Source: Rhodocytophaga rosea (GTDB taxonomy: Bacteria; Bacteroidota; Bacteroidia; Cytophagales; 172606-1). Taken from it: a DNA stretch of 64,000 nt. Within the stretch, counting starts at the first letter, position 1. The number at the start of each line of letters is the position of its first letter. The DNA lies in contig NZ_CP048222.1 of the NCBI RefSeq assembly GCF_010119975.1, positions 3,552,501-3,616,500 of the forward strand. The letters are read 5' to 3'. This document shows, piece by piece, positions 1-64,000 of the stretch. The position numbers and the translations under genes are program-made. Below the pieces are notes generated by a model. It was not told where the DNA came from. It did no database searches and saw nothing but the letters and a program-made list of their open reading frames with translations.

Positions 1-1
1 C

Positions 2-235
2 TTTTCCATGATTTCCTTGTTTGCCCTGCGGAAAAAGGCTCCACAATTACCTCGACCATTTAAAGTACCTGTATATCCCTGGTTTCCTGGTATTGCTCTG
101 ATATTAGCTGGTATCGCCTTACTTGCCATGTGTGTGTATAATCTGAACCTGGCTGTTATTTACCTGAGTATGCTGGCACTGGCCTATATTGGATTCCGTT
201 TTGTGAGTAAAAAGGAATTGAAGGTGTATAAGTAA
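2..235 (+). CDS. APC-family amino acid/amine permease, C-terminal end (partial)
   Basis: The reading frame is open from the left edge of the window, so this is only the last 77 codons of a longer gene. What is visible is a short charged loop with a proline-rich segment (PQLPRPFKVPVYPW), then two hydrophobic helices and a basic tail. A loop of the 'RPFKVPxYP' type just before the last two membrane helices is typical of the amino acid-polyamine-organocation (APC) transporter family, inner membrane. It lies 380 bases upstream of a gamma-glutamylation gene set on the same strand, so it may import the amine or amino alcohol that those enzymes process. That link is inference from position. The substrate cannot be read from this fragment. 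Confidence 0.75.
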   Translation, partial: FSMISLFALRKKAPQLPRPFKVPVYPWFPGIALILAGIALLAMCVYNLNLAVIYLSMLALAYIGFRFVSKKELKVYK

Positions 236-239
236 CTGT

Positions 240-430
240 CTGGAACCTGGATTTATCGGATTTGGGGATTTTTATGGTTAAGGATTGAATAGCTGAATGT
301 TACATTGTTGAATGGTTGAATTATATCAATCTATTTGTAAAACTAAGTATTGTATTTCATCCTACTAAGACCCATACATAATAGAGTTAAAATCCGGATA
401 ATCCTTTAATCTGATAAATCCAGGTTCCAG
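240..430. repeat. MITE-like element: 23-bp inverted repeats around about 145 bp
   Basis: Positions 240-262 and 408-430 are inverted copies of each other with 22 of 23 bases matching, including an uninterrupted 18-bp arm ending in GGTTCCAG/CTGGAACC. The enclosed DNA has no open reading frame of note and holds short TTGAAT-type repeats near 285-325. The size and terminal inverted repeats fit a miniature mobile or REP-like intergenic element, placed between the permease and the ligase gene. No target-site duplication is obvious. It fills most of the 380-base gap before the next gene. Confidence 0.45.
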
Positions 431-615
431 ACTAAATCAATTGCCATATCTTAACAGCATACTATTGCAGGCAAAGTATACCACTTTCCGGATTTGAAAA
501 CATTGTAATCTTTAACTCCCGCTATTTTTTAACCTACTTTATTTTTTTGTTATCTGCGGGATTTTTTTCAACTTACCTGCCATCGATTTAGCACATTTTC
601 CAAAAGCCTTACTCT

Positions 616-1971
616 ATGACGATTGATCAAATTCTGGAATTTGTCCGGAAACATCCACTGGCAAAAGTAAAACTGGCAGTGACTGATATAGATGGCATCT
701 TACGGGGTAAATATATTTCTGCGGAAAAATTTGCTGGCGTGGCAGAGAGCAACCTGGGTTTTTGTGATGTAGTTTTCGGTTGGGATGCAGGTGATGTGGC
801 GTACGACAATGTAAAACTAACCGGATGGCACACTGGCTACCCCGATGCTTCTGCTCAGCTTGATTTAAGCACCTTCCGGAAGATTCCTTGGGAGCAGGAG
901 GTCCCCTTTTTCCTGGGTGAGTTCATAGATAGTCAGGGCAAGCCAGCTTATTTTTGTCCGCGGCAATTATTAAAAAGAATAAAGAATGACACGGAAAAGG
1001 AAGGATACAAGGCGTATTTTTCACAGGAATTTGAGTGGTTTAACTTCCGGGAAACGCCCAACACCCTGCAAGATAAAAACTACCGGAATGCCACACCGCT
1101 AACCCCTGGAATGTTTGGCTATTCTATTTTACGAACTACTCTTGAAAATCCCTTTTTTACTGATTTATTTGAGCTGTTACGTCAATTCAATGTTCCGCTG
1201 GAAGGATTGCATACGGAAACTGGCCCAGGGGTTTACGAAGCAGCCATTACGTATTGTGATATATTGGAAGCGGCAGACAGAGCTGTGTTATTTAAAACAA
1301 GCGTAAAAGAAATAGCCTATAAGCATGGCATTATAGCCACCTTTATGGCGAAAATAGATGAAAATTTACCCGGATGCAGCGGCCATGTGCATCAGAGCAT
1401 CTGGGATAAAGATTCAAAGCATAATCTTTTTTATGAGGAGGCCGCTCCCCATAAAATGAGCAAATTTATGGAAAGCTACATTGCCGGGCAGTTATACTGC
1501 TTACCTCATATTTTACCTATGTATGCACCTACAGTAAACAGTTATAAACGCTTGGTGCAAGGAGCCTGGGCACCTACCACACTTACCTGGGCAATAGATA
1601 ACCGGACTGTAGCACTCCGGGCGTTACCAGCCAGCAGTAAATCAACCCGGCTAGAAACGCGTGTGGTAGGCTCGGATTGTAACCCTTATTTAGCGATGGC
1701 CGCTTGCCTGGCTTCAGGTTTATATGGCGTACGGAATGGCTTGTCTTTACAGGAAGCAACGATAGGAAATGGGTATCAGGACAATTCTCATGGGTTACTC
1801 CCTGGAAATCTACAGGAAGCTACTGCCAGAATGAAAGAGTCCGCTATTGCAAAAGAATTACTGGGCGAGTCGTTTGTTGAACATTTCTGTCTCACCCGTG
1901 AATGGGAATGGCGGCAGTATGCCAAAGTTGTAACAGACTGGGAACTCAAGCGCTATCTGGAAATCATTTAG
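616..1971 (+). CDS. Glutamine-synthetase-family gamma-glutamyl-amine/amino-alcohol ligase
   Basis: A 451-residue protein of the glutamine synthetase fold, which joins glutamate to an amine using ATP. The N-terminal beta-grasp part begins with VKLAVTDIDGILRGK (about 18-32). The catalytic part shows E201 and E208 in ETGPGVYE, the metal/ATP motif SGHVHQS (255-261), the NSYKRL segment and the RLETR arginine/glutamate cluster near the end. Length and divergence match the PuuA/GlnA-like ligases rather than housekeeping GlnA. It is followed on the same strand by an Fe-alcohol dehydrogenase, a gamma-glutamyl hydrolase and an aldehyde dehydrogenase, so its likely job is to glutamylate an amino alcohol or amine before oxidation. 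Ethanolamine ligases of this family are known (Streptomyces GlnA4). The substrate here is inferred. There is no clear Shine-Dalgarno site, as is usual in this phylum. Confidence 0.85.
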   Translation: MTIDQILEFVRKHPLAKVKLAVTDIDGILRGKYISAEKFAGVAESNLGFCDVVFGWDAGDVAYDNVKLTGWHTGYPDASAQLDLSTFRKIPWEQEVPFFLGEFIDSQGKPAYFCPRQLLKRIKNDTEKEGYKAYFSQEFEWFNFRETPNTLQDKNYRNATPLTPGMFGYSILRTTLENPFFTDLFELLRQFNVPLEGLHTETGPGVYEAAITYCDILEAADRAVLFKTSVKEIAYKHGIIATFMAKIDENLPGCSGHVHQSIWDKDSKHNLFYEEAAPHKMSKFMESYIAGQLYCLPHILPMYAPTVNSYKRLVQGAWAPTTLTWAIDNRTVALRALPASSKSTRLETRVVGSDCNPYLAMAACLASGLYGVRNGLSLQEATIGNGYQDNSHGLLPGNLQEATARMKESAIAKELLGESFVEHFCLTREWEWRQYAKVVTDWELKRYLEII

Positions 1972-2127
1972 GAATAAAAAACTTTGATTGCAGCGAAATT
2001 TGATAAATAAGGTTTTCTTATCTTTAGCCCTCCAAGCTGTGTATTTAACCAGTTGCGTATGGGCACCCAATAGACTATATTTTTTATATACTACCACCTA
2101 ATTATCAGCAATTCAGCACCTCTAGAT

Positions 2128-3276
2128 ATGACCTTTGATAAAATATACCAATATAATTTTCCTACTACGATTCGCTTTGGAGCCGGGGCAAGCCAGGAAC
2201 TAAGTGATTATTTGAAGAACCAGGGCTTAACAAGGCCGCTGGTGGTAACAGATCCGGTGGTGGGAGAATTGCCTTTTCTTAAAACGATACTAAAGCAACT
2301 GATAGATAAAGGGCTCTCTCCGGAAGTATTTAAAGATATACACAAAAATCCGGTGAAATCTGATGTATACAAAGGCACAGAAGTATGGGACCAGACAAAT
2401 TGTGATTGTGTGGTGGGTATTGGTGGAGGTGCTGCATTAGATGTAGCACGGGCTATTTTGCTTAGGATTAACCACCGGGAAGATTTATTTAAATACGACG
2501 ACTTAATCGGAGGCGATGTATACGTAACCAATGATGTCCCCCACTTTGTAACAATTCCTACGACTTCAGGCACAGGAAGTGAAGTAGGCCGGAGTGCCAT
2601 TATTTCGGATGATGAAACCAAGCAGAAGCGTATTTTATTTTCACCCAAGCTGCTTGCTAAAATTGTATTTGCCGACCCGTTGCTTACGATGGAATTGCCT
2701 GCCTTTATTACAGCAGCTACAGGCATGGATGCACTCACGCATAATATGGAAGCTTTTCTGGCAAAAATGCCGCACCCGATCTGTGAAGGAATTGCACTGG
2801 AAGGAATTACCCTCATTAAAGATTCTCTGGCAAAAGCGGTAAACAAGCCGGATGTGGAATCACGAAGCAAAATGTTGCTGGGTTCTATGATGGGCGCTAT
2901 TGCCTTTCAGAAAGGTTTAGGTGTGGTACACTCCCTGGCGCATCCGCTATCCTCTCTGCTGGATACGCATCATGGACTGGCTAATGCAGTAAACATCCCA
3001 TATGGAATGGAATTTAATATAGCAGGGTTTGAAGATAAATTCAGAAGAATAGCACGTACGCTTGAACTGAAAGAGGAAACAGGCAGGGCAGTCGTAGCGT
3101 ATTTGTTTGAGTTGAATTCCCAGATTGGCATTCCGCATAAGCTCCAGGAAATTGGCGTAAAATCTGAACATATCGAAACCTTAGCTGACCTGGCTATTGC
3201 CGATTTTGCACATCCGAATAATCCAAAGCCTGTTTCCAGAGAAGACTTCAAACAATTATACCTGAAAGCACTGTAA
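2128..3276 (+). CDS. Iron-containing alcohol dehydrogenase
   Basis: A 382-residue group III (Fe-dependent) alcohol dehydrogenase, NAD(P)-linked and cytoplasmic. The nucleotide-binding GGGAALDVAR motif lies at about 97-106, followed by TIPTTSGTGSEV at about 141-152. The metal ligands are all present by alignment to the family pattern: D201 and H205 in MDALTH, H268 in VVHSLAH and H282 in THHG, with H272 as the conserved catalytic histidine. It sits 156 bases after the ligase and 48 bases before the glutamyl hydrolase. In the classical putrescine (Puu) route this slot is filled by the flavin oxidase PuuB. An alcohol dehydrogenase here suggests that the glutamylated substrate carries a hydroxyl group, that is, an amino alcohol. 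The substrate is inference; the family call is firm. Confidence 0.88.
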   Translation: MTFDKIYQYNFPTTIRFGAGASQELSDYLKNQGLTRPLVVTDPVVGELPFLKTILKQLIDKGLSPEVFKDIHKNPVKSDVYKGTEVWDQTNCDCVVGIGGGAALDVARAILLRINHREDLFKYDDLIGGDVYVTNDVPHFVTIPTTSGTGSEVGRSAIISDDETKQKRILFSPKLLAKIVFADPLLTMELPAFITAATGMDALTHNMEAFLAKMPHPICEGIALEGITLIKDSLAKAVNKPDVESRSKMLLGSMMGAIAFQKGLGVVHSLAHPLSSLLDTHHGLANAVNIPYGMEFNIAGFEDKFRRIARTLELKEETGRAVVAYLFELNSQIGIPHKLQEIGVKSEHIETLADLAIADFAHPNNPKPVSREDFKQLYLKAL

Positions 3277-3324
3277 GATTAGCCATTCGTTCGCTTCATT
3301 GGTCAATATTTTTTGTGAATTTTC

Positions 3325-4026
3325 ATGAATAAAATCAATATAGGGGTTACTGATTGCAGCAAGTATGAGAACTATGCCCGTTGGATACAAGCCTATGGAA
3401 CCGAGGTAGCTATAATAAAACTAAGCGAAAAAATAAACAATGTAGCAGATGCCCAGCGGTGCCATGGTGTGGTTTTCACTGGGGGAGAAGATGTGCATCC
3501 GCGGTTGTATGGCAAGCCAGAATATATATCTTTTTGCCATCAGGATGATATAAACGAACCCCGGGACGAATTTGAGTTAAAGGTAATGGAGTATACCGAA
3601 CATAACCATATCCCTGTACTGGGTATTTGCCGGGGTTTGCAAGTATTCAATGTTTTTAAGGGAGGCACTCTTATTCCGGATATTCCTGCATGGGGGAAAC
3701 CCACACATGCGAAATTGCCTGACGGTTCCGACCGCTATCATCCAATCAACGTTGTTTCCGGCGCATGGCTCGAAAAATTAGTTGCACAAACCAAAGGAGA
3801 TACCAACAGTAACCATCACCAGTCTATAGACCGCATGGGCAATGGTTTGGTAGCAAGTGCCTTTACGGAAGATGGTATTGTAGAAGCAGCCGACAGAAAA
3901 GAGGCGGACGGAAAAGGTTTTCTGTGCCTGGTACAATGGCATCCCGAGCGGATGAACGATCAGCAAAATCCTTTTGTATACAACATACGGGAAGCATTTA
4001 TAAAAGCAGCCAATGCTTTGGTATAA
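3325..4026 (+). CDS. PuuD-like gamma-glutamyl hydrolase (class I glutamine amidotransferase fold)
   Basis: A 233-residue peptidase C26/class I amidotransferase-like hydrolase. The nucleophile is C102 in LGICRGLQ, and the catalytic partners H206 and E208 lie in QWHPE. The oxyanion-side FTGGEDVHP segment (about 51-59) and NHHQSI (about 165) are also typical of the PuuD group, which cleaves the gamma-glutamyl bond of gamma-glutamyl-GABA. In this operon it should release glutamate and the oxidised amino acid at the end of the pathway (for ethanolamine, glycine). Start ATG at 3325, with 11 bases between its stop and the aldehyde dehydrogenase start, so the two are almost certainly co-transcribed. 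The exact product hydrolysed is not shown by sequence. Confidence 0.85.
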   Translation: MNKINIGVTDCSKYENYARWIQAYGTEVAIIKLSEKINNVADAQRCHGVVFTGGEDVHPRLYGKPEYISFCHQDDINEPRDEFELKVMEYTEHNHIPVLGICRGLQVFNVFKGGTLIPDIPAWGKPTHAKLPDGSDRYHPINVVSGAWLEKLVAQTKGDTNSNHHQSIDRMGNGLVASAFTEDGIVEAADRKEADGKGFLCLVQWHPERMNDQQNPFVYNIREAFIKAANALV

Positions 4027-4037
4027 AAATCAGATAT

Positions 4038-5411
4038 ATGCATGTAATTAATCCGGCAACAGAAGCAATCATTGCCACACTTCAGGAAGATACAGCCTCT
4101 TCTTTACAGGAAAAATTTCAACGGCTCAAAAAAGCACAAAAATCATGGGCACAACAGCCAGTACAAGAGCGGACTTCTATTCTTAAAAAATTCAGCAGCC
4201 TGCTCACAGAAAACATAGAACACCTGGCAAGTGTACTTACTTCCGAAGTAGGCAAGCCTTTGCAACAGTCCCGGAACGAAATTAAAGGCGCTATTACACG
4301 CATTGGGTGGCTCACAGATAATGGAGAAAAATACTTGTCACACGAATGGATGACACAGGAAGAAGGTCTTGGAGAGCAAATAGCCTACGAACCACTAGGT
4401 GTCATCTGCAATATATCAGCCTGGAATTATCCCTATCTGGTGGGGGTAAATGTATTCATCCCGGCATTGCTGGCTGGAAATGGCGTCCTCTATAAGCCTT
4501 CAGAATATGCCGCACTCACAGGTTTGGAAATAGAAAAATTGCTAAAGTCAGCAGGTGTTCCGGATGAAGTATTTCAGGTGGCTATTGGTGCAGCTCCGGT
4601 TGGAGAAGTCCTGCTGGATATGCCATTTGACGGGTATTTTTTTACTGGCTCCTACCGCACCGGAAAATATATTTATGAAAGAGTAGCACCTAAAATGGTT
4701 CCCTGCCAACTGGAACTCGGTGGCAAAGATCCATTATATGTGGCAGATGATGTAGAAGATATAAAATCTGTAGCGGCTGGCACGGCAGATGGCGCCTTCT
4801 ATAATAATGGACAAAGTTGCTGTGCTGTGGAACGCATCTATGTACATGAGTCTATCTATGACCGGTATGTAGAGGAGTTTGTAAAAGAAGTAAAATCTTA
4901 TAAAGTAGGAGTGCCGACAGAAGAAGGGGTCTATGTAGGTCCGCTCACCAGAAAAGACCAGGTAAAAGTACTGGAAAACCAGATAAAAGATGCCGTTGGA
5001 AAAGGTGCCAGCCTTCTTACAGGTGGGAAACCTATGCAGAAAAATGGGTTTTATTTTGAACCCACCGTTCTAACCAATGTAAATCATCAGATGCAAGTGA
5101 TGCAGGAGGAGTCGTTTGGACCCATTATCGGCATTATGAAAGTAAAAGATGATCAGGAAGCATTACATCTGATGGAGGATACCAGTTATGGCCTTACAGC
5201 AGCCGTTTATAGCAAAAGCATGGAAAGGGCTGAAAATATCTTATCCAGATTAAATACCGGCACGGCTTACTGGAATTGTTGCGACCGGGTTAGTGCTGCC
5301 CTCCCCTGGAGCGGACGCAAAAATTCAGGCTTTGGCTCTACTTTATCCTATACTGGTATCCGTGCTTTTGTCCGTCCTAAAGCTTATCATCTGCGCGGGC
5401 TGAAAAAGTAA
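4038..5411 (+). CDS. NAD(P)-dependent aldehyde dehydrogenase
   Basis: A 457-residue aldehyde dehydrogenase. The longer open frame begins inside the preceding hydrolase gene; I chose ATG 4038 because the family-typical opening (INPATEAIIATL) starts there. The nucleophile is C261 in NNGQSCC and the general base is E226 in LELGGKD. The cofactor region includes the NISAWNYP segment near 135 and FFTGSYRTGK near 203. It closes the ligase/ADH/hydrolase operon and most likely oxidises the gamma-glutamyl-amino aldehyde made by the alcohol dehydrogenase to the gamma-glutamyl-amino acid. PuuC, succinate-semialdehyde and betaine-aldehyde dehydrogenases are close alternatives, and substrate choice rests on context only. 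A strong hairpin follows the gene. Confidence 0.88.
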   Translation: MHVINPATEAIIATLQEDTASSLQEKFQRLKKAQKSWAQQPVQERTSILKKFSSLLTENIEHLASVLTSEVGKPLQQSRNEIKGAITRIGWLTDNGEKYLSHEWMTQEEGLGEQIAYEPLGVICNISAWNYPYLVGVNVFIPALLAGNGVLYKPSEYAALTGLEIEKLLKSAGVPDEVFQVAIGAAPVGEVLLDMPFDGYFFTGSYRTGKYIYERVAPKMVPCQLELGGKDPLYVADDVEDIKSVAAGTADGAFYNNGQSCCAVERIYVHESIYDRYVEEFVKEVKSYKVGVPTEEGVYVGPLTRKDQVKVLENQIKDAVGKGASLLTGGKPMQKNGFYFEPTVLTNVNHQMQVMQEESFGPIIGIMKVKDDQEALHLMEDTSYGLTAAVYSKSMERAENILSRLNTGTAYWNCCDRVSAALPWSGRKNSGFGSTLSYTGIRAFVRPKAYHLRGLKK

Positions 5412-5464
5412 GATTACTCAAACTGCTTAATGCTTTGCTCGAAAAACAGATAATTAACTAAAAA

Positions 5465-5498
5465 GCTACCAGAATATCGTTTAACTTATTCTGGTAGC
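5465..5498. terminator. Bidirectional hairpin terminator
   Basis: A perfect 12-bp inverted repeat (GCTACCAGAATA at 5465-5476, its complement at 5487-5498) with a 10-base loop. It lies in the gap between two converging genes, the aldehyde dehydrogenase and the S41 protease, and is preceded by an A-run and followed by T-rich sequence, so it can stop transcription from both sides. Confidence 0.8.
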
Positions 5499-5525
5499 CC
5501 TGTTATATTACTGTTCTGTCTTATA

Positions 5526-6995
5526 TTATTGTACTATTGCCGGTAAATTCAATATCCGCTTATCAAACATATTGCTACCTCCGGCTTTACGCTCAATAGA
5601 CGAACCAGCCATAGGCAATGTACGTTCACTCACACCTAATCTAGCCGTTCGGACACCAGTAATATGGCTTAGGGTCGTATTAAGAACGGTTTCTTCCACA
5701 TCTCCTAAAGGCTTGAGATCAATGGTTTCGTTGGCTTCTATAGTTGGTGTAAATCCTGTGGTATAGTCAGATTGGCCAAGGCTGTTATAAGATTTAAACA
5801 CAATCGGCTGTAAAGCCAGTTTAAATCGTTCGGTATCATCCGTAATGGTGATAGAGCCCACGTTTTTACCTACGGTGGTAGAACCCACCGTAATTACCTC
5901 CATATATGGACGCAGCCCATTAATGATCAATTCGCTGGCTGATGCTGTATGATCAGAAGTGAGTACATAAACCCGGTTGAGGTGATTACCAATGTTCTGA
6001 GGTTTGGCTACAAAATATTCAGTACCATAATCCGCTCCATATTCTTTTTCCAGTTCTGGTGCAAGCACACTGTTCCATTCCTGACTGTAAAATACCTTAT
6101 TGGCATCAATATTTTTACCAATCAAACTAGCCAGGTTAGTAGCCGAAGAAACGTATCCACCAGGATTATATCGCAGGTCCAGAATCAGTTCATTGATTCC
6201 CTCACTTTTGAAATTACCGAAAATCTGGTCGAGTTGCTTGTCATACTGGCCGTTTTCTGTACCACTGGGCGAAGGAATAAACTGATTGTAGACTACATAC
6301 CCTATTTTCTTATCACCAACAGTGTAGGTAGAATCCAGGTATACCGGATTTTCCTGTACAACTGCCGTGCTTACATTTTTGGTCAAGTTGCCCTTCACCA
6401 GTTCATTATTCTGCCAGATTCCTAAGCCTAAAGTCTGCGAACTCTGGCCAAATAAGAGTGAATAATAATTGCTTCTATCTAATGTCTGGCCATTCACCTG
6501 GAAAACAATATCACCTCGTTTCAGTCCGGCCTGGTCAGCAGGCGAACCTGGCAACACATAAATAACCTGGGCTATTACATCGTTAGAACCCTGGCTTGCC
6601 AGATAAAAAGTATATTCAGCACCGGTAGTTTGCTCCTGTCCGCTGAGCGAAGCCTCCAGTTCCTCTGCATTTTCAGACATAAATGAAAAGCGGTCGCCGT
6701 CCGGACGGGCCGTAGCATCATACGTATAAAGCAAGGAATTAAAGAAATCTTCGGCTGACTGGCTTTTATCTGGATTAGCTGGTATTTGCTCATTCCAGTA
6801 ATAATACATCTGCATGTTCTCCAGAATCCAGTCGTTCACCGTTTGGTTTTCAGTGGTCGGAGTGGGACTTGTTTCGTCTATCTCCTTTTCACATGCACTT
6901 GCAAACAAAGTAAAGGCAAGTAAAGCAAGCCAGATACTTTTTTGATTGAAAGAATTAAAACGACGCTGTAGCGTCTGAGCATTAAGTTTTATCAT
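5526..6995 (-). CDS. S41-family C-terminal processing peptidase, lipoprotein
   Basis: A 489-residue periplasmic or outer-membrane lipoprotein. An N-terminal hydrophobic stretch ends in the lipobox FASAC (about 31-35), followed by an acidic and Thr/Pro-rich linker. A PDZ domain (about 130-215, with GSPADQAGLKRGDIVFQVNG) leads into the S41 catalytic domain. The serine/lysine dyad is S352 in HTASASE and K377 in TVGKNVGS, with the 25-residue spacing seen in CtpB-type proteases. LDLRYNPGGYV (about 272) is the conserved substrate-loop strand. Bacteroidota carry many such lipoprotein S41 enzymes with unknown substrates, probably envelope proteins. It stands alone, converging on the aldehyde dehydrogenase gene. 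Confidence 0.9.
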   Translation of the reverse strand: MIKLNAQTLQRRFNSFNQKSIWLALLAFTLFASACEKEIDETSPTPTTENQTVNDWILENMQMYYYWNEQIPANPDKSQSAEDFFNSLLYTYDATARPDGDRFSFMSENAEELEASLSGQEQTTGAEYTFYLASQGSNDVIAQVIYVLPGSPADQAGLKRGDIVFQVNGQTLDRSNYYSLLFGQSSQTLGLGIWQNNELVKGNLTKNVSTAVVQENPVYLDSTYTVGDKKIGYVVYNQFIPSPSGTENGQYDKQLDQIFGNFKSEGINELILDLRYNPGGYVSSATNLASLIGKNIDANKVFYSQEWNSVLAPELEKEYGADYGTEYFVAKPQNIGNHLNRVYVLTSDHTASASELIINGLRPYMEVITVGSTTVGKNVGSITITDDTERFKLALQPIVFKSYNSLGQSDYTTGFTPTIEANETIDLKPLGDVEETVLNTTLSHITGVRTARLGVSERTLPMAGSSIERKAGGSNMFDKRILNLPAIVQ

Positions 6996-7710
6996 ACATT
7001 TTATTAATAATAACAGGCTATGACAAAGGCTGGTTTTGTAATACTGTCATAATAACGCCTGCAATAAATTCCTGTTGTAATAACCCCAAAAAGACTATAC
7101 GAATTCCATTTTTACCTCTATAATTCTGCTTATTTTACCGACAAAAAACGGCCAGATAGGCACTATACGCATTTTTTGTATTCTATAATCTGGGTTCAGA
7201 AGGAAGAGATAAAAATTCACAATCTATGTAATAAGCCCATCGGTCGGTACAAAAAGGCTATTGGTCTAGTATAGCCGGAAATCTGGACACAAAGCTTTTG
7301 TTTTGTAGATAAATCAGTATATACAGGGGACTTGTTTCTTTATCACAAGAATATCAGCCTGGATTATAACCAATATAGAGTATGACAGTGCCATGGCTTC
7401 ACCTTCCTTATGTAAATGTTAAATATGTAGCAAGCAGGTTATATGGAAGCAACAGCCGCTTACATACGTACCGGCTACAGAAAAAAATGAAAAGTGCTCA
7501 AGCGTTTGAACCCTGGGAAATACAGAAATTGAATCAAATCAAACAGGAGCTTTTTTATCAATTAGGCCAGGAAAATCCGTAAAAAGGTTTCTGATGATGA
7601 GGCTAATTGTAGATCCATTTTATATAATTTGAATTTGATTCGTCCGAACGGTATATTAATTGTCCATTATCAGCCATTTACATGTTTCCGGCAGGTGATA
7701 CATCCCAAAA
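6996..7710. other. Intergenic region between divergent S41 peptidase and sensor kinase genes
   Basis: This 715-base gap must hold the promoters of both flanking genes. It contains one 66-codon open frame (7382-7582, plus strand, rich in K, Q and Y) with no recognisable domain, no ribosome site and no neighbour linkage. I do not call it a gene. A weak dyad (ATGACA/TGTCAT) lies near 7020-7055. No RNA gene or mobile element is visible. Confidence 0.4.
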
Positions 7711-8907
7711 ATGAGTAGCATGATTAATTCAGGTAGTCTAAGTCACGAAAAAGCATTACCCACTCCTACAGAAACCGCTGTCTCTTTCTCGCGCACAGGT
7801 TTTAGCGCTACCTCCATGCAAGTGTTAATCCACATATTAATGTGGCTTTTGCTGATTTCCCTGATCATGACGTTCCATCTGTTTTCCCGTCCGTTTGGGG
7901 CAAATAGATTGCCTTTGCCTTTTGTATATAAAACCGGATTTCTGTTTCTGCTGAATGTTGGCTTATTTTATTTCAATGCCAATTATGCTATACCCAGGCT
8001 GTTATTTAAGAAAAAATTATTCTGGTTTGTAAGTACGCTCATTATTGCTGTTATCATCGTACAAGCAGCCAATTACTGGTTTTCGAGCTTTATGCAATTA
8101 GAAGCCAGAATGGTGAGAGAATTCCGCCTTCATGCGATCCAAGGAGCCGTATTACCAGCAGCGCCGCCTTTCCCTTTGAAAATTCCTCTTAGAAACCCCG
8201 AACCCCGAATTATTGACTTATTCGCCTGGCTCAATACATTCATCATCCTTGGGGTGAGCACCAGTCTGACCGTAACTATGAAGTGGTTCAGGGATGCTGA
8301 GAATCAAAAGAATCTTGAGAAAGAACGCCTGTTTTCTGAGCTTTCTCACCTGAAAAACCAGATCAATCCTCATTTTTTCTTCAATACGCTAAACAACATT
8401 TACGCCCTTACAGAAACCAATCCGAAAGATGCGCAGGAAGCCATTTATACGCTTTCCAAAATGATGCGCTATATGCTGTATGAAACCGAGAATCACCAGG
8501 TATTGCTGAGCAAGGAGATTGATTTTATTAAGCACTATATCGAACTCATGCGGCTGCGCCTAACCGATACGGTAACAGTAGAATTCGATTACCCTTCTGA
8601 TGTAGGCTCACTTACCGTAGCTCCACTTATTTTTGTCACTTTTATTGAAAATGCATTTAAACATGGCGTGAGCTATAATGAAAAAAGCTATGTACGTACC
8701 CAACTGAAGATAGAAGACAAAGCCATTCATTTTACCGTCAGAAACCGCTTGCTTAAGCAGTCAAAAATCAGGAAACTGGAAGGCTCCGGCATTGGGCTTG
8801 TGAATGTAAAACGCAGGTTGCAATTGCTCTATCCGGAAGAACACCAGCTGCGGATAGAATCGGACCAGAATGAATATATTGTACATGTAACTCTATACCT
8901 ATCTTGA
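7711..8907 (+). CDS. LytS-type sensor histidine kinase (His_kinase family)
   Basis: A 398-residue inner-membrane kinase. Four hydrophobic helices lie at about 30-55, 68-92, 106-125 and 172-193. A linker then leads to the His_kinase (PF06580) domain with H221 in NQINPHFFFNTLNNIY, followed by an ATP-binding domain with the N-box FIENAFKHGVSY and G-box GSGIGLVNVKRRL. There is no separate sensory domain, so the membrane part probably senses the signal. The stop overlaps the TTG start of the downstream LytTR regulator by 4 bases, showing translational coupling and a cognate pair. Targets in Bacteroidota are usually unknown. Confidence 0.92.
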   Translation: MSSMINSGSLSHEKALPTPTETAVSFSRTGFSATSMQVLIHILMWLLLISLIMTFHLFSRPFGANRLPLPFVYKTGFLFLLNVGLFYFNANYAIPRLLFKKKLFWFVSTLIIAVIIVQAANYWFSSFMQLEARMVREFRLHAIQGAVLPAAPPFPLKIPLRNPEPRIIDLFAWLNTFIILGVSTSLTVTMKWFRDAENQKNLEKERLFSELSHLKNQINPHFFFNTLNNIYALTETNPKDAQEAIYTLSKMMRYMLYETENHQVLLSKEIDFIKHYIELMRLRLTDTVTVEFDYPSDVGSLTVAPLIFVTFIENAFKHGVSYNEKSYVRTQLKIEDKAIHFTVRNRLLKQSKIRKLEGSGIGLVNVKRRLQLLYPEEHQLRIESDQNEYIVHVTLYLS

Positions 8908-9626
8908 AAATAAGATGCTTAACTATTGATGACGAGCCACTTGCCTTGAACCTGGTTTCGAGTTATGTGGAGCGTACGCCTTTTCTGGAACTAGCTGGTA
9001 AATGCAACAGCGCCCAGCAGGCTCTGGAACGGATGAATGAGGAAGTAATCGATCTCCTGTTTATGGATATTCAGATGCCCGACCTGACCGGAATTGAATT
9101 TGCCAGAGCAATGGATAAAGGCCCGAAAATTATATTTACGACTGCCTTTGAGCAATATGCTCTGGAAGGGTTTAAACTGGATGCAATGGATTATCTGCTC
9201 AAACCGTTTAATTACCAGGATTTCCTCAGATCAGCTAATAAAGCAAAAGAGCATTTTGAACTGGTGCACAAAGCAGCTCAATCCGAACAGGTGCATACCG
9301 AACATGATTTTCTGTTTGTGAAATCTGAATACAAGCTCATTAAGATCAAATTTGAGAGCATCCTTTACATTGAAGGCCTGAAGGATTATGTAAAAATACT
9401 GCTGGTGGGTGCTAACAAACCCATTCTTTCGCTGCTGAGCCTTAAAAACCTGGAAGGCAAAATTCCTACCGACCGGTTTATGCGGGTACACCGCTCCTAT
9501 ATTGTGGCGCTGGATAAGATCAGTGCTATTTCCAATAATGTGATAATCATTAACAATACCAACATTCCGGTAGGGGAGATGTACAAAGACGATTTTTACA
9601 AATTCCTGGAAAGACGTACCTTGTAA
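8904..9626 (+). CDS. LytTR-family DNA-binding response regulator
   Basis: A 240-residue response regulator. The receiver domain (1-120) has the acidic pair DDE at 9-11, the phospho-acceptor D55 in LFMDIQMPD, and a conserved lysine in LLKPF. The LytTR DNA-binding domain (about 140-238) carries the family segments LYIEGLKDYVKI, FMRVHRSYIVAL and IPVGEMYKD. Translation starts at TTG 8904, because no in-frame ATG lies near the receiver start, and overlaps the kinase stop codon as TTGA. It should be phosphorylated by the kinase encoded just upstream. Thirty bases separate it from the following DUF218 gene, which may share the transcript. Confidence 0.92.
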   Translation: MKIRCLTIDDEPLALNLVSSYVERTPFLELAGKCNSAQQALERMNEEVIDLLFMDIQMPDLTGIEFARAMDKGPKIIFTTAFEQYALEGFKLDAMDYLLKPFNYQDFLRSANKAKEHFELVHKAAQSEQVHTEHDFLFVKSEYKLIKIKFESILYIEGLKDYVKILLVGANKPILSLLSLKNLEGKIPTDRFMRVHRSYIVALDKISAISNNVIIINNTNIPVGEMYKDDFYKFLERRTL

Positions 9627-9656
9627 GGCAGAGATCTATAAGTTGATAGCCTCTTC

Positions 9657-10214
9657 ATGAAATTCCGCAGGTTAATCAAAGTACTTTTCATCATTTTATC
9701 AGTTTGGGTATTGCTACACCTGGCCTCTATTACTATAGATGGACTGACAGACACAGGACAAAAGGCTGATATGGCTGTTATTATGGGCAGCAAAGTGAAT
9801 GAAGACGGCACCCTTTCAACAAGGCTGGAGAAACGCCTGGCATGTGGATTACATCTGTATAAGGCCGGACGGGTAAATAAATTATTGGTAAGTGGCGGAC
9901 TTGGTAAAGAGGGCTTTTATGAAGGTGATAAAATGAAGGCTTATTTACTTGAACATGGAGTTCCGGCTACATCCATTATTGTTGATAATTACGGCAACAA
10001 TACCACAGCAACTGTTGAAAACACACTTCAACTAAAAGATAGTCTGCATTACACAAGCCTGATCGTGGTTTCTCAATATTTTCATGTTACCCGAACCAAA
10101 ATGTTGTTTAGAAAACGGGGCTTTGAAAATGTAAGTAGCGTAAGCCCTTTATATTTTGAATGGAGGGATATTTACTCGCTGGCGAGAGAATTTGCAGCTT
10201 ATTATACCCAATAA
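9657..10214 (+). CDS. DUF218/YdcF-SanA-like envelope protein
   Basis: A 185-residue protein with one N-terminal membrane anchor (about 8-28) and a DUF218 domain. Typical DUF218 segments are ADMAVIMGSKVNEDG (about 38-52), LLVSGGLG (about 80), the helix MKAYLLEHGV, NTTATVENT (about 115) and IVVSQYFHVTRT (about 138). E. coli relatives SanA and ElyC affect envelope integrity and lipid-carrier metabolism, but no reaction can be assigned here. It follows the LytS/LytTR pair by 30 bases and may be part of that operon. The call is to family only. Confidence 0.75.
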   Translation: MKFRRLIKVLFIILSVWVLLHLASITIDGLTDTGQKADMAVIMGSKVNEDGTLSTRLEKRLACGLHLYKAGRVNKLLVSGGLGKEGFYEGDKMKAYLLEHGVPATSIIVDNYGNNTTATVENTLQLKDSLHYTSLIVVSQYFHVTRTKMLFRKRGFENVSSVSPLYFEWRDIYSLAREFAAYYTQ

Positions 10215-10280
10215 AAACATCTTTGAATAATTCATTTCCAGAATATTCTTTAATTTTCCCGGAAAGAACGATTCATTCTC

Positions 10281-10844
10281 ATGATCACTTACCAACCCGT
10301 TAGCAACGATTCAGAACTTAAGCAAATTCTGGCATTGCAGCAGCAAAACCTGGCTGTTAATCTTTCTGATGAGCAAATACAAACCCAGGGATTTGTAACC
10401 GTTGTACATAACCTTCCCCTGCTCCAGAAAATGCACCTTCAGGCGCCAAGCATTATTGCCAAAGATGAAGATACACTAGCCGGCTATTGCCTGGCCATGA
10501 CTAAGGAATTAAAAGCAGATGTTCCTGTACTAGTCCCTATGTTTGATACCTTAGAAACTCTCAATTTCCAGGATGTGCCGCTTAAAGAGGCAGCCTATAT
10601 CGCAGTAGGCCAGGTTTGTGTAGCTGCCGCCTACCGGGGAAAAGGAATTTTTGAAGGAATGTATCAGGCTTACAAAAAGGAATATAGCCGCCAATACTCA
10701 TTTGCCATCACAGAAATTGCCCACCGCAACAAACGGTCTTTACAGGCGCATACAAAAGTAGGCTTCCAAATCTTACTTGCCTACCTTTCGCCAGATGATA
10801 ACCAGATCTGGGAAATTGTGGTCTGGGACTGGCGACAAGATTAG
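10281..10844 (+). CDS. GNAT-family N-acetyltransferase
   Basis: A 187-residue GNAT-fold protein. The acetyl-CoA-binding motif A is visible as VGQVCVAAAYRGKGIFEGMY (about 110-129), with the R/Q-x-x-G-x-G/A-like pattern YRGKGI. It is followed by ITEIAHRNKRSLQAHTKVGF, the strand-helix typical of motif B, where the HxKxGF element positions the substrate. The substrate is unknown. It sits 66 bases after the DUF218 gene on the same strand and converges on a CHU_C protein gene. Confidence 0.8.
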   Translation: MITYQPVSNDSELKQILALQQQNLAVNLSDEQIQTQGFVTVVHNLPLLQKMHLQAPSIIAKDEDTLAGYCLAMTKELKADVPVLVPMFDTLETLNFQDVPLKEAAYIAVGQVCVAAAYRGKGIFEGMYQAYKKEYSRQYSFAITEIAHRNKRSLQAHTKVGFQILLAYLSPDDNQIWEIVVWDWRQD

Positions 10845-10932
10845 TCATTTATTGGCATTATTCATTAGTGAATCAAAAATAGAATATAATTACAAATTAA
10901 TAGTTCAATGACTACTGACCAATGCCCAGTAT

Positions 10933-12819
10933 CTACCTCAGCAGCGAAACCGTACCTTTATAAACAATAGCGCCATAGTTGATCAGGTAAAAATATGTAC
11001 CTGTTGGAAAGCCAAGGCCAGACCATTGGAAATCCCGGATGTGTGAAGAATACACTGGCTTGCCCCAGCGGTTGAATACTTCTATACTCTGAAATACATA
11101 CTGGCAATTATCAGAAGGGAGATTTGGAATCTGGAAATAGTCGTTGGCACCGTCATTATTGGGCGTAAATACATTGGGTGGCATAAACTGGCTGATCACT
11201 TTTTCAAAGCTTTCAATAGTCAGGTATACCGTAGTTGTATCGAAGCGGTCCGTTGAACAGCTGTTATCTTCTGTAATAAAATCTATAGCAAAAGTATTCT
11301 TGTTTTCCATAAGCTCGCAGGTGGGTGTCCATACAAAAGGCTGGGTAATTGTACCAACGCCACTGCTATTGGTAAAACTCATTCCCATTTCAGCTAAAGA
11401 AAAGCCCCGGCCAACAGCATATAACTTTATTTTATCTCCATCCCGGTCGGTAGCCGTTACATTAAAGTTTATAGATTGGACATTTTGCACCATAACTGTG
11501 TTATCAGGCAATGTTGTTTCTACATCCGGAGATATAGAAGGAATAGGCTCCATGTATACCTGCACCACCATAGTATCCCGTTTGGGAACCGGACAGCCAT
11601 TATCGCTGGCAATTATCTCTATAAGTAGCGGCTCCTGCATGGAATGAGGAATACACTCTATAAAACAAACTTTTGAATGGAGGGTATCTTTTGGATTGGT
11701 AATCCTGCCTAAGGTAGAAGAAACCGTTAGGGCGGCAGCAGGGAAATTAAGTGCATTCACCTGGAGCTGGATGGTTGCACTGAAGTCCGGATCGCTCACC
11801 AGCACTTCAAAACACGGCTGGCCGCTATAGGATAAAGTCATGATCTGCCCCTGTTGATAAAGTGCAGTTGCATTTTCCTGTTTTATTTGTACAACAGGCG
11901 CACTATTCTTCGGACAATCGATCACCAGCAATTGAAAATCCCGTTGAACCGCTCCAATTTTAACGCCATCTCGGAATTCTTCGCAAAGCACCGAAAACAC
12001 ATATAGTCCCAGGCGGTTGGTTGTAAAAATGAGCTGCCCTGTGGTAGCATTCACCTGTAAGGGTACAGGGCCACCCATCACATTAGACAGATTATAGCCC
12101 GCCAACCAGTTCAAGGTTTTATAGGGAGCAGGATAAAAAACTTTCCCCTCACCAGGATTAGGCCCGATACCAAATGGTGGATTTCTTAGTTCGCTATTAC
12201 CTGCGAGCGGAGCAACCAGCGAATATTTTAACGCATCCCCATCTGCATCAGCAGCACCAAATTCGAATATAGAAGGTTCATTTACACATATGTAATCACC
12301 TTTAGGCATGGTAAACGCAGGAGAACTGTTGATAAACCGGCGACCATCTTTGCTCAGAGCCGGAAATTCCAGATAAAACACCATTCCCTGATTGCCGGGA
12401 TTGATACTGTTTGCGATGGTTTCATTCCGGCAGCATCGTTCCCAGGTAAAATAATATCCTCCAGCCTCTGTATATATATTAGGGTCCAGGGTAATTTCAG
12501 TACTATAGCGGATCTGACGGGTTTGCAAGCGGCCATTGACACAGGATGCACTGGTATAGGCAACCTGTGAACTTCCACTCTGGGATAAAGCAAAGTAATT
12601 AATCCGCTGGTGAGTGGTTTTGCTGAAAACTGCCACAAATATCTCATTATCCTCTGCCTCACTTTCGCCATTAATATCATCAAAATACAGATTCAATGAT
12701 AAGGTATACCTGTAATCCCGGTTGGCATATTGTACACTCAGTTCGCCTCCAACAATATGTGTAGCCCAGGTGGGAATGGCTAAAAGAAGTAGCAGACAGA
12801 AAAGCTGTATACTTTTCAT
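10933..12819 (-). CDS. Secreted T9SS type B (CHU_C / gliding-motility C-terminal) protein
   Basis: A 628-residue secreted protein. It starts with a cleavable signal peptide (about 1-19, ending PTWA) and contains cadherin/Ig-like beta-sandwich stretches with DADGDALKY and DRDGDKIKL calcium-type loops (about 190 and 455). It ends in the CHU_C sorting domain from about 545, opening with PNVFTPNNDGANDYFQIP and closing with the FPTGTYFYLINY strand. That domain directs export by the type IX secretion system and attachment to the cell surface, typical of gliding Bacteroidota. Its ligand is unknown. It is transcribed alone and converges on the GNAT gene; a hairpin lies upstream, at the end of the DUF4907 gene. 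Confidence 0.88.
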   Translation of the reverse strand: MKSIQLFCLLLLLAIPTWATHIVGGELSVQYANRDYRYTLSLNLYFDDINGESEAEDNEIFVAVFSKTTHQRINYFALSQSGSSQVAYTSASCVNGRLQTRQIRYSTEITLDPNIYTEAGGYYFTWERCCRNETIANSINPGNQGMVFYLEFPALSKDGRRFINSSPAFTMPKGDYICVNEPSIFEFGAADADGDALKYSLVAPLAGNSELRNPPFGIGPNPGEGKVFYPAPYKTLNWLAGYNLSNVMGGPVPLQVNATTGQLIFTTNRLGLYVFSVLCEEFRDGVKIGAVQRDFQLLVIDCPKNSAPVVQIKQENATALYQQGQIMTLSYSGQPCFEVLVSDPDFSATIQLQVNALNFPAAALTVSSTLGRITNPKDTLHSKVCFIECIPHSMQEPLLIEIIASDNGCPVPKRDTMVVQVYMEPIPSISPDVETTLPDNTVMVQNVQSINFNVTATDRDGDKIKLYAVGRGFSLAEMGMSFTNSSGVGTITQPFVWTPTCELMENKNTFAIDFITEDNSCSTDRFDTTTVYLTIESFEKVISQFMPPNVFTPNNDGANDYFQIPNLPSDNCQYVFQSIEVFNRWGKPVYSSHIRDFQWSGLGFPTGTYFYLINYGAIVYKGTVSLLR

Positions 12820-12909
12820 GGAAGCAGGATTTTAACACAAAAAATGAAGTTTGTATAGGTTAAATCCATAGCTTGTTATCTGTATGTGAATACCTGGTGT
12901 AGGATGTTA

Positions 12910-12952
12910 TATAGCCTCTTGTGCAATTTTCTCAGAGGCACAAGGGGCTATA
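12910..12952 (-). terminator. Hairpin terminator after the Kelch/DUF4907 pair
   Basis: A 15-bp inverted repeat (12910-12924 with 12938-12952), perfect except for one G:T wobble, with a 13-base loop. It lies downstream of the DUF4907 gene on the minus strand and just before the start region of the CHU_C gene. No long T-run follows it, so termination is likely but not certain. Confidence 0.6.
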
Positions 12953-13004
12953 CTAAGTTACAAGTATTTTCTCTAATAACTAACAATCAACCATGATTCT
13001 AGTA

Positions 13005-13379
13005 TTAGTTTAGCAGTTGCAGACTATCCAGTTCCTGTTTGCTTACCGTAGGAGGTAAAATAGCATGTTTAATTTTATATACCACCAGTTGTCCGGCTTT
13101 GAGTGCTTTTTCTCTGGTGCTGAATCCTTTATTACCTTCAACCACCGGAATATTATCCTGCCGGATATAGGGTTTCCCTTTCATGTAGATAACATAGCCC
13201 CATCCGGCTTCCGTTACGAAGGGCTGAACGTCTATTTCATCAGCTATAGTAGCTTTAGCAGGTGCCCGGATTTCAGATTGGGATTTAGACGAAACAGGCT
13301 CTTTCTTCCTTGTAGAAAGCCATATACCTGCAGTCACTATGAGCAAAGTTGCCCACATAAATGGACTAAACAGTTTCAT
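13005..13379 (-). CDS. DUF4907-family membrane-anchored protein
   Basis: A 124-residue protein with one N-terminal hydrophobic helix (about 5-22), a linker rich in Ser, Lys and Ala, and a compact C-terminal domain (about 50-124). That domain holds GWGYVIYMKGKPYIRQDNIPVV, split as a strand and a Q-x-N-I-P turn, then KGFSTREKALK and LPPTVSKQELDSL. These features are those I associate with DUF4907, a Bacteroidota-specific family without known function. The gene begins 11 bases after the Kelch lipoprotein stop, so the two form an operon. A DUF4270 gene starts divergently upstream, and all three families are probably functionally linked at the envelope. That last link is inference. Confidence 0.7.
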   Translation of the reverse strand: MKLFSPFMWATLLIVTAGIWLSTRKKEPVSSKSQSEIRAPAKATIADEIDVQPFVTEAGWGYVIYMKGKPYIRQDNIPVVEGNKGFSTREKALKAGQLVVYKIKHAILPPTVSKQELDSLQLLN

Positions 13380-13390
13380 ATAGCTTCTGA

Positions 13391-14410
13391 TTAATCTTCT
13401 TCATTATAGGTATCAAAAGGGGCAAACTCCCAGAAATCGTCGAAGCGGTAGGTACTGCTTGAACCAGTTCCGATATAGCCTTTTTCCCCAATGGCAAAAC
13501 CAACTGCATTTACCCTGGCTGTACCTTCAAACGAAGTTTTCTGTTCCCATACATTGGTAGCCGGCGTGTATTCCCACAAATCGGCCAGGTTAGAACCACT
13601 GGAGCCAACGCCTACATAGCCCTGTCCATTGATAGCAAATGCAGAACCATAGGCTCTTGGATAGCCGGTTTCATCTGCATCTTCCAGCTCTGCGATTTCG
13701 GTCCATTTGTTTCCTTCAGCATCATACGCCCAGAAATCCTTCTGGGTAGAACCATTGCTTTCGCCCGTGCCCACATAGGCCAGGTTATCGATTACAAAAC
13801 TAACAGCACCTCTTCTTTTTGGATTTTTACCGCCATAACTAGCCACTTGTACCCAGCTGCCCATCGGATTGCCATAGGTATCGTATCCATTGCTGGTATC
13901 ATTAGGATCAAAGCGCCAGAAATCGCTCACATAATTTCCAGTATATCCAGTTCCCAGATATCCAAGACCGTTGAGAGAAAATCCTGTGGCTTGCTGCCGG
14001 GCTGTACCGCCAAAATCTGTTTTCTGACTCCAGCGGTTATTGCCCGGGTCATATTCCCAGAAGTCTTTGCGGTATACATTATCGTAACCAGTACCTACAT
14101 ATCCTTTGTCGTTGATACTGAAACCTACAGCATTATTCCTGGCGGTGCCCCCAAAATTGGCAATCTGTTTCCAGGTGCGGCTTGCCGGATCGAATTCCCA
14201 GAAATCGGAGAGCCGTTCATCGCTGTCATAGCCGGTGCCTACATACGCTTTATTGCCGATCACAAAAGAGACAGCGGCACTTCTGGCAACGCCCTCAATA
14301 GGAGAAATCTGTGTCCAGTTACCTACAGGGTCGACTTCGTCTTCTTCGTTATTACAAGACACAAAACATAGCAGGCATACCAGCAGGAGGTAGTACTTAA
14401 AATTATTCAT
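13391..14410 (-). CDS. Kelch-repeat beta-propeller lipoprotein
   Basis: A 339-residue lipoprotein. The open frame extends 16 codons further upstream, but ATG 14410 puts a clean signal peptide with lipobox CFVSC in the right place. Six repeats of about 45-50 residues follow, each with an A-V-x-F stretch, a GYVGTG-type turn and a closing DFWEFDP-type strand. Together they make a six-bladed Kelch/galactose-oxidase-like propeller. No catalytic tyrosyl-cysteine centre can be assigned, so a binding or scaffold role at the outer membrane is more likely. It is the first gene of a two-gene operon with the DUF4907 protein. Confidence 0.85.
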   Translation of the reverse strand: MNNFKYYLLLVCLLCFVSCNNEEDEVDPVGNWTQISPIEGVARSAAVSFVIGNKAYVGTGYDSDERLSDFWEFDPASRTWKQIANFGGTARNNAVGFSINDKGYVGTGYDNVYRKDFWEYDPGNNRWSQKTDFGGTARQQATGFSLNGLGYLGTGYTGNYVSDFWRFDPNDTSNGYDTYGNPMGSWVQVASYGGKNPKRRGAVSFVIDNLAYVGTGESNGSTQKDFWAYDAEGNKWTEIAELEDADETGYPRAYGSAFAINGQGYVGVGSSGSNLADLWEYTPATNVWEQKTSFEGTARVNAVGFAIGEKGYIGTGSSSTYRFDDFWEFAPFDTYNEED

Positions 14411-14942
14411 ACTTAAATTAATGAAATGGTTGTAGATATCTGATTGCTGACAGTGCATACAACAATTAAGATAATACCGGGTAAAAGTCTACCCGGCTTA
14501 TCGTTTACACCATAGTATTTAGATATCTACCGTAGTGAAGAAAAATAATTTATGTATGATCTATCTGGGGTAAAAATGAATGATATGAGTTATTTATGAA
14601 AACGGAATATACTAACCTTATTAAATTATAGATGGACCAGTGGATTTCATCTATTAAACATGACCTTATTAAATTGAGTAGTCACGCAGGAATTATTGCA
14701 CATCCTCTTGATAGATTGTTATACCCTGCAAATGGCCTAAATCCCTCTGTATTTTCAGCCAATCAGGTACAGCCTTGTTTTTACTGAACGTTATTGTACT
14801 TCAGCTACTGATATAACCGCATAAAGCCATTTTTTCATAGACAGATTTTAGGGGTTGATCTCTGAATTTACGGAGCCTGTATATTCAATTTTTCTTTCAG
14901 AGCTGCCTGGCCTATGTTTAGTGCCTGATTCAATTTTGGTGT
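14411..14942. other. Divergent promoter region between Kelch and DUF4270 genes
   Basis: About 530 bases without a gene. It holds a small hairpin (CCGGGTA 14476-14482 with TACCCGG 14489-14495) and a 13-base direct repeat, ACCTTATTAAATT, at 14615-14627 and 14663-14675, spaced 48 bases apart. Both could be regulator sites shared by the two divergent envelope genes, but nothing proves it. No RNA gene is visible. Confidence 0.4.
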
Positions 14943-16244
14943 ATGATGCGGTTTATTTTAGTTTTTATTATTGTTATTCTGAGTACTCTTGTTATTTCCT
15001 GCCAGCTTCAGGGCGATGAAGATATTGGTTTAGAACTCCCCCTGGACACAGACAATTTTGGCATGTACTTTACAGATACCATCACAGTTACAAGCTCTAC
15101 TGTGCTATTGGATTCTGTAGCTACTACCAATACCGGCTATCTGATCACCGGGCAATATATAGATGGAAAAGTAGGCAAAGTAACGGCTAAAAGCTATCTG
15201 GGTGTAGGCCTGAATGATGCTGCTCCGGATATTGAGGAAAAGGCGGTATTTGATTCGCTGGTATTGATGCTGGATTATGATACCTATAACTATGGCGATA
15301 CAACTCAACTTCAATCCTTATATGTACAACCGTTAACGGAACAACTCAATGAATCCGAAACCTATTACGGCTTTGACCAGGCAATCTATGAAACCATTCC
15401 TATTGGCAGTCAATCGTTCCGGGCCAGACCGTATACGCAACACCCTCTCCGCATCAGGCTGGCAGATGATCTGGGTTCAAAGCTGTTTGAAATGGCTAAA
15501 AACAATCTTTTGTCTTCTGAAACTGATCTAAAAACCTATTTACATGGACTGGCACTTATTCCGGGAAGTGATGACAATGGCTCTATACTCCGCTTTACGG
15601 TAGCCAGCGATAGTACAGTAATCAGGTTGTATTACCACGAAAATAACCTGGATACAGAAGCATTTACCTATGATTTTAAAATATCCAACGGAGGTACTTA
15701 TTTCAATCAGTTTTCCAGCGACCGTTCTCAAACTTCACTGTCGTCTCTGCAACAAACTTTTCAGGCGGTAAAGTCTGAATTGACGCAGGAAGAAACTTAT
15801 ATACAGGGCGGCATCAGTTTGAATACCCGAATAGATATTCCTTATTTACACAGCCTTAAATCTCTGGGTATGTTTGCCATTAATAAGGCTGAACTGATTG
15901 TAGAACCAGTAGCTGGCAGTTACAGCACAACGGTTCCGTTACCACAATCGCTTTTTTTGCAGGAGGTGAATGGCTCGAACTGGATTATTTCGTCGGCAGA
16001 GGAATATATGTATATAAAGGCTGATAACATCAATAATACCCGTTTCTATAGCTATGACCTTACCTCTTATGTAAATGCTGTTCTGGAGGAAGGTTTACCT
16101 TCTAAGAGAGGTTTATTATTATCTTTGCCAGCTACAGAAAACCCTACCAGTCTGCAAAGGCTCGTGTTGGGAAGCGGAACTCATGCGGAGTACAAAGTTA
16201 AAGTTAAGATTTATTATACACTGGTGCAGCTGGAGGAAAAATGA
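14943..16244 (+). CDS. DUF4270-family lipoprotein
   Basis: A 433-residue lipoprotein, with a hydrophobic signal ending in lipobox VISC at about 17-20. The mature part begins with acidic residues and the LGLELP/DTDNF and VLLDSVATTNTGYLITGQY segments typical of DUF4270, an all-beta Bacteroidota family of outer-membrane lipoproteins. YIQGGISLNTRIDIPYL (about 282) and the C-terminal AEYKVKVKIYYTLV strand also fit. The function of the family is unknown. It is divergent from a Kelch/DUF4907 operon and shares its promoter region. ATG 14943 and ATG 14946 are both possible starts. Confidence 0.78.
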   Translation: MMRFILVFIIVILSTLVISCQLQGDEDIGLELPLDTDNFGMYFTDTITVTSSTVLLDSVATTNTGYLITGQYIDGKVGKVTAKSYLGVGLNDAAPDIEEKAVFDSLVLMLDYDTYNYGDTTQLQSLYVQPLTEQLNESETYYGFDQAIYETIPIGSQSFRARPYTQHPLRIRLADDLGSKLFEMAKNNLLSSETDLKTYLHGLALIPGSDDNGSILRFTVASDSTVIRLYYHENNLDTEAFTYDFKISNGGTYFNQFSSDRSQTSLSSLQQTFQAVKSELTQEETYIQGGISLNTRIDIPYLHSLKSLGMFAINKAELIVEPVAGSYSTTVPLPQSLFLQEVNGSNWIISSAEEYMYIKADNINNTRFYSYDLTSYVNAVLEEGLPSKRGLLLSLPATENPTSLQRLVLGSGTHAEYKVKVKIYYTLVQLEEK

Positions 16245-16427
16245 GTCATTTATCCCTCATTTCATCATTAGCTACTCTTTATTATCTAGCTTTTGGTCTA
16301 CATCAGATTGACTTCCAAATTTCATATCTCTGGAACTCTCTTTTATAGGCAAGTAAAAACTACATAAACTGTAATATTTTCCAATATCGGGTTGAGAAGT
16401 CATCTGGGCGATGTCAGGTACAGGCTT

Positions 16428-16817
16428 TTATATTTTCGTCACTTTAATGGCAAATTCTTTAATCACCTTATCAATGTCATAAGGAAAATCTTTAGGTACC
16501 GTAACGGAGATAATTCCTCCAAAATCAACCTGAAATTTTCCACCGTGCTTATGAAATTCCTCAATAAAAATCTCAAGGTCTTTTAAGTTCTGATCAAGTG
16601 CAGCGAAAAATCGATAAGTAACTCTATTAGATTTTCTAAAATCGATAATTTCGTAAAAACCATCCGAATTTATTCTTGTTTTTATTATAGTCCCAGTGTT
16701 ATATCTATAGTCAAAGGGGTCACTAAATACTAATTCGTATACATTGTCCTCAATTTCGATAACCTCTAATTCTGAAAAGCAACCAAGTCTTTTGTTGAAA
16801 TGTTTAATTTTTTTCAC
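16428..16817 (-). CDS. Hypothetical protein, weakly DUF4265-like
   Basis: A 129-residue soluble protein with a credible amino acid composition and no signal peptide. The layout is a strand-rich N-terminal half (LEVIEIEDNVYELVF, then a DPFDYRYNTG turn) and a C-terminal half with a long helix (LDQNLKDLEIFIEEFHKHGG) and DFGGIISVTVPKDFPYDIDKV. The order of a 'P/DFxYxxxxGxxI' turn, a helix ending in a glycine pair and a 'VxVP' strand resembles DUF4265, but I cannot confirm that. It sits next to a small membrane protein gene with no clear partner. Function unknown. Confidence 0.5.
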   Translation of the reverse strand: MKKIKHFNKRLGCFSELEVIEIEDNVYELVFSDPFDYRYNTGTIIKTRINSDGFYEIIDFRKSNRVTYRFFAALDQNLKDLEIFIEEFHKHGGKFQVDFGGIISVTVPKDFPYDIDKVIKEFAIKVTKI

Positions 16818-16876
16818 ATCAATTTCTTTATATTAAGCCTAATAGGTTACGACTTTCCTGCGGAGAGCATTAGCCT

Positions 16877-17278
16877 TTATTTTCTTGTTAATGACCAGGC
16901 CACATTGGCTATAAACAATACCTGGCCCAAAATCAGTATCAAGTAACTCCATATCGTAAATTGATACATCAATATTCCTGCTCTATTGTCGAATACACTA
17001 TACAGATAAGCCTGCGAAACTAAAAAATATACTGGCAGGAATGTCCACAGGCTATGAATGAAAGTCAGGAAGGGATTTACTTTTCTATTGGCCTTATTTA
17101 GTTGCCAATATACTGATCCCACTAAACCCAAAATTATCAATATTGAAAATGTGTAAATGGATCTGGCAGGTACTGTTACTGTTTGCCATCCTGGAAAAAC
17201 GATATAGTCAACAGTGGGCCAAAGAATGTACACGATCAGCGGAATCATACCGACTAAGAATAATGTATGCCCTCTCAT
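16877..17278 (-). CDS. Small four-helix inner membrane protein
   Basis: A 133-residue protein with four hydrophobic helices, at about 5-25, 43-62, 70-92 and 102-126, joined by short loops. A basic cluster (NKANRKVN) follows helix 2. No family motif is recognisable. It is 59 bases upstream of the hypothetical protein gene on the same strand, so they could be co-transcribed. Function unknown. Confidence 0.5.
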   Translation of the reverse strand: MRGHTLFLVGMIPLIVYILWPTVDYIVFPGWQTVTVPARSIYTFSILIILGLVGSVYWQLNKANRKVNPFLTFIHSLWTFLPVYFLVSQAYLYSVFDNRAGILMYQFTIWSYLILILGQVLFIANVAWSLTRK

Positions 17279-17394
17279 ATTATTACTTGGGTACTCCTAA
17301 TACAGGAATAATCACAGTTGTCATTTGACAAACTGAATTAATAATATTTATTTCCAGGAGTTAAATTAAGGCTGATTTACTAATCATACGTTCG

Positions 17395-18060
17395 TCACTT
17401 CTTCTTTTTGAAATCGCCCCGCTTAACTTGTTTGATGAAGTTTGCCCAGGCAAAGGGGTTGAGGAACTGTAGGGTAGGAGCAAAGTTGCGGTTATACATC
17501 ATATTAGACTGCTGATTGCTATAATACCGAAAGCTTTCGCTGCCACTTGGACCAGCATTCAGGGCCATTTCCTGCATCAGTTGTTGATTGAGATTTTTAC
17601 GCATAGCAGCCTGCGCTTTTTCGTCCGGCAGATTCAGGGCAAGAAATGCTTCTTTGAATAGTTCCTCAGTTGGATAGGGATATACTTCAACCACCGGCAA
17701 CATGGTCGTATCGGTGAGCAGTTCAATCACCACCGAAAAACCTTTTTCATATTTCAGCGGCACTTTATAATACTGTTTCTTATACCCCACGGCACTAATC
17801 AGTAAACTATCGCCAACCATAACAGGCAAGGCGAAAAAACCATAAGGATTAGTAGTAGTACCACGTCCTGCCTTCGGTACATAAATGTGTGCTCCGCCTA
17901 CTGGTTCAGAATCTTCACCGCCAATAATAATACCAGAGAATTGAATAATATGGGCTGAACCTTGAGCCTGAGAACGTTGAATACCCAGCAGGGAAACAAA
18001 ACCTACAATCAGGAAGAGAATAACTATTGTATATCTGCTTGTATTACTGATGCTTTGCAT
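17395..18060 (-). CDS. Carboxypeptidase-regulatory-like (CarboxypepD_reg) domain protein
   Basis: A 221-residue exported protein. A long N-terminal hydrophobic helix (about 10-28) acts as signal peptide or anchor. A CarboxypepD_reg-like Ig domain follows (about 40-120): FSGIIIGGEDSEPVGGAHIYVP, GTTTNPYGFFALPV and the closing SAVGYKKQYYKV. After it comes a helical tail with many Met, Asn and Gln residues (about 145-190) and a basic C-terminus ending in KKKK. Such domains are common at the N-termini of TonB receptors, but here it stands alone, as in many Bacteroidota envelope proteins. No role can be assigned. Confidence 0.75.
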   Translation of the reverse strand: MQSISNTSRYTIVILFLIVGFVSLLGIQRSQAQGSAHIIQFSGIIIGGEDSEPVGGAHIYVPKAGRGTTTNPYGFFALPVMVGDSLLISAVGYKKQYYKVPLKYEKGFSVVIELLTDTTMLPVVEVYPYPTEELFKEAFLALNLPDEKAQAAMRKNLNQQLMQEMALNAGPSGSESFRYYSNQQSNMMYNRNFAPTLQFLNPFAWANFIKQVKRGDFKKKK

Positions 18061-18174
18061 GGGACTCTATTTTTGAATCTGAGTAGCAGCTGAGCCATAC
18101 CCGGATTATCTGACAATTAAATATACGTAAATTCCATCTAAATAAGTAAAAACGGCAGGCGATTGTTCTTTGTT

Positions 18175-19008
18175 TTATACAAATATTCTTAAAAACGTAA
18201 CGATAAACGGCGCTGATAACAGCAATCCATCGAACCTGTCGAGGAAGCCGCCATGCCCTGGTATAGTGCTGCCCGAATCTTTAATAGACATGCTCCGCTT
18301 AAACAGTGACTCTACCAAATCCCCATAGGTACCAGCTACAACAATAATAATGGCAATACAGTGCCACTGCCAGAGTACCAGATCAGTAAATGAAAAGGAG
18401 AGCAATACAGCAGTCAGTAAAGCGGAAATAGCGCCGCCGATCAGGCCTTCCCAGGATTTTTTCGGAGATACTCTTTCAAACAACTTGGTTCTTCCGAAGT
18501 TCACCCCAGCAAAATAGGCACCAGTATCACTAGACCACAAGAGAAATAAACACCCTAGTATGATCTGGTAGCTATATGGCCCTTGCGAAAACACACATAG
18601 GTTGATAAGGGCAAAAGGAATAGCTACGTAAATAATGCCCAGAAAGGTGAAAGCAATATTAGTAAAGGGCTTTTGCTCCGTCTTTTTATAAAGCTTGATG
18701 AAAAAAATGCACGAAACTACTGGCGAAATCAAAAAGTAATACTGAAAATCCAGGTAATTTTTTTCAATTAGGAAGGTAAGGGTAAAGATGAATAAACCGC
18801 AGATGGTCCCATACGTTTTCAGGGGAGTGTTACCATCCAGGCCGACAAGTTTGTAAAATTCCTGTAAGGTAAAGGTGCAGAGCAGGAAGAAAATGCTGAA
18901 ATAAGCCCATTCATTCCACATAATAGCACCTACAATAATTAACCCGCCAACCGCTGCCGCTATTACCCGTTGCTGCAGGTTGGAAAGGTTATTCAAAGTT
19001 GATCTCAT
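18175..19008 (-). CDS. cdsA: Phosphatidate cytidylyltransferase
   Basis: A 277-residue inner-membrane enzyme making CDP-diacylglycerol from phosphatidic acid and CTP, the branch point of phospholipid synthesis. It has multiple membrane helices and the full family signature near the C-terminus: SLFKRSMSIKDSGS followed by IPGHGGFLDRFD, with the paired Asp residues that bind metal and CTP. SWEGLIGG (about 184-191) is also typical. Length fits the family. Its start overlaps the end of the DUF2007 gene upstream by 20 bases, implying coupled translation. Confidence 0.95.
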   Translation of the reverse strand: MRSTLNNLSNLQQRVIAAAVGGLIIVGAIMWNEWAYFSIFFLLCTFTLQEFYKLVGLDGNTPLKTYGTICGLFIFTLTFLIEKNYLDFQYYFLISPVVSCIFFIKLYKKTEQKPFTNIAFTFLGIIYVAIPFALINLCVFSQGPYSYQIILGCLFLLWSSDTGAYFAGVNFGRTKLFERVSPKKSWEGLIGGAISALLTAVLLSFSFTDLVLWQWHCIAIIIVVAGTYGDLVESLFKRSMSIKDSGSTIPGHGGFLDRFDGLLLSAPFIVTFLRIFV

Positions 19009-19198
19009 CGGCGATTACTTTAAGGGCGGTGGTGGCATCTTCTGTGTTTACAAATACTTCAAAATATCCGAAAAGATATGAAGAATCTTTTCGGTTCATC
19101 ACTACGGCCGGAAGTTCGTGGGTTTCCAGTACGGCTTTTACAATTTCGGCCTGATGACCATTTGGAGTGGTATACACTTTTTGCCAGTTATTCATCAA
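18989..19198 (-). CDS. DUF2007 small protein
   Basis: A 69-residue soluble protein with the compact alpha/beta pattern of DUF2007 ('putative signal-transducing protein'): WQKVYTTPNGHQAEIVKAVLE, LPAVVMNRKDSSY and the closing EVFVNTEDATTALKVI. The family has no established function. It overlaps the cdsA start by 20 bases, so it is the first gene of a DUF2007-cdsA pair. The second codon is also ATG. Confidence 0.75.
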   Translation of the reverse strand: MMNNWQKVYTTPNGHQAEIVKAVLETHELPAVVMNRKDSSYLFGYFEVFVNTEDATTALKVIADEINFE

Positions 19199-19356
19199 AT
19201 ATAGTCTTTAATCTGTGGTCTTTTGCCTCTGAAGAGGAAGGACAGCAATCATGTCAGGTTAATTCTCCGCCCAATATACACTGATTCCATCTGCTGCCTT
19301 TAGACCATTTGTCTTTTGTTTATTTAGTTTTTTATATTCTCTATTATTATCCTCTG

Positions 19357-20304
19357 CTACATACCCTGCGAAGTCCGGTTTTTAAAATAATATTGTTTCA
19401 GTGCCAGTATCAGGGTAGCACAAAATGCCAGGGATAAGATAGATGTACCCATTGGAATGGCTGAAGTACCTTCAATATCAATGTCTACCATTTTTGATTT
19501 GTACAAATAGATCATGAGCAAGGTAAAACCATTGTTTACAAAATGCCCGATAATGGGGTACCATAAGTTTCCCGACCATACATACACATACCCAAACAAC
19601 ACGCCCAGCAGCATCCTGGGAATCAGCCCATAGAACTGCATGTGAATTGCACTGAAAATAAAGCCGGTGATCCAGATGGCCGCATGCATATTTTTTGTAA
19701 TCCGGAATACTCTGGGCTGCAACAATCCCCGGAACAATAATTCTTCGCCAATAGCCGGGATCAGGGCAATTACCACCAGCCCAACAATGAGTTGCGGAAT
19801 GGTATCAAAACTAGTCAGGTACTCGGTAAGTTCTTTCAGGGCATTTTCTTTATCCTTCATCCAGTTCTCTATACCATCCAGCCAGCCGGGCAAATCCATC
19901 TGGTTATTCCATTCTATAAAAAAAGCATTCAGGGGCATAAATGCAATAATGAGCAAAGCGCAGAGCAAAGCTGGCACCAGCCAGATTTGCTTGTGAGAAT
20001 TTAAGGAAGAAGTGGACTGCCGGGCAATAAATCGCATAAAAAAGAGCGGAGCTATAATAAAAGCACTCAGAGAAGGAATAGCTTGTAAGGCCAGAATAAT
20101 ATTTCGCGATTCAGGGTTTGCAGTCGGATTACTCAGGGCTGATTGTAACAGATTGATGTCAAATCCTATAAAGAACAATACCAAAAATACACCTGCAAAA
20201 TAGCCTACAAACAAGCCAATAAATACAAATACCACCAGCAACATAATTTCATACAACGCATTCCGCTTGGTTCTTACCGGCGTTCTTTCATATATTTCTG
20301 TCAT
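19357..20304 (-). CDS. CPBP-family (CAAX-type) intramembrane metalloprotease
   Basis: A 315-residue inner-membrane protein with about eight hydrophobic helices. The three CPBP/Abi motifs are intact: EELLFRG with E187, E188 and R192; FIFSAIHMQF (F-x3-H); and IIGHFVNN (H-x3-N). These provide the metal-binding glutamate and histidines of Rce1-like glutamic/metallo proteases. The substrate is unknown. It lies 158 bases upstream of the DUF2007-cdsA pair on the same strand and is divergent from dusB. Confidence 0.88.
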   Translation of the reverse strand: MTEIYERTPVRTKRNALYEIMLLVVFVFIGLFVGYFAGVFLVLFFIGFDINLLQSALSNPTANPESRNIILALQAIPSLSAFIIAPLFFMRFIARQSTSSLNSHKQIWLVPALLCALLIIAFMPLNAFFIEWNNQMDLPGWLDGIENWMKDKENALKELTEYLTSFDTIPQLIVGLVVIALIPAIGEELLFRGLLQPRVFRITKNMHAAIWITGFIFSAIHMQFYGLIPRMLLGVLFGYVYVWSGNLWYPIIGHFVNNGFTLLMIYLYKSKMVDIDIEGTSAIPMGTSILSLAFCATLILALKQYYFKNRTSQGM

Positions 20305-20538
20305 AGCTATTCTTTTTTCAGGATTTTATATGGTGTTTACTAAGCACTTGCTGAACTATCGTTTGACTCATTCTCTTCTTGGATACGAAAGTAGTTATTT
20401 AAGATATAGGTTCAGAATTTTTGGAACCATACATCGCATCAACTGTTTATATCCCAACAAGCTGCACAATTTATTGTAAATTTACGGCAAAAATTGAAGA
20501 TGCAAGTTTCATTGTACAAGATTTAGAAAGGATTTGCT

Positions 20539-21531
20539 TTGACCAAGATCAGAAATATAGAATTAGGTGATTTCCCTATGCTGCTGGCTCCCATGGAAGA
20601 TGTGAGCGATCCGCCATTCCGGGCTGTTTGTAAGGATAATGGAGCAGATTTAATGTATACCGAATTTATTTCTTCCGAAGGCCTGATCCGGGATGCAGCC
20701 AAAAGCCGACAAAAGCTCGATATTTTTGAATACGAACGGCCTATTGGTATTCAGCTATTTGGCAGCGAGATAGATCATATGCGGAAATCGGCCGAAATTG
20801 CTACCCAGGTAAATCCCGATCTGATAGATATTAATTATGGCTGTCCGGTGAAGAATGTGGCTTGCCGGGGTGCAGGAGCAGCTTTACTACAGGATATTCC
20901 TAAGATGGTAAAAATGACCGAAGCTGTGATCAGAGCCACGCATTTACCGGTAACAGTGAAAACCAGGCTGGGCTGGGATGATGCTACCAAAAATGTACCT
21001 GAAGTAGCCGAACGCTTGCAGGATATCGGTATTGCTGCTCTTACTATTCATGGCCGCACCAGGGTACAAATGTACAAAGGCGTAGCCGATTGGACCTTGA
21101 TCGGAGAGATTAAAAAAAATCCACGCATTCATATTCCTATTTTTGGCAATGGCGATATTGATTCTCCTGAGAAAGCGCTGGCGTATAAGAATCAATATAG
21201 TGTTGATGGTGTAATGGTAGGCCGGGCTTCTATTGGCTATCCCTGGATTTTCAGGGAGATCAAACATTTTATTACTACCGGCGAAAAACTAGCGCCACCT
21301 ACTTTGCAGGAGAGGGTAGATGTTTGTAAAAAGCACCTGGATTTCTCTATCCGGTGGAAAGGAGATAAGACTGGTATTTTTGAGATGCGCCGCCATTATA
21401 GCAATTATTTTAAAGGAATCGACCACTTTAAACCTTATCGTATGCGCCTGGTAGAAGCTTCTACTTACGAAGAAATTGAAGCAATACTCGATGAGGTATC
21501 GGAAAAGTTTATGCATTCAGTTATGTCTTAA
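20539..21531 (+). CDS. dusB: tRNA-dihydrouridine synthase
   Basis: A 330-residue flavoenzyme that reduces uridines in tRNA to dihydrouridine. The FMN-binding opening LLAPMEDVSDPPFR (15-28), the catalytic cysteine C102 in DINYGCPVKNV, TVKTRLGWDD (about 142) and the phosphate-binding GNGDIDSP and GVMVGRASIGYPW segments are all present and of the DusB type. The start is TTG at 20539, preceded by AAAGGA at 20527-20532. An upstream ATG runs into a stop in this frame, and the first in-frame ATG would remove part of the flavin site. Confidence 0.93.
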   Translation: MTKIRNIELGDFPMLLAPMEDVSDPPFRAVCKDNGADLMYTEFISSEGLIRDAAKSRQKLDIFEYERPIGIQLFGSEIDHMRKSAEIATQVNPDLIDINYGCPVKNVACRGAGAALLQDIPKMVKMTEAVIRATHLPVTVKTRLGWDDATKNVPEVAERLQDIGIAALTIHGRTRVQMYKGVADWTLIGEIKKNPRIHIPIFGNGDIDSPEKALAYKNQYSVDGVMVGRASIGYPWIFREIKHFITTGEKLAPPTLQERVDVCKKHLDFSIRWKGDKTGIFEMRRHYSNYFKGIDHFKPYRMRLVEASTYEEIEAILDEVSEKFMHSVMS

Positions 21532-21588
21532 AAGACTTATAAAAGCATATGAAAAAGTAGTATAGAAACTTTTGTACATCCCGAGTAA

Positions 21589-21909
21589 ATGTTTTTTGAA
21601 CCAAAAGCTAAAAAGAAAACCAGGGAGTTTGTGAAATATATAAACTTTCTATCCCAAACTTGTAGTAATGAATATATAGATACTTTTGGACTTACAAAGA
21701 GACAGCTCTTGCAGAAATTTATAACTGAAACTGAGGAATATATCAAATATAATGAGTGGGGAGTAGGGCTGGAGCACATATTAGTACAGCTCTATGAAGT
21801 CGAATTCACTATAGATGAAAAGGCAATTCAGTTAGCAAAAGATGCTCTCCATGAATGTGGGTTCGAGTTAGATAAATGGAAAATTATTGATGAGCTGAAA
21901 GCAAAATAG
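21589..21909 (+). CDS. Small hypothetical protein, possibly immunity-protein-like
   Basis: A 106-residue soluble, largely helical protein. EEYIKYNEWGVGLEHILVQLYE (about 48-69, quoted as helix and NEWG turn) followed by a short acidic C-terminal helix recalls small immunity proteins of the MafI type, where a 'GEWGxAxExL' helix is common. No toxin gene is nearby, so this is only a lead. It follows dusB by 57 bases on the same strand and converges on tyrA. Function unknown. Confidence 0.5.
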   Translation: MFFEPKAKKKTREFVKYINFLSQTCSNEYIDTFGLTKRQLLQKFITETEEYIKYNEWGVGLEHILVQLYEVEFTIDEKAIQLAKDALHECGFELDKWKIIDELKAK

Positions 21910-21944
21910 TTTAATTTTCAATTAGTACGTTTTTTTAAACCCAG

Positions 21945-22814
21945 TTATAAATTCGTCAGCTTTTTATCAATACCCAGCAGTACCCGGCGGATTTCATTGG
22001 CCTGCTGCATCAATTCTTTGGATTTAGCCTCATCCTGGTTATCTATAATTTCTTTAAAGTATTGTAGCTTTTTGATGTAAGCATCCAATGCTACCGATAT
22101 ATTTTCAGTATTGTGTGTAAAAATGGGTGCCCACATTTGCGGTGAGCTTTTCGCTAAACGAACGGTGGAAGAAAAACCACTGCCAGCCATTTCAAAAATA
22201 CTTTTCTCATCTTTCTCTTTATCCAGTACGGTAATTCCTAAGGCAAAAGAACTGATATGGCTTAAATGCGATACATACGCCAGATGCCTATCATGTTCAG
22301 CCGCTTCCATATAGCTCAAATGCATTTCCAGGTGTTTGGAAAGATTTACTACCTGCTCAAAAGCCTGATGATCACTTTCATGCCGGTTACACAAGATCAT
22401 GATTTTTCTTTTCAGCAAGCCAGGAAAAGCTGCTTCCGGACCAGAATTTTCCGTACCAGCAATGGGGTGAGCGGCTACAAACTGTTTCCGTTTCGGATGT
22501 GTTGATACAGCCTGACAAATGGTATGTTTAGTAGAACCTACATCCATTACTATAGTTTTGTCTCCGATTAAATCCAGTACCTGAGGCAATTGCCTGATAA
22601 TTACGTTTACCGGAGTCGCTAACACCAATAGATCTGTCGTCTGAGCAGCTTCTTCCAGGGACACAATTTCATCTACAATCCCCAGTTGCAGGGCTTGTGC
22701 GGCATGTTCAGGATTATTATCTACACCTACTACTTTAGTTGTAAGCCCTTTTTCCTTCGCCTGTAATGCCAGAGAACCGCCCAGCAAGCCAATACCCACA
22801 ATGCTTATTTTCAT
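21945..22814 (-). CDS. tyrA: Prephenate dehydrogenase
   Basis: A 289-residue NAD(P)-dependent dehydrogenase converting prephenate to 4-hydroxyphenylpyruvate for tyrosine synthesis. The Rossmann motif GIGLLGGSLAL is at 7-17, followed by VVGVDNNPEHA. The catalytic region shows VMDVGSTKHTICQAV (about 89) and FVAAHPIAGTENSGPEAA (about 112-129), whose histidine and Gly-Thr-Glu are diagnostic. A helical C-terminal dimerisation domain follows. No ACT or chorismate mutase domain is fused. It is 75 bases downstream of an aminotransferase gene in the same direction. Confidence 0.92.
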   Translation of the reverse strand: MKISIVGIGLLGGSLALQAKEKGLTTKVVGVDNNPEHAAQALQLGIVDEIVSLEEAAQTTDLLVLATPVNVIIRQLPQVLDLIGDKTIVMDVGSTKHTICQAVSTHPKRKQFVAAHPIAGTENSGPEAAFPGLLKRKIMILCNRHESDHQAFEQVVNLSKHLEMHLSYMEAAEHDRHLAYVSHLSHISSFALGITVLDKEKDEKSIFEMAGSGFSSTVRLAKSSPQMWAPIFTHNTENISVALDAYIKKLQYFKEIIDNQDEAKSKELMQQANEIRRVLLGIDKKLTNL

Positions 22815-22889
22815 TATAATTGGAAGATTTGGAAGATTAGAAAATTCAAAGATTTGTAACGTTGAACTACTGATAGCAAGAGATTTCTT

Positions 22890-24065
22890 TTAAATATTCG
22901 CCAGATCTATATTCCGGAATTGTTCTACCACCTGTTGTAACCTGTTTTCCGGGGTACACAGAGATACTCGCACAAAACGGTCGCCTTTCGGGCCGAAAAT
23001 AAAACCTGGGGTAATAAATACATGGTAAGTATACAGCAAATGGTCTACTAATTTTTCTACCGATTGTATTGATATTGGTACTTTTGCCCAGATAAACATG
23101 CCTTGCTGGTCTTTTCGGTAGATGCAACCCAATTGATCTAAAATTTGGTAAGCGAATTCCCGGCGTTTCCTGTAAATATCATTCCTTTCTTTATGCCATT
23201 GCTCTGAATTTTGCAAGGCAGCCACAGCCGCTTCCTGTACTGGCAGAAACATACCCGAATCCACATTGCTCTTTACTTTCAGAATCGCATCAATATAGTC
23301 TTTGGCACCACTTACCCAGCCAATACGCCATCCGGCCATATTAAACGATTTACTCATGGAGTTCATTTCCAGACACACTTCCTTGCTTCCCGGAATAGAG
23401 AGTAAACTGATAGGCTTCGATTCATTCAACACCAGGCTGTAGGGATTATCATGGCAGATAAGGATTTTTTTCTCTGTCGCAAATTTTACCAGCCTTTCAA
23501 ACAAAGCTACGCTCGCCGGTGCGCCAGTAGGCATATGCGGATAATTAACCCACATGAGTTTTACCTTGCTCAGATCCGCTTTTTCCAGGAAATCCCAGTC
23601 TGGTTCATAGTTTTTATCTTCCTGTAGCGGATATTCTACTACAGTAGCGCCCACCATTTCAGTAACCGAACGATACGTAGGATATCCCAGTTCTGGCACC
23701 AGAACCTGATCACCTTCATTTAAAAATGTAAGAGAAATATGTGTAATGCCTTCTTTAGAACCAATCAAAGGCAATATCTCTGTTTCCGGATCAAGCGTTA
23801 CCCCATAGGTTTTACTATACCAAGTTGCAATTCCTTTGCGGAAAGCAGCAATTCCCTTATAAGACTGATAGCCATGATTCTCTTTTTTTAGGGAAGAGGC
23901 AATCAGCGAATGAATCGTTTCAAGGGAAGGGTATAAATCCGGACTCCCAACACCCAGGTTAATTACATCTTTTCCGGAATCCTGTAAGGCTTTTACTTCT
24001 TTCAGTTTTACGGAAAAATAATATTCTTTCAAGCCCTTCAACCGGCTAGCCGTTTCGATAATCAT
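22890..24065 (-). CDS. Class I/II PLP-dependent aminotransferase (aromatic amino acid context)
   Basis: A 391-residue fold-type I aminotransferase. PLP-site residues are clear: N174 in WVNYPHMPTGA, D206 in CHDNPY, the Schiff-base lysine K239 in NSMSKSFNMAG, and R247. The N-terminal INLGVGSPDLYP segment is as in aspartate and LL-diaminopimelate aminotransferases. The next gene downstream is tyrA, an arrangement in Bacteroidota aromatic amino acid operons. A role in transaminating prephenate-derived keto acids, or aspartate, is therefore likely but not proven by sequence. Confidence 0.87.
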   Translation of the reverse strand: MIIETASRLKGLKEYYFSVKLKEVKALQDSGKDVINLGVGSPDLYPSLETIHSLIASSLKKENHGYQSYKGIAAFRKGIATWYSKTYGVTLDPETEILPLIGSKEGITHISLTFLNEGDQVLVPELGYPTYRSVTEMVGATVVEYPLQEDKNYEPDWDFLEKADLSKVKLMWVNYPHMPTGAPASVALFERLVKFATEKKILICHDNPYSLVLNESKPISLLSIPGSKEVCLEMNSMSKSFNMAGWRIGWVSGAKDYIDAILKVKSNVDSGMFLPVQEAAVAALQNSEQWHKERNDIYRKRREFAYQILDQLGCIYRKDQQGMFIWAKVPISIQSVEKLVDHLLYTYHVFITPGFIFGPKGDRFVRVSLCTPENRLQQVVEQFRNIDLANI

Positions 24066-24205
24066 TTCAACAGAATTTAAAATTGGCCGCTATTTTAAAA
24101 AATAAAATTAAATTTTACAGGTAAGCGGCAGAATAAAACAAAATTAAAATAATAGACAGGAAATTCCTGTGTGTTAAAACTTGTAAATTAGAGAAAAAAG
24201 CATCT

Positions 24206-25054
24206 ATGCTTATAAAAAAATTTCGGCCTAGCCCACCTCTTGGAGAGTACGTACGGAGTTTTGGCATCGTGCAATTTTTGTTTCCTGCCAACATAAAAAT
24301 ACCTATTAAGCCTTTCTCCCCACGTCCTGAAAATTCACTTTGCTTTATTCCAAAAGATCCTGAATACATCGCTTACCCAGGCAATGATACAAAAATAAAG
24401 CGGCCTCCTATCACGGTTTATGGACAGCATACCTTACTCAATTCCAGGAATCCGGGCCAGGATTTTTTAGCTTTTGTTGTGGATTTTCAGCCTGGGGTTT
24501 TATACCGGTTAACAGGGGTTCCCCTGCATGAACTCACCAATACCTATGTAGAGGCTGAATATATTATTTCCTAAAGAAATAACATTCGTTAATGAACGCT
24601 TATACCATTGCCAGTCACCTCAGGAAATGATTGATGTGGTCGAAATCTTCCTGATCAGAATGATTCTCCAAGCAAAAAAGCAGGCACACAGAATTGAGGA
24701 AGCTGCTAAATTATTGCTGCAACACACTGAGCATATCTCAATTGACTGGTTAACAAAAGAATCCTGTTTATCCACTAAGCAGTTTGAAAGAAAATTTAAA
24801 GAAATTACAGGCGTTAGTGCCCCAAACTCGCCAGAATCACTCGCTTTGACAAAACCGTTAAACTGAAAAATGCGCAACCTGATACCGACTGGTTAACTAT
24901 TGCCGTACAGTGTGGGTATTACGATTATCAGCACCTGGTGCGGGATTATAAAGATTTTACCGGCCTTACACCCACTTCTTATTTTCAGCTCGATGTAAAA
25001 GCGCCTGAAAGCGTTTTTGGTTTGCATGAAGAAAGTACACTACACTCCCGGTGA
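24206..25054 (+). pseudogene. AraC-family transcriptional regulator, broken by two frameshifts
   Basis: Three frame segments together make one AraC-type regulator of about 280 residues. The first (24206 to about 24565) gives the N-terminal domain with PPLGEYVRSFGIVQF. The second, one frame over (about 24565-24835, IFPKEITFVNERLYH to FERKFKEITGVSA), holds the linker and first helix-turn-helix. The third returns to the first frame (24830-25054, ARITRFDKTVKLKNA, CGYYDYQHLVRDYKDFTGLTP) and contains the second helix-turn-helix. Stops at 24572 and just after 24863 truncate the separate pieces. The protein sequence is otherwise well kept, so either the decay is recent or these are sequencing errors. 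Confidence 0.85.
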
Positions 25055-25147
25055 AAATGACGATTCCTTACCACCAACGACGCCTAAAACTGTTGCAAAT
25101 TGCCTGTCAGATAGTCAATCTCTTTACCACGAAAAGCACTACATGAT

Positions 25148-25801
25148 ATGCAACACTCATCCAGAAGAATAGCCCTTGGGCAAATGGCTGCTTTATTTTT
25201 CGGCAGCAGTATAGTTATGGAAGGCTGCGGACCTTCACATTCAAAAGACAGCATAGATAAAACCGAAAAATCATTAAAAACAGTACATATACCCTCTGGA
25301 TCTTTTCCTAAAGCACCTGATGGCGTAAGTTTTGGAGATGGTGTTAAAACTGGTGCAAAAGTGAGAAGTGAATACACCAATGGTCAACTGTGTTGTCAGG
25401 AAATATACCTGAAGGCCAAACAGGCCGGACCACCACCCCATTTGCATAAGGAACTGGATGAAGTGATGAGAGTAGTGGAAGGCACCGTACATGTACTGGT
25501 GGGCGATACTGTTACAGCGCTGAAAGCAGGCGACTGGCATGTGCGGCCACATGGGCTCGTACATACTTTCTGGAATGCCAGCGATCAGCCTGCCCTGTGT
25601 ATTGATCTATATCTCAATCAGGATTTCTTGAGTTTTTTTGAGGAATTTATGCGTATTATGAATCAGTTACAGAAGAAAGGACTTACCTTAGAATCCAATG
25701 AAGGTCAAAAGTTAAATAATGCATTATTAGCGAAATATGGCATTGAGATGTTTCCCGAACAATTTCCTCCCATCATAGCAAAATATGGTCTGACAATGTA
25801 G
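25148..25801 (+). CDS. Cupin-domain exported lipoprotein
   Basis: A 217-residue protein. The N-terminus has SSRRIALG, a twin-arginine-like start, and a hydrophobic stretch ending at VMEGCG, which may serve as a lipobox. The cupin domain spans about 70-165. Motif 1 is PPPHLHKELDEVMRVVEG, with two histidines and a glutamate for metal binding, and motif 2 is VRPHGLVHTFWNAS. A helical tail follows. The metal and any substrate are unknown. It lies 93 bases after the broken AraC regulator on the same strand, which may once have controlled it. That link is inference. Confidence 0.8.
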   Translation: MQHSSRRIALGQMAALFFGSSIVMEGCGPSHSKDSIDKTEKSLKTVHIPSGSFPKAPDGVSFGDGVKTGAKVRSEYTNGQLCCQEIYLKAKQAGPPPHLHKELDEVMRVVEGTVHVLVGDTVTALKAGDWHVRPHGLVHTFWNASDQPALCIDLYLNQDFLSFFEEFMRIMNQLQKKGLTLESNEGQKLNNALLAKYGIEMFPEQFPPIIAKYGLTM

Positions 25802-25866
25802 AATTCTGGTAAAAACGGGTTTCTACCCATTCAAAATCCATAATCCAACATCCAAGTTCTTGTAGT

Positions 25867-26766
25867 TCAGCTTCTGGGATGAAAATCTTTGATAACCTGC
25901 TTCAGATAATCCCGGTCTAAATGGGTGTATATCTCGGTAGTAGTGATGGATTCATGCCCCAGCATTTCCTGAACAGCCCGTAAATCTGCGCCTCCTTCGA
26001 TCAGGTGTGTAGCAAATGAATGCCGGAATGTGTGCGGACTAATATTCTTTTTGATGCCTGCCCGGATGGCTAATTCTTTAATCATCATAAACACCATTAC
26101 CCTGGTAAGATTACTGCCACGTCTGTTGAGAAAAACATAATTCTCAGAATCTTTTTTTACCGGCACATGGCAGCGGATCTGATCGATGTAAATATTCATG
26201 TATTTCAAGGCATCTCTTCCAATGGGAACCAGCCTTTCCTTGCTGCCTTTCCCAATCACCCGTAAAAATCCAATATCTGCATATACATTGGTCAGCTTCA
26301 GTTCTACCAGTTCAGAAACCCGTAAGCCGGAACTATATAAAGTTTCAATCATTGCTCTATTCCGTCCGCCTTCGGGTGTAGAAAGATCAATGGCATTGAG
26401 CAACGTATCAATATCTTCAATGCTCAGCGTATCTGGAAGTTTTCGTCCCAGCCTAGGGGTTTCTATTAAATGCGATGGGTCATTGGAAATCACATTTTCC
26501 ATCAGCAAATACTTGTAGAAGGATTTAATGCCCGAAAGTATTCTGGCCTGCGAATGTGCCGACATACCCAGTTCGTTGATATACTTCAGAAAATCCATAA
26601 TATGCCCGGAAGTAATCTGTTCTGGCTGCACCTGTAATTGGGATAATTCTACAAACTGCTGCAATTTTTCTATATCATGAACATAGGCTTCGATAGAATT
26701 ACCAGCCAGAGAGCGTTCCAGTTGCAGGTAATTTTTAAACTCTTTGACGGCACTCTTCCAGTTCAT
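25867..26766 (-). CDS. xerD: Site-specific tyrosine recombinase XerD
   Basis: A 299-residue tyrosine recombinase of chromosome-dimer-resolution size. The N-terminal SAM-like domain (1-100) starts with FKNYLQLERSLAGNSIEAY. The catalytic domain carries the first arginine in SSGLRVSELVEL (about 150), H245 and R248 in HTFRHSFATHL, H271 in LGHESI, and the nucleophile Y280 in EIYTHLDR. No phage or integron genes surround it, and it sits opposite aroQ among housekeeping genes, so a Xer role at dif rather than mobility is likely. Confidence 0.92.
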   Translation of the reverse strand: MNWKSAVKEFKNYLQLERSLAGNSIEAYVHDIEKLQQFVELSQLQVQPEQITSGHIMDFLKYINELGMSAHSQARILSGIKSFYKYLLMENVISNDPSHLIETPRLGRKLPDTLSIEDIDTLLNAIDLSTPEGGRNRAMIETLYSSGLRVSELVELKLTNVYADIGFLRVIGKGSKERLVPIGRDALKYMNIYIDQIRCHVPVKKDSENYVFLNRRGSNLTRVMVFMMIKELAIRAGIKKNISPHTFRHSFATHLIEGGADLRAVQEMLGHESITTTEIYTHLDRDYLKQVIKDFHPRS

Positions 26767-26861
26767 GAAAATTTATTTATTGGCTTTACGAGCTTAAACT
26801 TAGCAAATTTTGTAATAGCCAGCCGGAATCTGTTAATTTGTTGCCTACAACAACTATATCC

Positions 26862-27308
26862 ATGAAGATAGTTATTATTAACGGACCTAACCTGAACCTG
26901 CTCGGTGTACGGGAAAAGAGTATTTACGGCAAAGAATCATTTGAGCATTATTTTGACAAACTGAAAGCCCGAAACCGCCTGATCGACCTTACCTATTTTC
27001 AATCGAATATTGAAGGAGAACTCATCAATAAACTGCACCAGGAAGGCTTCTCAGCGGATGGAATCATTTTGAATGCTGGTGGCTATACACATACTTCTAT
27101 TGCCCTGGCCGATGCGATCTCTGCTATTACCAGCCCTGTGATGGAAGTACATATCTCTAATATTTATGCCAGAGAATCTTTCCGCCATCATAGTTACCTG
27201 AGCAGCCGTTGTGTGGGGGTAATTTGCGGTTTGGGATTGGAAGGGTACAGATTGGCTTTGGACTATTTTCTGCAGAAACGGGAGAAGGATAAAGCTGAGG
27301 TAAGCTAA
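26862..27308 (+). CDS. aroQ: Type II 3-dehydroquinate dehydratase
   Basis: A 148-residue dodecameric dehydratase of the shikimate pathway. I set the start at ATG 26862, since the longer frame begins at a TTG and adds eight residues before the family-typical MKIVIINGPNLNLLG. Active-site residues R17 and Y22 (REKSIYG), QSNIEGELI, NAGGYTHTSIAL and the closing EVHISNIYARESFRHHS are all present. It is divergent from xerD, with about 95 bases between them, and followed by a strong terminator. Confidence 0.95.
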   Translation: MKIVIINGPNLNLLGVREKSIYGKESFEHYFDKLKARNRLIDLTYFQSNIEGELINKLHQEGFSADGIILNAGGYTHTSIALADAISAITSPVMEVHISNIYARESFRHHSYLSSRCVGVICGLGLEGYRLALDYFLQKREKDKAEVS

Positions 27309-27336
27309 CCTTCTGAGTATTTAATGGTATCTATTT

Positions 27337-27370
27337 AAAAAGCCTCACTATTTAATTTGTGAGGCTTTTT
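27337..27370 (+). terminator. Rho-independent terminator after aroQ
   Basis: A perfect 12-bp inverted repeat AAAAAGCCTCAC (27337-27348) and GTGAGGCTTTTT (27359-27370) with a 10-base loop. The A-tract and T-tract on the two sides allow it to act for both aroQ and the converging oxidoreductase gene. Confidence 0.9.
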
Positions 27371-27387
27371 AAATGAGTTAAGCATTT

Positions 27388-28503
27388 TTATTTTGATAGC
27401 GTAAAATCTGGCAGTTTTATAATCTCTCCTCCTTTCATAGCCGATTCATGTGCCAGAATACCTACACAGGTGATATTAGCCGATTGACGGGCATTCGGAT
27501 AGGGTTCTCTGTTTTCTACCAGGGCACTTAAGAATTCATTCACCAGATGTGGATGCGAACCGCCATGTCCCGAGCCCTGGATGAATGATAAATGCTGATT
27601 CTCATCAGAATCATATACGCCCTGTGTAGTAAATGACTGAATCTCTTTGGGTAATAAGTGTGCATAATCAGGTATTTTTACCCGTTCAGGGTTTTCGCCG
27701 GTATGAATCACACTATCCTCATGTTCGATCTGCGTCCACTCAAATGATTTTTTGGAGCCATACACATCAAAGCTTTCCCTGTACTGACGAGCAGTATTGA
27801 ACAGTGACCTGGTCACTTCTGCTGACAAATCGGAGTTTCTGAATTTGATATGGCAGGTTTCAATGGCGAAAGGTGACCCATACTTGGAGATCAGGTTTTC
27901 ATCAATGCGTCCGGAGCCAAAACAGGAAACATATTCTGCTTCTGCTCTAGGTAAAGCTAATACAGGACCTACACAGTGCGTAGCATAATGCATAGGAGGC
28001 AATCCTTCCCAATACCCTGGCCAGCCAGCCATTTCCTGCTGGTGAGATGCCCTTAGAAACTGAAGTTTACCTAGTTCCCCTTTGTCATACATCTCTTTCA
28101 CAAACAAAAATTCCCGGCTATACACCACCGTTTCCATCATCATATAGGTCTTCCCACTTTGCTTTACAGCTTCTACAATCTGCCGGCATTCCTCAACGGT
28201 AGTGGCCATCGGAACGGTACAGGCTACATGTTTTCCTGCCCTCAATGCCGCTATAGATTGCTCAGCATGGCTTTGAATAGGACTGTTAATATGCACAGCA
28301 TCAATGTTCGGGTCTTTCAGTAATTCGTTATAATCCGTATACCGGTGTTCAATGCCAAAAGCATTGCCGATCTCATCCAGTTTACTTTGTGTTCTCTGGC
28401 AAATGGCATACATATTGGCATTCGGATGCTTGAGGTAGATGGGAATAAACTCGGCACCAAAACCCAGTCCGACGATGGCCACATTAATTTTTTTGGATGA
28501 CAT
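27388..28503 (-). CDS. Gfo/Idh/MocA-family oxidoreductase
   Basis: A 371-residue NAD(P)-dependent dehydrogenase of the glucose-fructose oxidoreductase family. The Rossmann motif VGLGFGAEFI (11-20) begins the cofactor domain, followed by AVHINSPIQSHAEQSIAALRAGKHV split across strand and helix (69-93). The usual EKP motif after this is replaced by TVP (96-98), an unusual change at a conserved lysine. The C-terminal domain holds RASHQQEMAGWPGYW and ATHCVGP, the latter giving the histidine of the substrate site. It sits with an isomerase and a ThuA protein on one strand, a common sugar-oxidation set. The substrate is unknown. Confidence 0.85.
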   Translation of the reverse strand: MSSKKINVAIVGLGFGAEFIPIYLKHPNANMYAICQRTQSKLDEIGNAFGIEHRYTDYNELLKDPNIDAVHINSPIQSHAEQSIAALRAGKHVACTVPMATTVEECRQIVEAVKQSGKTYMMMETVVYSREFLFVKEMYDKGELGKLQFLRASHQQEMAGWPGYWEGLPPMHYATHCVGPVLALPRAEAEYVSCFGSGRIDENLISKYGSPFAIETCHIKFRNSDLSAEVTRSLFNTARQYRESFDVYGSKKSFEWTQIEHEDSVIHTGENPERVKIPDYAHLLPKEIQSFTTQGVYDSDENQHLSFIQGSGHGGSHPHLVNEFLSALVENREPYPNARQSANITCVGILAHESAMKGGEIIKLPDFTLSK

Positions 28504-28617
28504 AATGAGGGGTTGCGTTTAAAATTTAGAGGTAGAAGTAAATTTATATTATTAGGTGTCTAATTATAATTTAGATATTTTTTCAATGGATTTTAAATAG
28601 AAATTGAAACCGGTAAA

Positions 28618-29487
28618 CTAAACACCATTAGAATTTGCCCAGCGTTTTAAAAAATTCAATCCTTCCTGTGCAAATCCATCCTGACTGGATGCTAACGGAC
28701 GCCAGATACAAACAGCACCAGCCAGTTCTTTAATCGCTGGTGTAAAGCTTTCAATGGAAACCACGCCCTGGTAATTTATCGCTGATAATCCCCGGTAAAA
28801 AGCATCCCAACGGGTTTGGCCAGTGCCAGGCGTACCCCGGTAATTTTCCGAAACCTGCACATGTATAAGCTTATCTCCGGCTAGCCGTATGGCTTTCTCG
28901 ATGTCTGGTTCTTCAATATTCATATGAAATCCGTCCAGAATCACATTCGCAGCCGGATGGTTAATGTCTTGAATAAGCTGCATTACATCTTCAGCTGTAT
29001 TGATCAAATCTGATTCAAAGCGGTTCAATGGTTCCAGCGCAATTTTTTGGCCTCTCTCTTCAGCCATCCGGCAAACTTTACGCAGATTGCTTACGGCTCT
29101 GTCCCATTCCAATTTTTTCTGTTCGGCAGAAATCAAACGGGCTTTCCCAACGGCTGAATACATCGGGCCCGCTACAAAACTAGCTCCCAGTTGCTGACTG
29201 ATATCTAAACATGCCTCGATATAGCGGAAACTATTCTCATGATAGGCTGGATCTTCATGGGTAAGATCACGGCTGGTGCCAAAAGCGCCGCAAATAATAG
29301 GTAATAGTTCATGATTGAATAGCGCCTCTTTTACCTTTTTTACATCCAGTAAGGCAGGGTCTTCAACCGGGATTTCTACTGCATCATAGCCCATTTGTTT
29401 GATCTTTGGAAAAAGTGAAATGGTTTCTGTAGTAAATGGAGAAGTCCAGAGCCAAGTGCTTACTCCCAGTTTTATGTTTAAAGGCAT
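28618..29487 (-). CDS. Sugar phosphate isomerase/epimerase-like TIM barrel (AP endonuclease 2 family)
   Basis: A 289-residue xylose-isomerase-like TIM barrel. ATG 29487 is preferred over the longer frame, because MPLNIKLGVSTWLW begins the first barrel strand. Metal-ligand segments are IALEPLNRFESDLINT (glutamate, about 155), VILDGFHMNIEEP (aspartate and histidine, about 186-198), HVQVSENYRGTPGTG and the final VVSIESF glutamate. Enzymes of this group epimerise or isomerise keto-sugars; 3-ketosugars are frequent partners of Gfo/Idh dehydrogenases. The oxidoreductase gene lies 114 bases downstream. The exact reaction is unknown. Confidence 0.83.
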   Translation of the reverse strand: MPLNIKLGVSTWLWTSPFTTETISLFPKIKQMGYDAVEIPVEDPALLDVKKVKEALFNHELLPIICGAFGTSRDLTHEDPAYHENSFRYIEACLDISQQLGASFVAGPMYSAVGKARLISAEQKKLEWDRAVSNLRKVCRMAEERGQKIALEPLNRFESDLINTAEDVMQLIQDINHPAANVILDGFHMNIEEPDIEKAIRLAGDKLIHVQVSENYRGTPGTGQTRWDAFYRGLSAINYQGVVSIESFTPAIKELAGAVCIWRPLASSQDGFAQEGLNFLKRWANSNGV

Positions 29488-29537
29488 GCTGAATATGTAT
29501 AAATAAAAATAATTGGATTTGCTGGCCGAAGATATGG

Positions 29538-29582
29538 AATACAAGAGAAAAGTCATGAAATTCATGACTTTTCTCTTGTATT
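29538..29582 (-). terminator. Perfect 22-bp inverted repeat, likely terminator
   Basis: Positions 29538-29559 and 29561-29582 are exact reverse complements around a single A. It lies immediately after the stop of the giant ThuA lipoprotein gene and about 50 bases before the isomerase start. Transcribed leftwards it forms a very long hairpin, though without a T-run after it. A terminator or attenuator is the simplest reading; with such a small loop it could also extrude as a cruciform. Confidence 0.6.
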
Positions 29583-29585
29583 TAT

Positions 29586-32500
29586 CTATTTCTCAACTAT
29601 CATAATACCATTCATCACCCGCCAGTGTCCGGGGAAAGTACAAACAAAAGGATAATTGCCCGCTTGTGCCGGAGCTGTAAATCTGAACCGGTATGTCTGG
29701 TCGGGATTGACAAGAGGCGTAGCCGCAACTATCTGCGGAATTGAAGGCACATAGTTTTTCTCTGCACCATCTTTGGCCGTGATCATTTTGTCAGCGGCAG
29801 CGCCAATAATTTCGAGCGTTTTGGGTTTGCCGATTACCATGTTATGCTGCATTGCATCAGGGTTTTCGAGCACTATTTCAACTGGTTTTCCAGCTCTTAC
29901 GGTGAATTCTTTTTTGTCGAATTGTAAAGCTTCCCGGACTACTTTAATAATCACAATTTGCGCATCCAGGTCAGATTTTTCTTCGGCAGCTTTCAGTCCC
30001 CATGCCACCATAAGGCGGTTGATCCGTTCCTGGTTATCAGCACTGGCAGTTTTACTCAAGCTGGCAACAAATGTTTTATCAGCCGCTTTTACTTCCGCTT
30101 TCCGTTTGTTTCCCCAGCCATCTGCTACGCCTCTGATAATTGCCTGACCAGCCATTGGATCTAGTTTTTGTGATTCGCGTAACATGGTTATTACTTCATC
30201 TACAGAGGCGGTGGAAGCATAACTACGGGCCGCTCTTTCCATGGCATAGACTGATAAATTTTGAGGGCCTTTGTAGTTAAGCTTATAGGTGAATACATTA
30301 TTGGTTTCATTGGATTCTGCAATCTGGTTATCACGGTCTGTTACAATAGTTACAGTATAGTCGCCGGCTTTTTCTGAGTTAAAGGACAAAGGACCAGTCC
30401 AGGGGCCATTGGTACCGCGTTCGATAGTAACGGTTTGCCCTGCCTCAATGCCGTCTGTATGAACCATACTTACCAGGTTAATCACCCTTCCCAATCCGGC
30501 AATACGAATAGAAAGTGGAGTAGGAGTACCTTTAGGTAAAGCGGCTCCACCCTGGTTTTTTACTTCTACAAACATCCGCACACTCTCCCTTACATAAGGC
30601 ATAGCTGGTTCTGTACGGATATTGGTTACTACCAGATCCGGCTGGTTTCCTGGTGAAGATGTTTTTTGTATAGTAGGTGTATTGCTTTGCGTCTGGTTCG
30701 ACTGACTCATGGCCATGTGATTATGCGCAGCAGAGGCATTTGTGTTGGCGGCACCCACTGAATTTTTGGATTGCGAACCTGCTTTTCCAGCTGCTTGTTT
30801 CAAATAGGTTTGCATCAGCTTGCCATTATTACTGGTAAGAACAGCAGCAAAGCCATCAGGCAACCAGCGGTCTTCTACTTCTTTGGCTTGTTCCATACGG
30901 GCCAGAATCGTTTTTTCTGCATCCGGAGACAAAGGTAATTCTGAGAAAGCAAGCAGTGTATTTAACACAACCAATGGTTCTTTATCACTCAAGGTATTCG
31001 CTTGTAGAAGTGCAGAAGTAGTTGCTTCCGTACGAGGCAATACTTGTACCGCTGTTTTACGCACGCCATAACATGCATGAGTCAATGCTGCTTGTGCGGC
31101 CTGTAAAGCAGTTGCATCTGAACCATCCAGAGCACCTAAGCCATGTAACGTCCAGAGGGCATGAATGGCACCAGGATTTATTCCAACTTCATCCAGAGAC
31201 TGGTCTTTTACCAAGGCGATCAGTTGGGGTACTACATCTTTCTGGCCGCGTTCTACCAGTAAACGCTGGGCTTGTTGCCGCCAGAACATGTTGTTGTTTT
31301 TAAGCGCAGCTACCAGTTCTTGTGGGCGGTCTTTGCTTAAAGCAATAGGTGTATAGGCAGGCGCTTCTTTATAAGACACCCGGTAAATCCGTCCATGGGT
31401 ATAATCCCTTAAGTCTGTATCGTAAGCATTACCCAGTCCATTTTCAAATCCTTTAGGCGTTGGATTATGCTGAATAATAAAACTATACCAGTCCGCTACC
31501 CAGACGGCTCCATCCGGACCCACTTCGGCAAATACTGGTGAAAACCATTCATCGGCACCGGCCATTAAGTTAAAGTCTTCTTTATCTTCGTAATCTGTAC
31601 CGGTTTTTACCATTCTATTCTGGTGCAGCACGTGTCCGGTAGGTTCTGCAACAAAAGCTACAGAATTCCAGTATTTTTTGGGGAAAGAACGGGCGGTATA
31701 GAAATTATGTCCGGCTGCCGCGGTAAATCCTCCGAATACGTCTACCTGGCGTACTTTCGAAGTAATAGGTTTCATGTCTTTATGCGTATCGGTACCCCGG
31801 CTACCATTGTCTACGCCAGGAGCTGAATTAAAATAGCGGTGAGGAATCGCCATATACCAGCCATGTGAGTTATTAGCAGTAGAACCAAACACATCACCTG
31901 TTTCATTAAAGGCAAATCCCCAGGTATTGTTAGAAGTAGTGGTAATATGTTCTATCTCAGAGCCATCTGGCTTAAAGCGGAAAAATGCCTGGCCAAATTT
32001 AACTGAATCGCCTTTGCTTACACCTTTAAATCCGGAATAGCCTACACATCCCCATATCCAGTTGTCGAATCCGTAATGAAGGTTAGAAGGGCCGGCATGG
32101 GTATCGAAAGTGCCAAAGCCGGTAAATAGAATCTTCTTCTCATCCGCTTTATCATCGCCATTGGTATCTTTCAGATAGAGCATGTGAGGAGCCTGAGAAA
32201 CAATAAGTCCACCATTGTAGGCTACAAGGCCAGTAGGAATACTTAAGCCATCGGCATACTTAGTGAATTTATCAGCTTTACCATCTTTATTGGTGTCTTC
32301 ACAAAGCAGAATATAGTCGCTTCCTCCGGTTTCTTTGCGCTCATTGGGATAGTCTTTGGTAATGAGTACAAATAAGCGTCCTCGTTCATCCCAGGTCATG
32401 GCAATTGGGTGCATTACATCTGGCTCTTTTGCAAATAATTCCAGATTAAAATCTACCGGTACCTGGATGTGTTTCATGGATTCTTCAGGCGTAAGTGCAT

Positions 32501-33365
32501 TCTGCTGCAATTGCGGGCCTGAACGTTGTTCGTAGTTGGGTAACTTAGCTTCTTTGTAAGTGAATGGTTGTGGATTCAGATCGTCCCGTAATTTTTTAAC
32601 CTGATCTCCTACTGCCCATAGAATACCATTTTCCATGAGTTGATGAAATCCTGCGTTCTCCCAGGTATGTTCGTCGTGCCCATAAGCAGTATAAAACACT
32701 CTTCCATTGCCATATGAGCGAGTCCAGGTATAAGGCTCTGTTTTCTGACCGGGTTTATCGCTAGCCTGCTCTGCTTCAATCTGACGTTCCATCAGCACAT
32801 TATTATCGGCCTGTAACTGGCTATGAAGATAGGTTTCGTCCAGGGTCGCAATTGGTTTGACTCCAGCCATAACCGGATGATTGGCCTGGGTGATCGTAGC
32901 CTGAATAGTATCCATTTTATGCCGCCAGAACTGTCCGCCTACCATTTTCACATATTCGGACGAATTACGGAAACAATACGAAGCACAATGCACAGCAATT
33001 AATGCTTTTCCACTGTTTACATAATCTAGTAGTGCTTTTTCTGGTGCGGCAGGAATACTGTCCCAGTTGGCATAAACCAACAGGCCATCGTATTTGGCCA
33101 GTGTAGCAGCATTAAGGTCTTCCAGCTTATCGGTATAGGTGAAGTTAATACCTTTATTCCCCAGCGCTGCCATCAATGAAGGTATGCGTTCGATAGGCCG
33201 GTGGTGCCCATTGTCTCCCAAAAATAGGATTTCGGTCCGCCTTGCTTTGCCCTCAGCCTTTGCTGTACTTTGGGAAGCCTGTGAATTTAGATCTGAGTAT
33301 GTTTTTTTAGTACAATTACTCACTACTAAAATCATGAAAACCAGAAAATAATTTAGCTTTCTCAT
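29586..33365 (-). CDS. Giant ThuA / membrane-bound-dehydrogenase propeller / CARDB / cupredoxin lipoprotein
   Basis: A 1259-residue lipoprotein; ATG 33365 gives a signal peptide with lipobox VVSNC. The domains, by rough position, are: ThuA-like amidotransferase fold (45-255, with IAVHCASYCFRN and HDEHTWENAGF); a six-bladed propeller of the PVC-type membrane-bound dehydrogenase group (297-660, with MTWDERGRLFVL, repeated DTNKDGKAD-type calcium loops and ADWYSF); HEAT-like helices (680-845); a low-complexity linker rich in Ser, Asn, Gln and His; a CARDB beta-sandwich (905-1020); and a plastocyanin/azurin-like cupredoxin at the end. Copper ligands are the histidine of AMQHNM, C1242, H1247 and M1251. 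No CxxCH haem site was seen. Together these suggest periplasmic sugar oxidation with electron transfer to copper. Confidence 0.85.
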   Translation of the reverse strand: MRKLNYFLVFMILVVSNCTKKTYSDLNSQASQSTAKAEGKARRTEILFLGDNGHHRPIERIPSLMAALGNKGINFTYTDKLEDLNAATLAKYDGLLVYANWDSIPAAPEKALLDYVNSGKALIAVHCASYCFRNSSEYVKMVGGQFWRHKMDTIQATITQANHPVMAGVKPIATLDETYLHSQLQADNNVLMERQIEAEQASDKPGQKTEPYTWTRSYGNGRVFYTAYGHDEHTWENAGFHQLMENGILWAVGDQVKKLRDDLNPQPFTYKEAKLPNYEQRSGPQLQQNALTPEESMKHIQVPVDFNLELFAKEPDVMHPIAMTWDERGRLFVLITKDYPNERKETGGSDYILLCEDTNKDGKADKFTKYADGLSIPTGLVAYNGGLIVSQAPHMLYLKDTNGDDKADEKKILFTGFGTFDTHAGPSNLHYGFDNWIWGCVGYSGFKGVSKGDSVKFGQAFFRFKPDGSEIEHITTTSNNTWGFAFNETGDVFGSTANNSHGWYMAIPHRYFNSAPGVDNGSRGTDTHKDMKPITSKVRQVDVFGGFTAAAGHNFYTARSFPKKYWNSVAFVAEPTGHVLHQNRMVKTGTDYEDKEDFNLMAGADEWFSPVFAEVGPDGAVWVADWYSFIIQHNPTPKGFENGLGNAYDTDLRDYTHGRIYRVSYKEAPAYTPIALSKDRPQELVAALKNNNMFWRQQAQRLLVERGQKDVVPQLIALVKDQSLDEVGINPGAIHALWTLHGLGALDGSDATALQAAQAALTHACYGVRKTAVQVLPRTEATTSALLQANTLSDKEPLVVLNTLLAFSELPLSPDAEKTILARMEQAKEVEDRWLPDGFAAVLTSNNGKLMQTYLKQAAGKAGSQSKNSVGAANTNASAAHNHMAMSQSNQTQSNTPTIQKTSSPGNQPDLVVTNIRTEPAMPYVRESVRMFVEVKNQGGAALPKGTPTPLSIRIAGLGRVINLVSMVHTDGIEAGQTVTIERGTNGPWTGPLSFNSEKAGDYTVTIVTDRDNQIAESNETNNVFTYKLNYKGPQNLSVYAMERAARSYASTASVDEVITMLRESQKLDPMAGQAIIRGVADGWGNKRKAEVKAADKTFVASLSKTASADNQERINRLMVAWGLKAAEEKSDLDAQIVIIKVVREALQFDKKEFTVRAGKPVEIVLENPDAMQHNMVIGKPKTLEIIGAAADKMITAKDGAEKNYVPSIPQIVAATPLVNPDQTYRFRFTAPAQAGNYPFVCTFPGHWRVMNGIMIVEK

Positions 33366-33869
33366 TTTTATTACAAATAAACTTGGAAAATACATACAAT
33401 TATCATCATAATTTATTACAAAGTCTCACTGTTTATTATCAAATTATGACTGTATTTTGTCTAACAATGAGAAATTAAAGGCTTTTTAAGATAAAGAATT
33501 AAGAAAATTGATCCTATAAAGTAAAAAATGTATGTATAACCGGGGATTATCAAATTTTTTATCAGTAGTAAATCCTTTGCTAAAAAATTGATGTAAGAAA
33601 AAATATACGTTTATTACTTATATAAAAGTACCATTCTGATAAAGTAAAATCTATATAATAGCAGCTAACTATTTATCTCACAAATACTATTTGTTTGACT
33701 TGATATCAGTAAAAAATTAATAAAAAGGGAACGAGTAAGTAGGAGGGAAGTAATTAGAAAAGGTATATCCCATAAAGGAATAATCCGGGCAAATTATTCC
33801 TTTATGCGTAGAACTAATAAGGTATAAACCTGATGTCGAACCTAACAATAAGTTTATATTACTATAGAG
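33366..33869. other. AT-rich intergenic region with a hairpin at 33771-33806
   Basis: About 500 bases of AT-rich DNA upstream of the ThuA lipoprotein. It has no convincing open frame. A perfect 14-bp inverted repeat (33771-33784 with 33793-33806, 8-base loop) lies just past the end of the response-regulator gene on the minus strand and probably terminates it. The rest should contain the promoter of the ThuA gene. Confidence 0.5.
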
Positions 33870-34300
33870 TTAAATGTCGTCAGTTACTTTAAGGGGAGTC
33901 AGGTTAAACTGTTTGATAATCTGTATCGCTGTTATAAACTGAGGAAAATCAAAAGGTTTGCTAATGTAGCAATTGGCATTGGCATGATGGGTACGCAGAA
34001 TATCTTCTTCTGATACAGAGGTAGTAAGCACAATTACAGGAATATGTTTCAAGCCTTCATCTTTGCGCATGGTTTCCAGAACTTCGAAGCCATTTTTCTT
34101 AGGCAAGTTTAAATCAAGAAGCAATATATCGGGGTAGTAGCTTGATTAAATTCGCCTTCTTTGTTAAGATAACGCAGGGCTTGCTCGCCATCAGTTACAA
34201 CTTGTAGAGTAGTTTTTGCTTCGTATTGTTTTAAAGCTTCTTTTGTAAGACGAATGTCACCAGGATTATCTTCGACTAAAAGTATTTGTAATGTGTTCAT
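33870..34300 (-). pseudogene. Rcp1-like single-domain response regulator, one frameshift
   Basis: Two overlapping frames together form a complete CheY/Rcp1-like receiver of about 142 residues. The first (from 34300) gives ILLVEDNPGDIRLTKEAL with the acidic cluster and continues to NQATTP. The second carries on as DILLLDLNLPKKNG, with the phospho-acceptor aspartate in LDLNLP, then VIVLTTS and the lysine in ISKPFDF. They join if one base is added at the four-G run at 34131-34134. The PGDIRLTKEAL and YLNKEG segments are typical of Rcp1-type regulators that work with phytochrome-like or hybrid kinases. A homopolymer sequencing error is a real alternative to gene decay. Confidence 0.8.
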
Positions 34301-34441
34301 AATATTTATAACAAATCAGCAGCTAATAGGTTTATTTAAGATGAGTTTTTTTGGAAATTATTTATACCTTTTTGATTTATAAACGTTTATATCTTCGTAA
34401 TTATTTATAGCAGAATAGCAATTTACAAAATTGTCGCCAGG

Positions 34442-34642
34442 ATGAAAATTATAATAAGAGCAGAAGATATTAAAAAACATCAGTCACTAAGAAATAGATT
34501 TGTATCCATTTCACAGAAAATGACTTTATCGGGTAAGTATTTAACCCTGTTTTTCAAGTCAGAAAAGATGAAAGAATTCATACTGCCCTTAATTGAGAAC
34601 AAGCTGCCTTATCTGCTGGTGAATGATTCCTTTAGCCGCTAG
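34442..34642 (+). CDS. Short hypothetical protein
   Basis: A 66-codon open frame starting ATG 34442, basic, with alternating strand and helix character (MKIIIRAEDIKKHQ, LTLFFKSEKMKEFI). No domain is recognisable and no ribosome site is seen. It lies upstream of a PepSY-like protein gene, separated by 460 bases. It may be real but is weakly supported. Confidence 0.3.
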   Translation: MKIIIRAEDIKKHQSLRNRFVSISQKMTLSGKYLTLFFKSEKMKEFILPLIENKLPYLLVNDSFSR

Positions 34643-35104
34643 AACTACTGCGCATTCTACTTTTGGGCTTCTAAAACAATCATAGGCGCACAAAAGATAA
34701 TCTGATGAAAAACTAGACTGCTGCTATTTTATTAAGATATTTATGAGCTGGTTGATTGTAATCTTCTGATTTATTGCATCTTTTCCGATTGTCTTTATTT
34801 CTAAAAATGACCTGATCATTCAGCAAAAATTATTCTATAAATAAATGCAAGTAAAGCCTATTAACAAACTATAAGCTTATATTGGATTTGTGTACTTTCA
34901 GAAAGTAAATGAGAAAAACCTGTTATAAGTTTGCTTACAACAGGCTATAATTTTATTATATTGATCTCACCCACCTCGCCATTTGATAAAAATATGATTA
35001 TCAAACAATATTAATACGCACAATTATTATGTTGGTTGCTAGTAAATAAAGATTAATTTTAATCAGTATTTTTACCTTATACATTCATCTGAACACACAA
35101 TACT
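34643..35104. other. Intergenic region upstream of PepSY-like gene
   Basis: About 460 bases without a gene. It contains a hairpin of 11 bp with one mismatch (CCTGTTATAAG at 34919-34929 with CTTACAACAGG at 34934-34944) followed by T-rich sequence, possibly a terminator. A palindrome TACTTTC/GAAAGTA lies about 30 bases before it. No RNA gene is visible. Confidence 0.4.
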
Positions 35105-35578
35105 ATGCACAAAAATCTGATAGTATTCCTAATTATTTTTTTCGTAAGCCCTTTCGCTGTTGCCCAGGATATGGCAGAAACTGAGGTGCCAGCTGCGGTT
35201 GTAAGTACCTATAAAACTAAATTCCCACAGGCAGCTGAAGCAAAATGGAAGAAGAACAAAAGTGGCAAATATGAAGTTGACTTTAAACTGTCGGGTAAAA
35301 AAGCAGAGGCCAAATTTTTGTCAGATGGCTCCTGGGATTCTTCGCAAAAACGAATTGAAACCAGTGCTTTGCCAGCTCTAGTTTCAGAATACCTGAAGAA
35401 AAACTATGGCAGCCACAAAGTAGACCATGTTACCTTTAAAGAGGAGAATACGGCTTCTAAAAATACTTATGAAGTAAAACTAAAAAAGGACAAGGCCGAA
35501 ACTGAACTTACTTTTGATGCAGATGGAAAGTTTCTGAAGAAGAAAGAGAAACAAGACAAGTCAAAGAAAACGACTTAG
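35105..35578 (+). CDS. PepSY-like periplasmic protein
   Basis: A 157-residue exported protein with a signal peptide ending at AVAQD (about 20). Two tandem PepSY-like (PF11396) units follow: VVSTYKTKFPQAAEAKWKK with KYEVDFKLSGKKAEAKF and then LPALVSEYLKKNYG with TYEVKLKKDKAETELTF. The DGSW and DADGKFL turns close each unit. The protein is very lysine-rich and ends in a basic tail. This family is frequent in the periplasm of Bacteroidota and may bind or restrain partner proteins, but no partner is seen here. It converges on a large T9SS protein gene. Confidence 0.82.
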   Translation: MHKNLIVFLIIFFVSPFAVAQDMAETEVPAAVVSTYKTKFPQAAEAKWKKNKSGKYEVDFKLSGKKAEAKFLSDGSWDSSQKRIETSALPALVSEYLKKNYGSHKVDHVTFKEENTASKNTYEVKLKKDKAETELTFDADGKFLKKKEKQDKSKKTT

Positions 35579-35800
35579 ATGTAAACATTATAACATTAAA
35601 TTATTATCAGTTGATCAATGCCGGTTTATAGTATCTGACTAAAAATCAGCATCTTACATTTCTACAGATACCTTTGATAAGATTTGTAATCTGTTAGCTA
35701 TATCTTCAAAGTCAATATTCCCTTTATATGGAGTGGTTATCTCCAAACAGACATACTTTATAGCAATTGCGAGATTGACCTAACCCTTTTACAGGTTAAA

Positions 35801-35843
35801 AAAATTGGCACTTTATCTAATGAAAAGATAAGCTACCAATTTT
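35801..35843 (-). terminator. Hairpin terminator between converging genes
   Basis: AAAATTGG (35801-35808) pairs with CCAATTTT (35836-35843), with an inner TTATCT/AGATAA stem. It lies between the PepSY-like gene and the end of the large T9SS protein gene, and A/T tracts on either side allow function in both directions. Confidence 0.6.
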
Positions 35844-35874
35844 ATTCAGAAAATGTTTTCAATCATAGTTATAG

Positions 35875-38800
35875 TTATTTCTTTATTAATTTAATAACTC
35901 TTTCCTCAACAATTGCAGTCTGTATTTTTAAAAAGTAAAAGCCAGCTTTTAGCTTGCTACTAGATAAATGAATAGCTATCCTGTTGTTTCCTTTGCTTAA
36001 TGATATAGTATTAAAATAATATACCTTACCTAATACATCTAATACAGTTATTGTAGCTTTTCGGTCTTCATTACCTTCCAGATTTACTGTTATTTCCTCT
36101 TCAAAAGGGTTAGGGTATACTGTAGGTGCTATTCTTGCTGATTCTCCTTCTGAAATATCAATTCGCGCAACGCTATTAATAAAAGGTGACAATACAGAAC
36201 CTGGTATCACTGCTATAGATGAAGAGCCAGGGCGTATCCAGCCTACGGCCAGATTATCATTTCCAGTGCCTTCTTTATGTAAAGCTTCTATATAGTATCT
36301 TCTTCCCGCCTGCAGGGTTACTGAAGCAGATTTCTGAGAACTATATTTAGTCCATTGCTTTACATTTGTATTTCCTGTTACGGAAGCTATTCTTTTTTTA
36401 TTCACCGGATTATCATCTGTACTTAAATATAGCTCACTGTTGTCATCTGAGGCAATATAGAATGTATAACTTCCGGTTGCTGGAGCGCAAATATAGCCTC
36501 TTATCCGTTGCCCATAGTTATTAGCTACGTTGGAAGGCGCTTCGAAAGTTGATAGCTGTGAAGTAGAGGTAGGTGTTTTAGTTAAAGGTATAGCTGTTAG
36601 AGAAGTACCTGAAATATTTGCCCAGTATTCCCGTAAGATCTTTCCACTTGCCGAACATGGAGGGGGTATGTTAACTACAGAAAAAGAAATAGACATGCCT
36701 GTCCCTTTAGTGCCACTGCCATTTGAAGCCGAATAAGGAGTTGCAGCAAGCGTATAACTTCCGACGACTGGAGTCCATGCATTATAATTTCCTAAAACAT
36801 CTCCATACAAGGCATAGGGTAAACCTGAATCTATAAAAGATTTGCTTTGCGCTCCGGTTAAATTAAACACTACACTTCCTACTGAAGCAGGGTTAGTATT
36901 AGCTCTGATGTTAAGGTTTTTGGTAGATAAGGTTGCCAGATTTAGCTGTTCTCCAACTACTAAAGTTTTAATAGGCTGCTCTGTATCAGCATTTATCAAA
37001 CTGAAACTTGCTACTGATTGACTTACAGGGGCGGGTTTTACTAGTACTGTAGCTTCGTCAAAATGTGTAAGAGCGGGTGAGGCGTTATCACTTACAGTAA
37101 GTCTGAAAACGTATGTTCCTTCTACCAGATTCGTTAAAGTAAGTGAAGTTGTGCTTGCGCCGCTTATTGTGGCTGCTGGGCCGCTTAGTTTAGTCCATAC
37201 GGTGGAGGCAATAGTTGTATTACCATCAGGATCAGCGGCTGTGCCCAGCAATGTAACATTGTTAGTAGGTAGTGTAAGCGTAATGTCTGCGCCTGCATTA
37301 GCTACAGGAGGCTGGTTAACAGGAGCTGGATTTACCAGAATACTTATTGCGCCGGAATTTGTAACGGCACCTCTATTGTCCGTGGCTTTGGCTGTTATAG
37401 AATAAGTATTCACGCCAACATTTGTCCAGGTATAACTATATGGAGCCTCTACATCTTCTCCCAGCCTGGTGGTACCGTTATAGAACTCTACTTTGGTGAT
37501 TTCTCCATCTGTGTCTGATGCATTAACTGTGATTGTAACAGAGGCAGGGTCAATAAAGGCAGAATTGTTTGCAGGAGCTGTGATAGATATTGCAGGAGCT
37601 GCATTTACTAGTATAGAAACTTCATCAAATGAGATTGCATCCTCATTATCAGTTACTGTAAGTCTGAACACATATGCACCCGGTATTAAGTCGTTGATTT
37701 GTAGGGTTTCCGAACTTATTCCGCTCATACTAACTTCAGGTCCGCTTTGTTTGGTCCATGCATAAGTCGCTATCATACCATCAGAATCACTAGCCGTTCC
37801 GGTAATGGATATACTATTAACAGACAGGTTTATTGACTGATCATCGCCTGCATTTACTATTGGTAACTGATTAGGTGCCTTTATACGGATACTTAACTCA
37901 CCAGATGTAGCTGATTTTTCCTCATTATCTGTAACTTTTGCAATGAGGGTATAAAGTCCTATAGTAGCATTAGTCCAGTTATATGTCCATCCATTACTGC
38001 CATCTGTATCTTCTCCTAATAGTGTTGTGCCTTCAAAAAATTCTACTTTACTTACTGTACCATCTATGTCGTCTGCAGTAGCTTCAATGGTAATAACAGC
38101 AGGTGTGATAAAATTTGTGCCTGACAGAGGTGAATGAATACTTACATTGGGTGCCTGATTAGGTAGTTTCACTGTAATTTCTACACTGGATGAATAAGCT
38201 ATTGCACCCATATCATCTATTGCCCTGGCAGTAAGCGTATAATTGCCTGCTGGTGGATTTGGCCATGTAAAAGTATAGGGACTACTTAGGGATTCTCCCA
38301 GTTTGGTTGCCCCATTATAAAATTCCACTTTACTTATTGAAGTATTAGGAGCAGTAGCAGTAGCTTCAATTATTATATTGTTATCTGAAGTAAAAATCGA
38401 TTGATCTGCTGGTGAACTGAGCGCAACAACTGTATATGGATTGTATGTAGATTCCATTTGTCCATACATAAATAACATATCAGCCATCCCATCAAAACCG
38501 CCACCCCATATTTCAATATTGTCCGACCCGCCTATCTGTACTGTAACGTCAGCTGTATTAAACGGAGGCGCACCCGGGTTTTGTCTCATATAGGTGCCCC
38601 GTACATAGTTGTCTTTATAGAAAAGATTAGCCATTGCAGCTACAATATCATGAAAACTGGTAAAGCGTGTGTCCCGGTTGTATGCATTATTAGTATTGAT
38701 AATCCTGGTCGCATCATTCAGAAAACCATCCTGGTAATGAAGCGTAGCGCCATCATCAAAGGCTGTCTGGCCGTCTACATGTTTACAGAAAGTAACGATA

Positions 38801-39936
38801 CCTTTATATAAGCTTTTTGTTCCTCCCTCTGAGCCTAATGCTCCTTGAGATGTTTGATATTTAAAAAGGCTTACATCGCCAGTCCGGGCAAAGGCATCAG
38901 CAATCTCAGTTAGGGTAGCTAAAGGAACAATAGAATATTTCCATCCCAGGTTAGAATCTGTTGGAGCGCCACTGCCATCAAACGCTTTTTCATAATCCGC
39001 TACATACCCATCCGGAAACATTCCAAACTTAAAATACTCTTTAAAACACCGGGCAGCCCTATCCTTAAGGAATGAATTATTTAATAATATCCCAACCATA
39101 GATGCGCATCTGATTAAACTGTATCGCCGGTTGTTATAAAATTTATGCAAACTTTGTATAACATTTCCATTCGCATGTGTTTTAATTACACCAGGATTGT
39201 TATTATATACTGATCTGGCATAACTAGACAAGTTGTAATCTTCATTATAGGGATTGATAAATAGCAGGTCTAAAGCGGCTCTTGCCACAGTCATATAATA
39301 CATACCCATACCCTGAAGCCAGTTGTGTATGCTATTTTTTTGTTCTGGAGTAAACTCTGCTATATCTTTTATAAAATCGTAGGCATATACATGGCTTAGG
39401 CTCCAGTTACTCCCCATAAGATTCGGCTCTGTTTCACCAATATGATTATAGGTACGCTGCCAGGCAGTAGTATTGTTAAAATCTGTAGTAAGTTCTTGTG
39501 CCTGCCAAAGCAGATGATCACGTACCAGATTGGCTAGTGCAACATCATTTTCAACCAGGGCTACGAAAGCTGCATCACACATTCTTTTAGATGCTTTCAG
39601 CGGGGGAGTATTTGATGTTTTCAACGGAGGAAAAGGAGAAACAATCCATCTGGCTTGAGTAGGATTAGCTAAAAAGTGATTTTTATTTCGTAACAAACCC
39701 TCCCAGCCTCCTTCATACACTGTTACACCAGTTAGGCTTTTAGATGGAATAATTTTATACGGCCCTTCGTTTTTCCTTTGTCTCCATAAATCAAGTTCGT
39801 GTTGAGAATGATGCAAGCCTGATTGGGCAAAAAGTTGACCAGTAGAAGAAATTAAAACAAAAACTGTTAGAAAGAAGAAATCTCTGATAATAATATGAAA
39901 TACTTTATCATGTTTCCCATGTATTTGTTTAAACAT
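35875..39936 (-). CDS. Large secreted T9SS protein: lyase-like alpha-toroid, Ig/PKD repeats, PA14, sorting domain
   Basis: About 1353 residues from ATG 39936; a start at 39966 is also possible. The signal peptide ends near QLFAQ. Residues 40-480 form a helical region with features of alginate-lyase-like alpha/alpha toroids (GSNWSLSHVYAYDF, YFKFGMFPDGYVADYE, ALHYQDG-like segments). From about 505, bacterial Ig domains alternate with PKD/REJ-type domains, five units in all, using repeated KVEFYNGATKLGE-like and TYVFRLTVTDN-like segments. A domain of unknown type follows, then a PA14 carbohydrate-binding domain (about 1100-1250) and a T9SS type A sorting domain (about 1272 to the end: PTVYPNPFEEEI, KAGFYFLKI). 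It is probably a secreted polysaccharide-degrading enzyme. The lyase assignment is tentative and its substrate unknown. Confidence 0.75.
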   Translation of the reverse strand: MFKQIHGKHDKVFHIIIRDFFFLTVFVLISSTGQLFAQSGLHHSQHELDLWRQRKNEGPYKIIPSKSLTGVTVYEGGWEGLLRNKNHFLANPTQARWIVSPFPPLKTSNTPPLKASKRMCDAAFVALVENDVALANLVRDHLLWQAQELTTDFNNTTAWQRTYNHIGETEPNLMGSNWSLSHVYAYDFIKDIAEFTPEQKNSIHNWLQGMGMYYMTVARAALDLLFINPYNEDYNLSSYARSVYNNNPGVIKTHANGNVIQSLHKFYNNRRYSLIRCASMVGILLNNSFLKDRAARCFKEYFKFGMFPDGYVADYEKAFDGSGAPTDSNLGWKYSIVPLATLTEIADAFARTGDVSLFKYQTSQGALGSEGGTKSLYKGIVTFCKHVDGQTAFDDGATLHYQDGFLNDATRIINTNNAYNRDTRFTSFHDIVAAMANLFYKDNYVRGTYMRQNPGAPPFNTADVTVQIGGSDNIEIWGGGFDGMADMLFMYGQMESTYNPYTVVALSSPADQSIFTSDNNIIIEATATAPNTSISKVEFYNGATKLGESLSSPYTFTWPNPPAGNYTLTARAIDDMGAIAYSSSVEITVKLPNQAPNVSIHSPLSGTNFITPAVITIEATADDIDGTVSKVEFFEGTTLLGEDTDGSNGWTYNWTNATIGLYTLIAKVTDNEEKSATSGELSIRIKAPNQLPIVNAGDDQSINLSVNSISITGTASDSDGMIATYAWTKQSGPEVSMSGISSETLQINDLIPGAYVFRLTVTDNEDAISFDEVSILVNAAPAISITAPANNSAFIDPASVTITVNASDTDGEITKVEFYNGTTRLGEDVEAPYSYTWTNVGVNTYSITAKATDNRGAVTNSGAISILVNPAPVNQPPVANAGADITLTLPTNNVTLLGTAADPDGNTTIASTVWTKLSGPAATISGASTTSLTLTNLVEGTYVFRLTVSDNASPALTHFDEATVLVKPAPVSQSVASFSLINADTEQPIKTLVVGEQLNLATLSTKNLNIRANTNPASVGSVVFNLTGAQSKSFIDSGLPYALYGDVLGNYNAWTPVVGSYTLAATPYSASNGSGTKGTGMSISFSVVNIPPPCSASGKILREYWANISGTSLTAIPLTKTPTSTSQLSTFEAPSNVANNYGQRIRGYICAPATGSYTFYIASDDNSELYLSTDDNPVNKKRIASVTGNTNVKQWTKYSSQKSASVTLQAGRRYYIEALHKEGTGNDNLAVGWIRPGSSSIAVIPGSVLSPFINSVARIDISEGESARIAPTVYPNPFEEEITVNLEGNEDRKATITVLDVLGKVYYFNTISLSKGNNRIAIHLSSSKLKAGFYFLKIQTAIVEERVIKLIKK

Positions 39937-40095
39937 AGTAATTAGCAAAAAGCTCGAAAAGACCATTTAATCGGTAGTAAGAATAAGAAATAACCTCCTG
40001 AAGGAGATGTTGCTTAAATAGGATTACAAGAAAGTTTTATTCTTACAGATAGCTGGACAGAATTGTAAAATAATAGTCTTTTAATAAAAGAAACA

Positions 40096-40219
40096 ATACC
40101 TAAAATTAGGTATTTTTAATACTAACTTCTCAATAGTATTGTCTTTACCCATTTGATTGGCTTCTTATTTAGACAAATATCTAAGACTAAAAACAAAAAA
40201 TACCTAATTTTAGGTATTG
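40096..40219. promoter_or_regulatory. Pair of inverted 24-base dyads, likely operators
   Basis: CAATACCTAAAATTAGGTATTTTT at 40096-40119 is repeated exactly in reverse complement at 40196-40219. Each copy is itself a dyad (TACCTAA, two bases, TTAGGTA), the form expected for a dimeric regulator site. They lie 76 bases apart in the 540-base gap between the divergent T9SS lyase-like gene and the ELWxxDGT gene. The gap holds no gene; a smaller AATACTA/TAGTATT dyad lies between the two copies. Confidence 0.55.
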
Positions 40220-40477
40220 AGTAGTTTAATTATACTGATTAAATTGTAGCCTCATTTACAGCCAGCTTAGTAGAATTATTTCCAACATAGAATTTTACAC
40301 GTAATTTTTACAATCTTTTATTGTTTGAGTATAAAATCGAGCCGATCATAGGTAATAGTTATTAACATTTTACCTTGTACTAAGTTGACATAATTTTCAG
40401 TCCATTTACAATAGAATAAGTCTATTCTCAATATTTAATAACATTTCCCTAATTTGACCAAAACCTCAAGATCCTGT

Positions 40478-41785
40478 ATGAAATTATCTTTAAATCTATT
40501 GTGGAGTAAACAAGCATATCATTTTACTCTGATATGTGGCCTCGTTATTTCGATTCACAATCAGGGTTTTGCCCAAGCTAATTCATTGTTACCACAAAGC
40601 TTAACCGCTATTAATAATATTATCTATTTTTCAGGCTTTGATAAAGGGTCTGGCCGGGAATTATGGAAAAGCGATGGAACAAGTAGTGGTACTTTTTTGG
40701 TAAAAGATATTTTTTCTGGCGTTACCAGCTCTAACCCTATGAATTTTACCAATGTAAATGGCACCTTATTCTTTACAGTAAATATTACCCGCGAGAGGTT
40801 TGAATTGTGGAAAAGCGATGGAACATCAGCAGGCACAGTTAAATTAAAAGATGTTTCACTTGCACCCTCTCCCGAGCAATACCAGCTGAATCAGGTTGCC
40901 ATTACACTTGTTGCTGTTGGGAAAACGCTATTTTTTACTGCAAATAATAGTTCGCTTAGTTATGATTTGTGGAAAAGCAATGGTACGGTAACAGGTACTA
41001 TTGAGGTAAAGAAAGGTATTGAAGTGGCTGTTTCACCGAATAGTAATTCCAGACTTTCGCCTGAACTAGTGAATGTGAATAACTTGCTATATTTTTTTAG
41101 CGCTTCAGGCAAACAACTATGGAAAAGTGATGGAACAGCAACAGGCACAGTACTAGTAAAAGATGGATTTACTAATAACCAATTTTCTAATCAGGAATTC
41201 ATTTATCACCCACTGAAATTAACAAGTTCAGGGGGTATGTTGTATTTCACGTATGGAAGTAAAGAAAATGGCAGAGAATTGTGGAAGAGTGATGGAACAA
41301 ATGCAGGAACCATTTTGGTGAAAGATATCACCCAGGGATCAGATTATTATTCAGCAAGTACAAATTTCCGGGGTATGCATGATTTGAATGGTGTATTGTA
41401 TTTTATTATTTCTTCTACTAAGGGAAATATAGAAAAAAATGAGCTGTGGAAAAGTAATGGGACTGCTTCCGGTACGGTAGCAGTCAAGGACTTAGGTCCG
41501 GTTACAAATGAGTTTAATTCCTATGTTGAGTCGATTAAATCCGCAGGTAATAAGTTGTTTTTTACCATTAAGAACAGCACATATGGTAATGAATTATGGA
41601 AAAGTGATGGTACAACGGCAGGAACAAAATTAGTAAAAGATATAAAATCCGGTAATGGCAGTTCTTCCCCCCGGCAACTGACTAATGCAAATGGTGTACT
41701 TTTCTTTGTAACGGAGAATGAAAAAAACGGTTCTAAACTGTGGAAAAGTGATGGCACCTTACAAGGCACTGTGAACATCAGATGA
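40478..41785 (+). CDS. ELWxxDGT-repeat protein
   Basis: A 435-residue exported protein. The longer frame begins at a TTG; ATG 40478 starts a typical signal peptide ending near QGFAQ. Eight repeats of about 50 residues follow, each with the pattern (E/D/Q/K)LWKS(D/N)GTxxGT and then a V-K-D-like strand, forming a beta-propeller of the ELWxxDGT family common in surface proteins of gliding Bacteroidota. Unusually, the protein stops seven residues after the last repeat motif and has no T9SS sorting domain. It is divergent from a T9SS lyase-like gene, with paired operator-like dyads between them. Function unknown. Confidence 0.82.
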   Translation: MKLSLNLLWSKQAYHFTLICGLVISIHNQGFAQANSLLPQSLTAINNIIYFSGFDKGSGRELWKSDGTSSGTFLVKDIFSGVTSSNPMNFTNVNGTLFFTVNITRERFELWKSDGTSAGTVKLKDVSLAPSPEQYQLNQVAITLVAVGKTLFFTANNSSLSYDLWKSNGTVTGTIEVKKGIEVAVSPNSNSRLSPELVNVNNLLYFFSASGKQLWKSDGTATGTVLVKDGFTNNQFSNQEFIYHPLKLTSSGGMLYFTYGSKENGRELWKSDGTNAGTILVKDITQGSDYYSASTNFRGMHDLNGVLYFIISSTKGNIEKNELWKSNGTASGTVAVKDLGPVTNEFNSYVESIKSAGNKLFFTIKNSTYGNELWKSDGTTAGTKLVKDIKSGNGSSSPRQLTNANGVLFFVTENEKNGSKLWKSDGTLQGTVNIR

Positions 41786-41798
41786 TCGGATTCCTTAA

Positions 41799-43265
41799 CT
41801 AGTTATTGAAAAACCTGGCCATTATAAAGCCTATGAAAGCCGCCAATGCAATGGCATAAAAAGCAGTGCTTACGTATACAAATATTTTGAAAGCCGGAGA
41901 GTTAATAAATTCATTTTTAATGACTGGAATTGCTGGCGAATTATTCACAACAGTTTTGACAGCATCTTGTTTGGGTGCCAGCGGATGCAGATTTGGGAGT
42001 TGAGGAGTTGCTGGTTTGCCATTTCCCACTTTTTGAATCTCTGTTTTCAAGGAATCTATCTGCTTAGCTAAGGCAATATGAATATTGTCTTCCCGCATAC
42101 GAGCAAAATAATCCTCAATCTGTACGGCTGCTTTCCGGGAATCTTCCATAAGAGTCTGAATGCGTTTTTCTACAAATCGGGTAACGGCATCATCCACTTT
42201 ATCAAAGTGTTTGCCCATATGATCAGTAGCCTGGCCAGCGGTTTGAATATACGAATTCAGGTAGCGCACTTGTTTTTCTATCAGGTTGTCATTTTCCTGC
42301 ATGTATTTTCCTAATCCCTGTATTCCCTCCCGGAAGCCACGGAGATCATCCATAATCTGCTTGATGGCAGAAAATGAACTCTTCGCTTGTTCAGTTAGAA
42401 TATTAGCTTCTCCAATAGAACGAATGAACTGTTCGAGCACTGGCAGGCTTTTTTCTATTTTGCTGAACACTTCTACATTGGCTTGGACAATCTGCTGGTA
42501 ACTTCCCCGCTGCAGGGTTTCCAGAAACTCTTTTTGCAAAGACAAGTTTTGAGTAATGCCGGAAACCGTTCCTTTGAATGAGCTTATATTTTCAGAAAAC
42601 TCCTGGTTAAAAGCATCCAGATTATTCTTTAAACTGGAAAGACTAGCCGCCATATCAGAAGTAAGCGAAGGCAAGAGTTCTGCCTGTAGAAAAGTATAAT
42701 AATTATTTTTGTTACGGTCGCGGGAAAGCCGTGCTTTCTTGAAATAGTAGTTGCCTAAAGTAGTAAGCAGTAATCCACAAGCGCTTCCGCCCATACCTAT
42801 AAGTACACCACCTAAAAAAGATTGAATAGAAGAATCTTTGATTTCTTCAAAAAAGGTTATTTCCAGTAGGCCAATAATTACGCCTACAAAAGTACCCATC
42901 AGCCCGATGTATAAGGGCAAGGCAATATTAGATTCAATTTCATTTTCTAATGCTTCAGATTCCCGTTCGGAAATATCCCGGAGTATATTAAAATCAGCGG
43001 CGTTACCCCGGTTTTTTTGCAGATACAGATTAGTAGCCGATAAAATGCGTACAAAACCTTCGTTAAAATTGCCATTCTGATTAATGAGTTTAAGGCCTTC
43101 TGCTTCTTCAATATCAACTACTTCGAGTCCTGTTTCGGGATAGATTTCTTCCAGGTGATTAATTTTTGAAAGATTCAGGCGGTATTGGTAAATCTGTAAG
43201 ATGAGAATAATCCCGATACACAGTATCTCCAGCAACGTTACAACATCAAAACCCATCGGCATCAT
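41799..43265 (-). CDS. ExbB/TolQ/MotA-like membrane protein with long coiled coil
   Basis: A 488-residue membrane protein, third gene of the operon. A helix lies at 9-28. A pair at about 114-136 (PLYIGLMGTFVGVIIGL) and 149-174 (FLGGVLIGMGGSACGLLLTTL) carries the pattern of the proton-channel helices of the ExbB/TolQ/MotA group, with the 'GLxGT-xxG' turn in the first and a glycine-rich second helix. A long helical and coiled-coil stretch (about 180-420) and a Pro/Gln-rich linker follow, then a last membrane helix (about 462-484). That coiled-coil tail after a MotA-like core is reminiscent of ZorA. Its start overlaps the stop of the middle gene as TAATG. An ion-driven role is inference. Confidence 0.75.
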   Translation of the reverse strand: MMPMGFDVVTLLEILCIGIILILQIYQYRLNLSKINHLEEIYPETGLEVVDIEEAEGLKLINQNGNFNEGFVRILSATNLYLQKNRGNAADFNILRDISERESEALENEIESNIALPLYIGLMGTFVGVIIGLLEITFFEEIKDSSIQSFLGGVLIGMGGSACGLLLTTLGNYYFKKARLSRDRNKNNYYTFLQAELLPSLTSDMAASLSSLKNNLDAFNQEFSENISSFKGTVSGITQNLSLQKEFLETLQRGSYQQIVQANVEVFSKIEKSLPVLEQFIRSIGEANILTEQAKSSFSAIKQIMDDLRGFREGIQGLGKYMQENDNLIEKQVRYLNSYIQTAGQATDHMGKHFDKVDDAVTRFVEKRIQTLMEDSRKAAVQIEDYFARMREDNIHIALAKQIDSLKTEIQKVGNGKPATPQLPNLHPLAPKQDAVKTVVNNSPAIPVIKNEFINSPAFKIFVYVSTAFYAIALAAFIGFIMARFFNN

Positions 43266-44575
43266 TACACAAACTTGATTTTTGCTTTTTCTATAATTTG
43301 CCAGCTATTGCCGTTTTTAAGCAACATTCCTGGTTTTATCACTTCTATTTTTGTATGCTGAGAAGATGATATTTCAAAATCACAGGCATCTTTCAGCAAT
43401 CTTTCCCTGTTCTGAATGGCATATTCGTGCAGTTCTTTATTATCTACTACAGAAAAAGACGCTTGTTCGCTGTTGGCAAGGATGGTAATTTCGTAAATAC
43501 TGCGCCGATCGCTGATGTCCTGCAATTGGGAAATAACAAAACCGTTTTCCTTCGGATAATCAGCATATTTTTTCACTGGTTTAGGTGCTTCCGGTGGTGT
43601 AGGCTTCGCTACCTGAAAACTTACCACCTTTGGCATATTAGTTTGCGCTACTGTGAGGGGCATTACTGGTTTTGGTTCGGTCACTTTCTGTTCTATAACT
43701 GGTTTTTGGGGAACTGTCACAATAGGCTTTACTATTAAAGGCTCTTGCAATTGTGAATGGCTTTCTTTTAATAATGCCATTATCTCTTGACGAAGATTCT
43801 CAATTTTTTTCTCAAGATTCTCATTATTCTTTTCCAGGCGAGGATATATCTCAAAATCAATGGATTGCCGGACAGTTTTATAATAATCATCTTTCTCGCC
43901 AGATGAATTTCGTCTTCTTTGGATTATTCTATAATAAAACCATAAATTCACTAATGATATTAACCCAATTATAATTACAGCAATCGACATAAAATCAGGA
44001 AATGCTGCTTGCTGGGTACTTACAAGTTTTGAGGCTGAACTTGATTGCAAAGCAGAAGCGGTCATCATCTGGTTATTTTCATCTGCTAATTCAATCGCTT
44101 CTTTTCTAATATCGGCTAATTTTTCTTGTAACTGCGGTAAATAGCTTTTCTTTTTACGATCCTCAACAATAAAGTCAATTACCTGGCTAAGTTGCTTGTC
44201 AATAGATTTTTTAACACTGTAGGCTGATTTAAATCCGTTTATTTTTACGCTTAATTCCTGTGTTTTAGAATTAAGATCATATATTTTAATAACCTCTTTA
44301 AGTAGTGAATCTGTATTATAATTTAACTCATCCAGCCTTGCTGCCAGCTTTCCTGCCTCTGGTTTTTGTTTATCATCGGCTAATACAACTTGCATGGTAG
44401 CAAAATTAAACCGGTCTACTGCCTGATTGAAAATTTCCTGGGAAGATTGAGCAGCTAAAGAAACTGGAATGAATAGAACCCCTATTTGTATAGCAATCCC
44501 TATCATACGCTGCTTATATAAGACAGCAATCCCTGGAAAAATTGTTTTAAATAAGGCTATTTTGTTTTCAGGCAT
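43265..44575 (-). CDS. Membrane-anchored coiled-coil protein with conserved C-terminal domain (operon middle gene)
   Basis: A 436-residue protein. A hydrophobic segment at about 24-43 ends in LAAQ, like a signal peptide, but a long N-terminus precedes it. A helical domain (about 45-190) is followed by a membrane helix (195-217), a short coiled coil (about 240-272), a Pro/Val/Lys-rich linker (about 275-340) and a compact mixed domain (345-436). That domain opens with KENGFVISQLQDISD and ends PGMLLKNGNSWQIIEKAK. I recognise no family. The layout predicts a periplasmic helical part and a cytoplasmic C-terminal domain, placed to meet the ATPase encoded upstream. It overlaps the ATPase gene by 8 bases and the ExbB-like gene by 1. 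Confidence 0.7.
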   Translation of the reverse strand: MPENKIALFKTIFPGIAVLYKQRMIGIAIQIGVLFIPVSLAAQSSQEIFNQAVDRFNFATMQVVLADDKQKPEAGKLAARLDELNYNTDSLLKEVIKIYDLNSKTQELSVKINGFKSAYSVKKSIDKQLSQVIDFIVEDRKKKSYLPQLQEKLADIRKEAIELADENNQMMTASALQSSSASKLVSTQQAAFPDFMSIAVIIIGLISLVNLWFYYRIIQRRRNSSGEKDDYYKTVRQSIDFEIYPRLEKNNENLEKKIENLRQEIMALLKESHSQLQEPLIVKPIVTVPQKPVIEQKVTEPKPVMPLTVAQTNMPKVVSFQVAKPTPPEAPKPVKKYADYPKENGFVISQLQDISDRRSIYEITILANSEQASFSVVDNKELHEYAIQNRERLLKDACDFEISSSQHTKIEVIKPGMLLKNGNSWQIIEKAKIKFV

Positions 44576-47500
44576 AGTAGGTGTGATTGAGTTCTTTGGA
44601 AAGATTTACCAAGCTATGGACGAATGGGTAAAAAAACAAACTTTCCTCCAGCGGCTCTTTATTATTTACAAATCCACTTAATCCTTCCTGCAGGCCATCT
44701 TTCAAGTGTTGTTCCAGCGTTCGTTTCACTACATCCAGATCAGTATCAATGCCAAAATAATTCTTCAGATTCAGGTCTTCATTGTCCAGCACCAGGCTCA
44801 GCAGTTTGCGGGTATTTTGAAGCACACTTTCCTGTAATTCCCGGCTTATTTCGCCATACTTAATCCTGGTTTGTGGAGTAGCAGTATCTTCTGCACCAGT
44901 CAGCACAATGTGAGTAATATCAGGATCGGTCCCATTCTGATTGGCAAGTACTCCGCCATTGGCAGTAGCTTCTTTTGGCTCTTTAGTCAGAATGAGTTCA
45001 AAGTTAGCAGGAATGTTTAATCCTTCTGGTCCACATACGTTTTCCAGAATATACTTGGTAAGTGCTTTTATCCCTTTTCCACTTGCACCACCCAGGGCAT
45101 TTATATACAAGCTACCTTTCCCACTAAATACAAAATACCTTGGAATAACAATATTCGGATCTTTGTGCTTTTTAACATAGTTAATAAGCTGGGCAATGTG
45201 GTAAATAATCGCACTATAATGGAGCAGCAGAATAATTTTCAGGTGTTTATCATTGCGGATAAAATCTCCGAATTTGAGTTGCGGCCTGGCTTCCTCATCA
45301 TAGTTAAATAAAAAGCTAATAATATCTGAAGAAGCTAATGTGATATCGCCACCAGTATCATAGTGAATGAGATCATTATAGAACTCCTCAATATTATCAT
45401 TGGCCGAAGTAGATTTTTGTGTACTGGCTTTATCTTTTCTGGCCTGGTTTTTAAACGCCTGTAAAAATCCATTGCTTTTGTCATGAAATTCATGGGCATT
45501 AAACCCGGCTCCCCAGATGGCATTGGCTCCAAATTTAAAAGACGAACCAAACCTGGGCTGCTGATTTACAAACAGCAATACATCGGTGGTTCCACCACCA
45601 ATATCAATGTTAATAATGTTCTCTCCAGCCACCAGTTGATTGGTGCGGCGCAAGAAGTAAAAAGGCGCTACCGATTCTGTAATATGTGTAAGTGTACCAT
45701 GATTGCCGAAGATAGCTTCAAAATTCCGCTGCCAGGTTTCCTGGAATTCTCCTTTCTGAAAATCACTCATACTCAAAGGCGAGAACCATACAATTCTGGA
45801 TTTGGCCGGATCGCCACTGTTGAGAATGATCTTATTTTTAATGAGGAGCAACATTTCCTTAAAAAATGCTTCAATGCGTTGCAACCCTTTCACATCCATT
45901 TGCGATTGCCATTTCAGATTGGTCTTTACTGGTGCTTTGCGGTCCAGGCGTTCTTTCTCAAAGCTGAAGGCTACATTGATATTTCCCAGCAAAACCGCTG
46001 GCTCTATTTTAAAATTCTCCGTTTCACTCACCGCCGTACGAACCGGGAAACGGAAATTAGAGCCAAATTCATTGCCGACGATGGAAGGAATAAATTCGCG
46101 TTCCTGCAAAATGAGTGTTTCCCGCAGGTTATTTAAACCCCGGCTGTATCTGGAAGCAATTAGTGCTTTGTCGCTTGATTCTATATCGGCTGGTTTATTA
46201 AGCATACCCACCTGCACATCTTCTTCACCGACGGTAAATGGACGAGGCATGGAATTGATGTCGTCTGCATACGCAACATGGGTATTGGTAGTACCAAAAT
46301 CGATGGCAAACGAAAATGCTTTTCCTCCTACATTTACTGGCCGCCATTTGGGAATAATAAGCCCTTTAATATCGTTGTGCCGGAGCTTTTGTGGATAGAT
46401 TTCAATAAAATCAAAAGGCCGGTCTACTTCGTAATAGGTGGACGAACCGATCAGTTCTTCTTTTTTGGAACGCCGGGAATTCTTCTTCACATTTTGCTGA
46501 ATTTCTGCATTGCCAGCGAAAAACTTCAGATCGTATTCTTCATTAATGAGATCTTCCCGGTCATCCACATCAATGAGCATCAGTTTGTAATAGTTATTGT
46601 ACTGCGGCTGGTTCATCACTTTGTAGAAAGGGAAAATCCCCAGGCCTGCTTTGCAATTCACGATTTCGCCATCTTCCTCTTTGCGTTCCAGCGTGGGGTA
46701 ATCCTGCAACCTGGCATAATAGGTTTTCTCGAAATTTATTTCTCCTTTCCGGATGGGAATATTCAAGCGTACAATAATCCGCTCGCCTGCCAGACTAGAC
46801 TCCTTGATCTCAAAACTGATTTGCCGCTGCAAATCTTCCAGATCGAAATAATCGAAATAACGCCGGTTAATAGGAAGTAAGTAGGGAAAGATTCTATCCT
46901 GCGTAAGGGCTGCATTGTGTTTGCCGGTTACAAAAAATTTCTCATTGATGCCATACGGCAACTTAATGATATAGTCTTCAAGAAAATCGCCAATGGTGAG
47001 GTAAGGATAAACTGTATGGGTGTCAGGAAGTACACGTTGATTAAGCGGTAAGGCATCTTTCAGAGGCACTTTCGTATTGGATTGCCAGGGACCAGCCATA
47101 TACTGCATGCCTGCCCTATCGAACCCATTTTTTAATACCAGTGGTTTTGTGCCAACAATGGTTTTAGCCGGATTCTGGTTAATTGTAAAATCACTCTTCG
47201 CTTCAATACCACCAGTTTCAGGCCGTTTCTGAATAAATTCTACGCTATTGATGGTAACAATATTATTTTCATCATCCCGCAAAAAATCATACTCTGAAGC
47301 CAGGTCGGTCGTTTGATTATTATCTATATCCAGTAAGGCATTTCTGATTTCCCGGCTGGCATATTCATCCCGGCTTTCAATAATATATTCAAACAGCGTT
47401 CGGCAGGTTCTTTTCAATGCCGGATTACTCCGAAATAGTTTGTATAAATATACCTGAAAATCTTCGTGACGCTGATGCAAAGGCACATTCCGCTCGAAAT

Positions 47501-48065
47501 ACCGGTCGCCTTTGGGTGTTTTCAGATCTATCGGTTTCAGATCCGGATTGGTGAAAAATAAGGTGAGTGGCGAAGAACCGCCAATGAGCTGATAATCGTA
47601 CTTGATAATATATACATCTTTCAGGCTGCTGAAAGCATTCGTATCTCCTTCCTGTTCCAGAAAGAGTTGCAGCGTTTTTCCCAATAATCTCTGGTTAGTA
47701 TGAGGACTATTGAGCAAAGCCTGAATTTCGTTGTCCCGGCTCCATTTGGTAATGCTTAAATTTGCTTTAGCTTTTTTGTAACCCTGATAGTTGAACAGCA
47801 ATTCCAGCATATCCAGACATTGAGAAACCATCCGGTGATAGACTGAATCCTGGTTATGGCCATCTTTGTTGACCATATCAAAAGCTGAGGAAAACAAGTG
47901 CATTCTTGCAAACGGACTGGGTACAGAAGTAAGTCCTCTAGTGGCTTTGCGCCCTTCTGTATCAGAAATTTCCATGATCTGGTCGCTGTTGATAGCGCCG
48001 CTGATCTGGTGCCAGCCTTCGTCGGTAGGATTTTTAGTTTTATGTAAAGTGAATTTGGTGCTCAT
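44568..48065 (-). CDS. Giant actin/Hsp70-fold ATPase
   Basis: An 1165-residue cytoplasmic protein, first gene of the operon. The C-terminal half has the actin/Hsp70 nucleotide-binding signatures: phosphate 1 with D589 in AIDFGTTNTHVAYAD, phosphate 2 with D821 in NIDIGGGTTDVLLF, and an adenosine-type motif FVFSGKGSLYINALGG (about 965-980). The first 580 residues precede this fold and match nothing I recognise; they begin with a SVPSPFARMHLF segment and a helical CLDMLELLF region. Hsp70 proteins have about 600 residues with the ATPase first, so this is neither DnaK nor HscA. SrfB-like proteins are a remote alternative. It has no signal peptide or membrane helix. Overlap with the two following membrane-protein genes implies one complex. 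Confidence 0.75.
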   Translation of the reverse strand: MSTKFTLHKTKNPTDEGWHQISGAINSDQIMEISDTEGRKATRGLTSVPSPFARMHLFSSAFDMVNKDGHNQDSVYHRMVSQCLDMLELLFNYQGYKKAKANLSITKWSRDNEIQALLNSPHTNQRLLGKTLQLFLEQEGDTNAFSSLKDVYIIKYDYQLIGGSSPLTLFFTNPDLKPIDLKTPKGDRYFERNVPLHQRHEDFQVYLYKLFRSNPALKRTCRTLFEYIIESRDEYASREIRNALLDIDNNQTTDLASEYDFLRDDENNIVTINSVEFIQKRPETGGIEAKSDFTINQNPAKTIVGTKPLVLKNGFDRAGMQYMAGPWQSNTKVPLKDALPLNQRVLPDTHTVYPYLTIGDFLEDYIIKLPYGINEKFFVTGKHNAALTQDRIFPYLLPINRRYFDYFDLEDLQRQISFEIKESSLAGERIIVRLNIPIRKGEINFEKTYYARLQDYPTLERKEEDGEIVNCKAGLGIFPFYKVMNQPQYNNYYKLMLIDVDDREDLINEEYDLKFFAGNAEIQQNVKKNSRRSKKEELIGSSTYYEVDRPFDFIEIYPQKLRHNDIKGLIIPKWRPVNVGGKAFSFAIDFGTTNTHVAYADDINSMPRPFTVGEEDVQVGMLNKPADIESSDKALIASRYSRGLNNLRETLILQEREFIPSIVGNEFGSNFRFPVRTAVSETENFKIEPAVLLGNINVAFSFEKERLDRKAPVKTNLKWQSQMDVKGLQRIEAFFKEMLLLIKNKIILNSGDPAKSRIVWFSPLSMSDFQKGEFQETWQRNFEAIFGNHGTLTHITESVAPFYFLRRTNQLVAGENIINIDIGGGTTDVLLFVNQQPRFGSSFKFGANAIWGAGFNAHEFHDKSNGFLQAFKNQARKDKASTQKSTSANDNIEEFYNDLIHYDTGGDITLASSDIISFLFNYDEEARPQLKFGDFIRNDKHLKIILLLHYSAIIYHIAQLINYVKKHKDPNIVIPRYFVFSGKGSLYINALGGASGKGIKALTKYILENVCGPEGLNIPANFELILTKEPKEATANGGVLANQNGTDPDITHIVLTGAEDTATPQTRIKYGEISRELQESVLQNTRKLLSLVLDNEDLNLKNYFGIDTDLDVVKRTLEQHLKDGLQEGLSGFVNNKEPLEESLFFYPFVHSLVNLSKELNHTYYA

Positions 48066-48193
48066 GTAGGTAGTTAAATCAATTTGATTCGGCTATTTAC
48101 TCCATTACAGATTGAAAAGTTATGATTTTATTATAACCGGTAAATGAAGCTGAATTTTATGAATATAACACAAGAGTGCAAAAAGTATTGTAA

Positions 48194-48250
48194 TAAAAAA
48201 GCATGAGCAGAAAAATTTAAGCGATTTGGCTTAGATTATCTGCTCATGCT
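48194..48250 (-). terminator. Rho-independent terminator after susCD
   Basis: On the minus strand AGCATGAGCAGA (48250-48239) pairs with TCTGCTCATGCT (48211-48200) and is followed by TTTTTTATT. A nested TAAGC/GCTTA stem lies in the 27-base loop. It ends the SusC/SusD transcript and separates it from the ATPase operon, whose own promoter must lie within 48066-48195. Confidence 0.88.
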
Positions 48251-48292
48251 AAAGCATCCCTTCTTACAAAGGAGGAAGTTAATTAAAAATGA

Positions 48293-49729
48293 TTAGAGTT
48301 TATCCCAGAACAGCTTTGTTGTTACCACATCACTTCCAATAGCAGAGGCTGCCTGGTTGTAATTCGGTGTATTCAAATTTTGCTCACTCACCGGATATGT
48401 AAACCGTAATGGAATGTCGGTAACTGCTCTGTTTGCCTTGGTCAGTTTAGGATAATCCAGTCTTCTCCATTCTGTCCATGCATCAAATCCACGGTTATAT
48501 AATGCAAGCCATTTCTGCGTCCCTATTTTCTCCCGGAAGTCTCCACCAGCGGTCAGGTAATTTACAGTTGGCTGGGCTACATAAGCGGCAGCTTCCTCTT
48601 CAGTTCCACCCCAATATAAGATAGAAGCTGTAATAGCATTGTTATAATGCTCGGCAGCAGTACCACCTACAGCAAAACCCCTTGCTGCTGCTTCTGCCAG
48701 ATAAAATTCTACTTCTGAGTAATCTAGTAATAAACCAGGGAAATTTTCCTCAGTAATAGCTGTATCTACTCTGGAGAAAGTGAAATAAGAATTACCAAAA
48801 CCTGGTCTTCCACCAGAATAATCACCATCAGATACGTCATCATCAATCGTGAAGAAATTATCTATTCTGGGATCGCTCAGGCTATCCATTACATTCACGA
48901 TACGGTTTGCTGCCACAAAATCTTGACGTTTGCTTTGCACCAGATCAACCCAGATCGGATTGGTATTTGGTGGAATAGTTGAGTATTCGAATACGGCATT
49001 ATCTTCGTTGGACTGGAAAACATTAGGAGCAGCAGCCGTTACAATGGTAGCAGCTTTGGCTGGATCAGCATCAGCTATGGTCATCCCCAATTTTAATTTC
49101 AGTGAATTAGCGAATCTTACCCAGTTTTCCACATTGCCACCATAAATTAAGTCAGCACTTTCAAAGCCACCAGATGAAGCATCTAAAGAGGTTATTGCAG
49201 CATCTAATCTGGTGATCAGGTCATTAAAAACTGTAGCATCGTCTACATATACAGGACGGATATTGTTTATATCCAGCGCCGCTGTATAAGGTATATCACC
49301 AAATGTCAGCATCAATACAGACCAGGTATATACTTCCATCACCTCAATCATAGCCAGTTCATTGGCTTTCATGGCTGCATCGGTCACACTCTGATCAGCT
49401 TGCAGCAATCTTTTAGATTCATGTAAATCCTGCAATACATCTCTGTACAAAGCATGCCAGAAGTTCTGCGGAATATTCCTGGTAGACAAATTGTATCTGG
49501 TTTCATCCAGATAAGTGGTTTGCGTCCAGTGCTGTACAATTAATCTAAAAATGTTAGAGTTTACGTTTGAACTTGTTACCGCATCAGTAAGTCCCAATTG
49601 GGCATTTGAGAACAAGGTCTGGTAGGAAACCTGCGCAGGTTTCTTCGGATTCTCATTCAGATCGGTTAGCTCATCTGTACAGGAAACTGCTGCGAAAATG
49701 AGGACAGTATATATTAATAGTTTTTTCAT
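48293..49729 (-). CDS. SusD/RagB-family nutrient-binding outer-membrane lipoprotein
   Basis: A 478-residue lipoprotein with lipobox AVSC at about 14-17. TPR-like helical repeats follow, with IVQHWTQTTYLDETRYNL (about 66) and NFWHALYRDVLQDL (about 92), typical of the SusD-like_2 group. The C-terminal KIGTQKWLALYNRGFDAWTEWRRLDYP segments (about 405-430) are diagnostic. It caps the SusC channel encoded directly upstream and binds the nutrient at the cell surface. Eleven bases separate the genes. No glycoside hydrolase is linked, so the ligand could be a peptide or oligosaccharide. Confidence 0.9.
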   Translation of the reverse strand: MKKLLIYTVLIFAAVSCTDELTDLNENPKKPAQVSYQTLFSNAQLGLTDAVTSSNVNSNIFRLIVQHWTQTTYLDETRYNLSTRNIPQNFWHALYRDVLQDLHESKRLLQADQSVTDAAMKANELAMIEVMEVYTWSVLMLTFGDIPYTAALDINNIRPVYVDDATVFNDLITRLDAAITSLDASSGGFESADLIYGGNVENWVRFANSLKLKLGMTIADADPAKAATIVTAAAPNVFQSNEDNAVFEYSTIPPNTNPIWVDLVQSKRQDFVAANRIVNVMDSLSDPRIDNFFTIDDDVSDGDYSGGRPGFGNSYFTFSRVDTAITEENFPGLLLDYSEVEFYLAEAAARGFAVGGTAAEHYNNAITASILYWGGTEEEAAAYVAQPTVNYLTAGGDFREKIGTQKWLALYNRGFDAWTEWRRLDYPKLTKANRAVTDIPLRFTYPVSEQNLNTPNYNQAASAIGSDVVTTKLFWDKL

Positions 49730-49740
49730 CTCTCTTTTAG

Positions 49741-52700
49741 TTAAAATCTTAATCTAACATTAAACCCAACGTTTCTAGTAGTAGGATAAGCCCCACTCTG
49801 GTAGCCCTGAATATTACCAGAACTCAAGCCTGCTTCCGGATCAGCATAAGGTATGTTTTTGTGAATGATCCACAGGTTTCTACCCACCACTGAAAAATCA
49901 ACCCCTTTGAAAGGAGCAATTTTAGAAATAATACTTTCAGGTAACGAATAGGTTATAGTAGCTTCTCTCAATTTCACATAACTAGCGTCATATATAAAGG
50001 CAGCAGCCGGATTTACATCGTATCCAAAAGTACCATATACGGCATCTACTCGGGTTGTATTAGGCGTACCATCTTCTTTTACGCCTTCGAATATAATACC
50101 ACCACCATCAGCCACAGCATCTCTTACAGGGTTGCCCAGGTCATTATTTCCGGCAGTTTCTGGATATAAACCGGTTGCCAGACCATAATACTGGTCTAAT
50201 GAGAATAAATCACCTCCTTTTTTGATATCGATCAGGAATGAAAGTGCAATGCCCTTATATTTTAGCGTATTGGAAATACCACCCTGCCAGTCAGGATTCA
50301 CATCTCCTATGATCTCGTTGGAAGTAGGAGAAATTACATAATATCCATCTTCATCAACTAATCTCTGGCCATTCTCATGATATACATAATTTGAGCCACG
50401 AAGCGTACCATAAGGTTCTCCTAAGGCTGCATTCAAGGAAACACCTCCCTGGAAAGAACCTAACTGCAGATTGTTAGTTTCAGCCAGTTCTTTTACCTTA
50501 TTTCTGTTTCTGGACCAGTTTAGGTTTAATGTCCAGGAGAAAGATGGCGTTTTAACTGGGGTTACAAAAGCAGATACTTCAAATCCTTTGTTCTCAATCT
50601 CCCCTGCGTTGATTACTTTAAAATCATAACCTGTTGCTCTGGATACTGGCAGTGGCACAATCTGGTCTACTGAACGCTGGTTGTAGTATGTTACATCAAA
50701 ACCTGTTCTTCCATCAAGGAATGAAGTTTCAATTCCTATCTCAAAGCTTTTGGTACGTTCCGGCTTCAAGTTTTCATTGTATTTGGTGCTCTCTACAGAA
50801 GCCAGAGGTGTTCCGTTGATACCAGTGGGCACATCATAATAATTCTGAATGTATAAAGCTGGAGCGGTATTACCTACCTCTGCATAGTTGGCTCTCAGCT
50901 TTCCATAAGTAAACCATGGCACACTTTCCTTTGTAAATTCAGAGAATACAAGGCTGGAAGAAACGGAAGGATAGTAATAGGCATTATTTCCTTTTGGAAG
51001 TGTAGAGGATTGATCTCTCCGTCCGGCCAGATCCAGGAATAAAAAGTCTCTGAAACCGAAAGTTAAGTTAGCAAATACGCCATTTACCTGTACATTAGTC
51101 GCTTGCTCAACTGGAGCTTCCAGCGGATTAGCTGTATTCAATAAGCCATATAATCCAGGAATAAGCAGGCCACCATTGGTTTGAGCAGAGATAGATTCAA
51201 TCTGTGTTTTCCGGATGTTACCTCCGATAAGTCCAGTCAGGTTGAGCGATTCGCTTAAATCCTTATTAAAGTTCAGCAACAAATCATAGTTGTATTCCCG
51301 GAAACTTCTGTTGAACCTGGCATACTCAGATACATCAATACTTCCTACGGCTATTCTTTCTTCCTGTAACTCATTATAAGAATCCAGGGCAGCTCTACCA
51401 GTTAAGCTCAACCAGTCGGTAAACTTATAGGTTAAGCCAGCATAGCCAAAGTAACGGGAACGGCTATCATTCTGATAGTTTTCATAACGTGTCCAGTAGG
51501 GATTATCCCAGAATATTGGGCCTGTTAAGCCTACACCAGACTGGTTCCAGGTCATATTTCTTTTGGTGCGGAAATAGGCATCTTTTTGCTCCTGAACATC
51601 TACGTTGGTTTGCCACCACTGCCGGAAATTTCCCATCAGGTTTTTAGAGTCATAGCCGGTGCCATATCTGCCTAATCCATTAATTTGAGAAAAGTTAACA
51701 GAAGCATTGGCAGACAGCTTATCGGTAATATCATAGGTGGCATTAAAATTCACCATGTTTTTGTTGATCTTGCTATTCGGCAGAATACCTTTATCTTCAT
51801 TTCTGGTGAATCCTAATACAAATGTGCCTTTCTCACTTCCGCCATCAATAAATATGCTTTGGTTGTTAGATACAGAATTTTGCAGGAAGGAAGTCGGGTC
51901 ATTTTGAGCCCCTACCCAGGGTTTGGTTTTCTGGTAATTAGGTGAAGTTGGATCAAAAGCATCCCAGTGATATACCTGTAAATTAGGATCGAACTTTCCT
52001 CCGAAAGAAGCATCCTCCGTTACCGGAACGATCAGGTCAAGTTGCCCATCTCCATTAATATCTTCTTCATAGAAAAACGGATTGTCGGTACCATAATACG
52101 GGCCATAACCAGCTCCATATTCTTTCTGATATTTGGCAAAAGTACTTTTATCAACAAAACCTGTAGTAACACCAGCATTAATTGTAACGCCAATGCCTTT
52201 ATTTTTTGAGCCTTTTTTGGTCGTAATTACTACAGCCCCATTAGCCGCTCTTGATCCATACAACACAGTAGCAGCGGCTCCTTTTAATACAGTAACAGAA
52301 GCAATATTATCCGGATTGATATCTGCGGCTGCATTCCCGTAATCGTAACCACCTGTTCCTTGCTGCTGACCGCTGGTATTGGTATTGGAGTTATCAACTG
52401 GTACACCATCAATTACAAACAATGCCTGGTTGTTTCCGGTAAGCGATTTGTTTCCCCGGATCACCACGTTTGTAGAACCACCCAGTGTATTGCTGTTGCT
52501 GATATTTACCCCGGCAATTCTACCCGATAAATTGCTGACAAAATTAGAGGTTCTGGTCTGGCTTAACTCTTCTCCTACCACACTTTGTGCTGCATAAGGC
52601 AATTCATTTTTAGTTCTTACTACGCCTAATGCTGTTACGACTACCTCAGAAAGCGCTTGTACATCCGATGCCAGTTTTACATCTATTGTTGAGCGACTAC

Positions 52701-52956
52701 CTACTACAACTTCCTGGGTTTGTAAGCCGATAAAGCTGTATACCAATGTTGCGTCTGCTGGAACATTAATTGAATAACTACCCTCCGTATTAGTGGTAGT
52801 ACCAGTAGTAGTGCCTTTTACTACTACGTTTACGCCCGGTAACGCTGTTCCGTCATCTGCGGAAGTTACCTTTCCAGTTACCGTTCTATCTTGGGCTTTC
52901 AGCTGGAAGGCTACAAAAGCGAGCAAAATAAAACTCATGATTAAAATTCTCTTCAT
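49741..52956 (-). CDS. SusC/RagA-family TonB-dependent outer-membrane transporter
   Basis: About 1071 residues from ATG 52956, giving a signal peptide ending QLKAQ; the frame stays open 13 codons further upstream. A CarboxypepD_reg-like domain (about 23-95: TVTGKVTSADDGTALPGVNVVV) precedes the TonB box and plug, which includes GRIAGVNISNSNTLGGS, VIRGNKSLTG, LFVIDGVPVDN and ASVTVLKGAAATVLYGSRAANGA. The rest is a 22-strand-type barrel ending in GFNVRLRF, with the terminal phenylalanine required for outer-membrane insertion. It imports the substrate gathered by SusD. No anti-sigma or sigma gene adjoins it, so its regulator is not in view. Confidence 0.93.
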   Translation of the reverse strand: MKRILIMSFILLAFVAFQLKAQDRTVTGKVTSADDGTALPGVNVVVKGTTTGTTTNTEGSYSINVPADATLVYSFIGLQTQEVVVGSRSTIDVKLASDVQALSEVVVTALGVVRTKNELPYAAQSVVGEELSQTRTSNFVSNLSGRIAGVNISNSNTLGGSTNVVIRGNKSLTGNNQALFVIDGVPVDNSNTNTSGQQQGTGGYDYGNAAADINPDNIASVTVLKGAAATVLYGSRAANGAVVITTKKGSKNKGIGVTINAGVTTGFVDKSTFAKYQKEYGAGYGPYYGTDNPFFYEEDINGDGQLDLIVPVTEDASFGGKFDPNLQVYHWDAFDPTSPNYQKTKPWVGAQNDPTSFLQNSVSNNQSIFIDGGSEKGTFVLGFTRNEDKGILPNSKINKNMVNFNATYDITDKLSANASVNFSQINGLGRYGTGYDSKNLMGNFRQWWQTNVDVQEQKDAYFRTKRNMTWNQSGVGLTGPIFWDNPYWTRYENYQNDSRSRYFGYAGLTYKFTDWLSLTGRAALDSYNELQEERIAVGSIDVSEYARFNRSFREYNYDLLLNFNKDLSESLNLTGLIGGNIRKTQIESISAQTNGGLLIPGLYGLLNTANPLEAPVEQATNVQVNGVFANLTFGFRDFLFLDLAGRRDQSSTLPKGNNAYYYPSVSSSLVFSEFTKESVPWFTYGKLRANYAEVGNTAPALYIQNYYDVPTGINGTPLASVESTKYNENLKPERTKSFEIGIETSFLDGRTGFDVTYYNQRSVDQIVPLPVSRATGYDFKVINAGEIENKGFEVSAFVTPVKTPSFSWTLNLNWSRNRNKVKELAETNNLQLGSFQGGVSLNAALGEPYGTLRGSNYVYHENGQRLVDEDGYYVISPTSNEIIGDVNPDWQGGISNTLKYKGIALSFLIDIKKGGDLFSLDQYYGLATGLYPETAGNNDLGNPVRDAVADGGGIIFEGVKEDGTPNTTRVDAVYGTFGYDVNPAAAFIYDASYVKLREATITYSLPESIISKIAPFKGVDFSVVGRNLWIIHKNIPYADPEAGLSSGNIQGYQSGAYPTTRNVGFNVRLRF

Positions 52957-53386
52957 CTTAATTTGGTTTAGGTGGTTAAGTTTTGTTGAAAACAAATATC
53001 AAAAATAAAATATTTTTCTTACATACCGAAATTCCTAAAGAAATAAATGAATTTCTGCTTTTAACAGAATAATATTCAGTTTTAGTAGATTTTAACTTTA
53101 TCGGGAAAATCAGGATATTAAAGAATATTTTATTGTACTTTACTTGGTTGAGGAAATAGCTATACTTGCTATATGCATACAGAATCGTGCAATATTTTAT
53201 ATAGTGTTTGATAAAAAACTTATATTTTGCTCCGTTTCATGCAACAATGAGCATAAATATTACATCTTGTTTGAGAAAAAGCCTTAAACGAGAAAAAAAA
53301 TAGAATGTTATACCCAAAATCAGATAGTTTGGGAATATAAGATAGAGGACAAGAAAAATTAAGAGAGCGGAAGGGAGATGAAAAGT
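52957..53386. other. AT-rich region upstream of susC
   Basis: About 430 bases without a gene, very AT-rich, carrying the susC promoter and the region after the beta-lactamase-fold gene. A CAAAAATA at 53000-53007 (TATTTTTG on the minus strand) matches the Bacteroidota -7 element TAnnTTTG, but no good -33 TTG is in register, so I do not assign a promoter. Confidence 0.35.
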
Positions 53387-54289
53387 TTATTTTTGTATCA
53401 TGTATCTATATATTATTCCAGATACTTTACTCAAAATAGCAATGCCTTGTTTGGAATCCTGTAAATTTTTGGAGAGCAGGACAAGCACATATTTTCGTCC
53501 ATCCGGCAAGTATACAATGCCTGTATCATGCTGTACACCAGTGATGGAACCAGTTTTGTGAGCTACTTTCACTGATTTAGGTAATGCTGCAGGAATGATC
53601 TCATTAAATTTTTGTTCCAGCAATACGTTTATCATTGCCTGATCCACTTCTGCATTTACAAGTTGATGTAAAGCCATTTTTTGAAATATAAGCATCAGAT
53701 CGTAGGCTGTTGTTGTATTATTGAGTCCTTGCTGGTATGCTTTACTGTCTTCTACGCCACGTAATACCTGAATATCGTTTGCACCCAGTGCCTTCATGGT
53801 AATCATCACATTCTTTGCTCCCACTTTATCAATCAGAATATTAGTGGCCAGGTTGCTGCTATACGTGATCATATCATATACCAAGGCTTCGATAGTCATC
53901 GTTTTGCCAATCATCTTGTACAACCCTTCGCCGCTGTCATCTTTGATATTCATACTATATAGGCTGCCATCTACAATACTTTTAAATTCATTTTTTACCA
54001 GAATAGAATCCTGCAGAGAAAACTTGCCTTGGGAAGATTGTCTATATACTTCTATCATCACTGGGGTTTTCATGGTACTTGCTGCATGAAATACCTCTTT
54101 GGCATTTATCAATAATTGCTGTTTTGGATTATCAGGATTGATAAAAGCAAGTGCAAAAGTTCCGGGAATGCTGTTAAGTTCATGTTGTATCTGTTGTTGT
54201 ATGGCTGGAAGACTCATGTTAGAAGATTGGCAATATAGTTTAGCACTATTTATAAATAACAATAAACTAATAAGCAGAAGTCTGTACAT
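53387..54289 (-). CDS. Class A beta-lactamase-fold protein with altered active site
   Basis: A 300-residue exported protein with a signal peptide ending about residue 20. The serine motif S71-x-x-K74 (AASTMKTPV) and the K245-T-G motif (AHKTGSITG) are intact. The SDN loop reads SSN (144-146), keeping the Ser and Asn. By spacing from L189-N190, the position of the general base E166 is Q186 (AYQQGLNN), so deacylation should be poor. It may therefore bind beta-lactams or peptidoglycan peptides rather than destroy antibiotics. Its gene follows a cell-wall amidase gene by 77 bases on the same strand, which fits a role in peptidoglycan. Resistance cannot be inferred. Confidence 0.82.
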   Translation of the reverse strand: MYRLLLISLLLFINSAKLYCQSSNMSLPAIQQQIQHELNSIPGTFALAFINPDNPKQQLLINAKEVFHAASTMKTPVMIEVYRQSSQGKFSLQDSILVKNEFKSIVDGSLYSMNIKDDSGEGLYKMIGKTMTIEALVYDMITYSSNLATNILIDKVGAKNVMITMKALGANDIQVLRGVEDSKAYQQGLNNTTTAYDLMLIFQKMALHQLVNAEVDQAMINVLLEQKFNEIIPAALPKSVKVAHKTGSITGVQHDTGIVYLPDGRKYVLVLLSKNLQDSKQGIAILSKVSGIIYRYMIQK

Positions 54290-54366
54290 AATTCTTCGGA
54301 AATTGTTAGCTCCAATGGATAAGTGCTAGTTTGTTTGTATTCAAATTCTTTACAGAAAACGTTTGT

Positions 54367-55362
54367 TCACTCTACTGGTACATAAAATTCTGCTAACCTC
54401 TGCTTCTCCTGTATAGCTTCACTCATTTTGCCTGTTTTTTCTAAGATTTCAATCCGGAAACGATGGCATTGTTCTGCTACATAGGAATCTGGAAACGAAC
54501 GTACCGAACGCGTAAAATACTCATAAGCTTGTTGCAAGGAAGCTGAATCCTGTTTTTGCAATAGTTTTTTCCCTGTTTCCATATCTTCCCGCCATAATTT
54601 AGCAATCGGGCTCATTCGCTCTGCTTCCTGAAAAACCTTAAACGGAACCACTTCCACCCTGCTGTTCTTGGGAAGAACCGTTGTTGCCGGCTTTGCAAAA
54701 TAATTCTCCAATGCTTTTACAAATGCAATTGCTTCACGCTGATTATATTCCCTGTTTTTTAAACGTTGCTCTTCTGGTGAATGAGTGAAAAAAGAAGCTT
54801 CGGCAAGAATAGCTGGCATTCCATAGGTTCCTCTCAACACTCTAGCACCAGCCATAGGAAAAATAGTATGGTCAGAAACCAGACTCACCGGCGTATTTTT
54901 GGTGAAAAGTGCTTTACGCAACTGTAGAATTACTTCTTTTCCAAATGCTACACTTTCCTGGTTTTCAGAAGCATTCCCATGAAAATAAACAATAGGAAAG
55001 TTAACTGTGCTGTCGGCGGTGGCATTGTGATGAATAGAAAGAAAAATGTGGGCTTTATTCTCTTTTGCCAGGTTTACCCGTTCATCTAATGAAATATTAC
55101 TGTCGTCTGAACGGGTTAATACTACCTTGGCTCCTTTTTTCTCAAGCATTTCTTTTACTAACATAGCTACTCTCAGGTTTATCCATTCCTCCCGTTCGCC
55201 GGTAGGCCCTATCCGGTAGGAATCGGTAGCGGCTGTACCACCATGTCCTGGGTCAATGCAGATAATTTTTCCTGTAAGCGGTTTGTCAACTATCTCCGCA
55301 GAAGTCAGAAAATGGCCCAAAGTCAATAGATAAATTATCCAGATGTGATGTAGCATAAGCAA
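54367..55362 (-). CDS. N-acetylmuramoyl-L-alanine amidase (Amidase_3)
   Basis: A 331-residue exported zinc amidase that cleaves the bond between MurNAc and the stem peptide. The catalytic domain (about 28-220) has the zinc histidine in CIDPGHGGTAATDS, the glutamate in GEREEWINLRVA, the histidine pair in FLSIHHNATAD, and the final glutamate in AILAEASFFTH. A helical, TPR-like tail (about 245-331) follows, with KKLLQKQDSASLQQAYEYFTR. The first residues are hydrophobic and act as signal peptide. It probably shares a transcript with the beta-lactamase-fold gene. Confidence 0.9.
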   Translation of the reverse strand: MLMLHHIWIIYLLTLGHFLTSAEIVDKPLTGKIICIDPGHGGTAATDSYRIGPTGEREEWINLRVAMLVKEMLEKKGAKVVLTRSDDSNISLDERVNLAKENKAHIFLSIHHNATADSTVNFPIVYFHGNASENQESVAFGKEVILQLRKALFTKNTPVSLVSDHTIFPMAGARVLRGTYGMPAILAEASFFTHSPEEQRLKNREYNQREAIAFVKALENYFAKPATTVLPKNSRVEVVPFKVFQEAERMSPIAKLWREDMETGKKLLQKQDSASLQQAYEYFTRSVRSFPDSYVAEQCHRFRIEILEKTGKMSEAIQEKQRLAEFYVPVE

Positions 55363-55598
55363 TAAAAAAACAGAATCCGATAAGTTTAATTGAAAATTCT
55401 GAATATCCTATGATCAACCGTGCTGGAGATGTAATTAAGAAATTATGTAGTTTCCGGTTTATATATTAATTTAACTAATACTATAAAAAATATAAAATAA
55501 TTATTAAAATATTATGCTTGCATACTATTTTTTATTTACATTTGAATCATACTATAAGGCAGGTAACTATAAAACATATTTGTATCGGAGGACTGTGA

Positions 55599-56072
55599 AT
55601 GAAAGCCAATGAAACGATTGATTACAACATTAAAGCTGCCTGGCATGCTATATCCCGGATGTATAATGTACAAGCTGCTAAGTATGATATGACCACGGCA
55701 ATTGGGTTTGTGCTCTTAAATATTGACATGGACAAAGGAACCCCAGCAACAAAAATTGCCCCTTTGCTTGGCCTAGAGGCCCGTAGTCTTACCAGAATGC
55801 TGAAAGCAATGGAGGAAAAAGGCTATATCTACCGGGTAAATAATGTCAGAGATAAACGAGGGGTAAATATCCGCTTAACAGACCTGGGTAAGGAAAAAAG
55901 GGAAATTGCCCGGCAAACGGTAAGAGCATTCAATTATTTAGTCCGAAAAAATATCGCCGAAGATAAGCTGAAAGTATTTTTTGAAGTAATTGATGAAATC
56001 AATCGCCTGATCAATGAGAAACCGGACATAAAAATTCAGAACCCTTCTACTCCACAACTTGCCATAAAATAA
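55599..56072 (+). CDS. MarR-family transcriptional regulator
   Basis: A 157-residue winged-helix regulator. The DNA-binding core is GTPATKIAPLLGLEARSLTRMLKAMEEKGYI (recognition helix about 60-75), followed by the wing VNNVRDKRGVNIRLTDLG with the conserved DxR. A clear Shine-Dalgarno site GGAGG at 55587-55591, 7 bases before the ATG, is unusual for this phylum. It leads the fadN-fadA operon by 33 bases and probably controls it in response to an acyl-CoA or fatty acid. The ligand is inference. Confidence 0.88.
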   Translation: MKANETIDYNIKAAWHAISRMYNVQAAKYDMTTAIGFVLLNIDMDKGTPATKIAPLLGLEARSLTRMLKAMEEKGYIYRVNNVRDKRGVNIRLTDLGKEKREIARQTVRAFNYLVRKNIAEDKLKVFFEVIDEINRLINEKPDIKIQNPSTPQLAIK

Positions 56073-56105
56073 TTATTCCTCATACATTCAACAAAATAGT
56101 CGTAT

Positions 56106-58559
56106 ATGGAAACAACTTTTGCAGAAAAAGAAATAAAATCAAAAGCCAGTACAGGCAAACGGACTATAAAGAAAGTTGCAGTTTTAGGTTCTGGCATCAT
56201 GGGTTCACGAATAGCTTGCCATTTTGCAAACATTGGAGTAGAAGTATTGTTGCTCGACATGGTTCCAAAAGAATTAAATGCGGCTGAATCCGCAAAAGGA
56301 CTTACACTTGACAATAAAAATGTAAGGAACCGGCTTGTAACAGATTCTTTCCAGAATACCCTTAAATCAAATCCTGCCCCTTTGTATCATAAATCCTTCG
56401 CAAGCCGCATTAAACTTGGCAATTTCGAGGATAATATGAAGGAAATAGTCAATTACGACTGGGTGATGGAAGTGGTAGTGGAAAACCTGAAAATTAAAAA
56501 AATCATATACGACCAGGTCGAACAATTCCGTAAGCCGGGTACCTTAGTTACATCTAATACTTCCGGTATTCCTATTCATCTGATGGCAGAAGGCAGAAGT
56601 GAAGATTTTCAGAAACACTTTTGCGGCACTCACTTTTTTAATCCACCCAGGTATCTGAAATTATTAGAAATTATTCCTACTCCGAAAACAAATAAAAGTG
56701 TAGTCGATTTTCTGATGCATTATGGAGATTTGTATTTAGGCAAAACCACGGTATTAGCGAAGGACACTCCTGCTTTTATTGCAAACCGGGTGGGTGTGTA
56801 TTCCCTGATGAAAACCCTGCAAATTGTAGAAGATATGGGTTTAACCGTAGAGGAAGTCGATAAACTGACCGGTCCGGTGGTAGGCCGACCTAAATCTGGC
56901 ACTTTCCGCTTGTCGGATGTTGTAGGTTTGGATACAACTATCAATGTATCGAATAATTTATATGCAGGACTGTCCGGTGATGAATCCAAAGATGGTTTTC
57001 AACTGCCCAAAATGGTGCAGCAAATGCAGGAACGCAAATGGCTGGGCGATAAAACCGGACAAGGATTTTACAAGAAAGTAAAAGGTGCAGACGGCCAGTC
57101 AGAAATACTGTCTCTGGATCTGAAAACCTTTGAATACCGTCCACAGCAAAAATCCAAATTTGAAACACTTGAAGCTACCAAAAGCATCGAGAATTTGAAA
57201 GATCGGTTTGCAGTATTGTTAGCCGGAAAAGACAAAGCCGGCGAGTTTTACAGACGATCATTCTTGGATATTTTCCAGTATGTGAGCAATCGTATTCCTG
57301 AAATTGCTGATGAACTTTACCGAATTGATGCAGCCGTTTCTGCCGGATTTGCCTGGGAAATGGGTCCATTTGAAACCTGGGATGCCATTGGCGTGAAAAA
57401 AGTAGTAGGCCTAATGGAAGAAGCCGGCAAAAAACCAGCTGCCTGGGTCTATGAAATGCTGCAAAATGGTTTTGAGTTTTTTTACAAAGTGGAAGCTGGA
57501 CAACGACAGTACTATGATATTCCTTCTAAAAGCTATAAACCCATTCCAGGCACACAAGATTTTATTATTCTTGATAATCTGAGGGCAGCCAACAAGAAAG
57601 TATGGGGCAATAAAGGTGCTACCCTGTTTGACATTGGTGATGGCGTACTTAACCTGGAGTTTCATTCTAAAATGAATACGCTTGGTTCAGAAGTGGTAGA
57701 AGGAATCATTAAATCAATTTCGGTTGCTGAAAAAGATTTTGCAGGCTTAGTAATTGGCAATGACGGAGCAAATTTTTCTGCTGGTGCTAACCTGGCTATG
57801 CTATTTATGTATGCCATCGAGCAGGAATACGACGAAATCGATTTTATGATCCGCCAGTTCCAGAATACCATTATGCGGGTGCGATATTCATCTATCCCAG
57901 TAGTAGTTGCACCCCATGGCATGACGCTGGGTGGAGGTTGTGAAATGGTGATGCATGCTGACCGGGTTCAGGCTGCTGCTGAAACATATATTGGTTTAGT
58001 AGAAGTAGGCGTTGGTTTAATTCCTGGTGGTGGTGGTACTAAAGAAATGACTTTACGGGTATCAGACCGAATAGAAGCCGGCGATGTGGAGTTGAATGCT
58101 TTACAGAATTCCTTTATGAACATTGCCCAGGCAAAAGTATCTACATCAGCCCAGGAAGCTTTTGATATGCACATTCTGCGTAGAGGTGATGAAATTACCT
58201 TAAACCGAAACCGCCTGATTGCTGATGCCAAAACTGCTGTACTGGACTTAGTTGAACAAGGCTATACGCAACCGCTACCCAGAAAAGATATTAAAGTGCA
58301 GGGCAAAACAGGGTTGGCTTTATTTAAAACTGGTGTCTTTGGTATGTTGACTGGCCGCTATATTTCAGAGCATGATGCCAAAATTGCTAATAAAATAGCC
58401 TATGTAATGTGCGGGGGTGACCTCTCCTATCCTCAACTGGTTTCTGAACAGTATCTGCTTGATCTGGAACGGGAAGCTTTCCTGTCATTAACTGGCGAAA
58501 AGAAAACCCTGGAAAGAATTCAAAGCATATTGCAGGGTGGAAAACCATTGAGAAACTAA
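56106..58559 (+). CDS. fadN: 3-hydroxyacyl-CoA dehydrogenase/enoyl-CoA hydratase FadN
   Basis: An 817-residue bifunctional beta-oxidation enzyme. The NAD-dependent hydroxyacyl-CoA dehydrogenase part comes first, with Rossmann motif VAVLGSGIMGSRIACHFAN (about 24-42) and catalytic histidine in GTHFFNPPRYLKLLEI (about 180). The enoyl-CoA hydratase domain follows (about 535-700), with the oxyanion loop NFSAGANLAM and both catalytic glutamates in GGGCEMVMHAD and LVEVGVGLIPGGGGTKE. This dehydrogenase-first order is that of Bacillus FadN, not of E. coli FadB/FadJ. The neighbouring fadA and fadE complete the fadNAE set. Confidence 0.92.
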   Translation: METTFAEKEIKSKASTGKRTIKKVAVLGSGIMGSRIACHFANIGVEVLLLDMVPKELNAAESAKGLTLDNKNVRNRLVTDSFQNTLKSNPAPLYHKSFASRIKLGNFEDNMKEIVNYDWVMEVVVENLKIKKIIYDQVEQFRKPGTLVTSNTSGIPIHLMAEGRSEDFQKHFCGTHFFNPPRYLKLLEIIPTPKTNKSVVDFLMHYGDLYLGKTTVLAKDTPAFIANRVGVYSLMKTLQIVEDMGLTVEEVDKLTGPVVGRPKSGTFRLSDVVGLDTTINVSNNLYAGLSGDESKDGFQLPKMVQQMQERKWLGDKTGQGFYKKVKGADGQSEILSLDLKTFEYRPQQKSKFETLEATKSIENLKDRFAVLLAGKDKAGEFYRRSFLDIFQYVSNRIPEIADELYRIDAAVSAGFAWEMGPFETWDAIGVKKVVGLMEEAGKKPAAWVYEMLQNGFEFFYKVEAGQRQYYDIPSKSYKPIPGTQDFIILDNLRAANKKVWGNKGATLFDIGDGVLNLEFHSKMNTLGSEVVEGIIKSISVAEKDFAGLVIGNDGANFSAGANLAMLFMYAIEQEYDEIDFMIRQFQNTIMRVRYSSIPVVVAPHGMTLGGGCEMVMHADRVQAAAETYIGLVEVGVGLIPGGGGTKEMTLRVSDRIEAGDVELNALQNSFMNIAQAKVSTSAQEAFDMHILRRGDEITLNRNRLIADAKTAVLDLVEQGYTQPLPRKDIKVQGKTGLALFKTGVFGMLTGRYISEHDAKIANKIAYVMCGGDLSYPQLVSEQYLLDLEREAFLSLTGEKKTLERIQSILQGGKPLRN

Positions 58560-58596
58560 ATTTTGTTATAGTAGTAACAACAAAACAGCAAAATAC

Positions 58597-59772
58597 ATGG
58601 ATGCATATATTGTAGCAGGATATAGAACAGCAGTAGGCAAAGCCAACCGGGGTGGTTTCCGTTTTACCCGTCCGGATGATCTGGCTGCCGAAGTAATTAA
58701 ACATTTAACCGCTTCCATCCCAGGATTTGATCCATCTAAGGTTGAAGATCTAATCGTGGGAAATGCCGTACCCGAAGCGGAACAAGGCATGCAAATGGGA
58801 AGAATTATTTCACTTTTGTCATTGCCGCAAAATGTGCCTGGCATGGTCATTAACCGGTATTGTGGCTCAGGGTTAGAGGCTATTGCCATTGCCTCAGCTA
58901 AAATTCATTCAGGATTAGCTGATTGTATCATCGCCGGTGGAACAGAGTCTATGTCACTGGTGCCAACCATGGGATGGAAAACAGCCTTGAATTATAAGAT
59001 AGCTTATGAAACGCCGGATTATTATACCAGCATGGGGCATACGGCTGAGAATGTAGGAGAGAAATACAAAGTCTCCCGCCAGGATCAGGATGATTTTTCC
59101 TATCGTTCCCATACAAGAGCACTAGAAGCTATTAGTAAAGGATTGTTCAAGGAGGAAATTGTGCCTGTAACGGTGAAGGAAACCTACCTGGATGAAAATG
59201 GCAAAAAGAAAACAAAAGAATATATAGTAGATACTGACGAAGGTCCAAGAGCAGATACCTCTATGGAAGTATTAGCCTCTTTAAAGCCAGTATTTTCTAA
59301 CCGGGGAAATATCACCGCCGGGAATTCATCTCAAACCTCTGACGGAGCTGCTTTTGTAATGTTAATGTCAGAAAGAATGGTGAAAGAATTAAATCTGAAG
59401 CCCATTGCCAGAATGGTTAGTTATGCGGCTAGGGGAGTCCAACCAAAATATATGGGCATTGGTCCCGTAGAGGCTGTTCCGGTAGCACTGAAAAAAGCTG
59501 GTATGTCACTTAATCAGATTGATCTTGTTGAACTAAATGAAGCTTTTGCTGCACAAGCTTTAGCAGTGGTGCGTGAACTGGATATGGATTTGGAGAAGGT
59601 AAATGTAAATGGGGGAGCTATCGCTTTGGGACATCCATTAGGTTGCACTGGTGCTAAGCTTTCTGTACAACTATTCAATGAATTACGCCGGAGAAACAAG
59701 AAATATGGGATGGTAACTGCTTGTGTGGGAGGCGGACAGGGGGTAGCTGGTATTTATGAATTATTAAACTAA
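58597..59772 (+). CDS. fadA: Acetyl-CoA acyltransferase (3-ketoacyl-CoA thiolase)
   Basis: A 391-residue thiolase performing the last step of beta-oxidation, releasing acetyl-CoA. The nucleophile is C89 in [12 protein letters not shown]346 in [16 protein letters not shown] and C376 in TACVGGGQG complete the active site. [11 protein letters not shown] (about 320) is also conserved. The gene starts 37 bases after fadN and is followed by a strong bidirectional hairpin, so the MarR-fadN-fadA transcript ends here. Confidence 0.94.
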
Positions 59773-59777
59773 TAAAA

Positions 59778-59808
59778 TATGATACGCCTGGCAATCAGGC
59801 GTATCATA
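59778..59808. terminator. Bidirectional terminator after fadA
   Basis: A perfect 13-bp inverted repeat (59778-59790 with 59796-59808) around a 5-base loop, GCAAT, lying between the converging fadA and DUF4397 genes. It closes the fadN-fadA transcript, so fadE further right needs its own promoter. Confidence 0.85.
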
Positions 59809-59821
59809 AGATCAACAAAAA

Positions 59822-60562
59822 TTATTGTCCGGCTGCAGCAGTATTATCGATGATCTGAGCGCCTAAAGTATTAGTGTTTCCAGCAGGTGGATTTAAAAAT
59901 CCTCTGGCAAATACAGTCAGGATTTTACCTGCTTCCAGGGTTACACCTGGCAAAGATAAGGCAGTAGTTTGAGTACCGGCTACCCGTACAGCTAAATCAT
60001 ATGTACCAGCAGGTAAAGGAATAAAATCTGTAGCACTTTTATAAGCACGGTTTGGAATTAATATAGTATTGGCGCCACCAGTAACATTAACAATATCAAC
60101 AGCAGGTGCGTCTGGCGACAAGTGTATGAAACGTACATGTGCCTGTCCGGAAGCAGGGGTTGTTAAATTATCTTCCAGTAGTAATGGTTCGAAAGTAGTG
60201 CCAGAGTTGTTGGCCTCAGCATTGATAGCAAATACGGAGTAGTTTTTATTGGCTACTAAGGTTGGCGTAGCTTCAATGGCAGTAGTAGAAGTTCCGGTTA
60301 CATTTACTTTGAAGTTTCTGGCTCCAGCATTTACATCTAAATAGCCAGTATTGTTTGGAAAAGTTAAAGCGGCCGTATTTACCTTGGTGTTGTCGACTAA
60401 TAAATCAACACCTGGGGCACTAGGGGAAGCATGTACAACTAAAACTTTGGCTCTTTCTGGAGTAGCATCTGTATCATCGTCATTGCAAGCAGTAAATGAT
60501 ACCATTGGCGCAATTAGTAAAAAGAACATGGTACGCCAGTTTAAAAATTTAGGTTTTTTCAT
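59822..60562 (-). CDS. DUF4397-domain lipoprotein
   Basis: A 246-residue lipoprotein with lipobox SFTAC at about 22-26. Two DUF4397 beta-sandwich units follow, each starting with a V-x-H-x-SP-x-AP-x-VD motif: VLVVHASPSAPGVDLLVDN (about 40) and VRFIHLSPDAPAVDIVNV (about 142). Closing strands such as NKNYSVFAINAE and AGKILTVFARGF complete them. The function of this surface-associated family is unknown. It sits in reverse orientation inside an otherwise fadNAE-like arrangement, so it was probably inserted there and has no evident link to fatty acid breakdown. Confidence 0.85.
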   Translation of the reverse strand: MKKPKFLNWRTMFFLLIAPMVSFTACNDDDTDATPERAKVLVVHASPSAPGVDLLVDNTKVNTAALTFPNNTGYLDVNAGARNFKVNVTGTSTTAIEATPTLVANKNYSVFAINAEANNSGTTFEPLLLEDNLTTPASGQAHVRFIHLSPDAPAVDIVNVTGGANTILIPNRAYKSATDFIPLPAGTYDLAVRVAGTQTTALSLPGVTLEAGKILTVFARGFLNPPAGNTNTLGAQIIDNTAAAGQ

Positions 60563-60756
60563 AGAGGTTAGTAATTTAAGTTTATATTCAACTATTAGCT
60601 CTTTAACTAAAACACTCTAGATTTGTTTAATTTATTATAAAAAATGTTAAACAAAAATAAATTTATTGTTTACTAATTGCTGATAAAATCGATGCATAAC
60701 AGACTGAAAGCAATTTTTATAGACTAAATTATATTCTACATAACCCGTAAATTCAT

Positions 60757-62550
60757 ATGGAAGCAATAGCAAAAAAAATAGTAAAAGGTGGTGAATTTCT
60801 GATTAAAGAAACGGAGGCTCAACAGGTATTTATTCCTGAAGAGTTTTCAGAAGAGCAACGTATGGTAGCTCAAACCTGCCAGGATTTTCTGGAAAAGGAA
60901 GTGTATCCCCGCCTGGATGAAATAGATTCTATGAAAAATCCGGACCTGATGCCTTCTCTTATGGACAAAGCCGGCGAGCTGGGTTTATTAGGCACTTCTG
61001 TCCCAGAGCAATATGGCGGTTTTGGTATGAACTTTAATACTTCGATGCTGGTAACAGATGTAATTGGGGCTGGCCATTCATTTGCCGTAGCACTATCAGC
61101 ACATACCGGTATTGGAACATTGCCGATTTTATATTATGGCAATGATGAACAAAAAGCAAAGTATTTGCCTAAGCTCGCTTCTGGCGAATGGAAAGCAGCC
61201 TATTGTCTAACAGAGCCAGATTCTGGTTCAGATGCGAATTCCGGTAAAACCAAAGCCGTATTGAGTGCAGATGGAAAGCATTATGTGCTAAATGGCCAAA
61301 AAATGTGGATCACCAATGGTGGCTTTGCTGATGTATATATTGTATTTGCCAAGATAGATAATGACAAAAACTTGTCTGCTTTTATTGTGGAACGTGCATT
61401 TGGTGGCATAACCATGAATGAGGAAGAAAAGAAGATGGGTATTAAGGGATCTTCTACCAGGCAGATTTTCTTCAATGATTGCCAGGTACCAGTTGAAAAC
61501 CTGCTATCCAGCCGGGAAAATGGATTCAAGATTGCAGTAAATATTCTCAATATTGGCCGTATTAAACTAGGTGCGGCTGCCATCGGTGCTTCTAAACGGG
61601 TTGTGAACCATGCAGTAAATTATGCCAATGAGCGTAAACAATTCGGTATTTCCATTTCCAGATTTGGTGCCATTAAGCATAAACTAGGGGAAATGGCTAC
61701 CAAGATTTATGTGACAGAATCTGCCTCATACCGGGTTGGACAAAATATTGACGATACGATTGAAGCATTCATTGCCGGTGGTATGCCGGAAGCGGAAGCA
61801 AAATTAAAAGGGGTAGAACAATTTGCCATCGAGTGTGCCATTATGAAAGTGCATGGCTCAGAAGTGTTGGATTATGTAGTGGATGAAGGGGTGCAGATTT
61901 ACGGGGGTATGGGCTATTCGGCGGATGCACCTATGGACAGAGCCTATAGAGATGCTCGCATCAACCGGATTTTTGAAGGCACCAATGAAATTAACCGCTT
62001 ACTGGCCATAGATATGATTTTGAAACGGGCTATGAAAGGAGAACTTGATCTGATGGGTCCGGCTATGGCCGTATCAAAAGAAATTATGTCTATTCCGGAG
62101 ATGGGTGAAGAGGAAGAAGGATTATTTGCAGCTGAGAAAAAAGTATTAAGAAACCTGAAAAAAGCCGTATTAATGGTATCTGGCGCAGCCGTTCAAAAGT
62201 TTTTGCAAAAATTATCGCACGAACAGGAAATCATTATGAACATTGCCGATATGCTGATCGAAGTATATGTGATAGAATCGGCTTTATTGCGTACCGAAAA
62301 ATTAGTAAGTACCAGAGGCCAGGAAGCATGCTCGTACCAGATAGATATGGCAAAATTATACATGAACGATGCTGTAGAAAAAATTAACATTGCTGGTAAA
62401 AACGCCATAAATTCTTTTGCTGACGGAGACGAACAACGGGTAATGTTGATGGGTTTGAAGCGGTTTACTAAAATTGTGCCTATCAATCCAAAAGAAACCC
62501 GCCGCAGAATTGCTGATCATATGATTGCTGAAAACAAGTATACTTTTTAA
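60757..62550 (+). CDS. fadE: Acyl-CoA dehydrogenase
   Basis: A 597-residue flavoprotein for the first step of beta-oxidation. The N-terminal helical domain leads to the FAD-binding segments YCLTEPDSGSDANSGK (about 148) and MWITNGGFADVYIVFA (about 179). The C-terminal helical domain has NERKQFGISISRFGAIKHKL (about 289) and YGGMGYSADAPMDRAYRD with FEGTNEINR (about 384-415), which carries the catalytic glutamate region. An extra C-terminal helical extension of about 150 residues matches the long FadE type found in fadNAE operons. A terminator hairpin follows. Confidence 0.93.
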   Translation: MEAIAKKIVKGGEFLIKETEAQQVFIPEEFSEEQRMVAQTCQDFLEKEVYPRLDEIDSMKNPDLMPSLMDKAGELGLLGTSVPEQYGGFGMNFNTSMLVTDVIGAGHSFAVALSAHTGIGTLPILYYGNDEQKAKYLPKLASGEWKAAYCLTEPDSGSDANSGKTKAVLSADGKHYVLNGQKMWITNGGFADVYIVFAKIDNDKNLSAFIVERAFGGITMNEEEKKMGIKGSSTRQIFFNDCQVPVENLLSSRENGFKIAVNILNIGRIKLGAAAIGASKRVVNHAVNYANERKQFGISISRFGAIKHKLGEMATKIYVTESASYRVGQNIDDTIEAFIAGGMPEAEAKLKGVEQFAIECAIMKVHGSEVLDYVVDEGVQIYGGMGYSADAPMDRAYRDARINRIFEGTNEINRLLAIDMILKRAMKGELDLMGPAMAVSKEIMSIPEMGEEEEGLFAAEKKVLRNLKKAVLMVSGAAVQKFLQKLSHEQEIIMNIADMLIEVYVIESALLRTEKLVSTRGQEACSYQIDMAKLYMNDAVEKINIAGKNAINSFADGDEQRVMLMGLKRFTKIVPINPKETRRRIADHMIAENKYTF

Positions 62551-62570
62551 TTGATTTTTGAATTCCTCTA

Positions 62571-62617
62571 AATAGAAAGCCCCGGTATTACAAAATGTCG
62601 GGGCTTTCTATTGTTTT
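62571..62617 (+). terminator. Rho-independent terminator after fadE
   Basis: A 14-bp perfect stem, AATAGAAAGCCCCG (62571-62584) with its complement (62599-62612), a 14-base loop and a following GTTTTT. It ends the fadE transcript and faces the broken lipoprotein gene on the other strand. Confidence 0.9.
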
Positions 62618-62650
62618 TAGAATGAATATTAGTATTGGCTAAACTTATTA

Positions 62651-63035
62651 TCAATCACACCCGGTAAACTCTGGCTTTCCTGTTTTAGGTTCAATAAGTA
62701 CAGAACAGTGCTTTCCAAAAACAATTTCTATTACATCATTATGTATTTTCATATACCTGATTGCCGGTTCACCAATAATCAATCCACCATAAGCTTTTAT
62801 AATATTAGTATTCCATAACTTTTCTTTATGGTAATAGGCAGATATCTGCTTCTACAAAAAAAATAATTCCATTTTTATCCTGAATTCCTCTTTTTAAGGA
62901 GAAAGCAAAGTTTAATTCTAATTCCTCAGAAATCTCTTCGTATTGATAAGGTAATTTTTGCTTACAACTACCAATAATAAAAACAAGTCCCAACCAGAAA
63001 GCAGATAGAGAAAGGGTAATTTTAAAAAGTTTCAA
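62651..63035 (-). pseudogene. Small lipoprotein gene, frameshifted
   Basis: From ATG 63035 a signal peptide with lipobox FIIGSC leads to a short acidic region (YEEISEELELNFAFS) and then stops at residue 69. One frame over, from about 62850 to the stop at 62651, an uninterrupted stretch QISAYYHKEKLWN to KPEFTGCD continues without a start of its own. Joining the two needs one extra base removed near 62850. The product would be a lipoprotein of about 127 residues of unknown function. Real decay and a sequencing error are both possible. Confidence 0.6.
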
Positions 63036-63055
63036 ATAAATAGTTAGAAAAAATA

Positions 63056-63685
63056 TTAATTACTCACATATGCATAAATCATCATTACGATGAATATGAT
63101 CAGTGCAGCAGCAGAAACAATGGCCACACCCATAAGTAATTGTTCCGTCGATGAGTTTTTCTTTTTCTGAGCAGATGTCGGAGCTTCAGGTAATTTGTAC
63201 TGGTAGGATACTTTTTCCTGTAAAGATTGAATAATAATGTTTTGTTCCCGGGTGCGTTCCGTAAGTTGAGCAAGATTTGTATGAGCAGTATCTAATAGGC
63301 TGGCAAGTTTATTAATCGTTGAATTTTTTGATTCTATGGATTTCTGAAAATCTTCAATTCGTTTATCTTTTTCCTGAATCAATTTAATCACACTTTCTCT
63401 TTCCTGCTTGATTAATAGTTCTGGTTCGCCCTGCGATCTTTCAATCATTTTATCTGCATGCGGATTATCAATATAATGAGCATTGATTCTTGCCTGATCC
63501 AAATGAGAATCGCTATAAGAAGTATTACGGGCAGGATAAACCTTTAAGAGATACTCTTTATCAATGGTATAGGAATCATTTAACTTCTTCACAAAATCTT
63601 TACTATCAGGATGTTTGATCAACCGATAAATGGTGGCCTGACTTCTGCCAGTAAGTTGAATGGCTTCGTGAATGGAAACTTGCAT
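63056..63685 (-). CDS. Tail-anchored protein with N-terminal HTH and coiled coil
   Basis: A 209-residue protein. ATG 63685 is chosen over the upstream TTG at 63691. Residues 3-25 (SIHEAIQLTGRSQATIYRLI) form a MerR/excisionase-like helix-turn-helix, followed by a short basic region and a KEYLLKVYP segment. A long coiled coil (about 88-155) with regular heptads of I, L and K comes next, then a lysine-rich linker and one C-terminal membrane helix (about 183-206). The DNA-binding domain should thus be held at the inner face of the membrane. I know no named family with this layout. It lies 20 bases upstream of the broken lipoprotein gene. Confidence 0.7.
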   Translation of the reverse strand: MQVSIHEAIQLTGRSQATIYRLIKHPDSKDFVKKLNDSYTIDKEYLLKVYPARNTSYSDSHLDQARINAHYIDNPHADKMIERSQGEPELLIKQERESVIKLIQEKDKRIEDFQKSIESKNSTINKLASLLDTAHTNLAQLTERTREQNIIIQSLQEKVSYQYKLPEAPTSAQKKKNSSTEQLLMGVAIVSAAALIIFIVMMIYAYVSN

Positions 63686-63777
63686 AGGCAAAAATACTTA
63701 TTTGATAATCGTTTTCTCAATTTTGATTCTAATGAGAAGTTAAAATATTTATCAATACTTACCTAATTAAGTTAAAA

Positions 63778-64000
63778 TTAAAACAAATTGTCTGGAAGCA
63801 GAGCATGGGGATCGCCATAATTAGTGATATTAACTGCTTCTACAGCTGTAATTTCAGGAACTGAGCGAATGATGGCTTCTTCTACTCCCGCTTTTAACGT
63901 CATGGTAGACATCGGGCATGAGCCACAGGCACCAAGCAGTTCCAGTCGTACTACTTTTTCATCAGTAATTTCCAGAATTTTCACATTTCCTCCATCAGCA
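63778..64000 (-). CDS. NifU-domain Fe-S cluster scaffold protein (partial)
   Basis: The frame is open to the right edge, so the start lies outside the window. The visible part begins [17 protein letters not shown] and contains the NifU/Nfu motif [16 protein letters not shown], whose CxxC pair binds an iron-sulfur cluster. It then ends in a short tail, [11 protein letters not shown]. Such small NifU-like proteins carry Fe-S clusters to apo-enzymes. No other suf or nif gene can be seen here. Confidence 0.85.

Follow-up and report, generated by a model that had tools for sequence, protein, structure and literature searches.

A giant actin-like ATPase accompanies a predicted tubulin-like GTPase in a vWA-type operon that can include a ZorAB-like motor

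Three overlapping genes of Rhodocytophaga rosea, here called A, B and C, are one piece of a seven-gene cluster whose other products are predicted to be a tubulin-superfamily GTPase (TubL), a vWA-type lipoprotein, a small three-transmembrane (TM) protein and a MotB-like protein. We regard this cluster as a real, under-described type of tubulin-vWA operon in which a giant actin-like ATPase, the product of A, is the constant partner and a ZorAB-like motor is an optional module. The identities of the components are much surer than the role of the machine that they may build.

The trio lies within the 64,000-nucleotide stretch that was analyzed (hereafter the window) and corresponds to positions 3,594,299-3,600,565 of the single-contig, 8.98 Mb genome. 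As an earlier note on this window had described, the ORF listing places all three genes on the same strand, at exactly the coordinates then given, with overlaps of 8 bases (A/B) and 1 base (B/C). The proteins are conserved in Rhodocytophaga aerolata, the nearest relative found, with amino acid identities of 86-87% (A), 56% (B) and 74% (C). Values of pN (0.08-0.30) are far below those of pS (0.75-0.88), which indicate near-saturated synonymous sites. Because of this conservation and constraint, the ORFs are not chance occurrences. Upstream of A, a hairpin (RNA z = -5.9 vs shuffles) is followed by six T residues, which bears out the proposal that a terminator separates the trio from the susCD unit. 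A terminator consensus scanner missed this hairpin because its loop is long, and sigma-70 and terminator consensus scans performed no better than chance. A + strand ORF adjoining the trio (window 40454-41785) is built of repeated ELWKSDGT units.

Table 1. Features of the trio and its upstream region (window coordinates).
Feature	Position	Strand	Description or basis
Gene A	44568..48065	-	1165 aa; ~580 N-terminal residues without known domain, then ATPase domain
Gene B	43265..44575	-	436 aa; 2 hydrophobic stretches, coiled coil, Pro-rich linker, C-terminal domain
Gene C	41799..43265	-	488 aa; MotA/ExbB/ZorA-like
Phosphate-1 motif of A, FAIDFGTTNTH, residues 586-596 (D589)	46278..46310	-	D and G invariant in 17 homologues
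Glu797 of A, ES-AP motif before phosphate 2	45675..45677	-	Invariant in 17 homologues; candidate catalytic residue
Phosphate-2 motif of A, IDIGGGTTD, residues 820-828 (D821, D828)	45582..45608	-	Sequence, alignment and hhalign
Adenosine-type motif of A, FSGKGS, residues 980-985	45111..45128	-	Both glycines invariant
Core TM helix of C carrying an invariant Thr, GLMGTFVGVIIGL	42864..42920	-	Alignment
Core TM helix of C carrying an invariant Ser/Thr, IGMGGSACGLLLTT	42762..42818	-	Alignment
Hairpin and T run between susD and A	48195..48250	-	Intrinsic terminator of susCD unit

The complete cluster is contiguous and on one strand in R. aerolata (L014/L033), where it reads lipoprotein (436 aa), small three-TM protein (138 aa), TubL (481 aa), A, B, C and MotB-like protein (224 aa), and is flanked by an rpoC-side block on one side and by kynureninase on the other. 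The same seven-gene order is present in related genera and in a more distant class-mate. The earlier note had treated the trio as a three-gene operon in its own right, a reading that we rejected on the evidence of this contiguous order; the tubulin-like GTPase and lipoprotein genes both fall outside the window. In the R. rosea genome, as assembled, the operon lies in three pieces. The TubL gene (3,361,676-3,363,118; 90% identity to R. aerolata) is ~0.23 Mb from the trio and is adjoined, at 3.36 Mb, by the genes for the small TM protein and the lipoprotein. The MotB-like gene (1,711,996-1,712,652; 81% identity) adjoins kynureninase, 1.9 Mb from the trio.

This scattering, along with the low identity of B, would be expected if the machine were already broken in R. 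rosea, with the split operon decaying and the trio no longer working. However, all seven frames are open and full length, pN is well below pS in each, and the motifs of A are intact, and we therefore judge that the separated parts have been kept and that decay is very unlikely. Two local differences were seen near the displaced genes. A 159-aa membrane-protein ORF (L036:9682-10161) separates the lipoprotein and small TM genes, between which R. aerolata has no such ORF. Kynureninase beside the MotB gene (L037:8414-9687), a single 427-aa ORF in R. aerolata, is here spread over ORFs of 282 and 151 aa that overlap in different frames, pointing to a frameshift.

By its motifs and profiles, A is an actin/Hsp70-superfamily ATPase, as had been proposed from its intact phosphate-1 and phosphate-2 motifs, to which an adenosine-type motif can now be added. 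Across 17 homologues, cyanobacterial proteins among them, the key positions of these motifs (D, G and E) never vary (Glu797 is E798 in the first row of that alignment). Profile comparisons match A to MreB (8e-6), mortalin/DnaK (5e-5) and Hsp70, and hhalign gives 95% against FtsA. A shares the phosphate-1, phosphate-2 and adenosine motifs and their invariant residues with MreB, FtsA and DnaK, whereas its long N-terminal extension is foreign to those proteins and it scores above the cut-off of no curated family. SrfB, the SrfABC component that may likewise be a giant actin-like protein, has partners other than those of A; its family (PF07520) gave a weak match in 2 of the 17 homologues (best E 0.056, not significant). 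No relative of A was found in phage records. The A1 profile matched proteins in 315 genomes of the phylum, a figure that we left uncounted because nearly all of these were short phosphate-2 matches of ~20 bits and of the FtsA/Ppx kind.

TubL is, by its T1 and T4 loops and by profile matches, a divergent GTPase of the tubulin superfamily. The glycine loops read GIGGTG (T1) and FGGTGA (T4), of which GGTG and FGGTG, respectively, are conserved. At E <= 0.1, PF00091 was matched in 13/13 members and PF13809 (Tubulin_2) in 12/13, with a best value of 3.2e-9, and a profile of 17 members matched FtsZ structures with E 0.002. The R. rosea protein itself falls below the Pfam cut-offs, members from other genomes score better against Tubulin_2 than it does, and no protein above the curated Tubulin_2 cut-off is encoded anywhere in the R. 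rosea genome. TubL is distinct from the organism's own FtsZ, which is encoded elsewhere, and HHalign of TubL against that FtsZ alone was not significant. AlphaFold models of A (two-sequence input) and TubL (one-sequence input) reached pLDDT of only 27 and 33, and profiles and motifs are thus the basis for assigning both folds. A lipobox is found in most members of the lipoprotein family, which also shows a MIDAS-like [DE]-x-S-x-S-M motif, with Asp in first place (DxSxS) in cyanobacteria and in one remote cluster (G309). With no Pfam vWA match, it is a putative vWA-type protein at the motif level.

TubL and A are almost always found together. In an even sample of the phylum, strong matches to the two profiles fell in the same 9 of 395 genomes, and the genes are adjacent in three further remote clusters (G309, G184 and G284) reached from weak remote matches. 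A search of the viral_contigs set with TubL alone recovered five contigs, all of which carry A immediately downstream (5/5). The same core is found in Prevotella oral taxon 299 and on three cyanobacterial plasmids; in Gloeothece the vWA gene lies on the strand opposite to the core. In genome G215, likewise reached from weak matches, the two are joined in a 1615-aa fusion (L087:548-5395) that includes a TubL segment (118-209, iE 3e-12) and an A segment (1014-1308, iE 2e-7), the latter collinear from phosphate 1 to phosphate 2. The fusion gene adjoins a lipoprotein gene and a MotA-like gene. The one exception, G390 (L083:6925-12067), has the lipoprotein, an interrupted TubL and a shortened MotAB, with neither A nor B, in an assembly listed with 13% contamination. 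The neighborhoods of ATPase homologues, which the earlier note had proposed to survey across Bacteroidota, show a conserved gene order in which TubL nearly always accompanies A. The proposal also withstood the two outcomes that were said to count against it, as the gene order recurs in other genomes and A matches no characterized family.

A homologue of B follows A in most related clusters. By simple hydropathy, B has TM-like stretches at residues 24-42 and 195-213, and several related clusters hold additional genes that carry its C-terminal domain. In one genome (G435, L032:101-3857), three consecutive genes each end in a domain like the C-terminal one of B, which looks like a multiplication of that domain.

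The claim that the ATPase is linked to an ExbB/MotA-like membrane protein was upheld and can be extended. Simple hydropathy gives TM-like stretches in C at residues 8-26, 116-134, 150-168 and 465-483, the last of which is preceded by a long helical segment. C has three core TM helices and a long helical tail, the fourth, C-terminal TM being seen only in Rhodocytophaga. Thr124, Ser160 and Thr167 are invariant in 6/6 homologues. C gave the best match of the trio to any PADLOC model (ZorA2, E 2.9e-9); against NCBIfam ZorA2 it scored 15.7 bits, vs a curated cut-off of 700. Its MotB-like partner matches PADLOC ZorB1 (2e-12) and ZorB structures (5.6e-9 and 2.6e-5; 8vvn over residues 5-214), scores far below the NCBIfam cut-off, and has a below-cut-off match (6.6e-5) to the OmpA-family peptidoglycan-binding domain PF00691. 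Its TM Asp24, the putative ion carrier, is invariant in 6/6 homologues and sits at the position of ZorB Asp24. The residues that characterize 5:2 motors of the MotAB/ExbBD/TolQR kind, a TM Asp for the B subunit and Thr or Ser within the core helices of the A subunit, are present in the MotB-like protein and C, respectively. The two are predicted to form a 5:2-type ion motor.

Of the known motors, that of Zorya comes nearest. In that system, ion flow, the tail and peptidoglycan binding are all needed for function (PMC11890865). As in ZorA-ZorB (PDB 8qyd, 8qyh, 8vvn), a MotA-like protein in the cluster extends into a long helical tail in the cytoplasm, and its MotB-like partner combines a peptidoglycan-binding domain with an identically placed TM Asp. 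Unlike Zorya, the partners are TubL, A, B and the lipoprotein, and the cluster falls outside Zorya because it lacks ZorC, ZorD and ZorE, for which no match was found among the scanned cluster proteins or 96 flanking proteins.

The earlier note had raised a possible role in defense. In a Zorya-like anti-phage system, the ZorAB-like motor would sense phage damage to the cell wall and signal to an A/TubL effector. That the best scores of C and MotB are to ZorA and ZorB fits such a system, as do the patchy distribution in the phylum (~2-3% of sampled genomes) and the defense models matched by some flanking genes of related loci: 20 PADLOC models, each in one protein, among the 96 flanking proteins, a raw count without matched background and not an enrichment. 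Yet the cluster encodes no nuclease or helicase, A and TubL match no PADLOC model, and the core is conserved without the motor. Its neighbors in several genomes are housekeeping genes, including rpoC and kynureninase in R. aerolata and, in Picosynechococcus, genes for an alternative F1Fo ATPase and for phosphonate transport. Location in a defense island was rejected on the grounds of such flanks and of the R. rosea neighborhood, where none of the 62 other proteins encoded near the three pieces matched a defense model at 1e-10. A dedicated phage-defense role is thus not supported, and a Zorya-like system seems to us quite improbable.

The cluster includes C and MotB in Rhodocytophaga, in three genomes of a second family, in G359 and G390, and in two related records of viral_contigs. 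These records (L103:10001-16911 and L104; 103 kb and 58 kb of viral or host DNA) have the order lipoprotein-TM-TubL-A-MotA, with MotB as well in L103. Both genes recur remotely in G309, and G215 has a C-like gene. Many other clusters have no MotAB, and genome-wide searches of ten motor-less genomes recovered no C, although one of the ten (G435) has MotB and a C-like fragment at the end of a small contig. Thus, the motor is not essential to the core. Six changes in MotAB presence are needed on the TubL tree, a count made unsure by several long branches, and the tree is compatible both with an ancestral MotAB followed by losses and with repeated gain. In three motor-less clusters (L024:11605-13020, L025:12551-13852 and L027:10210-11514), a single-TM protein, with a WG-repeat-like end in the first two, is encoded shortly after B and perhaps stands in place of the motor.

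For the core, the nearest known gene association is the FtsZl1-vWA-OmpA operon. Makarova and Koonin 2010 (PMC2875224) describe in their main text FtsZl1 genes that occur with vWA, GTPase, kinase and OmpA-family genes, report FtsZl1-vWA-OmpA operons from cyanobacteria and Bacteroidota, and predict a role in membrane remodeling. The cluster resembles the operons described there (PF13809) in having a divergent tubulin-superfamily protein beside vWA-type and OmpA-type envelope proteins, in a genome that also holds an ordinary FtsZ. It differs in that TubL, at ~480 aa, scores under the Pfam cut-off in R. rosea, whereas FtsZl1 proteins typically exceed that length and carry a coiled coil and a C-terminal helical domain, and in that no P-loop GTPase or protein kinase of the kind listed there is seen in the Rhodocytophaga cluster. 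The main text of the same paper names neither an actin-like partner nor MotA/MotAB; A may be an unnamed entry in its supplementary lists of associated families. In a survey from 2023 (PMC9871819), the Tubulin_2 group was put to one side on account of its divergence.

The cluster could accordingly be a membrane-remodeling or vesiculation system of the FtsZl1 type, in which TubL and A polymerize and MotAB, added only now and then, does no mechanical work for the core. The remodeling prediction made for vWA-FtsZl1-OmpA operons in the main text of PMC2875224 favors this account, as do the clusters of cyanobacteria, Prevotella and other lineages that have the core but lack MotAB, and the number of changes that MotAB requires on the TubL tree. 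However, several lineages, remote ones included, have C and MotB within the cluster, and this recurrence is hard to explain by chance neighbors. We consider this account unlikely, if still worth weighing.

Overall, the cluster looks like a mixture of an FtsZl1-vWA operon and a Zorya motor. The literature searched held nothing on a tubulin-actin-MotA operon beyond Makarova and Koonin, and no known system was found that pairs a tubulin-like protein, a giant actin-like protein and a membrane ion motor. The earlier note's statement that the trio could not be matched to a named system likewise stands, as none of A, B and C exceeds the cut-off of a curated family in Pfam, NCBIfam or PADLOC.

A further comparison, by analogy, is with accessory machines for surface motility or secretion in gliding phyla, such as AglRQS-MreB of Myxococcus or GldLM. 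The Agl-Glt logic of Myxococcus, which joins an actin-like protein to a motor of the MotAB type, is similar to A with C and MotB, and the cluster is found in Cytophagales and cyanobacteria. But it is also present in Prevotella, which is not known to glide, and the 25 commonest Pfam families of the flanks include no Gld/Spr or T9SS family. We give this comparison hardly any credence as an explanation.

The reading that we favor, by a slight balance of judgment, is an envelope-anchored, nucleotide-switched machine of seven components that is energized by an ion motor in some lineages and serves envelope remodeling or an envelope-integrity response. The vWA-type lipoprotein would be outside and the small three-TM protein in the membrane. 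TubL and A would be the constant cytoplasmic pair, assembling as a complex or filament on the inner membrane through B as a tether, with the small TM protein helping B to hold the assembly there. The GTP/ATP state of the pair would be coupled to the lipoprotein on the far side of the membrane. Where the C-MotB motor is present, it would be gated by engagement of peptidoglycan through the OmpA-type domain of MotB, and ion flow through C would turn or strain its cytoplasmic tail, which would switch or remodel the TubL-A assembly. The outcome would probably be local envelope remodeling or a response to envelope integrity. The earlier note's suggestion of an ion-powered or nucleotide-switched envelope machine is consistent with the NTPase motifs and with a MotB that has a TM Asp; its ion-powered part does not extend to the many clusters that lack the motor.

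A more specific version, in which TubL and A are obligate partners and a rotary 5:2 ion motor drives or gates them, is tentative, and we would sooner doubt than accept it. If true, it would be a direct link of a proton or sodium gradient to a two-component, cytoskeleton-like membrane assembly.

Tubulin-like and actin-like proteins normally belong to separate systems. Here they are paired in a conserved and widely spread cluster, sometimes with a Zorya/Mot-type motor, which suggests that ZorAB-like motors serve more than phage defense. For FtsZl1-type tubulins, which were predicted in 2010 and for which the literature searched holds no tested function, the cluster would provide named partners and a testable mechanism.
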